Assembly: GCA_937862865.1 (NCBI GenBank)
Contig: CALMFJ010000157.1
Coordinates: 1 to 43,824, forward strand
Direction of reading: 5' to 3'
Length of the DNA stretch: 43,824 bases
Source: an uncultured Pseudomonadota bacterium
Lineage (GTDB): Bacteria > Desulfobacterota > Syntrophorhabdia > Syntrophorhabdales > Syntrophorhabdaceae
The number at the start of each line of letters is the position of its first letter. Positions within the stretch are counted from its first letter, which is position 1. Positions 1 through 43,824 of the stretch are shown here, one piece after another. The position numbers were made by a program, and so were the translations under genes. The notes under the pieces are model-generated. The model saw nothing but the letters and a program-made list of their open reading frames with translations, made no database searches and was not told the origin of the DNA.

Positions 1-85
1 AACGTAGAACGCAGAACGCAGAAGGGCTTTTAACGTAGAACGTAGAACGTAGAACGCGGAACGCAGAACGTAGAACGCTGAACGT
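1..85. repeat. 7-bp tandem repeat array (AACGTAG family)
   Basis: Two runs of a heptamer, at 1-23 and 32-85, separated by GGGCTTT. The second run has seven consecutive units (AACGTAG, AACGCGG, AACGCAG, AACGCTG variants) in strict 7-nt phase. Both runs have the right-arm polarity seen in the other repeat sites of this window, so a left arm of opposite polarity may lie just outside the window. It ends about 55 nt before the first gene. Confidence 0.9.
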
Positions 86-140
86 TCCTTTTGACATTCC
101 CGCCCCTGGAGAGATACCATTAACATCACACGGAGGAGCT

Positions 141-509
141 ATGAAGATACGGATCACCGCGGGACGGGTCACTGTGGAGGCGGAGCTTTTTGACACGGCG
201 TGCGCGCAGGCCATAGCAAAGATCCTGCCCATCAATGCCATGCCGAATGAATGGGGGGATGAATTCTATTTCTCGGTGGACGTTAAAATGTCCCTTGATG
301 AAACAGCGACGCGCAGCGTCAAAGCCGGGGATATCGCGTTCTGGCCTCCCGGAAACGCGATCGCGATCTTCTTCGGCCCCACACCGCTGTCCCACGGCCC
401 CGATCCCGTCCCTGCGAGCGACGTGAACCTCATCGGCAGGACAACGGGTGATGCGACCATCTTGAGACAGGCAAAAGGGGCAGTGATGATAAGGATAGAG
501 GAGGCGTGA
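141..509 (+). CDS. Cyclophilin-like fold protein (TM1367/Cyclophil_like family)
   Basis: Small cytoplasmic protein of 122 aa without signal peptide. The pattern of an N-terminal beta hairpin (MKIRITAGRVTVEAEL), a central segment EWGDEFYFSV, the AFWPPGNAIAIFFGPTP stretch and a C-terminal beta strand fits the bacterial cyclophilin-like domain family typified by Thermotoga TM1367. These proteins adopt a cyclophilin fold, but a peptidyl-prolyl isomerase activity has not been established for the group, so only the fold is called. The start is supported by GGAGGA at 131-136, 4 nt before the ATG. The gene stands alone between two repeat arrays; a short GC hairpin follows the stop. Confidence 0.85.
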   Translation: MKIRITAGRVTVEAELFDTACAQAIAKILPINAMPNEWGDEFYFSVDVKMSLDETATRSVKAGDIAFWPPGNAIAIFFGPTPLSHGPDPVPASDVNLIGRTTGDATILRQAKGAVMIRIEEA

Positions 510-510
510 A

Positions 511-527
511 AACCGCCGGGGGCGGTT
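511..527 (+). terminator. Short GC hairpin after the cyclophilin-like gene
   Basis: Perfect 7-bp stem AACCGCC/GGCGGTT with a 3-nt loop, 1 nt after the stop codon. No T-run follows, so it is a weak candidate for intrinsic termination or 3'-end protection. Confidence 0.4.
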
Positions 528-530
528 TGG

Positions 531-698
531 GTTCTAGATTCCGCGTTCTACGTTCTACGTTGGAAAACCCTGGATAGGCGTACTGTTCATGCAGGACACT
601 TTTAAGGAGTAAAGTAGAACGGCAGTCAGCGCCCTCTCCGGCTATAAGTCTTTAACGTAGAACGCGGAACGTAGAACGTAGAACGTGGAACGTAGAAC
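531..698. repeat. Inverted heptad repeat pair
   Basis: Left arm 531-561 reads as CGTTCTA-type units and right arm 654-698 as AACGTAG-type units (six full units plus a partial). The arms are complementary and enclose about 90 nt in which only a short repeat fragment (near 613-621) is visible. The right arm ends 12 nt before the next start codon, so it would form part of that gene's 5' leader. Nothing else recognisable lies between 510 and 710. Confidence 0.88.
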
Positions 699-710
699 CT
701 CAAGGTAGCT

Positions 711-1790
711 ATGGCTGACGACGAAATAAGAAGTGTATCCGTGCGGGATGTCGTGAGGCCGCTTGTGGCGACGTTTGCGACATCTCTCGGGCAGAAGGCC
801 GTGATGCACAGCATCATTGTCACGGTCAGGCTGAAGGACGGGTCGCAGGGCTCGGGCGAGTGCCCCACGAGTTTTGTCCTTCCGCACGAAAATGCACGGA
901 ACATACGGGGGATGATCGAGAGCGAAAGGCCGGGCCTCATCGGGAGAAGTGCCTCGGATTACGCCGGGATAACATCGCGGCTGCGGCAGAGATATCCGCT
1001 CTTCCCTATGACCGTCTCGGGGATCGAGACCGCCCTCTGGCGTGCATGGTTAAACGCCTCGGGCAGGGACGAATGGGAATGGTTCGGCGGGGCGACGGAC
1101 CGCATCGAATCCGACATCACGGTCCCCGTCACGCGCGACGAGGACTTCATCGTCCGCTGGGTCGGCCGGGCGGCGAGAAAGGGCTTTGGGATATTCAAGA
1201 TTAAGGTGAACGGGAGAAAGGAGGATGATATCTGGCTGATAGACCGCGTGGCCTCGATGCTCCGCGATACGGGAAAGGAATTCGCCATACGGCTCGACGG
1301 CAACCAGGCGTTTTCCGTAGATAACTGCCTCGCCCTGTGTGAATACGTGAAGCGAAAAGAATACCCGGTGGAGCTGTTCGAACAGCCCCTGAAGAAGGAT
1401 GACTACAGGGGCCTCAAAAAACTGGCCCGACGTGCGCCGCTGCCCATTATACTTGACGAAACGGTCTTTTCGCGCCGGGACATGGAGACCGTGATCGGCG
1501 AACGTTCAGGGCATGGCGTCAATATCAAGATAGCCAAGAGCGGCATCACGGAGTCGCTGGCGATCATCGGCCTCGCAAAAAGGCACGGCATGAAGCTGAT
1601 GGCCGGATGCATGATCGAGACAATGACGGGGCTGTCAGCAGGTATTCAGATGGCAATGGGAACGGCCGCATTCGACCATATCGACCTCGACTCTGTTCAT
1701 TACCTGCATCACAAGAAGCGGTACGGCTGCATCGGTATCGACGGAGCGCATTACAGGATGGAAAAGAAAGGCCATAATGAAAAATCCTGA
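711..1790 (+). CDS. Enolase-superfamily dipeptide epimerase-like protein
   Basis: Mandelate racemase/muconate lactonizing enzyme group of the enolase superfamily, 359 aa. Visible catalytic and metal residues are the KxK pair K163/K165, metal ligands D196 (with N198), E224 and D249, and the opposite-face base K273 in NIKIAKSG. The DxN...ELFEQP...ILDET order and the KIAK segment match dipeptide epimerases (L-Ala-D/L-Glu type), which act in peptidoglycan peptide recycling; the exact dipeptide cannot be read from sequence. The start has AAGGT 4-5 nt upstream. It overlaps the next gene by 14 nt, suggesting co-translation with the YihY-cNMP protein. An alternative is another MR-group acid-sugar or N-succinyl amino acid enzyme. 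Confidence 0.85.
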   Translation: MADDEIRSVSVRDVVRPLVATFATSLGQKAVMHSIIVTVRLKDGSQGSGECPTSFVLPHENARNIRGMIESERPGLIGRSASDYAGITSRLRQRYPLFPMTVSGIETALWRAWLNASGRDEWEWFGGATDRIESDITVPVTRDEDFIVRWVGRAARKGFGIFKIKVNGRKEDDIWLIDRVASMLRDTGKEFAIRLDGNQAFSVDNCLALCEYVKRKEYPVELFEQPLKKDDYRGLKKLARRAPLPIILDETVFSRRDMETVIGERSGHGVNIKIAKSGITESLAIIGLAKRHGMKLMAGCMIETMTGLSAGIQMAMGTAAFDHIDLDSVHYLHHKKRYGCIGIDGAHYRMEKKGHNEKS

Positions 1791-3024
1791 CAGGGAGACT
1801 TTTTTTGAGGGTATTGCCCGGTCTGTGCGGGTTGCCGGCCTGATCTTTCGGGAATCCTTGCGCTCTTTCCTGAGCAACAACGACTTCGAGATGTCCGCCG
1901 CCCTGGCGACGTACAGTTTTTTTGCCCTTGTTCCCCTGCTCTTCTTTGTGATAAGCGCCGTGGCGGGAAACGGACAGTATGCGGCCGTGCTCGTTACCGG
2001 CATCGAGGGGCTTATCGACCATCTTTTCCCGCGGATCCGGGAATGGATGAGCCTCGAGTTCTCGACGGTGACCCGAAATCCGGTCACCCTGGGCATCGCC
2101 GCCATGGTCATGGTCTTCGTCGCGGCCATGTCGCTTGTCGATTCGCTGCGAACAACATTTTTCAAGATCTTCAAAAAGGACCCGCCGGCATCTTTCTTCG
2201 CAACACAGGCGGGCAACATCCGAAGTGCCCTGATCATGCTCTTCCTGTTTGTCGCCCTCACAGGGGCCGAATTGATCTTCAGCTCCGTTACCGCGCATTT
2301 ATCTTCGCGGGGGATCGAGATCGGCCGTATCACAGGCATCATCATATCCGTCGCCGTCGCAACCGGGTGCATGGCTTTTTTCTATTCCATCTTTCTCCCC
2401 GTCCGGCTCACGCCTTTAAAATTGTTCGGGGCGTCCCTCATTTCGGCGGTCCTCATAATCGCCATGCGGGAGATCTTTGCCTTTATCATTGAGAAAAACC
2501 CGGCATACGGGCAAACCTTCGGTTCCCTCAAAGTGCTCTTCGTAATGATCGCCTGGGTATACTACTGTTTCCTCGTTATCCTGTTCGGGGCCGAAGTCGC
2601 CGTAAATACCGAGAAACGTGACGCGCTGCTCCTTAAAGCCCTCTTTACCGGCAGCATTCCGGGCCTGACGCGTTCCCGGCTCTTCGACAAATACATCACG
2701 CATCACCCTGCCGGCGATATTATTTTCAGCGAAGGCGATGACGGCGCGACAATGTTCTACGTTATCGAGGGTTCGGTAGACATAGACAGGGAAGGCAGGC
2801 ACATACGCACAATGGCCGCCGGGGAGTACTTCGGGGAGATGTCCATGCTCCTCGGGACCAGCAGGACCGCCGCGGCCACGGCCTCACAGGAAACAAGGCT
2901 CATCGCGATATCCCGGGACAACTTCAACATCATCCTCCGCGAGAACGCCCCGATTGTCCTCGCCATCCTGAAAGAAATGGCCGACCGCCTGAAGGACACG
3001 GACGAATCACTGGTAAGGCGGTAA
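1777..3024 (+). CDS. YihY/BrkB membrane protein fused to a cyclic-nucleotide-binding domain
   Basis: Residues 1 to about 290 are a YihY/BrkB-family integral membrane domain: an amphipathic N-terminus ending in FEMSAALATYSFFALVPLLFF, then further hydrophobic segments, the last around LKVLFVMIAWVYYCFLVILFGAEVA. Residues about 305-410 form a Crp-type cNMP-binding domain with the phosphate-binding cassette FGEMSMLLGTSRTAA, including the Glu and Arg that normally hold the cyclic phosphate. YihY proteins (once called ribonuclease BN by mistake) have no settled function. The fusion suggests a membrane protein gated by a cyclic nucleotide, with the sensor in the cytoplasm. No HTH or kinase is attached. 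It is translationally coupled to the upstream epimerase gene. Confidence 0.88.
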   Translation: MKNPDRETFFEGIARSVRVAGLIFRESLRSFLSNNDFEMSAALATYSFFALVPLLFFVISAVAGNGQYAAVLVTGIEGLIDHLFPRIREWMSLEFSTVTRNPVTLGIAAMVMVFVAAMSLVDSLRTTFFKIFKKDPPASFFATQAGNIRSALIMLFLFVALTGAELIFSSVTAHLSSRGIEIGRITGIIISVAVATGCMAFFYSIFLPVRLTPLKLFGASLISAVLIIAMREIFAFIIEKNPAYGQTFGSLKVLFVMIAWVYYCFLVILFGAEVAVNTEKRDALLLKALFTGSIPGLTRSRLFDKYITHHPAGDIIFSEGDDGATMFYVIEGSVDIDREGRHIRTMAAGEYFGEMSMLLGTSRTAAATASQETRLIAISRDNFNIILRENAPIVLAILKEMADRLKDTDESLVRR

Positions 3025-3028
3025 AGAC

Positions 3029-3172
3029 CGTTCTACGTTCTACGTTTATCCATTCCTTGAATATTTCCTTAAAGAAATTTTCTTCAAGTTTTAGCCATGA
3101 TCATTTATCGGAGATAATCAATGATCGGGATGGGATTATAACGTAGAACGCAGAACGTAGAACCTAGAACGT
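3029..3172. repeat. Inverted heptad repeat pair overlapping the xseA 3' end
   Basis: Left arm 3029-3048 (CGTTCTA units) starts 4 nt after the yihY-type stop. Right arm 3140-3172 (AACGTAG, AACGCAG, AACCTAG units) runs into the convergent xseA gene. The last two xseA codons and its TAG stop (complement of 3164-3172) are made of repeat sequence. Between the arms an AT-rich imperfect hairpin (CTTGAA 3056-3061 / TTCAAG 3083-3088) is followed by TTTT and could act as a weak terminator for the plus-strand operon. Confidence 0.88.
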
Positions 3173-4387
3173 CTTTTTACACCTGACGGTCTCCACATCG
3201 AGGGTCCCTTTGTGGAGGGTGATGGTGAGGGCTTCGCCCGGCGCTACGGTTGCGGCGTCGGTGATGACCTCGGCTGTCGCGGCACGAGCGGTGATGCTGT
3301 AGCCGCGTTCGAGGATGGCCGTCGGGTTGAGGTCGCCTGTGCGCTGAGAGAGAGAATCCAGCTTCACGCGCCTGTTGGTCATGTAGGCCAGGAGGTTTCG
3401 CTCGAGGCCGGCGGAAAGATCGTCGAGGTAGATCCTGTGCGAATCGAAGAAGTCCTTCTTCTCCTTGAACTCCATGACATTGCGGACGAGATCGTATTGC
3501 GCCCGTTCGATCTTTCTCCGTACAGCATGGCAGAGCGTCTCGCGCATCCCGGCGAGATAACGCCCTATGTCAACTTTGTCCGGGCAGACCATTGCGGCTG
3601 CGGCAGTCGGGGTCGGGGCGCGCACGTCCGCCACGAGATCGGCGATCGTGAAATCAACCTCGTGGCCGACCGCCGAAACGACGGGGATCGTTGAATCAAA
3701 GATGGCCCGGGCAAGGACCTCTTCGTTAAAAGGAGCGAGGTCTTCGTACGATCCCCCTCCCCTGCCGACGATGATCACGTCAACGTCTTGCGACTCGTTG
3801 AAATAACGGACCCCGTCCGTGATCTCAAATGCCGCCCCGGCCCCCTGGACCGACGCGGGATAAAGCTTAACAGGGATATTACCGGACCTCTCATGGATGA
3901 TCCGGAGCATGTCGCGTATCGCGGCCCCTGCGGGCGACGTGACAATGCCTATGCATCGCGGGAAGGCCGGAAGCGGCTTTTTGCGGCTTTCGTCAAAGAG
4001 GCCTTCCTTGAAGAGTTTTTCCTTGAGCTCAAGGAAGCGAAGATAGACAACGCCCTGATCGCCCTTCTTCACCAGGTCGGTCACGATGAGCTGATATTCT
4101 CCCCGCTTTTCGTAAACATCGATCCTGCCCTTGCACAGGGCCCGATCGCCGTCCTGTACGGCCTTGCCCCCGGGCATCCTGCCTGCACAGTTGAAGAACA
4201 CCCCGCGGATCATGGCGGAATCGTCTTTGAGTGTGAAATAGAAATGGCCGGACGGGTAGAGCCTGGCGTTCGACACCTCGCCCTCTACCCGGACATCGCG
4301 GAACCTGCCGCTGACGAACCTTTTGAGCTCCGCTGTCAGCTCGGAGACAGTGAGAAGGTTTTCCCCCTTCTGAACGAACAATGTCAT
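3164..4387 (-). CDS. xseA: Exodeoxyribonuclease VII large subunit
   Basis: Large subunit (407 aa) of ExoVII, which degrades single-stranded DNA to oligonucleotides. An N-terminal OB-fold nucleic-acid-binding domain (from about residue 10, LTVSELTAELKRFV...VEGEVSN) is followed by the catalytic domain with the hallmark GRGGGSYEDLAPFNEE and SAVGHEVDFTIADLVADVRAPTPTAAA blocks. The start is the ATG at 4387, because it overlaps the thiC stop as ATGA; the longer open frame upstream lies within thiC. The small subunit gene xseB, often next to xseA, is not found in this window. The extreme C-terminus (Thr-Phe-stop) is encoded by the heptad repeat array. Confidence 0.95.
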   Translation of the reverse strand: MTLFVQKGENLLTVSELTAELKRFVSGRFRDVRVEGEVSNARLYPSGHFYFTLKDDSAMIRGVFFNCAGRMPGGKAVQDGDRALCKGRIDVYEKRGEYQLIVTDLVKKGDQGVVYLRFLELKEKLFKEGLFDESRKKPLPAFPRCIGIVTSPAGAAIRDMLRIIHERSGNIPVKLYPASVQGAGAAFEITDGVRYFNESQDVDVIIVGRGGGSYEDLAPFNEEVLARAIFDSTIPVVSAVGHEVDFTIADLVADVRAPTPTAAAAMVCPDKVDIGRYLAGMRETLCHAVRRKIERAQYDLVRNVMEFKEKKDFFDSHRIYLDDLSAGLERNLLAYMTNRRVKLDSLSQRTGDLNPTAILERGYSITARAATAEVITDAATVAPGEALTITLHKGTLDVETVRCKKTF

Positions 4388-5673
4388 TTCTTCTTTTTCA
4401 GGTGGTCCTTTATCAGTTTCATCGAGCAGAACTCGCCGCACATGCTGCAGACATCGTTCTTCAGGTTCCGTTCCTTCCTGAAACTCCTGATCTTGTCGGG
4501 ATCGATCGCGCATTTGATCTGGCCCTTCCAGTCAAGCGCCTTCCGGTAAATTGACATGGCCCTGTCGAGCTCGAAGGCCTTCCTGCTTCCGCGCGCGAGG
4601 TCGGCTGCATGCGCCGCGATCTTTGTCACGATAACGCCATCCCGCACATCCTGCGGCAGGGGCAGGCCGAGATGCTCCGACGGGGTGACATAGCACAGGA
4701 AGTCAGCCCCGTAGTATCCCGCGAGAGCACCGCCCATGGCCGACGTTATGTGGTCGTACCCCGGGGCGATATCGGTGACGATAGGCCCGAGAACATAGAA
4801 CGGGGCGTCATTGCAGAGCTTCTTCTGGAGGACCATGTTGGTCTCGATCTGGTTGATCGGCACATGGCCGGGCCCTTCGACCATCACCTGCACGCCTTGA
4901 TCGATCGCCTCCTGGCATAACTCGCCCAGCGTTATCAGCTCCTGGATCTGGCCCCGGTCGGTCGCATCGGCTATGCAGCCGGGCCGCAGGGCATCGCCGA
5001 GGCTCAGGGTCATGTCGTATTTCTTCGCGATCCTGATCAGCCTGTCGTAATTCTCGTACAGCGGGTTCTCTTTCCCGTTCATGATGATCCACTCGGCAAG
5101 GAACGCGCCGCCGCGGCTCACGATATCGGTTATCCTTCCCTGGTTTCTTAAGCGGTCGAGCGCGCTTTTCGTGACCCCGCAGTGGACCGTGACAAAATCG
5201 ACGCCGTCGGCCCCGTGCTTTTCGATAACATCGAAAAGGAGGTTGGGGTCCATTTTCGTTATGGGCTTCCTTTTCGCTACGGTCTCCACCGCCGCCTGAT
5301 AGATCGGCACCGTACCGACCGGTATTTTCGCGGCGCCAACAATGATCTTGCGGATCGCATCGAGATCGCCGCCGGTGCTTAAGTCCATGACGGCATCAGC
5401 CCCGGCGTCCCGCGCTATCGCGAGCTTTTCGAGCTCTTCATCGACGTTGACGCGTTCAGGGGAGGTGCCGATATTGGCGTTTACCTTGACGCTCATACCC
5501 TGTCCGACACCTTTCGGGGTAAAATCCTTATGCCTGTTGTTCGCAAGGACCGCCACCTTGCCTTCGGCGACCAGCCTGCGCAACTCTTCCCTGTCAACAC
5601 CTTCATCGCGGGCAACGCGCTCCATTACTTTCGTAATCTTGCCTTCCCGTGCTGCAATTAATTGATTTTTCAT
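4384..5673 (-). CDS. thiC: Phosphomethylpyrimidine synthase ThiC (short form)
   Basis: Non-canonical radical SAM enzyme converting aminoimidazole ribotide to HMP-phosphate for thiamine synthesis. The 429-aa length matches the compact ThiC of many anaerobes rather than the roughly 600-aa E. coli and plant type. Visible: NANIGTSPERVNVDEELEKL, DAVMDLSTGGD, GTVPIYQA, FVTVHCGV, EGPGHVP, and a C-terminal cluster motif CSMCGEFC. The cysteine spacing is CX2CX3C, one residue shorter than the CX2CX4C of the long form. The ATG at 5673 is preferred over an in-frame TTG at 5706 because GGAG lies about 11 nt upstream. It sits between thiD and xseA. The paralogue BzaF (5-hydroxybenzimidazole synthase) is an alternative, but the thiD neighbour favours ThiC. 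Confidence 0.9.
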   Translation of the reverse strand: MKNQLIAAREGKITKVMERVARDEGVDREELRRLVAEGKVAVLANNRHKDFTPKGVGQGMSVKVNANIGTSPERVNVDEELEKLAIARDAGADAVMDLSTGGDLDAIRKIIVGAAKIPVGTVPIYQAAVETVAKRKPITKMDPNLLFDVIEKHGADGVDFVTVHCGVTKSALDRLRNQGRITDIVSRGGAFLAEWIIMNGKENPLYENYDRLIRIAKKYDMTLSLGDALRPGCIADATDRGQIQELITLGELCQEAIDQGVQVMVEGPGHVPINQIETNMVLQKKLCNDAPFYVLGPIVTDIAPGYDHITSAMGGALAGYYGADFLCYVTPSEHLGLPLPQDVRDGVIVTKIAAHAADLARGSRKAFELDRAMSIYRKALDWKGQIKCAIDPDKIRSFRKERNLKNDVCSMCGEFCSMKLIKDHLKKKK

Positions 5674-5737
5674 AATTGTGTCATCTCCATCAAAAAATAA
5701 ATTCAATCGGCCTTATCTTGCCGGGCCGGAGCGCGGG

Positions 5738-6550
5738 TCAATCCCCGCAGACCTTCGTCGCATCCGGCCTGCATGCCGTTGAAACATAGTAATACCCGTT
5801 CTCGTCTATCCTGTAGCGTGACCGCAGCAGTTCTTCGAAGGCCCTCCCGGCGGCCATGAATGCATCACGCGGCGAAAGCCCCCTGGCCAGGAAACATGTC
5901 AGTATCGAAGAAAATGTACAGCCCGTTCCATGGACCGCCGCATCGACCCTCTTCTTTTCATGAACAAGAATGCCCTCGCCATCGAAGAAAACATCGACGG
6001 GATCCCCTTTGAGGTGCCCGCCCTTTACAATGACGGCGCGAGGCCCGAGGGACCTGATCGCGACTGCCGCCGCCCTTGCCTCATTCACGGTCCGAACCCT
6101 TTTCCCCGTTATGACCGATGCCTCGTCTGCGTTCGGCGTAAGCACCGCGGTCTTGCCAAAGAGAAGGGAACGGCAGGCGGAGATCCCTTTTTCGGTAATG
6201 AGGGGGATCCCGTTCTTCGCCGCAAAAACAGGGTCAAAAACGACCGGCACCGTCTCGCGGGCCCCGATGAAAGCGGCCGTCTCCCTGACGCAGGCCTCGT
6301 TGCACAGGACGCCTATCTTTATACCGCTCAAATGCACACCCCGTGTCGCCGCCGCGAGGGTCTCTCGAAACAGCGCCGCTGATGACGCCTTGACCCTCTC
6401 GACGCCTGAAGGCCCCTGGATAACGGTCGACGTCGGCACCGCAATCCCGTGAAAACCGAAGGAGAAAAAGGTATCGACATCCCTGATAACGCCCGCCCCG
6501 GACGAGGCGTCGAACCCGGCTACAGACAGTATGCTGTTCATTATATTCAT
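5738..6550 (-). CDS. thiD: Hydroxymethylpyrimidine/phosphomethylpyrimidine kinase ThiD
   Basis: Ribokinase-fold kinase (270 aa) that phosphorylates HMP-phosphate to the pyrophosphate, the step after ThiC. Visible: SVAGFDASSGAGVIRDVDTF at the N-terminus (substrate site), PVVFDPVFAAKNG, LTPNADEAS, and the anion-hole/catalytic GTGCTFSS near residue 214. First gene of a thiD-thiC-xseA operon (64-nt gap to thiC). An alternative start at the second Met (6541) is possible; neither has a strong ribosome binding site. No TPP riboswitch (no CTGAGA or other THI-box core) could be found upstream. Confidence 0.93.
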   Translation of the reverse strand: MNIMNSILSVAGFDASSGAGVIRDVDTFFSFGFHGIAVPTSTVIQGPSGVERVKASSAALFRETLAAATRGVHLSGIKIGVLCNEACVRETAAFIGARETVPVVFDPVFAAKNGIPLITEKGISACRSLLFGKTAVLTPNADEASVITGKRVRTVNEARAAAVAIRSLGPRAVIVKGGHLKGDPVDVFFDGEGILVHEKKRVDAAVHGTGCTFSSILTCFLARGLSPRDAFMAAGRAFEELLRSRYRIDENGYYYVSTACRPDATKVCGD

Positions 6551-6605
6551 GACATCCGGCCCGCTAAACGGTCCCGTCCCCGAAGAGAGTGGCCCGGCAA
6601 CGCCT

Positions 6606-6634
6606 TATATACCTCTTCGATTTTGTTATTTAAA
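6606..6634 (-). promoter_or_regulatory. Possible sigma-70 promoter for thiD-thiC-xseA
   Basis: Read on the minus strand: TTTAAA (6634-6629), 17-nt spacer, TATATA (6611-6606), about 56 nt upstream of the thiD start. Each box matches consensus at only four of six positions. Confidence 0.4.
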
Positions 6635-6708
6635 ACTGAAAACTATACCACAATTGGCGCTTCAGGGGCTATATAATTATCCCTTACCGGTTACATGGTC
6701 GACGCTTT

Positions 6709-6735
6709 TGTCGAGCCGCTTGTGCGGCCTCGACA
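6709..6735 (+). promoter_or_regulatory. Inverted repeat, candidate enhancer (UAS) for the sigma-54 promoter
   Basis: TGTCGAG-CCGC / GCGG-C-CTCGACA with a 4-nt loop, one bulged base, centred about 100 nt upstream of the -24/-12 promoter. Position and dyad symmetry fit a binding site for an NtrC-family activator; the ZraR-like regulator encoded at 9804-11162 is the obvious candidate. It could instead be an RNA hairpin. Confidence 0.5.
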
Positions 6736-6820
6736 TTTATTTCCCGTACAATCCGGAAAGAAATGGTCAACATGTCTGATTTACCTTGTAGAATCGAACA
6801 GTTATAAAACTAAGACCGAA

Positions 6821-6836
6821 TGGCACGATATTTGCC
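6821..6836 (+). promoter_or_regulatory. Sigma-54 (RpoN) promoter
   Basis: TGGCACGATATTTGCC: the invariant GG and GC are exactly 10 nt apart and the sequence matches TGGCAC-N5-TTGC at every core position. Transcription should start near 6846-6848, which gives a leader of about 35 nt to the ATG at 6882 and argues against an in-frame ATG at 6849. Confidence 0.88.
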
Positions 6837-6881
6837 TCAATAAATAACATGATTTGCAAAAAACCATTTCGGGAGGTTACA

Positions 6882-7328
6882 ATGAAAAAGTTTTACGGGT
6901 TAGTCGTGGTGGTATTCCTGCTGTTGTTTGCAACGAGCGTGTTCGCGTTCGGCCCGGGCGGCGGGTACGGGATGGGCCCCAGGGCCATCGACCTGTCAAA
7001 GGACCAGCAGGATAAGATGTGGCAGTTGAGAGAGAAGTTTAACAGCGATACATCGGCGCTGCGTTACGAGATGTTCCAGAAACGGGGCGAACTGAGGGCA
7101 TTATTCGCCAACCCCGGTGCAACGGAGGCCTCGATCCTTACGAAGGAAAAAGAGGTGAACACTTTGAGGCAGAAAATGCATGACAGAGTTGTCCGTTTCA
7201 AGCTCGATCAGAGAAAGATCTACACACCGGAACAGATCAAGCAGCTCTCTCAGAGAGGCGGGTACGGATGCGGATACGGCCAGGGCCCGCGGGGCGGTGG
7301 AATGGGCATGGGCGGACGCGGCTTCTAG
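6882..7328 (+). CDS. Spy/ZraP-like periplasmic metal-stress protein
   Basis: Secreted protein of 148 aa. Signal peptide MKKFYGLVVVVFLLLFATSVFA with cleavage after AFA or VFA, then a Gly-rich start, an all-helical core with the LTxxQ-type pair LSKDQQDKMWQLREKF and YTPEQIKQLSQ, and a Gly/Met-rich tail (GGYGCGYGQGPRGGGMGMGG). This is the layout of the Spy/CpxP/ZraP periplasmic chaperone and metal-binding family. The start has GGGAGG at 6871-6876, 5 nt from the ATG. It is first in a set with a lipoprotein, a second Spy-like protein and a ZraSR-type two-component system, and has its own sigma-54 promoter, so it is probably the main output of that system. Met, Cys and His content in the tail suggests metal binding. 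Confidence 0.82.
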   Translation: MKKFYGLVVVVFLLLFATSVFAFGPGGGYGMGPRAIDLSKDQQDKMWQLREKFNSDTSALRYEMFQKRGELRALFANPGATEASILTKEKEVNTLRQKMHDRVVRFKLDQRKIYTPEQIKQLSQRGGYGCGYGQGPRGGGMGMGGRGF

Positions 7329-7354
7329 TGAAGGAACTATAGACCATTGAAGAA

Positions 7355-7375
7355 GGCGGGCCCGACCGGCCCGCC
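7355..7375 (+). other. Strong intercistronic hairpin
   Basis: GGCGGGCC / GGCCCGCC, 8-bp all-GC stem with a 5-nt loop, between the Spy-like gene and the lipoprotein gene. There is no T-run, so it is more likely an mRNA 3'-stabilising or partial attenuation element that would raise expression of the first gene over the downstream ones. Confidence 0.5.
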
Positions 7376-7400
7376 CTTCGTGGCGGAAAAGGGAGGGAAC

Positions 7401-7790
7401 ATGAAAAAGATCATCACATTAACAGTCCTGGTCGTTGCGGCGGGATTTTTTCTCGTTTCGTGCGCATCCGAGGGGTATAACACCCAGAAGGGCGCTGCGA
7501 TCGGGGCGGGCCTCGGCGCTATCGCAGGCCAGGTGATCGGCCACGATACGGCTTCCACCCTGATAGGGGCGGCAGTCGGGACCCTGGTTGGAGGGATCGG
7601 CGGGAATGCCGTGGACCAGCATGTAACGAACCAGCAGAAAGCGGGCACGGCACAGGCGGGCGCATACCCTTCGTCAAGCCAGGTCACTCCCCAGGACCAG
7701 CCTCCCGGACAATGGGTCGAGGTACCGGGACAGTGGATCGGCGGGAAATGGGTGCCCGCGCACAAGGTATGGGTTCCTGTCAATCCATGA
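7401..7790 (+). CDS. Glycine-zipper lipoprotein
   Basis: 129-aa lipoprotein: signal sequence ending in the lipobox LVSC (Cys about residue 18), then a glycine-zipper segment GAAIGAGLGAIAGQVIG...LIGAAVGTLVGGIGG (about residues 28-70), a Thr/Gln/Pro linker and a Trp-rich C-terminal motif PGQWVEVPGQWIGGKWVPAHKVWVP. Glycine-zipper lipoproteins are usually anchored to the outer membrane and linked to envelope stress (SlyB/OsmB-like). The start at 7401 is chosen over an in-frame ATG at 7347 because GGGAGGG lies 3 nt upstream and the signal peptide begins there. It overlaps the next gene by 22 nt and is part of the stress operon. Confidence 0.85.
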   Translation: MKKIITLTVLVVAAGFFLVSCASEGYNTQKGAAIGAGLGAIAGQVIGHDTASTLIGAAVGTLVGGIGGNAVDQHVTNQQKAGTAQAGAYPSSSQVTPQDQPPGQWVEVPGQWIGGKWVPAHKVWVPVNP

Positions 7791-8215
7791 CCTTTGTTGC
7801 AGTACTCGTCTTACTCCTTCTCTTTATCATGCCCCCTGCACGGGCCCAGAATTCATATTCTGAGTTCGAGAGGGGGCTTGGGCTTTCTGACCCGCAGAGG
7901 GCGCAGGTGGAAGACATACGGAACAGGTACCAGAACGAGTGGCAGGTGCTGCGGCAGGAATCGGCCCGCAAGAGAATGGAGCTCAGGGACCTCAGCAGAG
8001 ACCCGAATGCCAATGCCGGAAGGATAAACCGGATCCAGAGCGAACTTCAGGAACTTGACACTGCGCGGCACAATTCGTACCAGCAATACCGTTCGGAGGT
8101 TTCGCGGACCCTGAACGAAAGGCAGAGACATCAGTACAACACCTTCTGCGATCAGGAACGAAGAAAAAGAATGATGCGCGAGCGCGGTTCCGGGCCGGGT
8201 TGGCATGGGAGATAA
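7769..8215 (+). CDS. Second Spy/CpxP-like periplasmic protein
   Basis: About 148 aa with a hydrophobic signal segment (MTFVAVLVLLLLFIMPPARA) and a mature helical, charged region of about 115 aa. GLSDPQRAQVEDIRNRYQ and LNERQRHQYNTFCDQER occupy the places of the two LTxxQ-type helices, so I place it in the Spy/periplasmic heavy-metal sensor superfamily. The start is uncertain: ATG 7769 and 7787 both keep the signal peptide, and earlier in-frame ATGs (7712, 7748) would add an unlikely polar N-terminus. It overlaps the lipoprotein gene upstream and the kinase gene downstream (11 nt), so the four are co-translated. It may be the periplasmic inhibitor of the kinase, as ZraP is for ZraS; this is inference. 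Confidence 0.72.
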   Translation: MGSCQSMTFVAVLVLLLLFIMPPARAQNSYSEFERGLGLSDPQRAQVEDIRNRYQNEWQVLRQESARKRMELRDLSRDPNANAGRINRIQSELQELDTARHNSYQQYRSEVSRTLNERQRHQYNTFCDQERRKRMMRERGSGPGWHGR

Positions 8216-9779
8216 ACGGGCTGTTGTCGCCTTCCCATTATTCTTTGCTTTTTTCCTTATTCTCGTGACTCTCGCAGGCTTCTTCCAGATACGCATCATT
8301 CGCGGCAATATCGAGCGGCAGCTCACGGGAGAAGCAGAGGTCATTTTTTCCCATATCGAGAGGGAGATAGACCTCAACCTCGATTACCTTGCCCTGCTCG
8401 ACAGGTCGCCCGCATTGATCACCCCTTATTTTTACAACATCATGTCGTTCGATGAATCGATCATCGACGACATCGACACCGCGCTCACGGAACTCAGCGA
8501 ACAGGGCCTTAACTCCCTCCCCTATGCCAACCTTGTCGAGTATGACATTTCAGGCAAGCCCCTGGCGAGCAAAGGAAAGCCCAACATCCCCGGCGACATC
8601 CTCCGGAAACTGCGCTCCGGCGGCCGGCAGACGGTCATCAGAATGCCGACGCGGCATGACAGGGGCCTTTTGTTCGGCAAGCGTTTCGACAGGCGGATCA
8701 TTGTCGTCAGGATCGGTCCCGGGGACCTCGAGGTGCTTCGGAGAAAGGTGATCCTGAAGGATATAGTCGACCGGGAGGGGAAGAGGTTCAATATAGACGC
8801 GATCAGGATATACGATGAAAAGGGCCGGATCTTCGCCGGTTCAAAGGACGAGCCCAAACGCGGCACCTTCATCCTCGACAGGGGCCTGTCATCCAAACTC
8901 CTTCCCGGCTACCACATGCAGATCTTTGTGTTGAGGGACCTTGCGCGGGACACCATCCAGAGGTCCTCTCTCAGCTTTATCCTGATACTCGCCGTCCTCT
9001 TCATTACGGGCGCAGGAAGCATCTACGCCTTTTTTGTCATGGAGCGCACGTATTCGAAAAAGGTCAAGGAGATGGAGCGAGAGCTCGAGATGAAGGAGCG
9101 CCTGGTGTCGCTCGGCAAGCTCGCCTCGGGGATGGCGCACGAGATCAGGAATCCCTTGAACGCCATCGGCCTGTCGGTTCAACGCCTGAAGAGAGAGTTT
9201 GCCCCGGGCGAAGAAAAGAAAGACGAATACCTGACCTTCCTGGACATCATCAGGAAAGAGCTCACCCGGGTGAACGGGATCGTCGAGGAGTTCCTTCAAT
9301 CGACGCGCGCGCAGGCACCCTTCAGCAAGGAGAGCCTCAGGGACCTCATCGAAGAGGTCATTATCATTGTCGGCGAAAAGGCATCATCCAAGGGTATCTT
9401 CATCGAGAACGCGACGGATACCGGGATCATCATTGATTGCCAGCGGGACAGGCTGAAACAGGCCTTTTACAACATTATCATCAATGCGATCGAATCGATG
9501 CCCGGGGGCGGCAGTATTGCCGTGAACGTGAGGCAAAAGGACGCGAATCTCGAGATATCCGTCAAGGATTCCGGACCGGGCATATCCGACGAAGCCCTGG
9601 GCCGGATATTCGAGTATTATTACACGACCAAGGACAAAGGGATGGGGCTTGGCCTGCCTATTTCCTACATGATCCTGAAAGACCATGGCGGCGACATCAA
9701 AGTGACGAGTGCCGAGGGCCAGGGCACCACATTCACCATCGTGCTGCCAAAGAGCCGGAACAATGCAATGAGCGTATAA
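8205..9779 (+). CDS. ZraS/NtrB-type membrane sensor histidine kinase
   Basis: 524 aa. TM1 at about residues 8-28, a periplasmic sensor region of about 220 residues, TM2 at about 252-275, then HisKA with phospho-accepting H312 in GMAHEIRNPLNAIG, and HATPase_c with N box NIIINAIESMPGG, DSGPGIS, an F box RIFEYYYTTK and GMGLGLPIS. The IRNPLNAI form of the H box is typical of kinases that partner NtrC-family regulators, and the next gene encodes one. By context it senses envelope or metal stress and phosphorylates the 9804-11162 regulator. The start overlaps the preceding gene by 11 nt; the ribosome binding site is weak. Confidence 0.9.
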   Translation: MGDKRAVVAFPLFFAFFLILVTLAGFFQIRIIRGNIERQLTGEAEVIFSHIEREIDLNLDYLALLDRSPALITPYFYNIMSFDESIIDDIDTALTELSEQGLNSLPYANLVEYDISGKPLASKGKPNIPGDILRKLRSGGRQTVIRMPTRHDRGLLFGKRFDRRIIVVRIGPGDLEVLRRKVILKDIVDREGKRFNIDAIRIYDEKGRIFAGSKDEPKRGTFILDRGLSSKLLPGYHMQIFVLRDLARDTIQRSSLSFILILAVLFITGAGSIYAFFVMERTYSKKVKEMERELEMKERLVSLGKLASGMAHEIRNPLNAIGLSVQRLKREFAPGEEKKDEYLTFLDIIRKELTRVNGIVEEFLQSTRAQAPFSKESLRDLIEEVIIIVGEKASSKGIFIENATDTGIIIDCQRDRLKQAFYNIIINAIESMPGGGSIAVNVRQKDANLEISVKDSGPGISDEALGRIFEYYYTTKDKGMGLGLPISYMILKDHGGDIKVTSAEGQGTTFTIVLPKSRNNAMSV

Positions 9780-9803
9780 AACAAAGAAGAGAGGGTTCGC
9801 AAT

Positions 9804-11162
9804 ATGGACAGGGTCGGCATACTGGTTGTTGAGGATGAGGAATCACAAAGGTCGCTCCTTGCAGGGCTGTTAAAGAACGAAGGGTACACGGTCAGCGAGG
9901 CTGCAGATGGCGCCACGGCATACGATCTGCTGCAGAAAGGAATATTCGAGATCGTCCTTCTTGATTACCGCCTGCCGGACACGGACGGACTTGCACTCCT
10001 CAAAAAGATAAAGGAACTGAACCCGTCCACTGAGGTCGTTATGATAACCGCGTTCGGGAGCATCGAAAACGCGGTGGGCGCCCTGAAGGCCGGGGCTTCG
10101 GAGTACCTTACGAAGCCCATCGACCTTGACGATCTCCTCTTCAAGCTTCGCAAGATCGAGGAGAAAACATACCTTATCCGCGAGAACATGGTCCTGCGCG
10201 AAACGCTGCGCGACCGCTTCAAGTCGGAGGAGTTCGTATACCAGAGCGAAAAGATGCACGAGGTGTCGAGCCTTGTCGTGCGGATCGCGAAAACCGACTC
10301 GACCTGCATCATTGGCGGCGAAAGCGGCGTGGGAAAAGAGGTCGTTCTCAACATGATCCATGCCCTGAGCGACCGGAAGAACTTCCCCCTTATCAAGGTG
10401 AACTGCGCCGCAATACCGGAGACGCTCCTTGAAAGCGAGCTTTTCGGCTACGAAAAGGGGGCCTTCACGGGGGCATACCAGCGAAAACCGGGTAAGTTCG
10501 AGCTCGCCAACAAGGGCACAATATTCCTTGACGAAATCGGGGACATTCCGCTCATTCTTCAGTCGAAGCTCCTGAGGGTCATCCAGGAAAGAGAGATAGA
10601 GCGCCTGGGAGGTTCGCACCCGATCAAGGTCGATGTCCGCATCATCGCGGCGACGAACAGGAACCTCGAGGAAGAGGTGAAGAAAGGCACGTTCCGCGAG
10701 GACCTCTACTACCGCCTCAATGTCGTGACCATAAACGTCCCGCCGCTCAGGGAAAGAAAAGAGGACATACCCCTCCTCATCGATTTCTTCCTGAAGAAAT
10801 ACAATCTCAAGCACAAGAAGAACGTCAGGGGACTGACGAGGGAGGCCCGTGACGTCCTTGTCAAGTACGATTACCCGGGCAACGTGCGTGAGCTTGAGAA
10901 CATTCTCGAGCGGGCGATCGTTCTGACGCGGGGGGAGCACATCACGAGCGAAGACCTGCCGAACCTCACCGACCATGCCGGAGCGGCGGGCGACGGCAGT
11001 ATCCGGGGGACCGTGGAATCCCTCGAAAGGTCGATGATCATCGAAGCGCTCGTGAACGCCGATTGGGTCCAGACAAAAGCGGCGCTGACGCTCGGCCTTT
11101 CGGAGCGTATGCTCCGTTACAAGATTAAGAAATACAACATCGTGAGATCATCGCGGCCCTGA
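9804..11162 (+). CDS. NtrC-family sigma-54-dependent response regulator (ZraR-like)
   Basis: 452 aa. Receiver domain with phospho-acceptor D54 (LLDYRLPDTDG); AAA+ domain with Walker A GGESGVGKE (about 171-179), intact GAFTGA loop at 219-224 that contacts sigma-54, Walker B GTIFLDEIGDI, and the arginine-containing RLNVVTINVPPLRER region; C-terminal Fis-type HTH (ALTLGLSERMLRYKIKKYNI). All features of an active enhancer-binding protein are present. It is 24 nt after its cognate kinase gene, with GAGAGGG about 9-14 nt before the ATG. Its most likely target is the sigma-54 promoter at 6821 at the head of this same cluster, giving autoregulation. Confidence 0.94.
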   Translation: MDRVGILVVEDEESQRSLLAGLLKNEGYTVSEAADGATAYDLLQKGIFEIVLLDYRLPDTDGLALLKKIKELNPSTEVVMITAFGSIENAVGALKAGASEYLTKPIDLDDLLFKLRKIEEKTYLIRENMVLRETLRDRFKSEEFVYQSEKMHEVSSLVVRIAKTDSTCIIGGESGVGKEVVLNMIHALSDRKNFPLIKVNCAAIPETLLESELFGYEKGAFTGAYQRKPGKFELANKGTIFLDEIGDIPLILQSKLLRVIQEREIERLGGSHPIKVDVRIIAATNRNLEEEVKKGTFREDLYYRLNVVTINVPPLRERKEDIPLLIDFFLKKYNLKHKKNVRGLTREARDVLVKYDYPGNVRELENILERAIVLTRGEHITSEDLPNLTDHAGAAGDGSIRGTVESLERSMIIEALVNADWVQTKAALTLGLSERMLRYKIKKYNIVRSSRP

Positions 11163-11189
11163 GCACCAACCCCGCGACTTTTCGGGTAA

Positions 11190-11218
11190 TTGAATATTTT
11201 CAGTCCGGATGTTATAGA
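11190..11218 (+). promoter_or_regulatory. Sigma-70-type promoter for the mla operon
   Basis: TTGAAT (11190-11195), 17-nt spacer, TATAGA (11213-11218). The -10 box ends only 9 nt before the mlaE ATG, so the transcript would have almost no leader. Confidence 0.65.
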
Positions 11219-11229
11219 TACCTATCTAT
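11214..11229 (+). promoter_or_regulatory. Perfect palindrome over -10 box and start codon
   Basis: ATAGATA-CC-TATCTAT, 7-bp arms, overlapping both the -10 hexamer and the first bases of mlaE. A candidate operator for a repressor of the mla operon, or a translational hairpin. Confidence 0.45.
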
Positions 11230-12358
11230 GTCAGACTCAGTACCGTATGAGATCACGACCCATGGCGCCGGGGACATAACCCTTATCCTGTCGGGCAGGC
11301 TGGACCTCGCCCGTTTCGGCGTATTGAGCCCGCTGATACACACCCTCTTCGAATCATATAAGCCCCTGAAGCTCGATGTCGATATGACGGGGATAGACTA
11401 CATCGATTCCACCGGCGCCCTGTTCATCGTCAAGCTCGAGGATGAGGCGCGTGCCCGCAATGTCCCGTTCGCGGTCCACGGCCTCTCGAAGGAAAAAATG
11501 GGTATTCTGGGCCTGATCGACCGACAGGCCCTCACAGCGCCGAGCCTCGCCCCCAGAGAACGCAACCTCAAGATAATCGAGCAGCTGGGAAATTCGACCC
11601 TGGAGGCCTTTCAGGACATATACGATATCATATCCTTTTCGGGGGAGCTCATCTACGAGCTCGTCCGTTCATCGACGCACGTCCGCAAGGTGCGCTGGGG
11701 GGATGTCGTTTCCTACATGAAGAAGGTCGGCGTCGACGGCCTGCCTATCGTCGGGCTCATCAGTTTCCTCCTTGGCCTTATCATGGCCTTCATGTCCTCG
11801 CTCCAGCTCAAGCAATTCGGCGCGAACATCTATGTCGCATCGCTTGTGGCCGTGGCGATGATACGGGAGCTCGGGCCCATCATGACCGCCATCATCGTCG
11901 CCGGGCGTTCGGGTTCCGCATTTGCCGCCGAGATAGGCACGATGAAAGTGAACGAGGAGGTTGACGCCCTCGCGACAATGGGGTTCAGCCCCGTGCGGTT
12001 CCTTACCGTCCCGAAGGTCATCGCCTCTTTGCTGACCGTCCCCGTCCTGACCATATTCTCTAGCATATTCGCGATCATGGGCGGGATGATCGTCGGGGTC
12101 GTAGGCCTTAACCTCACGATCTTCACGTATGTTCAGCAAACGATGAAGGCCATTGCGATCTTCGATGTCGTATCGGGGCTGGTCAAGTCCGTAGTTTTCG
12201 CAATAACCATATCGGCCATTGGCTGCCAGAGGGGCTTCAAGGTGCGCGGCGGCGCGGAGGCGGTCGGCAATGCAACGACATCGGCGGTTGTCACGTCGAT
12301 ATTTCTCATTATCGTTATCGATTCCACCTTTGCTATAATACTTCATTATATCCATTAG
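11228..12358 (+). CDS. mlaE: MlaE-type lipid ABC permease with N-terminal STAS domain
   Basis: 376 aa. Residues 1 to about 100 form a STAS domain (MTGIDYIDSTGALFIVKLEDEA is the conserved loop-helix), fused to the MlaE/YrbE permease domain (about 130-376; five or so membrane segments; the conserved AMIRELGPIMTAIIVAGRSGSAFAAEIGTMKVNEEVDAL block). In E. coli the STAS protein MlaB is separate; the fusion is common in other phyla. It forms the inner-membrane core of a phospholipid transporter that maintains outer-membrane asymmetry. No Shine-Dalgarno precedes the ATG and the promoter sits right against it. First gene of a seven-gene operon ending at 17583. Confidence 0.93.
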   Translation: MSDSVPYEITTHGAGDITLILSGRLDLARFGVLSPLIHTLFESYKPLKLDVDMTGIDYIDSTGALFIVKLEDEARARNVPFAVHGLSKEKMGILGLIDRQALTAPSLAPRERNLKIIEQLGNSTLEAFQDIYDIISFSGELIYELVRSSTHVRKVRWGDVVSYMKKVGVDGLPIVGLISFLLGLIMAFMSSLQLKQFGANIYVASLVAVAMIRELGPIMTAIIVAGRSGSAFAAEIGTMKVNEEVDALATMGFSPVRFLTVPKVIASLLTVPVLTIFSSIFAIMGGMIVGVVGLNLTIFTYVQQTMKAIAIFDVVSGLVKSVVFAITISAIGCQRGFKVRGGAEAVGNATTSAVVTSIFLIIVIDSTFAIILHYIH

Positions 12359-12372
12359 AAGGTGGAGAAAGG

Positions 12373-13158
12373 ATCTGGAAAACGTCTGAACAGGTCATAG
12401 CAGTTGAAGGGCTCACAGTACGGTACGGTGACAATACCGTCCTCGACAATGTAGCGTTCGAAGTGAACGCCGGTGAGATATTCGTCATCATGGGCGGGAG
12501 CGGGTGTGGAAAATCGACGCTCCTGAAGCACGTTATCGGGATCGAACAGCCGGCTGAGGGGAAGATATGGATAAACGGCGTCGACACGTCACTTCTCGAT
12601 GACGTCGCATTGAGGGGCCTGCACATGGGCATCGGTATGCTGTTCCAGTCGAGCGCATTGTTCGGGTCGATGACGATCGGCGAAAATATCGCCCTTCCGC
12701 TTACCGAGTTCACTCCACTTTCACGCCCGGACATCTGGTCGATCGTTAAAATGAAACTCGGAATGGTCGAGCTCGCGGGATACGATAATCATTTTCCGGC
12801 CGAGCTTTCGGGCGGGATGAAAAAAAGGGCGGGCATCGCCCGGGCAATGGCCCTCGAGCCTGCGATGCTTTTTCTCGACGAACCGTCAGCCGGGCTTGAT
12901 CCCGTCACGTCGGCGGGGCTCGACCTGCTCATCAAAAAGCTCAACGAAGGCACCGGGACAACGATGGTCATCGTAACGCACGAACTGGAGACCATCTTCA
13001 ACATAGCGCACCGCGTGATCATGCTCGACAAAGATGTAAAGGGCATTATCGCCCAGGGCGACCCCCGAAGGCTCAGGACCGAGTCGAAAGACCCCAGGGT
13101 CACCGATTTTTTCAACAGGCGTGTAACGGACAAAACGAACGAAGGGACGCGATCATGA
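12373..13158 (+). CDS. mlaF: MlaF-type lipid ABC transporter ATPase, non-canonical start
   Basis: About 261 aa. ATPase of the Mla transporter: A-loop Tyr in TVRYGDNTVL, Walker A GGSGCGKST (K47), signature LSGGMKKRAGIARA, Walker B MLFLDEPSAGLD, switch His in VTHELE. Reading upstream from the Walker A, the frame contains no ATG, GTG or TTG before GTG 12463, and starting there would delete the conserved first strands. The best start is ATC at 12373, 5 nt after GGTGGAG (12361-12367) and 14 nt after the mlaE stop; ATA at 12397 is another possibility. Either a rare AUC start with translational coupling, or a sequence error at this point. Overlaps mlaD by 4 nt (ATGA). Confidence 0.88.
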   Translation: MWKTSEQVIAVEGLTVRYGDNTVLDNVAFEVNAGEIFVIMGGSGCGKSTLLKHVIGIEQPAEGKIWINGVDTSLLDDVALRGLHMGIGMLFQSSALFGSMTIGENIALPLTEFTPLSRPDIWSIVKMKLGMVELAGYDNHFPAELSGGMKKRAGIARAMALEPAMLFLDEPSAGLDPVTSAGLDLLIKKLNEGTGTTMVIVTHELETIFNIAHRVIMLDKDVKGIIAQGDPRRLRTESKDPRVTDFFNRRVTDKTNEGTRS

Positions 13159-14078
13159 CAAAGAAAAAGACCTATTTCCTCGTGGGTTTTTTCGTACTGG
13201 CAGGGGCCCTCATTGCGGTAGGCACGATAGTCTGGCTCGGCGCGTCGCAGTATTTCGCCAAAGGCGAGCGCTTCGTCACGTACTTCGATGAATCCGTGCA
13301 GGGACTCCAGGTCGATTCGAGCGTAAAATACCGCGGGGTCGAGATCGGCGTGGTAGAAAAGATCGGCGTCGCTCCCGATTACAGGCTGATAGAGGTCGTC
13401 ATGAAGATCAATTTCAGCGGGGATGCGGGAAACAACACCATCGCCAAGCTGAAGGCGGCCGGGATAACGGGCATAGTGTACGTGGAGCTCGACCACAGGA
13501 AAAAGGGCGACCTTGCCCGGACCCCATCCATCCCCTTCGAACCGGATTATCCCCTGATACCGTCCAACCCCTCCGAGATACAGGAGATCGTATCAGGCGT
13601 CGACGAGATAGTGAAAAAGATAAAGGCGATGGATTTCCAGACGATATCGGACGAACTTGTCTCCGCAACGAAGGGCGTGAACCAGTTCTTTGCCAGCCAC
13701 AAGATGACGAAGATCATATCAAACCTGGAGCACATGACGCAGACGCTCAACGATTCGGCAAATCAGCTTTCAAAGATGATAGGGGACGGCAGGGCGGACG
13801 CCTTGCTCACCGACGCCCGCGACACTGTGCGCGACGCGAAGGAGACGATAGCACATGTGAAGAAGGAACTGGAGAAGATGAAGCTCTCCGAGACCACGAA
13901 CAAGGCAAACAGGATGATCGATGATCTCTCGCGCAGATCGAAGACCATAACCACGGAGGTCCAACAGACAAGCGAAAACCTGCGCAGGGCATCGGACAAC
14001 CTTGATCAGCTTATACAAAGGCTCAAAGCAGACCCGTCGGATATACTGTTCAGCGATCCGCCCCCGAAAAAGAGGTAG
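13155..14078 (+). CDS. mlaD: MlaD-type MCE-domain lipid-binding protein
   Basis: 307 aa. One N-terminal membrane anchor (YFLVGFFVLAGALIAVGTIVWL) and a periplasmic MCE domain (about residues 38-115; VTYFDESVQGLQVDSSVKYRGVEIGVV and GITGIVYVELD), then a long helical tail rich in charged residues (about 150-295) with coiled-coil character. MCE proteins form hexameric rings above the permease and pass lipid between membranes. The long tail resembles MCE proteins that build extended bridges, unlike the short E. coli MlaD. It follows mlaF with an ATGA overlap. Confidence 0.92.
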   Translation: MTKKKTYFLVGFFVLAGALIAVGTIVWLGASQYFAKGERFVTYFDESVQGLQVDSSVKYRGVEIGVVEKIGVAPDYRLIEVVMKINFSGDAGNNTIAKLKAAGITGIVYVELDHRKKGDLARTPSIPFEPDYPLIPSNPSEIQEIVSGVDEIVKKIKAMDFQTISDELVSATKGVNQFFASHKMTKIISNLEHMTQTLNDSANQLSKMIGDGRADALLTDARDTVRDAKETIAHVKKELEKMKLSETTNKANRMIDDLSRRSKTITTEVQQTSENLRRASDNLDQLIQRLKADPSDILFSDPPPKKR

Positions 14079-14081
14079 CTT

Positions 14082-14717
14082 ATGAAAACACGAAAAATAA
14101 ATATCGGGCTTATTGTCCTCACCCTCATATGCGCTGTCGTGCTGACAGGCTGCTTCGGACGGACCAAACCGCCTTACGTCATGGACCAATACACGCTGGA
14201 TTACGTGTCGCCCGGAGCAGGCGAACGACGGCCTGTCGATGAATTGGTAACGGTCGAACGGTTCGCCATCTCGCCTCAGTTCAGTTCACCGTCAATGATG
14301 ATACGCACGGGACAATACCGGTTCGAGACGTATGACTACAGCCGCTGGCATGTCAATCCCGCCGATATGGTGACCGGCTTTGTCCTGCGGGACATTACGC
14401 GGTCGGGCATCTTCAAGGGCACGTACTCTTACTACGACACCGAGCTTTCCCGGTATCTCGTCGAAGGGTACATCGAAGAGTTCGGGGAAACGGCCGACGG
14501 GAAAGCGCTGGCAAACATCCGGGTCACCTTCCTCGATACAAGCCGGCAAAACCCGGTGGAGCAGATCGTTTTCCAGAAGCAATACGTGCACTCAACACCG
14601 GTCGGCGACCATTCCGCGAGCGGTCTCGCCGCAGCCTTAAGTGCCGCAATGCAGGAATTCTCGGCAGCTCTTATCACCGACATAGGCATGGCGCTACAGG
14701 GAAAAACCCCGAAGTAA
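14082..14717 (+). CDS. PqiC-like ABC-transport auxiliary lipoprotein
   Basis: 211-aa lipoprotein with signal peptide and lipobox LTGC (Cys about 24). The mature part matches the ABC_trans_aux/PqiC family: YTLDYVSPG, VERFAISPQFSS, MMIRTGQYRFETYDYSRWHVNPADMV and a C-terminal LSAAMQEFSAALITDI helix. Such lipoproteins sit in the outer membrane as acceptors for MCE transporters. It comes 3 nt after mlaD, where E. coli has mlaC; no MlaC homologue is present in the window, so this lipoprotein probably replaces it. Confidence 0.85.
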   Translation: MKTRKINIGLIVLTLICAVVLTGCFGRTKPPYVMDQYTLDYVSPGAGERRPVDELVTVERFAISPQFSSPSMMIRTGQYRFETYDYSRWHVNPADMVTGFVLRDITRSGIFKGTYSYYDTELSRYLVEGYIEEFGETADGKALANIRVTFLDTSRQNPVEQIVFQKQYVHSTPVGDHSASGLAAALSAAMQEFSAALITDIGMALQGKTPK

Positions 14718-14742
14718 AAAGCAGCGTACGGTCATGTGACAC

Positions 14743-16308
14743 ATGAAAACCGGGAACGAACAAAGCGACCTCACCGTGTGCGAGCGGGCGCTCAGCGTGT
14801 CCGATCGCAAGCTGTCGTCCATGCTCGAGCTGGGCCGGATCATCGGGCTCGACCTTGACATCGACGACATGCTCATCACCATAGCGCAAAAGGCGCGAGA
14901 GGTCATGGAAGCCGACAGGTTCAACCTCTTCCTCTACGACCCCGCAACGGATGAGCTCCGGACGAGAATACTGCTCGAAATAGAAGGTAAGGAGTGCCGC
15001 ATTCCCGTCACGATGGGCATCGCGGGATATGCCTTCCGGACGGGCCGGACCGTTATTGTGGACGATGTTCGCAAAGATCCGCGCTTTTTCAGTTATATAG
15101 ACGATGTGAGCGGATATACGACGCGCAGCATGCTCTGCATGCCGTTCTTCAGCCGTTCCGGGGGGCCGCTTGGGGTGATGCAGCTCATCAACAAGGTTGA
15201 GGGGAATTTCACGGCCGATGACGAGGCCCTGCTTACGATGTTCACGAACCATGCCTCGGTGTTCATCGAGATCGCACAGCTTCAAAAGGCCCGCCTCGAA
15301 TCCCTCGAGCATTCCCGGAAGGAGCTTGAACGCCTGAACACGGCCAAGGGGAAGGCCCTCGATCACCTCTCCCACGAATTAAAGACGCCGCTCGCCCTTA
15401 TCCAGGGATATCTCCGGATAATCAGGCGAAAGATCGAAAAATTGACCGGGGGCACATCCCTCTCGGGCTATTTTGAGGCCCTTCAGCGGTACATGGACAG
15501 GCTTTTTGAGATCCAGAAGGAATGCGAGCGGATCATTCAGGCGTACCGGGAGACCGGGCAGGAGAACCTGGTCGACGAACTCGAGGGCCTCTGGAAAAAA
15601 CTGGAAGCATTGCAGGCGGAAATACCCCTTGACCTGAAGGACCTCTGGCAATCGCTAAAGCAATATGTCGCTGCATATAAACCGCCGGGAAGCGGATCAG
15701 AAAGCATCATCATTCTCCATCCCGTCATTGAAAAGGCAATCGCCGATACCCGGGGCAAAGCACCGCACCGTGACATTCACTTCACCCTGAGCGGCGATCA
15801 GGCTGCCGTCATACTGATGGACGCTGTCGTCTTCAGGGACATTCTGATGGGGCTCCTGAAAAATGCCGTTGAAAATACACCGGACGGCGGCCGCATCGAG
15901 GTGGACATACGGAACAGCCCGGATAAAGTATTCATCGCCGTCACTGATTATGGGACCGGGATAACCGAAATCAACCAGCCTCATATCTTCGAAGGTTTTT
16001 TCCATACCCAGGACACGGACCTCTACGGTTCACGGAACGTCTATGATTTCGGCGCGGGCGGGAAAGGTCTCGATCTCTTCCAGATGAAGGCCTACGCCCG
16101 GCGGTTTGGCTTCGATATATCCATGACGAGTTCCCGCTGTATCCATATCCCGACCGATTCGGACATCTGCCCCGGCAAGACATCGCTGTGCCCTCACATA
16201 TCCCGGCCGGAGGACTGCGCACGAACCGGCACGACCACTTTTTGTTTGACTTTTCCGGTACCGAGAGAATATCTTAAAATCGAGACACGCCCCGGGGCAG
16301 GGGCTTAA
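14743..16308 (+). CDS. GAF-domain histidine kinase with Cys-rich insertion
   Basis: 521 aa, no membrane segment. A GAF sensor domain (about residues 35-185: ADRFNLFLYD, MGIAGYAFRTGRTVIVDDV, SMLCMPFFS, GVMQLINK), HisKA with H211 (DHLSHELKTPLALIQG), a helical insert, and HATPase_c (LLKNAVENTPDGG, VTDYGTGI, GAGGKGLDLF). Between the last helix and the final strand of the ATPase domain is an insertion with C466, C477, C484, C493 and C502 plus H468 and H486, suggesting a metal or Fe-S site or a redox switch. It is 25 nt after the lipoprotein gene of the mla operon, in the same direction, and lacks a clear ribosome binding site. Confidence 0.87.
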   Translation: MKTGNEQSDLTVCERALSVSDRKLSSMLELGRIIGLDLDIDDMLITIAQKAREVMEADRFNLFLYDPATDELRTRILLEIEGKECRIPVTMGIAGYAFRTGRTVIVDDVRKDPRFFSYIDDVSGYTTRSMLCMPFFSRSGGPLGVMQLINKVEGNFTADDEALLTMFTNHASVFIEIAQLQKARLESLEHSRKELERLNTAKGKALDHLSHELKTPLALIQGYLRIIRRKIEKLTGGTSLSGYFEALQRYMDRLFEIQKECERIIQAYRETGQENLVDELEGLWKKLEALQAEIPLDLKDLWQSLKQYVAAYKPPGSGSESIIILHPVIEKAIADTRGKAPHRDIHFTLSGDQAAVILMDAVVFRDILMGLLKNAVENTPDGGRIEVDIRNSPDKVFIAVTDYGTGITEINQPHIFEGFFHTQDTDLYGSRNVYDFGAGGKGLDLFQMKAYARRFGFDISMTSSRCIHIPTDSDICPGKTSLCPHISRPEDCARTGTTTFCLTFPVPREYLKIETRPGAGA

Positions 16309-16324
16309 AAATCAAAGGTTTATT

Positions 16325-17059
16325 ATGACACGCAAAGACCCGCTTGTGGACCTGTTGATACACGATCTTACGGGCCCCCTGTCAATCGTGCTGACCAGCG
16401 TCAACAACCTTCTGACGAAACAGGACAAGTGCGGCCCTTATACGGAATACCAGGTCGACACGCTAAAGCGCGCCCAGCGCAACGCCGAGAAGGCGAAGGC
16501 GCTCCTGCTCGAGATCATTGAGGTCTACAGGTCCGAGGAAGGTTTGTTCCGCAGCGAAAAATTCATGGTCGCCGATATTCTGAGGGAAGCCCTGTTCGAT
16601 GCCCTGGATATTGTAAATCCCGATATCAGCGAGGAGCTTTCCCGGGCCGGGAATGACTCGTTCAGGCAGGTCCTGTCCCGGAACGGGATCACAACAGAGC
16701 TGAGCGGACGGTACACAGCGGAACCCTTCAGCCACGATTCAAAAAAAATACGGCAGATACTGAGAAATCTCATATCGAATGCATTAAAGTATAGAAAGAC
16801 CATGATGAAGCTAACCCTGTCCGGGGACACCGACCTCGTTATATCCGTTGAAGACGATGGCGACGGTATCCCGAAAGAAAAACAGAACTACATATTCAAG
16901 CGTTTCTTTAACACGCAGAGCAAGAAAGAGACGCCCGACGGCCTCGGATTCGGGTTGTCATGCGTAAAACATATTGTTGAAAAGATGAAGGGTGATATAT
17001 CATTAGAAAGCGGTGAAGGTACAGGATCATGCTTTACCGTCCGCATACCGCCCCTTTGA
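16325..17059 (+). CDS. Soluble histidine kinase without sensor domain
   Basis: 244 aa, consisting only of HisKA (H13 in LLIHDLTGPLSIV) and HATPase_c (NLISNALKYR, DDGDGIPKEKQNYIFKRFF, GLGFGLSCVKHIVEKMKGDI). With no input domain of its own it may be driven by the preceding GAF kinase or act as a phosphatase or relay. It starts 16 nt after that kinase and is followed 35 nt later by a stand-alone receiver, so the three probably form one signalling chain. Confidence 0.88.
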   Translation: MTRKDPLVDLLIHDLTGPLSIVLTSVNNLLTKQDKCGPYTEYQVDTLKRAQRNAEKAKALLLEIIEVYRSEEGLFRSEKFMVADILREALFDALDIVNPDISEELSRAGNDSFRQVLSRNGITTELSGRYTAEPFSHDSKKIRQILRNLISNALKYRKTMMKLTLSGDTDLVISVEDDGDGIPKEKQNYIFKRFFNTQSKKETPDGLGFGLSCVKHIVEKMKGDISLESGEGTGSCFTVRIPPL

Positions 17060-17094
17060 CGTTGAACATGGACCAAAAATAAAAGGAGGTTATC

Positions 17095-17583
17095 ATGGCA
17101 CAATCAGTTCTTGATGGAAAACAAATACTGGCAGTAGACGACGAGCCCGATGTCCTCAAGGTACTTGAAGAAGAAATTATGGATTCGTGCCCGAAATGCA
17201 CTTTCGATAAAGCCACGAACTTCGAAGATGCCTCAAAACTCATAGAGACGAAGAATTATGATATTGTTGTCCTGGATATCATGGGCGTACGCGGCTTCGA
17301 CCTCCTCGACATGGCCGTCAGGAAAAACATGAAGGTCGCCATGCTCACGGCACATGCGTTAAGCCCCGAGGCGCTCAAGAAATCCTACGACATGAAAGCC
17401 CGCGCGTACCTCCCGAAGGATAAGCTCGGCGAGGTGGTCCCCTTCCTCGAAGACGTCCTGACAACAGATTTTCAGTCCGGCTGGACAAAGCTCTTCGAAA
17501 AACTCCACGGCTTCTTCACGGACAGGTTCGAATCCGACTGGGAAAAGAAGACCGGCCTGACCTGGAGGGAATGGCAGAGGTAA
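17095..17583 (+). CDS. Single-domain response regulator with C-terminal extension
   Basis: 162 aa. Receiver domain with acidic pocket VDDEPD, phospho-acceptor D61 (VVLDIMGVRGFDL), LTAHA and the conserved Lys in YLPKDKLGEV. A 40-residue Trp-rich tail (FQSGWTKLFEKLHGFF...GLTWREWQR) follows, with no DNA-binding motif, so the output is likely protein contact rather than transcription. It has a strong ribosome binding site, AAAGGAGG, 6 nt before the ATG, so it is probably made in excess over the two kinases. Last gene of the mla-signalling operon, followed by an intrinsic terminator. Confidence 0.9.
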   Translation: MAQSVLDGKQILAVDDEPDVLKVLEEEIMDSCPKCTFDKATNFEDASKLIETKNYDIVVLDIMGVRGFDLLDMAVRKNMKVAMLTAHALSPEALKKSYDMKARAYLPKDKLGEVVPFLEDVLTTDFQSGWTKLFEKLHGFFTDRFESDWEKKTGLTWREWQR

Positions 17584-17602
17584 AAAAACAGGTGCAATAA
17601 TC

Positions 17603-17626
17603 AACGGGCCTCCGGGCCCGTTTTTT
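17603..17626 (+). terminator. Rho-independent terminator of the mla-signalling operon
   Basis: AACGGGCC / GGCCCGTT, perfect 8-bp stem with TCCG loop, stem ending in TT and continuing into TTTT. It is 20 nt after the response regulator stop and abuts a heptad repeat arm at 17627. Confidence 0.92.
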
Positions 17627-17765
17627 CGTTCTACGTTCCGCGTTCTGCGTTGTACGTTAAAGAAATAAGAATCTTCTTGTAATTCAAGGGTTAAAGGCTA
17701 TTTTCCCGCACCAGTGCTTTTGTCTTAGTATTGAACGTAGAACGCAGAACGCGGAACGTAGAACG
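17627..17765. repeat. Near-perfect 32-bp inverted heptad repeat pair
   Basis: Left arm 17627-17658 and right arm 17734-17765 are reverse complements with one mismatch in 32, each built of four and a half 7-bp units (AACGTAG, AACGCAG, AACGCGG, AACGTAG read from the right arm). They enclose about 75 nt of AT-richer sequence with no other recognisable feature. The unit order, including the variant units, is mirrored between the arms. Confidence 0.93.
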
Positions 17766-17779
17766 GTTTCTTCCCTTCC

Positions 17780-17808
17780 TTGATTTACCCCCCATTTTGA
17801 GGTAGATT
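17780..17808 (+). promoter_or_regulatory. Sigma-70-type promoter of trpS
   Basis: TTGATT (17780-17785), 17-nt spacer, TAGATT (17803-17808). It starts just 14 nt after the repeat arm and leaves a leader of about 33 nt with a GGAGG ribosome binding site. No T-box or Trp leader is visible. Confidence 0.6.
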
Positions 17809-17847
17809 ACACACGGTTTACTGAAGAACATCGGAGGATTATTGACC

Positions 17848-18828
17848 ATGAAGCGGATATTCAGCGGCATTCAGCCGACCGGGGAGATACATCTTGGCAA
17901 TTATGTCGGGGCGATCAGGAACTGGGTCTATCTCCAGGAGGAATACGACTGCATCTTCTGCGTGGTCGACTACCATGCGATAACAATAGACTATCCCGTC
18001 GAGGAAATGGCACGGCGCACGCTTGAAACAGGGCTTATCCTGCTCGCCTGCGGGCTGTCTCCCGAAAAAGCGAAGATATTCGTCCAATCGCATGTGCCTG
18101 AGCATACCGAGCTTGCCTGGATCTTCAATACCGTGACGCCGATCGGCGAGGTCGAGCGGATGACGCAGTTCAAGGACAAGGCGAAGCAGCACCGCTCGAA
18201 CATCAACATGGGCCTTATGGATTACCCGGTCCTCCAGGCCGCCGATATCCTCCTTTACAAGGCAGGGTTCGTCCCGGTCGGCGAGGACCAGGTGCAGCAT
18301 ATTGAGCTTTCACGCGAGGTCGCACGAAAATTCAACAGCCGGTTCGGCGATGTCTTTCCGGAACCCCGGGAGTTACTGTCAATGGCGCCGCGCATCCTGG
18401 GCGTCGACGGCCAGGCGAAGATGTCAAAGTCGCTCGGCAATTTCATCGGGGTCCTTGAAGAGGACGACAGCACCTGGGAAAAGCTCCGCACGGCGGTGAC
18501 AGACGTCAACCGGGTGCGCAGGACCGACCCGGGCGATCCGAATGTCTGCAACATTTACACGATCCACCGCGCATTTTCTGAGAACAGCACTCTCATCGAG
18601 ATCGACAGGGGCTGCACCACCGCCGGGATAGGCTGCATCGACTGCAAGAAGATGCTCTTCGAGAACCTGAAGAAGGAGCTCACCCCCATCCGCGAGAGGG
18701 CCCGCGAACTCGCAGCGAACACGGATCACGTGAAAGACGTCCTGAGCCAGGGCGCCCGGGCGTGCAGGGAAATAGCCGACGTGACGATGGACGAGGTCCG
18801 CACGGTCATGGGGCTTTACGTCCCATGA
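17848..18828 (+). CDS. trpS: Tryptophanyl-tRNA synthetase with candidate Fe-S motif
   Basis: Class I synthetase of 326 aa charging tRNA-Trp. The HIGH-type motif is HLGN in GEIHLGNYVGAI and the KMSKS motif is present as written (AKMSKSLGN). Cysteines C234, C256, C263 and C266 form C-X21-C-X6-C-X2-C, close to the C-X22-C-X6-C-X2-C motif that binds a [4Fe-4S] cluster in Thermotoga maritima TrpRS; the cluster is a prediction here. ATG 17848 is preferred over an in-frame TTG at 17842, with GGAGG at 17833-17837. It is monocistronic between two heptad repeat sites; the left arm of the next one begins at the base after the stop codon. Confidence 0.95.
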   Translation: MKRIFSGIQPTGEIHLGNYVGAIRNWVYLQEEYDCIFCVVDYHAITIDYPVEEMARRTLETGLILLACGLSPEKAKIFVQSHVPEHTELAWIFNTVTPIGEVERMTQFKDKAKQHRSNINMGLMDYPVLQAADILLYKAGFVPVGEDQVQHIELSREVARKFNSRFGDVFPEPRELLSMAPRILGVDGQAKMSKSLGNFIGVLEEDDSTWEKLRTAVTDVNRVRRTDPGDPNVCNIYTIHRAFSENSTLIEIDRGCTTAGIGCIDCKKMLFENLKKELTPIRERARELAANTDHVKDVLSQGARACREIADVTMDEVRTVMGLYVP

Positions 18829-18895
18829 CGTTCTGCGTTCTGCGTTTTCATTCTCCCGGTTTTTTAACGTAGAACCCGGAACGCGGAACGTAGAG
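18829..18895. repeat. Inverted heptad repeat pair, short loop
   Basis: Left arm 18829-18848 (CGTTCTG units) starts immediately after the trpS stop; right arm 18866-18895 (AACGTAG, AACCCGG, AACGCGG, AACGTAG). The loop is only 17 nt, so this copy could act as a trpS 3' hairpin. Confidence 0.88.
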
Positions 18896-18912
18896 CCTGT
18901 TTTTTTGTTTGG

Positions 18913-18941
18913 TTGACAAATCATGGTTAAGCTATTAGTAT
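18913..18941 (+). promoter_or_regulatory. Sigma-70-type promoter of the ftsB-like operon
   Basis: TTGACA (perfect -35, 18913-18918), 17-nt spacer, TAGTAT (18936-18941). The -10 box ends 9 nt before the ATG. Confidence 0.72.
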
Positions 18942-18950
18942 TAAAGGAGC

Positions 18951-19229
18951 ATGTTGGAGAATCCCGTAAAGAAATACGGATTTATAATATTCCTCTCAAC
19001 GATTTTCTTTCACCTTGTTCTCATGGACGGGGGGATATACGACCTTTTAAAGGTCAAGCTGCAAACGAGATCGGCAAAATTATCTGTCATGCGGGTCGAA
19101 GAAGAGAATGCGGCACTTTCCCGGGAGCTTCGCAGGATAAAGGAAGACGACCAGTACCTGGAAGAGATGGTTCGAAAGAAATACGGTCTTGTACGTGAAG
19201 GGGAAAAGGTGTACAGGGTTGAACCATGA
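18951..19229 (+). CDS. FtsB/DivIC-like septum formation initiator
   Basis: 92-aa bitopic membrane protein: short cytoplasmic N-terminus, one membrane segment (about residues 10-26, FIIFLSTIFFHLVLM), then a coiled coil (about 35-70) and a C-terminal MVRKKYGLVREGEKVYRVE, the family signature. FtsB/DivIC proteins link FtsL and FtsQ in the divisome. GGAG ends only 1 nt before the ATG, which is too close for a normal ribosome binding site; a TTG at 18954 would have 4-nt spacing, and the promoter position hints at leaderless initiation at 18951. Its stop overlaps the next start as ATGA. Confidence 0.85.
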   Translation: MLENPVKKYGFIIFLSTIFFHLVLMDGGIYDLLKVKLQTRSAKLSVMRVEEENAALSRELRRIKEDDQYLEEMVRKKYGLVREGEKVYRVEP

Positions 19230-20101
19230 AATACGAAGGAACGATTTACAGGCCCCCGAGCGAGGCAGACAGCCTCATTCTGCAGGTGACGATCGGCTGT
19301 TCCCACAATAAGTGCACATTCTGCGGTTCTTACAAAGACAAGAAATTCCGGGTACGCACGTTTGAAGAGATAGCCGAGGACGTGCAGGAAGCGAAGCAGT
19401 ACGCGCGCTACATAAGAAAGGTCTTTCTCGCCGACGGCGATGCGCTCATCATCCCCCAGAAAAGGCTCCTGCCGATAGTTCAGCTTGTCAGGGATGCCTT
19501 TCCCAGGCTCGAAAGGATAGGCGTCTACGGCAATACCAAGTCGATACTCAAGAAATCGGTTGAAGAGCTGAAAGAGCTAAAGGACCTTGGCGTGGGGATC
19601 GTCTACCTCGGGGTCGAATCGGGCGATCAGGTTGTCCTCGACAGGGTATGCAAGGGCACGCTCCTCGACAAGACCGCGGAGGCTGCACAGAAGGTGAAGG
19701 ATGCCGGGATGCTCCTTTCCGTGACCGTCCTGCTCGGCTTGGGCGGTGTCGAGAGAAGCAGGATGCACGCGGAAGAGACAGGCAAGTTCTTAAGCAGGAT
19801 AAAACCGGATTACGCCGGGGCCCTCAGCGTCATCGTGGTGCCCGGCACGGTGCTTGCCGACGAGATCAAGAAGGGCACGTTCGTGGTCCCGGATCCTTAC
19901 ATGCTGCTCGAAGAGCTCTACATCATGATCGAGAACACGAATGTCGACCACACGTACTTCGCGTCAAACCATGCATCGAATTATCTTCCGGTCAAGGCGT
20001 GGCTTCCCGAAGAAAAAGAAAAGACCTTGAAAGCTATAAAACACGTCCTTGCGGAACGTGACCCGTCAATGCTCAGGCCCGAATTCATGAGGGCCCTGTG
20101 A
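19226..20101 (+). CDS. Radical SAM protein with CX4CX2C cluster motif
   Basis: 291 aa. The N-terminal motif is GCSHNKCTFC (C25, C30, C33), spacing CX4CX2C instead of the standard CX3CX2C, in a family with a HemN/Elp3-like barrel (YLGVESGD at the SAM-binding strand, VTVLLGLGGVE). No accessory Cys cluster or B12 domain is present. The substrate is unknown. It is coupled to the FtsB-like gene by an ATGA overlap and to the thioesterase gene by a 1-nt overlap (TGATG). I cannot assign a pathway from the neighbours. Confidence 0.85.
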   Translation: MKYEGTIYRPPSEADSLILQVTIGCSHNKCTFCGSYKDKKFRVRTFEEIAEDVQEAKQYARYIRKVFLADGDALIIPQKRLLPIVQLVRDAFPRLERIGVYGNTKSILKKSVEELKELKDLGVGIVYLGVESGDQVVLDRVCKGTLLDKTAEAAQKVKDAGMLLSVTVLLGLGGVERSRMHAEETGKFLSRIKPDYAGALSVIVVPGTVLADEIKKGTFVVPDPYMLLEELYIMIENTNVDHTYFASNHASNYLPVKAWLPEEKEKTLKAIKHVLAERDPSMLRPEFMRAL

Positions 20102-20532
20102 TGAACGAAAAAGCCGGCCACGGCGATCTCGCATTTGTCGAGACGCCGATACGTGTCCGGTACGCCGACACGGACCAGATGGGTGTCGTTTACTACGGCA
20201 ACTATCCTGCGTTCTTCGAAGTCGGGCGCAGCGAGTACATGCGGCAGAAAGGATACCCTTACAGGGACGTGGAGGAAATGGGGTATTACTTCGTCGTCGT
20301 GGGCCTCGAGGCCAAATATTACGGGAACGCGACATACGATGACATCGTCATCGTAAAGACCAGGGTGACGGAGGTCAAGTCGCGGGGCATCACGTTCCAT
20401 TACGTGGTGACGCGGGACGGTACGCTGGTCGTCGAAGGGAGCACAAAACATATCTGCGTCAACAGCGACAAAAAACCTGTCACGATACCTCAAAAGGTCA
20501 TAGAAATATTTCGAGATGGCCGAACCGCATAA
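20101..20532 (+). CDS. YbgC/FadM-type acyl-CoA thioesterase (4HBT, hotdog fold)
   Basis: 143 aa, single hotdog domain of the 4-hydroxybenzoyl-CoA thioesterase family. The catalytic segment is VRYADTDQMGVVYYGNYPAFFEVGRSEYMR, with the Asp in DTDQMG. Likely cleaves acyl-CoA in the cytoplasm; chain length cannot be inferred. The ATG at 20101 overlaps the previous stop; a GTG one codon earlier is also open. Overlaps the following glycosyltransferase gene by 17 nt, so it belongs to the transcript entering the LPS cluster. Confidence 0.9.
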   Translation: MNEKAGHGDLAFVETPIRVRYADTDQMGVVYYGNYPAFFEVGRSEYMRQKGYPYRDVEEMGYYFVVVGLEAKYYGNATYDDIVIVKTRVTEVKSRGITFHYVVTRDGTLVVEGSTKHICVNSDKKPVTIPQKVIEIFRDGRTA

Positions 20533-21577
20533 TATCCTGGTCATTCGCTTGAGTTCCCTGGGCGACGTCCTCATGAGTGTTCCTGCGGTGCGGGCATTGC
20601 GGCGGCGGTTCCCGAACGCGCACATATCGTGGCTTGCGGAAGGGTCGGTGGCCGGCATCCTCGCCCAGCAGGATTTTATCGACGATGTCATTTACTTCCC
20701 GCGCGGCGCCGTTTCCCGGCATCTCAAAACGGGCCACCTGCCGACGACAGCGTATATCCTCAAGGATTTCCTGAAAACCTTGCGGCAGCGCAAATATGAT
20801 CTCATCATCGACTTTCACGGAATCGCGAAGAGCGTGGCGATGATGCTGCTTGCCCGGGGAGGCAGGACGGTCGGCTTCGGCACCATGTTTGCGAAGGACA
20901 TGAGTCACGTGTTCTACCGTGAAAAAATAAAAGGGGTTGAAAAGCGCATCCACAAGGTGGACCGGAACATGCTCATCGCCAGTTTTATGGGATGCACCGA
21001 ACCGGCGCCCGACCTTCCGCTTCGGGCCCACGACGAGGCCCGGTGCTACATACATGATTTTTTCCGGTCGCACAATATCAAGTCGCCCGTTTTTGCCGTG
21101 AACCCTTTCGCGAGCAAGGATTCGGCGTTCAAGAGATGGCCCCTCGAACGGTACGCGGACCTGGCCCGGAAGATAAGAGAGAGCGGCATGGGCCCGGTCG
21201 TGATCATATGGGGCCCGGGCGAGCGCGAAGAGGCGACGAGGCTTGCCGCCATGGCGGGAGAAGGCGTGGAGCTGGCCTGCCAGACCGATATTGCCCAGCT
21301 GTACGCCCTGCTCTCGGAGTGCTCCGCCTACATCGGCGGCGACACGGGCACAACGCATCTCGCCTCGGCCGCGCAGATACCCGTGATAAGCCTTTTCGGG
21401 CCGACGGATTTCATCGTGAACCGTCCTTACTCCCGCAAGAGCGTAATCATCCGGAAGGACATGCCGTGCAGCCCGTGCAAGAACAAACACTGTAAAACAC
21501 GGGAATGCCTCACGGGCATATCGGTCGATGAAGTTTTCGAGGCGGTCAGAAAAATCATTTCGGGGGACGAGGCATAA
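20516..21577 (+). CDS. ADP-heptose:LPS heptosyltransferase (GT9)
   Basis: 353 aa, glycosyltransferase family 9, GT-B fold. N-terminal ILVIRLSSLGDVLMSVPAVRAL is the typical acceptor-side loop; GGDTGTTHLASAAQIPVISLFGPTD is the donor ADP-heptose site; a C-terminal CSPCKNKHCKTRECL Cys cluster is typical of the WaaC/WaaF/WaaQ group. Adds heptose to the LPS inner core on the cytoplasmic face of the inner membrane. The following genes include a second GT9 and both ADP-heptose synthesis genes. It cannot be assigned to heptose I or II from sequence alone. Confidence 0.92.
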   Translation: MAEPHNILVIRLSSLGDVLMSVPAVRALRRRFPNAHISWLAEGSVAGILAQQDFIDDVIYFPRGAVSRHLKTGHLPTTAYILKDFLKTLRQRKYDLIIDFHGIAKSVAMMLLARGGRTVGFGTMFAKDMSHVFYREKIKGVEKRIHKVDRNMLIASFMGCTEPAPDLPLRAHDEARCYIHDFFRSHNIKSPVFAVNPFASKDSAFKRWPLERYADLARKIRESGMGPVVIIWGPGEREEATRLAAMAGEGVELACQTDIAQLYALLSECSAYIGGDTGTTHLASAAQIPVISLFGPTDFIVNRPYSRKSVIIRKDMPCSPCKNKHCKTRECLTGISVDEVFEAVRKIISGDEA

Positions 21578-21578
21578 A

Positions 21579-23081
21579 ATGCGTATTTTGTTCATTTATC
21601 CCAATATAAACACCCAGGTAGGGTTCAATTACGGTATTGCATACATATCCGGCCTTCTCAAGGAAAGAGGCATCACGACCGGGCTGATCAACATAAACGA
21701 AAAACTCGGGTATCCCCTCGACCTTGACCGCATAAGAAAGGACGTGTTGGCGTTCAAGCCGGATATGATCGGTTTTTCCGTACTGACGAACCAGTACAAG
21801 TACGCTCTCGAGATAGCGCGTGACATAAAGCGATACACGGATGTGCCGGTCCTTTTCGGCGGGATACACGTGACGATGGACCCTGCTGAGACGCTGATGC
21901 ATGACGAGGTCGACCTCATCTGCGTCGGCGAAGGTGAGGAGGCCCTCGCAGAGCTCCTGGAAAAAGGCGGCCCCGCGGGCGTCAGGAACATCGGTCGCAA
22001 AGAGAACGGCAAACCCGTGATCGAGCCCTTGCGCCCCTACACCGATATAAGTAAACTGCCGTTTAAGGACTACGAGATCTTCGATTTCCAGAAAATGATC
22101 GACGCGAAGGACGGCTGGGTCGGGCTTACGGCATCCAGGGGCTGCCCCTTCCGCTGCACGTACTGTCTCAATCACAAGATAATCGATATCTACAAGGGCA
22201 GCGGCCATATGCCGAGGGGCTACATACGCAGGCACACGGTCGACCAGATGATAGGGGAGATCGAGTATCTCCTGAAAAACTATTCGCGCATAACGATGTT
22301 CATATTCGACGACGATATCTTCACCTTCGACAAGGTGTGGCTCAAGGAATTCACGGAGCGCTACCGGTCGATCACGGGCCTTCCTTTCGTCTGCAACGCC
22401 CACGCGAGGATATTCGACGACGAGACAGCATCCCTGCTCAAGAACGCGGGCTGCCGCATCGTCAAGTTCGGGCTCGAGAGCGGCAGCGACCGGATACGCC
22501 GCAGGGTCCTCCAGAGATACATGTCGAACCGGCATATAGCGGACGCGTTTTCGACGGCGGAAAAACACGGGCTGCACACATCGGCTTTCGTCATGCTGGG
22601 CCTCCCCTACGAGACGGTCGAAGATATCCGCGACACCGTGGACCTCCTCGCCGAGATCAAGCCGGGGCGTTTCAGATGGTCGCTCTTCTTTCCCTTTGTC
22701 GGGACAAAGGCTTACAGCATAGCCGAATCTTCCGGCCAGATCGACATGGGGCGCATGGAACAGCTCGACAACTTTACCGATGAGACATGCATGAAGCTCG
22801 GGGACGATGTCGACCTTTACTGCGACAAGGTAAAATCGATCCTCTGCGCCTTTGTCAACGCCCGTTCTGGTTTAAAGCACACCGAAGGGTTCCGGCACCT
22901 CATTGACGAGATAGAATCCATGGACTTAAGCTCCTGGCAGGGCAAAAAGGAAACTATTTTCAAGATAATAGAGGAGCTCAACGAAGAGATGGAAAAATCG
23001 GGAGGACTCCATTATACTGTGAAATACAATCCTTTTATGGGCGTACGAAGTGACTGGAAAGACGATAGTATATCTTCCTAA
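21579..23081 (+). CDS. B12-binding-domain radical SAM protein in the LPS cluster
   Basis: 500 aa. An N-terminal cobalamin-binding-type domain (about residues 1-140, RILFIYPNINTQVGFNYGIAYISGLLKERG; PVLFGGIHVTMDPAETL), then radical SAM domain with C189-X3-C193-X2-C196 (SRGCPFRCTYCLNH) and an AdoMet-site strand VKFGLESGSDRIRR. Such proteins do methylations, ring closures or rearrangements. The base-off motif DxHxxG is not evident, so B12 may not be bound in the usual way. It starts 1 nt after the first heptosyltransferase and overlaps the second by 32 nt, which strongly suggests a role in LPS or lipid A modification. Confidence 0.88.
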   Translation: MRILFIYPNINTQVGFNYGIAYISGLLKERGITTGLININEKLGYPLDLDRIRKDVLAFKPDMIGFSVLTNQYKYALEIARDIKRYTDVPVLFGGIHVTMDPAETLMHDEVDLICVGEGEEALAELLEKGGPAGVRNIGRKENGKPVIEPLRPYTDISKLPFKDYEIFDFQKMIDAKDGWVGLTASRGCPFRCTYCLNHKIIDIYKGSGHMPRGYIRRHTVDQMIGEIEYLLKNYSRITMFIFDDDIFTFDKVWLKEFTERYRSITGLPFVCNAHARIFDDETASLLKNAGCRIVKFGLESGSDRIRRRVLQRYMSNRHIADAFSTAEKHGLHTSAFVMLGLPYETVEDIRDTVDLLAEIKPGRFRWSLFFPFVGTKAYSIAESSGQIDMGRMEQLDNFTDETCMKLGDDVDLYCDKVKSILCAFVNARSGLKHTEGFRHLIDEIESMDLSSWQGKKETIFKIIEELNEEMEKSGGLHYTVKYNPFMGVRSDWKDDSISS

Positions 23082-24045
23082 CTGGCTGGGCGACATGGTA
23101 ATGGCTGTGCCGTTCCTCTATGCCCTGAGGAAGGGCCTCCGTGATGAGCTGTGGGTCATCGGCAAGGAAAGTGCGGTCCATCTCTACAACGGCCTCGACC
23201 TTTTCGACCGTTTCGTGCCCGTCGGGAAAGGGGGGTTGTCCTTTTTCATCGATGCGGGCAACCAGCTCAGGAAGATGAACTTCGCCCGGGCAATAGCCAT
23301 GCCCCATTCGTTCCGGTCCGCCCTGTTCTTCTGCAACCTCAGGGTCCGCGAGATCATAGGGTACGCGCGCAACAGGCGGGGCTTTATCCTGAGCCGGAAG
23401 ATCGAGGAAAACCCGGGTATCGAACCCACCGTCCAGCATTACCTGAAGATATCCGATGCCCTGGGCGTACCCCGTGCGATCGACGCACCCATTCTCGCCA
23501 TCACGCCTGATGAAGAAAACAGGTTCGACCAGGAGTTTGCGCATGTCGCGCGGCCTTTTGCCGTCATGGTCGTGGGGGCCCAGTACGGGCCATCGAAATG
23601 CTGGCCCGCCGGTTATTTTTCGGAACTCGCCGACAGCATGATCGAAAAATACGATCTGAACGTGTACATGCTTCCCGGGCGGGATGAGCGCGCCATCGCG
23701 GACAGGGTGTACGCCGGGATACAGCGTAAAGACCGGGCCGGCATCCTGTCGATGAATATACGGGACATGAAGGTATGCCTGTCGCGTGCGGACGTTGTCG
23801 TAAGCAATGACACGGGGCCGCGCCACGTCTCGGCCGCCCTCTCGGTACCGACGATCGTCTTCGCGGGGCCGATGGATGAAGAATATACGGCCTATTCGAG
23901 CCCGTCGACGCGGATCCTGTCGAAGGATATGCCGTGCCGTCCCTGCAACAGGAAGAAATGCGAAAAGGGCCATGAGTGCATGACGGAGATAAAACCCCAG
24001 GAAGTTGCTGGAATAGTGGGAGACATCATTGGGAAAAAGATCTGA
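23050..24045 (+). CDS. ADP-heptose:LPS heptosyltransferase (GT9), second copy
   Basis: 331 aa, family 9. N-terminal TIVYLPNWLGDMVMAVPFLYAL, ADP-heptose binding SNDTGPRHVSAALSVPTIVFAGP and C-terminal CRPCNRKKCEKGHECM. The PNWLGDxVMAxP form is typical of WaaF (heptosyltransferase II). Starts with GTG inside the end of the radical SAM gene. Followed by hldA with a 17-nt overlap. Confidence 0.91.
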   Translation: MTGKTIVYLPNWLGDMVMAVPFLYALRKGLRDELWVIGKESAVHLYNGLDLFDRFVPVGKGGLSFFIDAGNQLRKMNFARAIAMPHSFRSALFFCNLRVREIIGYARNRRGFILSRKIEENPGIEPTVQHYLKISDALGVPRAIDAPILAITPDEENRFDQEFAHVARPFAVMVVGAQYGPSKCWPAGYFSELADSMIEKYDLNVYMLPGRDERAIADRVYAGIQRKDRAGILSMNIRDMKVCLSRADVVVSNDTGPRHVSAALSVPTIVFAGPMDEEYTAYSSPSTRILSKDMPCRPCNRKKCEKGHECMTEIKPQEVAGIVGDIIGKKI

Positions 24046-25033
24046 ACACGGAAACCTGCCGTATTTTCTCGGTCATTTTGCCGGCAAGAAGATCTGCGTG
24101 GTCGGGGACATCATCGCCGATGTGTACATCTTCGGCAAACCGTACCGCCTGTCTCGGGAGGCCCCCGTCGTTGTCGTCAAGTACGAGGAATCGAAGATCT
24201 ATCCCGGCAGCGCCGGCAACACGATAAACAACCTCGCTGCACTGGGAGCCGAGGTCTACCCCGTGGGCTTCATCGGCAGCGACTCGATCGGAGGCAAGCT
24301 CCTCGATTTTTTCACGTCGGCCAGGAACATCGACACCACCGGGATCATACAGCACGCCGGAGAGACGATAACAAAAACACGCATCCTCGCCGGCGACACC
24401 CACGTATCGAAACAGCAGGTCATCCGCATAGACAGGGACGACCGGCGAAAGAACACGGCAAAAGAAAAAGCCCTCCTCATGGAGAGGCTCTCCGCCATTG
24501 CTGCACGCGTGGACGCCATCATCGTGTCCGACTACGGTCACGGCGCAGTGAATAGCAGGGTCCTCGAGTTCGTAAAAGACGCGGCAAAAAGGACCATCGT
24601 CGTCGGTGACTCGCGGTACAGCCTCCGAAAATACACGGGACTGACGATCATCACGCCCAACGAATCCGAGGCATACACCCTGGCCGGCCTTCCCGACGAC
24701 GAGCCGATAGAGGACGTGGGGAAAAAGGTCCTCTCCGCGATGGACCTCAAGGCACTGCTCGTCACGCGCGGCAACAAAGGTATGACCCTCTTTCTGAGGA
24801 ACGGCAAGGTGCACCATATCCCGATATCCGGAAAGGATGACGTAACGGATGTGACCGGTGCCGGGGACACGGTCTGCGCCGCCGTTGCCCTCTCGCTCGC
24901 CAGCGGCGCCGATTTCCTCGATGCCGCAAAGATAGCGAACTACGCGGCCGGCATCGTCGTCATGAAGCGCGGAACGGCGACGGTCACGGTGGAGGAGCTC
25001 AGGAAGAGCATTATGAACGGGGGAAAAATATAA
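24029..25033 (+). CDS. hldA: D-glycero-beta-D-manno-heptose-7-phosphate kinase
   Basis: 334 aa, PfkB/ribokinase fold. N-terminal VVGDIIADVYIFGKPYRLSREAPVVVV, central GDSRYSLRKYTGLTIITPNESEA, catalytic DVTGAGDTVCAAVALSLASGAD. Corresponds to the N-terminal half of HldE (RfaE1) and makes heptose-1,7-bisphosphate. Starts with TTG at 24029, with GGGAG 6 nt upstream. The partner adenylyltransferase is a separate gene 113 nt downstream; a heptad repeat site lies between them. Confidence 0.92.
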   Translation: MGKRSEHGNLPYFLGHFAGKKICVVGDIIADVYIFGKPYRLSREAPVVVVKYEESKIYPGSAGNTINNLAALGAEVYPVGFIGSDSIGGKLLDFFTSARNIDTTGIIQHAGETITKTRILAGDTHVSKQQVIRIDRDDRRKNTAKEKALLMERLSAIAARVDAIIVSDYGHGAVNSRVLEFVKDAAKRTIVVGDSRYSLRKYTGLTIITPNESEAYTLAGLPDDEPIEDVGKKVLSAMDLKALLVTRGNKGMTLFLRNGKVHHIPISGKDDVTDVTGAGDTVCAAVALSLASGADFLDAAKIANYAAGIVVMKRGTATVTVEELRKSIMNGGKI

Positions 25034-25038
25034 AGGAC

Positions 25039-25128
25039 CGTTCTACGTTCTACGTTCCGCGTTCTACGTTAAGAAAATCCCGTATGATGAAAGTCTTTAA
25101 CGTAGAACGTAGAACGCGGAACGTAGAA
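25039..25128. repeat. Inverted heptad repeat pair between hldA and hldC
   Basis: Left arm 25039-25072, right arm 25097-25128. Both contain one AACGCGG unit among AACGTAG units, but in different places, so the arms pair with a few mismatches. The loop is 24 nt. It splits two genes of one pathway that would otherwise be contiguous. Confidence 0.92.
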
Positions 25129-25145
25129 AGGCATCCGGAGCGAAC

Positions 25146-25628
25146 ATGGGTAAGGTAATCGGCAGTCTCGCGGAACTCAGCACCCTCATCGAGGCGGCGA
25201 AGGCGGCGGGAAAGAGGGTCGTTTTCGGGAACGGGTGTTTTGATATTGTGCATGTGGGGCACGTCCGTTACCTGAAGGGGGCGAAGGAACTTGGCGACGT
25301 CCTCGTCGTTGCGGTCAACGATGATTCGTCGGTGACGGGGCTCGGCAAGCGCAAGGAGGTCGTGACCCCGGCGGATGAACGGGCGGAGATCATATCGGCC
25401 CTCGATTGCGTGGATTACGTTATCCTCTTCGCAGATGCGACCGTCGAGAACCTGCTTCGGACGCTCAAACCGCATATACATGCGAAAGGCACCGATTACA
25501 CGGAAGACAACGTGCCCGAACGGGACATTGTCCTGTCGTACGGAGGCAGGGTGGCAATCGTCGGCGACCCCAAGGACCATTCGACACGCGACATCATCAA
25601 AACCATCAAGAGCCTGCGGGAAAAATGA
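25146..25628 (+). CDS. hldC: D-glycero-beta-D-manno-heptose 1-phosphate adenylyltransferase
   Basis: 160 aa, cytidylyltransferase-like fold with the HxGH nucleotide motif in [27 protein letters not shown] and the [13 protein letters not shown] segment follow. Equivalent to the C-terminal half of HldE (RfaE2), forming ADP-heptose for the two GT9 enzymes upstream. GGAG lies 6 nt before the ATG. The gmhA, gmhB and hldD genes of the pathway are not in the window. Confidence 0.93.
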
Positions 25629-25651
25629 GCGGTCCATCACTGCTTTCTGAT

Positions 25652-25680
25652 TTGATTTCAAGCACTTTTTAGTGTATTGT
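25652..25680 (+). promoter_or_regulatory. Sigma-70-type promoter inside the LPS cluster
   Basis: TTGATT (25652-25657), 17-nt spacer, TATTGT (25675-25680), 22 nt before the WaaE-like gene. It could start a second LPS transcript. Confidence 0.5.
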
Positions 25681-25701
25681 AACACAATCGGACCCGTCAA
25701 A

Positions 25702-26493
25702 ATGGACAAGAAGCAGGCCACGAAGCTGCCTTTATCTATCTATATGATCACATTCAACAACAGCGCTACGGTAGCGAGGGCACTCGAAAGCATTGCCGGG
25801 TGGGCGGACGAGGTCCTTGTTGTCGATTCGCACAGTCCCGACGGGACCGCCGGCATTGCAGCTAAATACGCGGACCATGTGCTGCACCTCGATACAACCA
25901 GTCAGCCGGAAAAATACCAGTTTGCCCAGGACCACTGCAGGAACGCCTGGGTCATGTTCATCGACGCGGATGAATGGCTCACCGAATCTTTCAAGCGCGA
26001 GGCGGAAGAGATTCTCGGGTCGGCATCGGCATGCGACGGTTACATCGTCGATCGCAGGAACATGTACCTTGGCAGGGAGATCAAGTACGGGGGATGGTAC
26101 CCCGATCGGGAGATACGCCTCTACAGGAAGGACCGGGGAGGCTGGCAGGGCGGCATCCATGCAAAGGTCCGCGTAGAGGGGCGTGTCGGCCATATGAAGA
26201 ATTATTACATGCATACCCCGTATGCGGATACGGCACACCAGATCCGCACCATCGACCGGTACTCCGAGGCATACGCCCGCGATCTCTTCGATGCGGGCCG
26301 GCGTTTTCATTTCTTCAACATGGTGCTGCGCCCGGTCTATCGCCTGTTCCGGGACTACATCTTCAAAAGGGGTTTTCTCGACGGCATACCGGGGCTCATC
26401 ATCCTGGCATCGACGATGTACTACGTGTTCATGAAACATGCGCGGCTCTGGGAGCTGGAAAAAGCAAGCGGAGGGAAGAGTGGTGTTCAATAA
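25702..26493 (+). CDS. WaaE/KdtX-like glycosyltransferase family 2
   Basis: 263 aa, GT-A fold. SIYMITFNNSATVARALES (nucleotide site), ADEVLVVDSHSPDG, WVMFIDADEWLTESF (DxD-type metal site), REIRLYRKDRGGWQGGIHAKV. Matches the WaaE/KdtX group, which adds beta-glucose to the inner-core heptose. The ATG at 25702 is preferred; a GTG at 25672 is in frame but lies within the predicted promoter. No good ribosome binding site. Overlaps the next gene by 14 nt. Confidence 0.88.
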   Translation: MDKKQATKLPLSIYMITFNNSATVARALESIAGWADEVLVVDSHSPDGTAGIAAKYADHVLHLDTTSQPEKYQFAQDHCRNAWVMFIDADEWLTESFKREAEEILGSASACDGYIVDRRNMYLGREIKYGGWYPDREIRLYRKDRGGWQGGIHAKVRVEGRVGHMKNYYMHTPYADTAHQIRTIDRYSEAYARDLFDAGRRFHFFNMVLRPVYRLFRDYIFKRGFLDGIPGLIILASTMYYVFMKHARLWELEKASGGKSGVQ

Positions 26494-27460
26494 CAAGGAG
26501 GTCCTCGTCACCGGGGGATTGGGCTTCATCGGGAGCAACCTGTGCATCGAGCTTGTGAGGCAGGGCGCCCGTGTGACCATCATCGACAACATGCTTCCCC
26601 GTCAGGGCGGGAACCTGTTCAATATCCGTGATATCGAGGGAGAGGCTGCTGTCAATATCTCCGATGTCCGCAATCAGCTTTCCATGAACCACCTGGTGCA
26701 AGGGAAAGACTATATCTTCCACCTCGCCGGGCAGGTCAACCACGTCGACAGCATGAAAAACCCCTTGCAGGACCTGGAGATAAACTGCCGGGGCACCCTC
26801 GTCCTCCTCGAGGCGCTGCGCCATCACAACCGGGATGCGAAGGTGATCTTTGCGGGCACGCGCGGCGAATACGGCTCCAGCGTCAGCCTGCCCGTGGACG
26901 AAGACCATCCGACAAATCCCAAGGGTGTCTACGCGGTGACGAACCTCACCGCGGAAAAGCTCGTGCTCGTCTATGACGACGTGTTCAAGGTGAAGGGCGC
27001 GTGCCTGAGGATCACCAACACGTACGGGCCGCGCCACCAGATGCTCCACGACGAGTACGGCGTCTTCAACTGGTTCATCCGCAAGGCCATGGACAACGAT
27101 GAGATACCGGTCATGGGCGACGGGAGGATACTCAGGGATTTTCTCTTTGTCGAAGACCTTGTCAGTTCACTGCTTAAAGTGGCGTCGACTGAAGAGGCAT
27201 ACGGTAAGGTATTCAACGTTGGTACGGGGGTTCCCGTAAGCTTTTTCGACCTTGCCGAAAAGATAGTCGCCATCGCGGGCTCGGGCAGGACAAAATTCAC
27301 CGAATTCACGCAGGAGCGCAAAGAGGTCGAACCGGGCGATTATTATGCAGATATAACGCGCATCAAAAAGGTAACCGGGTGGGGGCCCGTTGTTCCCCTC
27401 GATGAAGGGATAGCGAAAACCATAGAGTTCTACAGGCAATTCCGGAAAGAATACTGGTAA
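26480..27460 (+). CDS. NAD-dependent sugar-nucleotide epimerase/dehydratase with altered active site
   Basis: 326 aa, extended SDR family. Rossmann motif VTGGLGFIGSN, D in the second strand, FHLAGQVNHVDSM, and the active-site tyrosine Y151 in VYAVTNLTAEKL. The usual YxxxK is YxxxN (N155), so the lysine that positions the NAD ribose and lowers the Tyr pKa is missing. RDFLFVEDLVSSLL and FNVGTGVPVSF are normal. By context it should make a UDP-, GDP- or dTDP-sugar for the LPS cluster, but catalysis may differ. Start GTG at 26480 (or 26483), with GGAGGG just upstream. Confidence 0.87.
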   Translation: MVFNNKEVLVTGGLGFIGSNLCIELVRQGARVTIIDNMLPRQGGNLFNIRDIEGEAAVNISDVRNQLSMNHLVQGKDYIFHLAGQVNHVDSMKNPLQDLEINCRGTLVLLEALRHHNRDAKVIFAGTRGEYGSSVSLPVDEDHPTNPKGVYAVTNLTAEKLVLVYDDVFKVKGACLRITNTYGPRHQMLHDEYGVFNWFIRKAMDNDEIPVMGDGRILRDFLFVEDLVSSLLKVASTEEAYGKVFNVGTGVPVSFFDLAEKIVAIAGSGRTKFTEFTQERKEVEPGDYYADITRIKKVTGWGPVVPLDEGIAKTIEFYRQFRKEYW

Positions 27461-27462
27461 AG

Positions 27463-28200
27463 ATGACGAGCCCACATCAACCGAAGGCCCTGGCCCGTGA
27501 GGGCACTCATGAGAAGGTCGCCGCCTATCTTGATAAAAAGCCTCGCGGACGGCTCCTTGATGTTCCCACCGGGGAAGGCGCTCTTGCCGTGATACTTCAC
27601 AATATGGGCTTTGACGTGTCCTGCTGCGATATCGAAACCGAGAGGTTTTCTGCGCGGGGATTGCGTGTTGATCGCGGGGACCTTACCAAAAGATTGCCCT
27701 ACGACGACGGCGTTTTCGATTACGTATGTTTCCTGGAGGCAATAGAGCATATGGAGAATCCCTATTCCGCCGTGAGGGAGTTGTCCCGGGTCATAAAGCC
27801 CGGCGGGACCCTCATCCTGACGACACCGAATTATCTCAACGTGGAAAGGCGGCTTAAATTCCTCGTAACGGGGTTCTTTACAAAACCTGTTTCAGGAAAG
27901 GCATTCCGGGAACGCTTTTCCGGTAAGACGCACGACATGCATTCTTCCCCCATCGGTTACACGCTCATCCGTTTCATCCTGGAACACGCCGGATTCACTA
28001 TTACGGATATGACGTATGATCGAAAGAAGAAAAAACAGGTCTTCCTGAAACCGCTGGTCTGGCTCATACGCCTGTACTGCCGCCTGTGGAGCAGGTCAAA
28101 ACGGGAGGAATACTGGCTTGACCAGACGGCGGGGCCCGTCATTCTCGACGGGGGGAACACACTCATAATATTTGCCCGAAAGGACGGTATATCCAGATGA
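27463..28200 (+). CDS. SAM-dependent methyltransferase (class I, Methyltransf_11/23 type)
   Basis: 245 aa. Motif I RLLDVPTGEGALAVIL, motif II CCDIETERF, motif IV FDYVCFLEAIEHMENPYSAVREL, then KPGGTLILTTPNY. A C-terminal basic amphipathic region (RKKKKQVFLKPLVWLIRLYCRLWSR) suggests membrane association. Likely methylates a sugar or a lipid-linked intermediate in the LPS pathway. It starts 2 nt after the epimerase and overlaps the aminotransferase as ATGA. Confidence 0.85.
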   Translation: MTSPHQPKALAREGTHEKVAAYLDKKPRGRLLDVPTGEGALAVILHNMGFDVSCCDIETERFSARGLRVDRGDLTKRLPYDDGVFDYVCFLEAIEHMENPYSAVRELSRVIKPGGTLILTTPNYLNVERRLKFLVTGFFTKPVSGKAFRERFSGKTHDMHSSPIGYTLIRFILEHAGFTITDMTYDRKKKKQVFLKPLVWLIRLYCRLWSRSKREEYWLDQTAGPVILDGGNTLIIFARKDGISR

Positions 28201-29306
28201 ACGTTAAGATTTTCAATATAGACAGGGACCATGCACAGATCAAGCCCCGGCTGATCACAACATTTGAAAACGTCCTGTCGGGCGGGGAATTCATTCTCGG
28301 GAAGGAAGTGCGCGCCCTCGAGGAGGAGTTTGCCGCATATGTGGGAACAAAATACGCTGTCGGCGTCGCGAGCGGAACGGATGCGATAAAAATAGGCGGC
28401 CTCGCCCTCGGATTGAAAGCCGGGGACAGGTTCGTCACGACACCCAACACGTACATAGCGACGGCAATGGCACTGACAGAGCACGGCTGCGTTCCCCGTT
28501 TCTGCGACATCGAGGACGGGTCGTACAACATGGACCCGGCAGCCCTGGAGGACCTGCTGAAAAAGGAGCCCGGCATCAGGCTCTGTATACCGGTCCATCT
28601 CTACGGGCAGCCATGCCGGCTTGATGAGATCAGGGAGATCTGCGGACGGTACGGCGTCATGCTCATGGAAGACGCCTGCCAGGCGCATGGTTCGCGTTAC
28701 AAGGGCAGGAACGTCGGGACGATGAGCGATGTCGCCGCCTTCAGCTTTTACCCGACGAAAAATCTCGGCTGCTACGGTGACGGCGGGATGATCGTCACGG
28801 ACAACGACGAGGCGTACAAACAGATGCTGATACTCCGCGCCCACGGCCAGACCGACCGCCATGTTCACGACGTGCAGGGTTTCGTATCGAGGCTTGACGA
28901 ACTCCAGGCCGCTCTTGTGCGCGTGAAGCTGCCCCATCTCGACGACTGGAACATCGCACGGAGGCGCAATGCGTCCCTTTACGACGCGGGCCTCGAAGGC
29001 CTGCCCGTGAAGAAACCGGCCGAAGAGCCCTATGCATATCATGTCTACCACCTCTACGTCATAGCCGTTGAGGAGCGCGAGCCGTTACGGGCTTATCTCG
29101 GCGAGAGGGGGATCATAACCCTCGTCCATTACCCGACACCCATACATCTCCAGAAGGTCTACTCTCACCTGGGATACGGGCCCGGTTCTTTCCCCGTCGC
29201 CGAAAGGGCGGCCCGGCGGATCATCTCCCTGCCCATCTATCCGTCGCTTAACGAAGACGAGATAGCATACGTGTGCGAGGCGATAAGCGGGTTTTACCGG
29301 AAATGA
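28197..29306 (+). CDS. DegT/DnrJ/EryC1/StrS-family sugar aminotransferase
   Basis: 369 aa PLP enzyme of fold type I. SGTDAIKIGGLALGL, EDACQAHGSRYKG (cofactor Asp) and the PLP-binding lysine K188 in FYPTKNLGCYGDGGM. These enzymes convert keto-sugar nucleotides to amino-sugar nucleotides such as dTDP-3- or 4-amino sugars. With the SDR at 26480 it suggests the LPS carries an amino sugar. Tight ATGA overlaps on both sides indicate strict co-expression. Confidence 0.92.
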   Translation: MNVKIFNIDRDHAQIKPRLITTFENVLSGGEFILGKEVRALEEEFAAYVGTKYAVGVASGTDAIKIGGLALGLKAGDRFVTTPNTYIATAMALTEHGCVPRFCDIEDGSYNMDPAALEDLLKKEPGIRLCIPVHLYGQPCRLDEIREICGRYGVMLMEDACQAHGSRYKGRNVGTMSDVAAFSFYPTKNLGCYGDGGMIVTDNDEAYKQMLILRAHGQTDRHVHDVQGFVSRLDELQAALVRVKLPHLDDWNIARRRNASLYDAGLEGLPVKKPAEEPYAYHVYHLYVIAVEEREPLRAYLGERGIITLVHYPTPIHLQKVYSHLGYGPGSFPVAERAARRIISLPIYPSLNEDEIAYVCEAISGFYRK

Positions 29307-30436
29307 GGATCCTGCACCTTTTCAGCGACTGGAAATGGACTGGCCCGGCGGACCCCGTGCTGTCGCTCTGCGAGAACCTCCAGAACGAGGGCGCCGATGT
29401 CGTCCTGGCATACCGTAAAACGCCCATCGACTTTCCCGAGAGAACGGTGGGCAAAGAGGCCTCGAAAAGGGGCCTGCGCTGCTACGAAGGTTTGAGGCTT
29501 ACCAGGTACTTCTCTGCCCGCGACTGGGCCCACGACCTTGCATCTTTCGGGCCTTACGCCGAAAAGGAAAGGTTCGACATAGTCCACACGCACCTCTCAC
29601 ATGACTATTTTACCGCGATATCGGCCCTTTCTTTCCGCAGGCTCCGCCCCTTGATCGTCCGGACGGACCACAAGCGCGACGGGCTTCCCTCGAACCTTTT
29701 CATGTCGTGGGCAATGGGGCGGACGGACGGCCTCGTCACGTACAGTGAGAGGCTCGCGAAACTCGACATGAAAAACTTCGATTTCCCTGAAGGGCGGATG
29801 TGCGTCATCCCGCCTGCCGTTAAACCCTATGAAGGCCCGGTCGGCAGCCTGCGGCAGGAGCTCGGGATATCCACCGACGACCGCGTGATCGGGGTCATCG
29901 GCCGGCTAAAACCCGACCGCGGCTACGACGTGGTCCTCAAGGCCTTCAGCATCCTGCGCTCACGGGTCGACAGGGTCAAGCTCGTCATCGTCGGCAGGAG
30001 CTCGCAGATAGAGGCAAGCGTCATGAAGCCGCTTAAAGAGCTCGGCATCGAAAAGGATGTCATCCTCGCCGGCTATCGCTTCGACGATTATTTCCTGATG
30101 ATCCAGACGTTCGATATCTATATCATGATGCGCGCCGGGAGTGACGGGAGCGGCCGGGCGCTCCGCGAGGTCTTGAGCCTCGGGCGGCCGGCCATCGTGT
30201 CCGACAGGGGAATGCTCCCCGATCTCGTCGACGACGGGAGGACGGGTTTCGTAACATCGTGGGACGCATCCGACCTCGCCGCCAAAATGGAGGTCCTCGT
30301 GAACGATGCCGCCACCCGGGAGCGCTTCGGCGAAAATGCGCGCAGGCGGGCCGATGAAGAGTGGAGTTTCCGGCTCCAGGCGAAAGCGATGAAGAACTTC
30401 TACGAAGCGCTCTTACGCATGGGACCGCGCAGATAA
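29303..30436 (+). CDS. Glycosyltransferase family 4
   Basis: 377 aa, GT-B fold. N-terminal RILHLFSDWKWTGPADPVLSL acceptor loop, DIVHTHLSHDYF, VIGVIGRLKPDRGYDVVLKAF (donor domain start), then SDGSGRALREVLSLGRPAIVSDRG carrying the E(x7)E-like nucleotide-sugar site. Retaining transferase; donor not determinable. The ATG at 29303 gives an ATGA overlap with the aminotransferase, which is why the longer frame from 29273 is rejected. Confidence 0.88.
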   Translation: MRILHLFSDWKWTGPADPVLSLCENLQNEGADVVLAYRKTPIDFPERTVGKEASKRGLRCYEGLRLTRYFSARDWAHDLASFGPYAEKERFDIVHTHLSHDYFTAISALSFRRLRPLIVRTDHKRDGLPSNLFMSWAMGRTDGLVTYSERLAKLDMKNFDFPEGRMCVIPPAVKPYEGPVGSLRQELGISTDDRVIGVIGRLKPDRGYDVVLKAFSILRSRVDRVKLVIVGRSSQIEASVMKPLKELGIEKDVILAGYRFDDYFLMIQTFDIYIMMRAGSDGSGRALREVLSLGRPAIVSDRGMLPDLVDDGRTGFVTSWDASDLAAKMEVLVNDAATRERFGENARRRADEEWSFRLQAKAMKNFYEALLRMGPRR

Positions 30437-30479
30437 TCCTCTTTATTTCTTTCCTTGATTATTGTAGAGTGACACAAAA

Positions 30480-31619
30480 ATGAAGATCGGCCTGGCAATC
30501 TACAATTTCGACCCGAAAAAGGGCGGCGCCGAGCGCTACACGTATGACCTCGCCGGAAGGCTCGCGGCAAAAGGGCATGAGGTTGTCGTCTTTTGCGCCC
30601 GCGGCACGGAATTCCCCCCGGTAAAGCTCATACCGTTGAAAACCATCACGTACCCTCACTGGCTGAGGAACCTCACCTTCGCCCTCGCGCACAGGAGCGC
30701 CCTCGAGGGGCACCGCCCGGACGTCATGCTCGGGTACGGCAACGTGCTCTCCCTCGATGTGTATCAAAGCCACGGCGGCGTCCAGAGCATCTGGATGGAA
30801 AGGGAGATCGCGAGCTACGGCCCCGGGGGGAAGAGAGGGCTGAAGCCGCTTCTTTTGAGGTCGAGCATCAACCAGGCGGTCCAGCGGTGGATAGATGGCT
30901 ATGCGGTCCGGAAAAAGCAGTTCAGCCGGATCGTCGCCATCTCCGACATGGTCCGCGACCATATGTCCGAACACTTCGGCATCGAAAAAGACAGATTCGA
31001 TATCGTTTACAACGGGGTGGATACCGTGCGCTTCAGTCCCGCCGCAAGCCCGCCGCCCGGCCCGACCGCGGTCCTTTTCTGCGCCGGCAATTTCCGGCTC
31101 AAAGGCCTGGGCCCGCTGATCCGCGCATTTGCCAGGGTCGTCGACCGGGGAAAGGATGTCCGCCTCATGGTCATGGGCCGGGGAAACCGAGGATTCTACA
31201 CGAAAATGATCGACGAGGCGGGCCTGAGGGACAGGGTAGACTTTGTCGGCGAGACCTCGAGGCCCGAGGATGTGTACCGCAAAGCACACGTTCTGGCCCA
31301 TCCCACGTATTATGACGCGTGCTCCCTGACGACAATGGAGGCGATGGCCTCCGGGCTGCCCGTGATCACGACGCGGTGGAACGGTGCCTGTGCATTTGTC
31401 TCGCCGGAGGAAGGCTTTGTTATCGACGAACCGGACAATATCGACGCCCTCGCATCGGCGATACTGGCGCTCACGGAAACCGACAGGCGGACGGCGATGG
31501 GAAGGGCTGCGCGCAGAAAAATGGAGCAGTTCACGATGGAAAGAAACGCCGACGAGATGGAGGCGGTGCTCTTAAGATCGGCCGCTCATGAAGATACGGG
31601 GGATGCCCATGACGGATGA
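30480..31619 (+). CDS. WaaG-like glycosyltransferase family 4
   Basis: 379 aa. KIGLAIYNFDPKKGGAERYTYDLA (N-terminal Gly-rich acceptor loop), DVYQSHGGVQS, VAISDMVRDHM, VYNGVDTVRFSP, FCAGNFRLKGLGPLIRAF, and YYDACSLTTMEAMASGLPVITT (donor site). Resembles WaaG, which adds glucose to heptose II of the LPS core. No Shine-Dalgarno is visible; a weak TAGAGT -10-like box lies 9 nt before the ATG. It overlaps the next gene by 11 nt. Confidence 0.88.
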   Translation: MKIGLAIYNFDPKKGGAERYTYDLAGRLAAKGHEVVVFCARGTEFPPVKLIPLKTITYPHWLRNLTFALAHRSALEGHRPDVMLGYGNVLSLDVYQSHGGVQSIWMEREIASYGPGGKRGLKPLLLRSSINQAVQRWIDGYAVRKKQFSRIVAISDMVRDHMSEHFGIEKDRFDIVYNGVDTVRFSPAASPPPGPTAVLFCAGNFRLKGLGPLIRAFARVVDRGKDVRLMVMGRGNRGFYTKMIDEAGLRDRVDFVGETSRPEDVYRKAHVLAHPTYYDACSLTTMEAMASGLPVITTRWNGACAFVSPEEGFVIDEPDNIDALASAILALTETDRRTAMGRAARRKMEQFTMERNADEMEAVLLRSAAHEDTGDAHDG

Positions 31620-32256
31620 TGCCCGGTCACCCTATTATTTCAGTCCCCGGCATGACATGATCGAACTCATTCCCGGAAACACGCAGCGGATACTCGAGGT
31701 GGGATGTGCAGGGGGTGCCACGGGCAAAGAGCTTAAGGAACGGGGCGTCAAAGAGACCGTGGGCATCGAGGTTGTCGAGGAGATCGCCCGCGCCGCCGAA
31801 CCTTTTTATGATAAGCTCTACATCGGCGATGTCGAAACGATCGATCTTCCCTATGAACGCGGCCATTTCGACTGCATCCTCTATGGCGACGTGCTCGAGC
31901 ACCTCAAGGACCCGTGGCATCTCCTTGCCCGGCACAACAGGATAGTAAGGCACAACGGCATGGTCATAATAAGCGTGCCGAATATCCGGCATTACCGGAT
32001 CGTCAAGAAGCTCGTTCTGAAAGGTGAGTGGAAATACACGGATGACGGGATCATGGACAGGACGCACCTGCGGTTTTTCACGCTCGGGTCGACCCGGGAC
32101 ATGATAGAGAGCGCAGGATTCGAGATACAGGCGATCATAAAAAAACCATCAGGCGCGGGCTGGCTCAAAGGGCTCAACACGCTGTCCGGCAACCGGCTGA
32201 TCGAGTTCCTGGTCCGGCAGTATATAATCAGTGCCCGGAAGATAAAGGAGGTATAG
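31609..32256 (+). CDS. SAM-dependent methyltransferase
   Basis: 215 aa, class I fold: RILEVGCAGGATGKELKERG (motif I), VGIEVVEEIAR, GDVETIDLPY, FDCILYGDVLEHLKDPWHLL and NGMVIISVPNIRHY. Short C-terminal basic region. Likely O- or N-methylation of a cell-surface sugar. ATG 31609 is chosen because GGGGG sits 6 nt upstream; ATGs at 31588 and 31603 are in frame. It is 2 nt before the following glycosyltransferase. Confidence 0.84.
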   Translation: MTDDARSPYYFSPRHDMIELIPGNTQRILEVGCAGGATGKELKERGVKETVGIEVVEEIARAAEPFYDKLYIGDVETIDLPYERGHFDCILYGDVLEHLKDPWHLLARHNRIVRHNGMVIISVPNIRHYRIVKKLVLKGEWKYTDDGIMDRTHLRFFTLGSTRDMIESAGFEIQAIIKKPSGAGWLKGLNTLSGNRLIEFLVRQYIISARKIKEV

Positions 32257-32258
32257 CA

Positions 32259-33218
32259 ATGCCGCGGGTCAGCGTGGTCATCCCCAACCTCAACGGCGAA
32301 CACCTCCTGCCGATGGCCCTCGACACCCTCCGCACGCAGACATTCGCCGATTTCGAGACCATCGTCGTCGACAACGGGTCGCGGGACGGATCGCTCAAGC
32401 TGCTCAAAGAAAAGTACCACGATGTGCGCATCGTGCCTCTCGACAGGAACTACGGCTTCGCATACCCGGTCAACCGGGGTATCGAGGCGTCGAAGGGTGA
32501 ATTCGTGTGCCTTCTCAACAACGATATCGAGCTTGACCCGCGATGGATGGAAGAGCTCCTTGGCGCCCTCGAGAAAAACCCCGATGCCGGTTCCGCGGGG
32601 CCCAAGCTCATGCGGTATCACGAGCGCGAACGGATCAATGTCCTCGGGATACGGGTAAACCGGGACGGGCACGTCGAGATCGTCGGGGCCGGCGAACATG
32701 ACAGAGGTCAATATAATGAAGAGCGGTTTGTTTTCGGGGTCAATGCCGGGGCCTCGATGTACCGCAGGGCAATGTTCGATGATGTCGGGCTTTTCGACGA
32801 GGTCTTTTTCGCATCGTTCGAGGATGTCGATCTTGCCTTCAGGGCCCAGCTTGCGGGTTACAAGGCGTTGTACGTCCCGCGGGCAGTCGGGTATCACATG
32901 GTGGGAGCGACCATAAAGAAGAAAAGGTACCGCCCGACATACCTCAACAACCGGAACTCCACTTTGTTCTTCTGGAAGAACATGCCGGGTGAACTTATCC
33001 GGAAGAATTTCGGGGGTATCATGGGCCGCAGGGCCGGCGCATTCCTGACACGGGTCCTGAAGAATTTCTGGAAGCTCAGGACGCTGTACTATCTCAGGGG
33101 GACCGTCGCAGGCTATCTGCGCATGCCTCACGTCATGAAGGAACGCAGGCAGATCCAAAAGGCGCGCAGGGTGAGCCCCGAATACATAGAATCCATCCTC
33201 GACAGGGATTTTCTATGA
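32259..33218 (+). CDS. Rhamnosyltransferase-like glycosyltransferase family 2
   Basis: 319 aa, GT-A fold: VSVVIPNLNGEHLLPMALDTL, ETIVVDNGSRDGS, GEFVCLLNNDIELDPRWM (DxD equivalent NDD/NDI), FDEVFFASFEDVDLAFRAQLAGY. WbbL-like layout, typical of rhamnosyl or other deoxyhexosyl transferases, with a basic C-terminus. AAGGAGG lies 7 nt before the ATG. Overlaps the next gene as ATGA. Confidence 0.88.
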   Translation: MPRVSVVIPNLNGEHLLPMALDTLRTQTFADFETIVVDNGSRDGSLKLLKEKYHDVRIVPLDRNYGFAYPVNRGIEASKGEFVCLLNNDIELDPRWMEELLGALEKNPDAGSAGPKLMRYHERERINVLGIRVNRDGHVEIVGAGEHDRGQYNEERFVFGVNAGASMYRRAMFDDVGLFDEVFFASFEDVDLAFRAQLAGYKALYVPRAVGYHMVGATIKKKRYRPTYLNNRNSTLFFWKNMPGELIRKNFGGIMGRRAGAFLTRVLKNFWKLRTLYYLRGTVAGYLRMPHVMKERRQIQKARRVSPEYIESILDRDFL

Positions 33219-34207
33219 AGGTCCTTTTCCTGGTCCAGGGATTCAAGGTGGCGGCAAGCCGGTACCGCGTCCTGAACTATATCCCGTACCTCAACGAGCA
33301 CGGCGTCGAGACCACGGTCTCTTTATATCCGCGCAATCCTGTCGAGATCATGGGCTTTCTCGGCAGACTGCCGGAATACGACTGCCTGTTCCTGCAGAGA
33401 AAGCGTTTCCGGGGAGCGCTTCTCGCCCTCGTGCGCAAACGCGCGCGGAAGATCATCTACGATTTCGACGATTCCGTCATGTACCGGAATTCGAGGGCCG
33501 GGGACCCGCACTCCAAAACACGCATGAAGCGTTTCGGGGATATGGTCAGGGCCTCGGATTTTGTGATCGCGGGGAACCGGTTCCTGATGGAGCAGACCCT
33601 GCCGTTCACGAAAAAGGTGGATGTTCTGCCGACAGCGCTCGACGCCGGGCGCTACATTGCAAAGGATTACAGTGAAAACAAGGAGCGTGTCACGATCGGC
33701 TGGATCGGCGACCACGGCAGTATCCATTATATGGAAAAGATGAAACCGGTATTCGAGACCATCGGCCGGTCGTACCGGCAGGCAGAGCTCAGCATCGTAT
33801 GCGACGTGTTCATCGACTGCCGCGATATCCCGGTCATCAAAAAGGTCTGGTCGCAGGAAACGGAGATAGCGGACCTTCGCGATATGGACATCGGGCTTAT
33901 GCCGCTCATGAACGACCTGTGGTCAGAGGGCAAGTGCGGGCTCAAGATACTCCAGTATTTCGGCGTAGGCGTCCCCGCAGTGTGCACCCCCGTCGGGGTT
34001 AATAAGGACGTCGTCAAGGACGGTGTGGCCGGGTTCTACGCAAACACAGCCGACGAGTGGGTCGACAGGCTCTCGAAGCTTATCGAAGACGCGGGCTTGA
34101 GAAGACGGATGGGCGAGCGCGGCCGCGAGGTCGTCATGAAGGGTTACACGATCGAGGCATGCGCACCGCGACTTCTGGATATCCTCCATAGAACGGTAAA
34201 AGGATAA
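33215..34207 (+). CDS. Glycosyltransferase family 4-like protein
   Basis: 330 aa. VLFLVQGFKVAASRYRVLNYIPYL at the N-terminus, IIYDFDDSVMYRN (a DFDD motif common in a branch of GT4), IGWIGDHGSIHYMEKMKP at the second domain, and CGLKILQYFGVGVPAVCTPVG as the donor site. Last plus-strand gene of this run; converges with the gene at 34217 with 9 nt between. Confidence 0.85.
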   Translation: MKVLFLVQGFKVAASRYRVLNYIPYLNEHGVETTVSLYPRNPVEIMGFLGRLPEYDCLFLQRKRFRGALLALVRKRARKIIYDFDDSVMYRNSRAGDPHSKTRMKRFGDMVRASDFVIAGNRFLMEQTLPFTKKVDVLPTALDAGRYIAKDYSENKERVTIGWIGDHGSIHYMEKMKPVFETIGRSYRQAELSIVCDVFIDCRDIPVIKKVWSQETEIADLRDMDIGLMPLMNDLWSEGKCGLKILQYFGVGVPAVCTPVGVNKDVVKDGVAGFYANTADEWVDRLSKLIEDAGLRRRMGERGREVVMKGYTIEACAPRLLDILHRTVKG

Positions 34208-34216
34208 GACCGGGGG

Positions 34217-34933
34217 CTACTTCACCCGTTTCAGGTAACCCCGGGGATTGAACGTCATATAGAACTTTTCTTTTTCATCATCAATAATAAAGCGATCGTC
34301 CCCGGCCAGGAATTCCTCAATGGCCTCCATCGGTCCCGGGCCGTGGTCGACGAGGACCGGGTGGCCGTTCACATTGGAATCCTCGACGATCAGGTAACAA
34401 CCCTTTGAAACGAGATCGCTGTATATCTTCAATTCCTGATCAACGTGCTTCTTGCTGTGGTCCGAATCGAGGATGACCATAATTGTTTCACCCTTCTTCA
34501 CATGCTTTTTAACCTCGGCAACAACGTCGGGCGCGACCGAGGACCCGGCAATATACGTGATACGGGGATGCGCGGGCCTTTTCGGCTTTGTGTCGATATC
34601 GACGCTCACGACCCTTCCCGTACCGATGAGATCGCACATCGAGGCAAGATACAGCGTGGTCCCGCCTTCCGCCGTGCCGCATTCCACGATCAGGCCGGGC
34701 CGGGTGTCCCAGAGTGTTTCCTGGTAAATAAACAGATCCAGGGGGCATTTCTGTACAAAAACGCCGAGCCACCGCGTGTTTTTCCATGTCTTGCCCTGCG
34801 ACGCCGCGTCATAATAGAGCTTATGGAATTGGGCGACAATCTCTTTTTCGGTCCCGGGATTGCTGTATTTGCGCTCATCGAGATATTTCCTTACTTTTCG
34901 TATTCCCCTTTTCGCCTCTTTGACAACACCCAT
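34217..34933 (-). CDS. CmcI-family (cephalosporin hydroxylase-like) methyltransferase
   Basis: 238 aa, Rossmann fold with LIVECGTAEGGTTLYLASM (SAM site), VVSVDIDTKP, ITYIAGSSVAPDVV, ILDSDHSKKHVDQEL (metal/catalytic DSDH) and YLIVEDSNVNGHPV. Related proteins include rhamnosyl O-methyltransferases of surface glycolipids; the hydroxylase name is historical. The ATG at 34933 is chosen because a promoter (35009-34980) would start transcription near 34973, downstream of the alternative GTG at 34987. It is the only LPS-cluster gene on the minus strand and is divergent from the WaaP-like gene. Confidence 0.82.
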   Translation of the reverse strand: MGVVKEAKRGIRKVRKYLDERKYSNPGTEKEIVAQFHKLYYDAASQGKTWKNTRWLGVFVQKCPLDLFIYQETLWDTRPGLIVECGTAEGGTTLYLASMCDLIGTGRVVSVDIDTKPKRPAHPRITYIAGSSVAPDVVAEVKKHVKKGETIMVILDSDHSKKHVDQELKIYSDLVSKGCYLIVEDSNVNGHPVLVDHGPGPMEAIEEFLAGDDRFIIDDEKEKFYMTFNPRGYLKRVK

Positions 34934-34979
34934 ACGCCTTATGTCCCCTTTTATTGACTTTATGATATGAAAACGGAAT

Positions 34980-35009
34980 ATTCTCACCCCAGGTGTAACA
35001 TGATGTCAA
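34980..35009 (-). promoter_or_regulatory. Sigma-70-type promoter for the CmcI-like gene
   Basis: Minus strand: TTGACA (35009-35004), 18-nt spacer, GAGAAT (34985-34980). Predicted start near 34973. Confidence 0.55.
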
Positions 35010-35053
35010 TAGAAAGTTGCTTTCAATACTCTGGTCATTTGAGCACCGGTGTT

Positions 35054-35059
35054 GTATAG
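35054..35059 (+). promoter_or_regulatory. Possible -10 box of the WaaP-like kinase gene
   Basis: TATAGT, ending 10 nt before the ATG at 35070. No convincing -35 (TGGTCA at 16-nt spacing is the best). No Shine-Dalgarno before the ATG. Confidence 0.4.
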
Positions 35060-35069
35060 TGATTTTCAA

Positions 35070-36476
35070 ATGAAAAGTTTCGCGGCAGGAGAATTTACCT
35101 GGTTCCTGAATGACGAAGACATCTTTCCCGTTGTCAGGGACATAGTCCATCCCGAAGGGGACCGGCGAAGCTACCATATCCGCGAGCATCGCGGATCAAA
35201 GGTATTCATCAAGACATTCAACGAAAAAGGCGCGGTCGGCCGCATCCGTTCCCTGCTGGCACCGCGGGGCAGGAAGGAATACAGGGTTGCCGACAGGCTC
35301 AATACGCTCGGCGTCCCCGCGCCCGCACCCTTAGGGTACGCCACCGGGCAGAATATCTCCGCGATTGTCGAGATATACATCGAGGGCAGGACATTCCTCG
35401 ATACGTTCAAAGATGCCGACGACCAGGGCCCGCTCCTTGTCAGGCTCGCGCATTTCCTCCGTTTCCTTAAAGAAAAGAAAGTGCGCCACGACGATCTTCA
35501 TCTCGATAATATCCTCGTGTCGGGCGGCACGCTATACCTCATAGACCTGCACAAAGTGCGTATCAGGGAAACATTCACCGAAGCGGATGAGATCACCAAT
35601 GCGAAGCACGCGCTCGGTACGGTCTATTACGACATCGACCCCCGGAAGCGCACCCTGTTTTTCAACGCATACGAAGCGCTGCCGACGGTGAGGCAGAAGA
35701 TCGCGGATGCGATCACGGCGCTGCGCGATACATGGGTCACGAACAAGATGGCCCGCGCCTTCGGTGACACCTCGATCGTGTGCCGGGAGGGATGGCGGTC
35801 TTCCATCCGGGGGCGCGAGGGGGCGGGCAGCGGAAAATTCGTCGAGACCCTGAAATCAGACCGGAAAGTGAAGGTCGAGCGCTACGCCGACCACGTGCGA
35901 AAAACATACACGGGGATGCACCGCCTCAAGACCGCATGGCGGAACCATGTCGTCCTCGAGTACATGCACAAGGCGATCACGCCCGTCGTTTATTATGTCG
36001 AGGCCCCCGGGACAGGGAACGGTTTTATAGCCATGGAAGACCTGACAGGCAGGGGGGAGGAGCTTGACCGCTGCCTCGACAGGAACTACGATGCCATGGA
36101 CACCCGGGAGCGCCTGTCATTCCTGGCCGGGCTGGCAGATTTCTTCACCGGTGCCATGGCCTGGGGGATAACCCACAGGGACCTCAAGGCGTGCAATATC
36201 TTCGTGCTGACAACGGGAGGGTTCCTGTTCCTCGACGTCGAAGACATTCAATTCCAGCATACCTCGCCGGACATCCTGAAGAGGCTTTTCTGCCAGCTCA
36301 ACAACACCATCCCGAAACGCGTATCCGTCAGGGACCGCATGCGCTTCTATCTTAGGCTTGTCTCCATCGCTGACTGCGACAGGAAAAAACTCTTCAAGGA
36401 GATCGTCGCAGAATCCCTGAAAGACAACATCGTCTACGAAGGCGTGTCGGGGCTTGTTGTGGATTCATGGAAATGA
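35070..36476 (+). CDS. Tandem WaaP/Kdo-kinase-like LPS kinase, two kinase domains
   Basis: 468 aa, about twice the usual WaaP length. First kinase-like domain (about 1-215): nucleotide lysine region KVFIKTF, catalytic loop HDDLHLDN (H140-N147), and IDLHKV as the DFG equivalent. Second domain (about 225-465): EYMHKAITPVVYY, AMEDLTG (hinge), HRDLKACN (H369-N376) and LDVEDIQF. Both halves keep the catalytic Asp and metal Asn. WaaP-family kinases phosphorylate inner-core heptose or Kdo. The two domains may act on two sites or two sugars. ATG 35070 is preferred; GTG 35049 and TTG 35052 are also open. It lies alone after a divergent gene at the end of the LPS cluster. Confidence 0.85.
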   Translation: MKSFAAGEFTWFLNDEDIFPVVRDIVHPEGDRRSYHIREHRGSKVFIKTFNEKGAVGRIRSLLAPRGRKEYRVADRLNTLGVPAPAPLGYATGQNISAIVEIYIEGRTFLDTFKDADDQGPLLVRLAHFLRFLKEKKVRHDDLHLDNILVSGGTLYLIDLHKVRIRETFTEADEITNAKHALGTVYYDIDPRKRTLFFNAYEALPTVRQKIADAITALRDTWVTNKMARAFGDTSIVCREGWRSSIRGREGAGSGKFVETLKSDRKVKVERYADHVRKTYTGMHRLKTAWRNHVVLEYMHKAITPVVYYVEAPGTGNGFIAMEDLTGRGEELDRCLDRNYDAMDTRERLSFLAGLADFFTGAMAWGITHRDLKACNIFVLTTGGFLFLDVEDIQFQHTSPDILKRLFCQLNNTIPKRVSVRDRMRFYLRLVSIADCDRKKLFKEIVAESLKDNIVYEGVSGLVVDSWK

Positions 36477-36481
36477 GGACC

Positions 36482-36503
36482 GTAAGGCGTAAGGCATAAG
36501 GCG
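36482..36503 (+). repeat. Second heptad tandem repeat (GTAAGGC)
   Basis: GTAAGGC, GTAAGGC, ATAAGGC and a final G, in 7-nt phase, 5 nt after the kinase stop, followed by a run of seven T. Different unit from the AACGTAG family but the same period. Confidence 0.8.
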
Positions 36504-36512
36504 TTTTTTTCT

Positions 36513-36631
36513 CGTCATTCCGGCGAAGGCCGGAATCCAAGGTTTTTCTTCTAAATCTTTTCGGCGACCTTCAACTGACAATCGTAATAAAAACAAAACC
36601 TTGGATCCCGGCGTCAAGCGCCGGGATGACG
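36513..36631. repeat. REPIN/MITE-like paired hairpin element
   Basis: Left half 36513-36545 contains the hairpin ATTCCGGC-GAA-GGCCGGAAT, and right half 36595-36631 contains ATCCCGGCG-TCAA-GCGCCGGGAT. The two halves are inverted: both begin (from outside) with CGTCAT, then a hairpin, then CCAAGGTTTT read inward. About 50 nt separate them. This is the structure of a non-coding REP doublet or MITE common in Proteobacteria. It fills most of the gap between the kinase gene and the convergent radical SAM gene. Confidence 0.85.
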
Positions 36632-36645
36632 ACTAGAGGAGTGAC

Positions 36646-37641
36646 TTACGCTATGGATGCACACCCGGCAACGATCTTTGCCCCACTCATGATCGCAAAT
36701 TTCCCACGTTCCTTACCGGATACATCCCAACTGACAGCTATCCCCCTTGCCGCCAGTCGCCTGATATTCTCCCTTTTGTGGCCGACAAGCAGGGGGACAT
36801 CGTTCTTGTGAATGATCACGGTAATTTCAGCCGGCGACCCGAATTGCGGCAACACCTCTTCGATTGCCTTGATGAATATCCTCGACTGAACAAGGAACCC
36901 GTATGCCGGGTGGTAGAAGCCGCCGGCAATCATGTCCCTGACAAGCTCGTTATCGGTGAGCCCCACGTTTGCGACCCCTATCCCGTTCTGCACGGCATTC
37001 ACGTAAATGCGGCATGCCCGGTCGAGCACGTCGTCGAAGTCGGCGGGAACGAAAGTCCCCGACCGGTATAGGGAATAAAGCGGCGTATTTTCCAGCACGA
37101 CAAGGGGATAGATACGGATATAGGCGGGTTGCAGAAGGACCATGTTCCTGATGGTCTCATCGATATCGGCCTCTGTTTCACCGGGAAGCCCCACCATGAA
37201 CTGCAGGGCGAGGGTGAAGCCTTCGTTTTTCAACCTGCCGTACGCACGAAAGAGGTCTTCGCCCGTATGCGCCCTGTTCAGGGCCGCCAGTATCGTGTGG
37301 TTGAATGTCGGTATACCAAGCTCGATCAGCCCGACCCCGTTCTTCTTGAGCAAGGCTATCGTTTCGTCCCGAAGGGGGACCGGTTTCGTAGAAAGGCGGA
37401 AAGTGCGTATCAGGGTGCGATACGGTTCAAAGAATGAGAAGATCCTTGCGAGGACATCGGGTGCGATCCCGAAGATGTTGCCGCCAAAGAGGCCGACATC
37501 ACAGGGCTCCGTGCGCCCTGCGAACGCGGCATCAATGCGTGTTTGTATACCCGCGTCGCCCGCATCGGTGATATAGCCCTGGTGACAATATATACAGCGA
37601 CCGGCGCAGCCGAGATGGGGAAGAAAGACCGGGACGACCAT
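36646..37641 (-). CDS. Elp3-like radical SAM protein
   Basis: 331 aa. Cluster motif C12-X3-C16-X2-C19 (GCAGRCIYCHQG) near the very N-terminus, GLFGGNIFGIAPDV, STKPVPL, VGLIELGIPTFNHTIL, FMVGLPGETEADIDETI, then a radical SAM C-terminal region with PLVVLENTPLYSLYRSG. The fold resembles Elp3 and the TIGR01212/HemN group, but there is no acetyltransferase domain. Function unknown. The ATG at 37641 starts the conserved region; a longer frame from 37707 overlaps the promoter. Divergent from the condensation-fold gene. Confidence 0.8.
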   Translation of the reverse strand: MVVPVFLPHLGCAGRCIYCHQGYITDAGDAGIQTRIDAAFAGRTEPCDVGLFGGNIFGIAPDVLARIFSFFEPYRTLIRTFRLSTKPVPLRDETIALLKKNGVGLIELGIPTFNHTILAALNRAHTGEDLFRAYGRLKNEGFTLALQFMVGLPGETEADIDETIRNMVLLQPAYIRIYPLVVLENTPLYSLYRSGTFVPADFDDVLDRACRIYVNAVQNGIGVANVGLTDNELVRDMIAGGFYHPAYGFLVQSRIFIKAIEEVLPQFGSPAEITVIIHKNDVPLLVGHKRENIRRLAARGIAVSWDVSGKERGKFAIMSGAKIVAGCASIA

Positions 37642-37660
37642 GCGTGCAATGCCTCGCAGT

Positions 37661-37689
37661 ATTGTGTACCCTTTTCCCCCGAATTGCAA
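37661..37689 (-). promoter_or_regulatory. Possible sigma-70 promoter of the Elp3-like gene
   Basis: Minus strand: TTGCAA (37689-37684), 17-nt spacer, CACAAT (37666-37661), 19 nt before the ATG with GCGAGG between. Confidence 0.45.
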
Positions 37690-37729
37690 ATTTTGTCTGC
37701 GCTTCACACCGGCAAACCAATGAAAGAAG

Positions 37730-37759
37730 TTGCAAAGACTCGGGCAACCGTTTCATAAT
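37730..37759 (+). promoter_or_regulatory. Sigma-70-type promoter of the condensation-fold gene
   Basis: TTGCAA (37730-37735), 18-nt spacer, CATAAT (37754-37759). The -10 box ends 9 nt before the ATG. Confidence 0.6.
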
Positions 37760-37768
37760 AGAGAAACC

Positions 37769-39061
37769 ATGGCTCCGGCAGACTTGAGGAAAGACGCCCG
37801 GATACCCGAGGTGAAACTGGGACCGGCCGAAGTGTTCTTTCAGGGGGTGCATGACGCATTCTCCGGCGGGTCGGCAATACTGTGCGTCTCCGCCCGCATA
37901 GCCGGGCCGCTCGATGTTCAGCTCGTCAAGCAGTCATGCCGGAAGCTTATGGACAGGCACCCCCTGCTTCGCGCCCGGATATCCTCAAAAACGGACGGGC
38001 TGTATTTCGTATTCGATGTCCCCTTCAACAGGATACCGATTCACTCCGTGTTCGAGCTCGGCAAGACCGACATCCGCACATTTGTCGAGCGCGAAATAAG
38101 CTCGGCCTTCGATACGGCACGCTGTCTCTGGAAGGTGCTGCTGGTCACGGACAAGGTGAAGCTCGACAAGCATTACCTCATTGTCTGCACCCATCGGGCG
38201 ATAAGCGACCCGTTCTGCACCGTCAGCCTTGTCCGCGAAATGCTGGCCGTATGCGTGGAACTGCTGTCGGGCAGGGAATGCGAGGTCAGCCTTTTGCCCG
38301 TAAGCCCCAGCTTCGAGCAGATAGCGGCGTCGATCCCCGAATCGCTCTTCTCGGAAGGCGCATCTGACGGCAAGGAAGGGGATGCTGCCGCCGGCCGGGT
38401 ACCCTGTCCGGACATCCCGGTCAATAAGAGGAATACACGCATTCGCAGCCACACGATAAAACCGGAACGGCTTAAAGAACTGAAAGTCCTCAGCAGGTCC
38501 GAGAAGGCCACGATGCGGGGGACGCTCGCGGCGGTGACCGTCATGGCGATGCAAAAACAGCTCGGGGAAAATCTGCCGATCGAGGTCCACACCCCCTTAA
38601 GCATCCGGAAACTCAACATGCCCCGGATAGGCAAAGAGGAAATGCGGTGCCTTGCGTACGACGCGCGTATAAGGTCGAAGCGTATTGCCGATCGCCCCGG
38701 TTTCTGGAGCTTTGCACGGGATTACGAAGCGGCGCTCCTTGCTTCCGCACCGTCGGGGGATTGGCCGGCACGTGCGCTGAAGGTTCCTGATAACCCCGAT
38801 CAGGGGCCCGGCTTGCCGCTTTCGTGCTCGCTCATATATGCAAACGAGATCCGCCGCATCCCGAAGAGCCCGTTCACGATCGAAAATTTCCTGCTGGTGA
38901 GGGGCTTGAGGTCCGCTGACAGGCTCATGTTCATTTCGGCAATGCCGGTGCAGGGAAGCCTGCCGGTCACATTCGCCTACGCGTCGCCCCTTCTCGATGA
39001 GGCCTGGGTCGACAGATTCGTGAAGACTTTCATTCACATACTCGAAAAGACCATAAAATAA
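37769..39061 (+). CDS. Condensation/acyltransferase-fold protein with altered HHxxxDG motif
   Basis: 430 aa of the CoA-dependent acyltransferase superfamily (NRPS condensation, PapA, WS/DGAT relatives). N-terminal PAEVFFQGVHDAFSGG, CRKLMDRHPLLRARI and LIVCTHRAISDPF at residues 137-149. In place of HHxxxDG the motif reads H142-R143-xxx-D147-P, so the second, catalytic His is Arg. The C-terminal domain contains HTPLSIRKLNMP and CSLIYANEI. It may be a non-catalytic or altered acyltransferase. No carrier-protein or NRPS gene is nearby. The next gene starts 13 nt downstream. Confidence 0.75.
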   Translation: MAPADLRKDARIPEVKLGPAEVFFQGVHDAFSGGSAILCVSARIAGPLDVQLVKQSCRKLMDRHPLLRARISSKTDGLYFVFDVPFNRIPIHSVFELGKTDIRTFVEREISSAFDTARCLWKVLLVTDKVKLDKHYLIVCTHRAISDPFCTVSLVREMLAVCVELLSGRECEVSLLPVSPSFEQIAASIPESLFSEGASDGKEGDAAAGRVPCPDIPVNKRNTRIRSHTIKPERLKELKVLSRSEKATMRGTLAAVTVMAMQKQLGENLPIEVHTPLSIRKLNMPRIGKEEMRCLAYDARIRSKRIADRPGFWSFARDYEAALLASAPSGDWPARALKVPDNPDQGPGLPLSCSLIYANEIRRIPKSPFTIENFLLVRGLRSADRLMFISAMPVQGSLPVTFAYASPLLDEAWVDRFVKTFIHILEKTIK

Positions 39062-39073
39062 TCGGGAGGACAG

Positions 39074-40153
39074 TTGAAAACATTGAACGTTGCGCAGGCC
39101 TTTGCCGTGGCGGTCCTTCTGATGCTCACCGCAGCAATATCGTGCCCCGCCGAAACACAGGCGGGACCGTTGCCAAAGGTAAAAATACTCGCGATGGGAG
39201 GGACCATCGCCGGTGTCGCATCCACCCCGACCGAGACAAAGGATTATAAACCCGGCAGCCTCGATATAGCATCGATAATACGCTCGGTACCCGGCCTTGA
39301 AAGGCTCGCGGAGATCTCCGGCGAGCAGGTGGCGAACGTCGACAGCTCGCACATGACCGACGAGCTCATGCTCAAGCTCGCGCGGCGCATCAACGAGCTT
39401 CTCGCGACCGGTACGGTTGACGGGATCGTCGTGACCCACGGCACCGACACACTGGAAGAGACGGCATACTTCCTCAACCTCACCGTGAAAAACTTGAAGC
39501 CCGTGGTCGTCACCGGCTCGATGAGGCCCTCCACCGCCATAAGTGCGGACGGGCCGCTCAACCTGTACAATGCGGTCGTGCTGGCGGCAGACAAAAGATC
39601 GCGGGGGCGGGGCGTGCTCGTAACCCTCAACGAGACGGTCCATTCTGCCCGGTATGTCACAAAAACAAACACGACCAGCGTTGACACGTTCCGGTCGCCC
39701 GATCTCGGGTGCCTCGGGTACGTGCTCGACGGCACGCCGTATTTCTACCAGACGATCACGAAACGGCACACGGCGTCATCCGAGTTTGATGCCTCTTCCT
39801 TGGCATCCCTGCCGCGGGTGGACATCATTTACGGTCACGCGCAGGGCAGCAGGACGCTCGTCGACGCGGCCGTTGCCGCCGGGTTGAAAGGGATCATCAT
39901 TGCCGGCGCCGGGAACGGCGGCATCTTCCCGAAGGAAAAGGAGGCCCTTATCGAAGCGGCGAAAAAAGGCATCGTTGTCGTCCGGGCGTCCCGGACCGGC
40001 AGCGGGGTCGTGACGCAAAGCAGGGAATATGCGAGCTACGGTTTTGTGACATCGAACAACCTCAACCCGCAAAAGGCACGGATACTTTTGATGCTCGCCC
40101 TCACAAAAACAACACAGCGGAAAGAGGTCCAGAGGATGTTCGACGAGTATTGA
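39074..40153 (+). CDS. ansB: Periplasmic (type II) L-asparaginase
   Basis: 359 aa. Sec signal (MKTLNVAQAFAVAVLLMLTAAISC), possibly a lipoprotein (AISC) or cleaved near ETQA. Catalytic T44 in MGGTIAG and the second motif THGTDT (121-126); also TGSMRPSTAISADGP and GAGNGGIFPKEKEAL. Hydrolyses L-asparagine (and some glutamine) to aspartate and ammonia outside the cytoplasm. TTG start at 39074 with GGGAGGA 3 nt before it. It probably shares a transcript with the condensation-fold gene. Confidence 0.93.
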   Translation: MKTLNVAQAFAVAVLLMLTAAISCPAETQAGPLPKVKILAMGGTIAGVASTPTETKDYKPGSLDIASIIRSVPGLERLAEISGEQVANVDSSHMTDELMLKLARRINELLATGTVDGIVVTHGTDTLEETAYFLNLTVKNLKPVVVTGSMRPSTAISADGPLNLYNAVVLAADKRSRGRGVLVTLNETVHSARYVTKTNTTSVDTFRSPDLGCLGYVLDGTPYFYQTITKRHTASSEFDASSLASLPRVDIIYGHAQGSRTLVDAAVAAGLKGIIIAGAGNGGIFPKEKEALIEAAKKGIVVVRASRTGSGVVTQSREYASYGFVTSNNLNPQKARILLMLALTKTTQRKEVQRMFDEY

Positions 40154-40182
40154 CCTGAAAAGGACGAAGGGGCGTTCTTCCC

Positions 40183-40212
40183 TTGACTTTTGACCCCCTG
40201 TTTCCTTAATCT
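40183..40212 (+). promoter_or_regulatory. Possible sigma-70 promoter of murI
   Basis: TTGACT (40183-40188), 18-nt spacer, TAATCT (40207-40212). Predicted transcription start coincides with the murI ATG. Confidence 0.45.
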
Positions 40213-40218
40213 GTACCC

Positions 40219-41043
40219 ATGCAAAAGCTCGCCATAGGCATGTTTGACTCCGGGGTCGGGGGAATGACCGTCCTCAAGGAGGTCAAGGCCCTTCTGCCTC
40301 ACGAGCACATCATCTATTTCGGTGACACCGCGCGGGTGCCTTACGGCAACAAATCTCCCCAGATGGTAACAAAATACGCGCTCGAAAGCGCCCTCTTTCT
40401 CCTGACAAAGGGCATTAAGCTCCTCATCATCGCCTGCAACACATCGTCCGCCTTTGCCCTGCGGATACTTCAAAAAAAGATGCCGATACCCGTTATCGGT
40501 GTTATAGAGCCGGGAGCCAGGGAAGCCGTCAGGAACACGCAAAGCCGCAAGGTGGCCGTCATCGGCACGCGCACGACCGTAAAAAGCATGGCGTATGACA
40601 GGTCGATCAGGAAGCTCGATCCGGGCATAGAGGTCTTCTCCCGGGCCTGCCCCCTCTTCGTGCCGATCGTCGAGGAAGGGCTCGAGCACGACGAAATAGC
40701 GCGCCTCACAGCCGGGAAATACCTCGGGGACCTCCGCGGGACGGGCATCGACGTGATCGTCATGGGCTGCACGCACTACCCGGTCCTCGAAGACGTCATC
40801 AGGCAGACCCTGGGAAGCGGCGTCACAATCGTCCATTCCGGGAAGGAAACCGCCAAAGAGGCATGGACGATCCTTAAAGAAAAGGACCTCTTCAACAGGC
40901 GGGGACGGGGCAAGTGTGAATACTTCGTCACCGACACCCCCGAGTCCTTTCATGACATAGGAGGGAGGATCTTAGGGGAAAACCTGGCACATGTGAGATC
41001 GTTGAAAAGCCTCGATTACCAGGACCTTCTTTTCTCTTCATGA
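40219..41043 (+). CDS. murI: Glutamate racemase
   Basis: 274 aa. IGMFDSGVGGMTVLKEV at the N-terminus, YFGDTARVPYGNK, catalytic C73 in ACNTSSA and C184 in MGCTHYPVL. Supplies D-glutamate for peptidoglycan. No Shine-Dalgarno precedes the ATG. Overlaps priA by 4 nt (ATGA). Confidence 0.96.
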   Translation: MQKLAIGMFDSGVGGMTVLKEVKALLPHEHIIYFGDTARVPYGNKSPQMVTKYALESALFLLTKGIKLLIIACNTSSAFALRILQKKMPIPVIGVIEPGAREAVRNTQSRKVAVIGTRTTVKSMAYDRSIRKLDPGIEVFSRACPLFVPIVEEGLEHDEIARLTAGKYLGDLRGTGIDVIVMGCTHYPVLEDVIRQTLGSGVTIVHSGKETAKEAWTILKEKDLFNRRGRGKCEYFVTDTPESFHDIGGRILGENLAHVRSLKSLDYQDLLFSS

Positions 41044-42995
41044 TAGCCGACATAGCACTGCCTATCCCCGTCGGCAAGTATTTTTCCTATTCAGTACCGG
41101 ATGAGATCGCCCCCTGCCTTTCAGTATGGTCGCGGGTGCGCGTCCCTTTCCATCAAAGGGACGCTGTCGGCGTCGTTGCGGCCTTACGGGAAGGTGATCC
41201 CGGGGGCCTGAAACCGGTGATCGAACCTCTCGAGTTCTTCCCGCTCATCGACGACAAGCTTGCCGCCCTCGCCGGCTGGGCGTCCTCATTCTATCTCGCG
41301 CCGATGGGGCTCGTTATGAAACACGCCCTTCCGCCGGTGCGCGATATCGAGCGGTATCTCGTTGCCGGGGAAGCGGACCGCCCGGAGGCAGGCCCGGTAC
41401 AGCTAAGCAGGATGGCCAGGCGGACGGGGCGCATGCGGCTTATTGAACTATACAGGCAGGGCTTGCTTGTCCTTCGCGACAGTTTGGCGGGCAATGAGTT
41501 CACGGCAGTGAAATCGCCCGTCCCGGGCGAAGCTCAAGGGGGAGTCGGGCAAACTGTTCTCATCGACTCGATCGAAAGGCGCCTCGAAAAATACATTTCG
41601 CTCGTCGGCACACACCTCGAGAACAAAGGGAACGTCCTTTTTCTCCTGCCGGACCACTACGCGGCCGGGGCATACTTCACGCAGAAGATGAAGGCATTGT
41701 ATGGTGACCGGGTACTCTGGTCCAGCTCGGGTGTGCCGGTTAAGCAGCGGATGGAGACATTCTTCAGGGCCCGCCATGGCGGGGGGCATATCATCCTCGG
41801 CAATAAAAGCCTCGTATTTCTCCCGGTCTGCAACCTGTCGCTCATCATCGCGGAGCGGTACGACGATGACGAATACAGGAACGAGGAAGGCTTCAAGTTC
41901 AACGCGGCGCGCACAGCGGTCGAACGTGCCCGCCTCTGCGGCGTCCCTGCTGTTCTGGGCAGTGCGGCATGCTCTCTGGACATCCTCCACCACGCCCTAA
42001 GGACCGGGACCGCCGTGCACTTTTGTAAACCGTTCGCAGAGCACTCCCCAAAGACCATACGTTCACGGTCGTCGGGGGAATTGCTCGACCGCCTCTGCGC
42101 TGATATCGGGGATGCCGCCCGCAGCGGCAAAAGCATTGCCGTCTACGTGCCCCGCAAGGAGTATGGCTCGTACATCAGGTGCCAGGTCTGCAGGGAAGAC
42201 CTTGTATGCGAAAAATGCGGGGCACCGCTCGATTACGACAGGGAGACCGGCGGGCTGCACTGTCCGGCCTGCGCAAGTGCACACCCCTATATCGATGCGT
42301 GTCCCCACTGCGGAAGCCGCATGATCGGTTTCGCAAGGATAGGCGCATCCTTTGTTCACGAGCACATTTCCCGCACCAATCCCGATGTCAACCCGACGCT
42401 TATCACGGGTGATTCACTGAAGAAGGAATTATCCCTCCTCCGCAAGAAAAGTTCCCGGGGGGCCCGATGCCTCGTCGGGACCCAGGCCCTTTCGAAACTT
42501 TACGACTATCACTTCGACAGGCTTTTTCTTGTTGACTGGGAAGAATTGCGGAAGATGTCCGGGTTCCGGTCCGATGAAAAGACCCATCAGGTGCTGTCCA
42601 ATCTCATCGATGCCCTTACGCCCGACGTGATAGTCTGCTATTCCAGGAGAAAACAGTTCGTGGACATCGCCACCTACCTCGATACCGCCGGGTTCTACGA
42701 GACCGAGCTCCAAAAACGCAAGGAAGCCGATTTTCCCCCTTTTACGAGGATGTTCACAATTGAAGCTCGCGCAAAGACCCGGGCCGCCGCCGACCGCGCC
42801 CTGACGAAGGTCAAAGCCGTGATCTCAGACCACAACCTCGACCCTTACGTTTTCGGCACCGTCCCCGCAACCAAAGGCCCCTTCCACGCATGGAAAACCC
42901 TCCTGAAAGGCCCGGAAGACCTTCTCAACGACGCCTTCCCCGACCTCTACAACATCCCCGGCATAGAAATAGAACCCGACCCGGCTAATTTTTGA
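41040..42995 (+). CDS. priA: PriA-like primosomal protein N' with degenerate helicase motifs
   Basis: 651 aa. The N-terminal 3'-DNA-binding domain (YFSYSVPDE...RVRVPFHQRDAVGVV) and all eight zinc-binding cysteines are present (C381, C384, C390, C393, C408, C411, C421, C424). The ATPase motifs are not: the Walker A position (about 173-188) reads LIDSIERRLEKY instead of GVTGSGKT, the DEEH position (271-275) reads AERYD, and the QVAGRAGR motif VI is replaced by QVLSNLIDAL. Helicase activity is therefore unlikely; a role in loading the replicative helicase at stalled forks could survive, as proposed for actinobacterial PriA. Whether another PriA exists in the genome is unknown. Follows murI with an ATGA overlap. 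Confidence 0.87.
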   Translation: MIADIALPIPVGKYFSYSVPDEIAPCLSVWSRVRVPFHQRDAVGVVAALREGDPGGLKPVIEPLEFFPLIDDKLAALAGWASSFYLAPMGLVMKHALPPVRDIERYLVAGEADRPEAGPVQLSRMARRTGRMRLIELYRQGLLVLRDSLAGNEFTAVKSPVPGEAQGGVGQTVLIDSIERRLEKYISLVGTHLENKGNVLFLLPDHYAAGAYFTQKMKALYGDRVLWSSSGVPVKQRMETFFRARHGGGHIILGNKSLVFLPVCNLSLIIAERYDDDEYRNEEGFKFNAARTAVERARLCGVPAVLGSAACSLDILHHALRTGTAVHFCKPFAEHSPKTIRSRSSGELLDRLCADIGDAARSGKSIAVYVPRKEYGSYIRCQVCREDLVCEKCGAPLDYDRETGGLHCPACASAHPYIDACPHCGSRMIGFARIGASFVHEHISRTNPDVNPTLITGDSLKKELSLLRKKSSRGARCLVGTQALSKLYDYHFDRLFLVDWEELRKMSGFRSDEKTHQVLSNLIDALTPDVIVCYSRRKQFVDIATYLDTAGFYETELQKRKEADFPPFTRMFTIEARAKTRAAADRALTKVKAVISDHNLDPYVFGTVPATKGPFHAWKTLLKGPEDLLNDAFPDLYNIPGIEIEPDPANF

Positions 42996-43005
42996 CCATA
43001 AAAAA

Positions 43006-43023
43006 GGGAGGCTTGCGCCTCCC
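43006..43023 (-). terminator. Intrinsic terminator of the secreted-protein gene
   Basis: GGGAGGC / GCCTCCC, 7-bp stem with TTGC loop. On the minus strand it is followed by TTTTTT, and it lies 20 nt after the stop of the gene at 43044. It may also help end the convergent priA transcript. Confidence 0.85.
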
Positions 43024-43043
43024 CCCTTCTTTCTGAAGAAAAA

Positions 43044-43511
43044 CTACTTCTTTGCAGGAGCTGCGGGTTTGTCCGCTGCGGGTTTGTCCGCTGCGGGTTT
43101 GTCCGCTGCTTTCTTCTCTGCTTTCTTCTCTTTGGCTTTCTCTTTCACCGCGCCAGCCTTTGTTACTGACTTTGCGATGTTCTTGCCGTCTTTCTCCACG
43201 TAGACAACGACGACCTTGTCGCCAGCTGCTACTTTCTTGCCCATCTTCGCCTTGGCAACGTCGAAGGTCATTTCGGTTTCGCCCTTTACAACGATCGTCT
43301 TTGCTGCATCGTCTTTGCTGACGAACTCACCTTCAAACTTCTTCACGCCGGCTTTCTTGGCTTTCTCAACGGCTTTCTCCTTTGCGGGTTTCTCCGTTGC
43401 TGCGGCCGGTTTGTCTGTTGCAGGGGCTTTCTTCTCCTCTGCTGCATACACGGTCGTCACGAAGGCCACGCCGATGATGATCGCGAGAACCAACATTAAT
43501 ACTTTCTTCAT
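43044..43511 (-). CDS. Secreted Lys/Ala/Pro-rich protein with one small beta domain
   Basis: 155 aa. Signal peptide MKKVLMLVLAIIIGVAFVTTVYA, then a disordered Lys/Ala/Pro stretch (about 24-55), a compact domain of about 60 residues (FEGEFVSKDDAAKTIVVKG...AAGDKVVVVYVEKDGKNIAKSV) suggestive of a small beta-barrel, and a repetitive tail with four ADKPA-type repeats. Function not recognised. The ATG at 43511 is preferred because GGAGGAGGTG lies 8 nt upstream; the frame stays open to 43727 but that part overlaps the promoter region. Own terminator and own sigma-54 promoter, so it is a single-gene regulon member. Confidence 0.82.
   Translation of the reverse strand: MKKVLMLVLAIIIGVAFVTTVYAAEEKKAPATDKPAAATEKPAKEKAVEKAKKAGVKKFEGEFVSKDDAAKTIVVKGETEMTFDVAKAKMGKKVAAGDKVVVVYVEKDGKNIAKSVTKAGAVKEKAKEKKAEKKAADKPAADKPAADKPAAPAKK
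43062..43111. repeat. 15-bp in-gene tandem repeat
   Basis: Three near-identical 15-nt units (GCGGGTTTGTCCGCT) encoding the ADKPA tail repeats of the secreted protein. Prone to length variation in whole codons. Confidence 0.85.
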
Positions 43512-43567
43512 ATTCTTTTCACCTCCTCCCCTTTTATTGGTTACATTGAATTGCATGACTTTGTTAT

Positions 43568-43583
43568 TGCATTCCCCGTGCCA
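43568..43583 (-). promoter_or_regulatory. Sigma-54 (RpoN) promoter of the secreted-protein gene
   Basis: Minus strand: TGGCACGGGGAATGCA with GG (43582-43581) and GC (43570-43569) 10 nt apart. Predicted start near 43557, giving a leader of about 45 nt with the strong ribosome binding site. Confidence 0.83.
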
Positions 43584-43648
43584 AATACATAACATTCTGA
43601 TTTTACTCATAAAGATATTTTTCATGCACCGGAGAAAGAACCTTATAA

Positions 43649-43725
43649 TCGGAAATTTCCGACTAAAATGCCATTTAAGCATCGGAAATCTCCGACTCCC
43701 CATTTTCGGGTCGGACAATTCCGAC
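43649..43725 (-). promoter_or_regulatory. Three palindromic enhancer sites (candidate UAS)
   Basis: TCGGAAATTTCCGA (43649-43662, perfect), TCGGAAATCTCCGA (43682-43695, one mismatch) and GTCGGACAATTCCGAC (43710-43725, imperfect). Centre spacings are about 33 and 29 nt, near three helical turns. They lie about 65-155 nt upstream of the sigma-54 promoter, the usual place for activator binding. Confidence 0.72.
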
Positions 43726-43824
43726 AAGCAAGAACGGCTAACGGCTAAAGGTAAGAATAATGATCAGTTATAAAAACAGAACCTTGTATGATACTCCCCG
43801 TGGAATATCACAAACAATCCATGA
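43726..43824. other. Window edge: short ACGGCTA duplication, otherwise no feature seen
   Basis: ACGGCTA occurs twice in tandem at 43734-43747, again a 7-bp unit. The rest is AT-rich with no convincing gene or RNA. Confidence 0.5.

Follow-up and report, generated by a model that had tools for sequence, protein, structure and literature searches.

A conserved sigma-54 promoter and candidate activator dyads upstream of a small exported Lys/Ala/Pro-rich protein gene in a Syntrophorhabdaceae genome

Results

Features of the locus

The locus lies at one end of the window, that is, the whole 43,824-nucleotide stretch analysed here (contig C157 of an uncultured Syntrophorhabdaceae bacterium). It comprises one short gene on the minus strand and the elements around it:

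43044..43511 (-), gene for a 155-aa exported protein (ATG at 43511, stop at 43044; translation); the predicted product consists of a signal peptide (about residues 1-23), a Lys/Ala/Pro-rich linker, a CusF-like OB core and a basic tail
43152..43352 (-), codons of the predicted OB-fold core, residues 54-120 (structure model and fold match)
43519..43527 (-), perfect Shine-Dalgarno AGGAGGTGA, 7 nt before the ATG (sequence)
43568..43583 (-), -24/-12 (sigma-54) promoter TGGCACGGGGAATGCA, GG at 43582-43581 and GC at 43570-43569
43649..43662 (no strand), candidate activator dyad 1, proximal, exact TCGGAAATTTCCGA, position kept in relatives
43682..43695 (no strand), candidate activator dyad 2, 33 bp from dyad 1, one mismatch
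43711..43724 (no strand), candidate activator dyad 3, 29 bp from dyad 2, two mismatches
43000..43023 (-), hairpin and T6, intrinsic-terminator-like (hairpin 43006-43023, stem 7, GCAA loop)

The promoter, which a first-pass annotation had called textbook, matches 11 of 12 consensus positions and has the GG-N10-GC arrangement with TGGCAC/TTGC-like flanks; its GG and GC positions make the predicted start near 43557 consistent. The description held in relatives, as the promoter was kept in all 25 orthologous upstream regions tested (at least 9/12 positions, GG at -58 to -72; shuffles 1.1%), and this genome encodes RpoN (TIGR02395, 444 bits, above the cut-off). When the -24/-12 consensus was searched genome-wide with up to two mismatches, it was not enriched and gave fewer matches than the reversed-pattern control. 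The strength of the promoter is its conservation, and the motif match by itself is not unusual. No sigma-70-like site was found in the region. The very strong ribosome binding site described before was also recovered, and Shine-Dalgarno-like sites were present in nearly all orthologous upstream regions displayed. The claim of a dedicated terminator was not supported: the hairpin lies between the gene and the convergent priA, which ends at 42995, and it is not demonstrably dedicated because it can also serve priA. The gene may be expressed at a high level and in a tightly conditional manner, as was originally suggested. Rfam and tRNA scans gave no match at the site; elsewhere, ARAGORN reported a tRNA-Phe at window positions 28931-29014 (-) with the unusual anticodon AAA, possibly a false positive.

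All three palindromes match TCGGA-N4-TCCGA exactly, in agreement with the earlier description of three spaced palindromes, and they are centred roughly 98, 131 and 160 bp upstream of the predicted start. The 2.64-Mb genome contains five such sites, three of them here and two within coding ORFs, which from our reading of the ORFs we take to encode a V/A-type ATPase A subunit and a UspA-like protein. When the window was simulated 300 times with a Markov model, a simulated sequence had 0.17 dyads on average, and none carried two within 60 bp. A search of the genome for dyads near other promoters and near an enhancer-binding protein (EBP) gene had been proposed as a check: the only other sites are the two coding ones, and an EBP gene adjoins the locus in relatives.

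Conservation of the dyads and their targets

Absence of the dyads from orthologous upstream regions would have refuted the first-pass interpretation, and the outcome favoured it: of the 46 genomes of the class, 24 have paired dyads, mostly 33 bp apart, whereas no pair was obtained with the reversed control pattern. Most relatives have two dyads, and dyad 3 is extra in this genome. The distance from the proximal dyad to the -24 element was 64-67 or 73-74 bp, roughly one helical turn apart, in 17 contigs, several of which are labelled Syntrophorhabdus or Syntrophorhabdaceae and the rest 'Deltaproteobacteria', Syntrophus or Syntrophobacterales MAGs.

Most dyad-bearing genomes have one dyad pair only. 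In G009, G016, G043 and G025, dyads are distant from the EBP gene and lie upstream of genes for exported Lys/Ala/Pro-rich proteins, some of which have no OB core. The description 'single target' is therefore limited to this genome and many others, and several relatives have more. Two further arrangements were observed. In G027 (L124/L095), the exported-protein gene is apparently present in two tandem copies, each having a dyad pair and a -24/-12 promoter of its own, and in G041 (L147, 3551-3596) a second dyad pair and promoter-like site precede an ORF that does not resemble the Lys/Ala-rich proteins and may be a further target.

Scanning the phylum for a single dyad with GG-N10-GC after it proved too loose, with matches about as common as in the control. 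In a dyad-pair scan of named genomes, the inspected matches outside Syntrophorhabdales-type genomes were mostly coding or had no promoter at the right distance, and for these reasons they were taken as chance.

A histidine kinase-EBP pair adjoins the locus

In relatives, gltX comes first, then the genes for a histidine kinase and a response-regulator EBP, the dyads, the promoter and the exported-protein gene, with priA and murI after these on the opposite strand (gltX, priA and murI are presumed identities, assigned from the translations). The dyads lie at or near the stop codon of the EBP gene. By Pfam, the kinase of the relatives has a HAMP-HisKA-HATPase arrangement, and the regulator has a receiver and a Sigma54_activat domain. 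The distant match of the kinase to a heavy-metal sensor was below the cut-off. In family f3 (L100, L101, L102) the kinase is about 600 aa long against 490 in most of the other family, and the additional ~100 residues suggest a different sensor region.

In this genome, the EBP gene is at about C151:80-1519 and the kinase gene at C151:1530-3014, with gltX beyond; the two proteins are 82% and 76% identical, respectively, to those of relative G008. GAFTGA, Walker A and the receiver residues are all intact in the EBP. Contig C151 terminates in repetitive sequence 76 bases past the EBP stop, and the window contig starts about 100 bp upstream of dyad 3. Because the EBP gene and the promoter are on different contigs, we infer the junction between C151 and C157 from synteny. 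The repetitive sequence (L176:1-76) consists of GGCGAAC repeats and a TCATCCCGGTGCTTGACACCGGGATCCA inverted repeat and probably broke the assembly between the two contigs; related motifs CTTTAGCCGTTAGCCGTT occur near the window end (43725-43824).

The exported protein

The first-pass annotation had described a small secreted Lys/Ala/Pro-rich protein, and this was confirmed by the signal peptide and by the computed composition of the mature part (55% K+A+P, pI 9.7). In place of 'unknown function', a more specific description is now possible: a CusF-like OB core carrying basic tails. Residues 54-120 were modelled as an OB fold at a pLDDT of about 90, and the top structural match of this core was CusF (2vb2; Z 11.6, rmsd 1.1 over 65 residues). 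Furthermore, the protein gave a weak match to Pfam CusF_Ec and scored 19 bits, below the cut-off of 50, with the Asr model NF033636 (NCBIfam); PDB sequence searches gave no informative match. The translated mature part lacks His, Trp and Cys altogether and has only two Met, and since it is without His and Trp, the CusF metal site, to which Trp44 belongs, is absent. Of 60 related genomes, 45 had a match to the exported protein, and the weaker matches may reflect common Lys/Ala-rich composition.

The DNA-binding domain and the operator vary together

To our knowledge, sigma-54 activators almost always have a Fis-type domain. The EBPs of the window's clade are without the Fis-type HTH_8 and end in LTAAEYRLYLYL...EPKEIxERLGINRDTFFVGIxKLKELGLYDYK. 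HTH_8 was not detected up to E 1 in the C-terminal fragments of five relatives, nor up to E 0.01 in the EBP of this genome. The C-terminal domain gave weak Pfam matches to HTH_36, MarR_2 and HTH_Crp_2, all below the cut-offs, and its structural matches were mostly to winged helices (best Foldseek E 0.44, highest Z 6.6). The domain may tentatively be called winged-helix-like, with no single match significant.

At the same locus in G038, G040, G042, G019 and G017, the EBP does have HTH_8, and, judged by sequence, the C-termini of the EBPs of G020, G030 and G024 are of this kind too. Relatives with a Fis-type EBP have TTCGT-N6/7-ACGAA operators or close variants, and in G020 this operator, too, is distant from its EBP gene. 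Among the 46 genomes of the class, 23 have both a winged-helix-type EBP and a TCGGA pair and 19 have neither; in three the EBP occurs with no exact pair, and in one the pair occurs without such an EBP (Fisher p 8.5e-9, in which the relatedness of the genomes is not corrected for). The three genomes with no exact pair are G021 and G023, with degenerate dyads, and G015, with TCTAA-N4-TTAGA. In G025, dyads are present and no winged-helix-type EBP was detected. The single palindrome of G015, together with an RD -> KQ change in the recognition helix, is suggestive of a third operator type. The operator appears to belong to a conserved histidine kinase-EBP module in which the type of DNA-binding domain predicts the operator sequence.

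The tree built from the receiver and AAA+ regions requires at least two changes of domain type, with some branches weakly supported; on this basis, the domain was probably replaced inside one orthologous regulator, with the operator changing to match. Outside the class, the sampled genomes of the phylum yielded no domain of the winged-helix type. We are inclined to think, with some reservation, that a Fis-type domain was replaced by the winged-helix-like one in a syntenic orthologous EBP and that the operators of its targets, including distant ones, were rewritten to match.

Discussion

The original proposal, in which sigma-54 control is combined with activator dyads further upstream, agrees with the conserved promoter and dyads, the neighbouring EBP in relatives and the presence of RpoN, and the regulatory architecture of the locus is well supported. 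We consider it likely that the locus is the output promoter of a conserved two-component sigma-54 module that drives one small exported polycation. In the proposed circuit, a membrane histidine kinase (HAMP, HisKA, HATPase) would sense an extracytoplasmic cue and phosphorylate an NtrC-class response regulator made up of a receiver, an AAA+ domain with GAFTGA and, at the C-terminus, a winged-helix-like domain. The regulator would then oligomerise on the TCGGA-N4-TCCGA dyads, located near -98, -131 and -160, and drive RNA polymerase-sigma54 at the -24/-12 promoter. The main product, apparently the sole one in this genome, would be a small exported polycation whose CusF-like OB core is without the CusF metal ligands. 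What has been established computationally is the anatomy of the sequence, conservation and synteny, the intactness of the catalytic motifs and the correspondence of DNA-binding-domain type with operator type. Binding, phosphorelay, inducibility, the role of the exported protein and the signal are inferred; the pairing of the EBP with the dyads is likewise predicted.

Other explanations of the locus were weighed against this circuit. The dyads might be bound by another regulator, for example a repressor, with the neighbouring kinase-EBP pair acting elsewhere: near-perfect palindromes also fit dimeric repressors, and the likeness of the EBP C-terminal domain to MarR/CRP-like folds is only weak. 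We regard this as unlikely, since the dyads occur in two to three copies 98-160 bp upstream of a -24/-12 promoter, the EBP domain is associated with the operator across 46 genomes, and the dyads track the target where it is distant from the EBP. That the gene is an ordinary sigma-70 gene, with dyads and -24/-12 motif present by chance, would accord with the lack of genomic enrichment of the promoter motif; it is very improbable given that orthologues conserve both promoter and spacing, that the region yielded no sigma-70-like site and that none of the 300 simulations placed two dyads within 60 bp.

As for the product, it could be a metal-controlled periplasmic copper/silver chaperone of the CusF kind, to which the top structural match, the weak CusF_Ec match and the distant heavy-metal-sensor match of the kinase all point. 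The CusF metal site is formed by His36, Trp44, Met47 and Met49 (PMC9436033, PMC9302797). The exported protein resembles CusF and SilF as a small exported OB fold but differs in lacking the metal-ligand His and Trp and in having Lys/Ala/Pro-rich tails. Its mature part is also free of Cys and has two Met only, no Cus-type transporter genes were seen adjoining the locus in relatives, and some dyad-regulated proteins are entirely without an OB core; a chaperone role of this kind is improbable, slightly more so than the binding of the dyads by another regulator. Acid shock protein (Asr) is similar in being exported, basic and of low complexity, although the NCBIfam match is weak, below the cut-off and maybe compositional. 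We know of no OB core in Asr. Asr has been described as a periplasmic chaperone that is intrinsically disordered (PMC10746267). We propose that the exported polycation may work in the envelope or extracellularly in the manner of ZraP or Asr.

Returning to the two-component sigma-54 module, its closest working analogue is ZraPSR of E. coli and Salmonella, which likewise combines a histidine kinase and NtrC-class EBP with a sigma-54 promoter and one main adjacent target, a small periplasmic protein. In E. coli, ZraR has been assigned to the (conditional) single-target regulators (PMC8249747, PMC4987338). In contrast to ZraPSR, the present locus is not divergent, its DNA-binding domain is not Fis-type, and its product is a CusF-like polycation rather than the zinc chaperone ZraP; no zinc-binding ZraP product is encoded at the locus, the OB protein having no His or Cys. 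The NCBIfam equivalogs for ZraR and ZraS gave 366.7 bits (cut-off 760) and 174.2 bits (cut-off 479) on relative G032, so that neither cut-off was reached, and the module is not a family member by score or product. As a working model, we suggest a ZraPSR-like, near single-target envelope response.

The EBP itself resembles NtrC-family (AtoC-like) response regulators in its receiver, its AAA+ domain with GAFTGA and the adjacent histidine kinase, but HTH_8 (Fis) is missing from the C-terminus in the window's clade while present at the same locus in relatives. DVU0151 has been reported as the sole D. vulgaris EBP that has no annotated Fis domain, and some of its orthologues match a winged-helix model (PMC4641369). 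Because such a match has been reported, absence of the Fis domain is rare but not unprecedented. DVU0151 differs as a one-component regulator of a transport operon in Desulfovibrionales. Our literature search found nothing on a kinase-EBP/dyad system in Syntrophorhabdus, nor a description of a Fis/winged-helix exchange together with the operator inside one orthologous regulator. The joint exchange of domain and operator at a fixed locus, in a regulator whose targets are few at most, would represent a natural experiment on how a regulator is retargeted without losing its job. Moreover, a little-studied syntrophic lineage gains a sensing circuit that is concrete and testable, along with an exported polycation that is open to assay.

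The window also contains a second histidine kinase and NtrC-class EBP pair at 8205-11162 (+), and a -24/-12-like site, TGGCACGATATTTGCC, at 6821-6836, just before an ORF at 6849.
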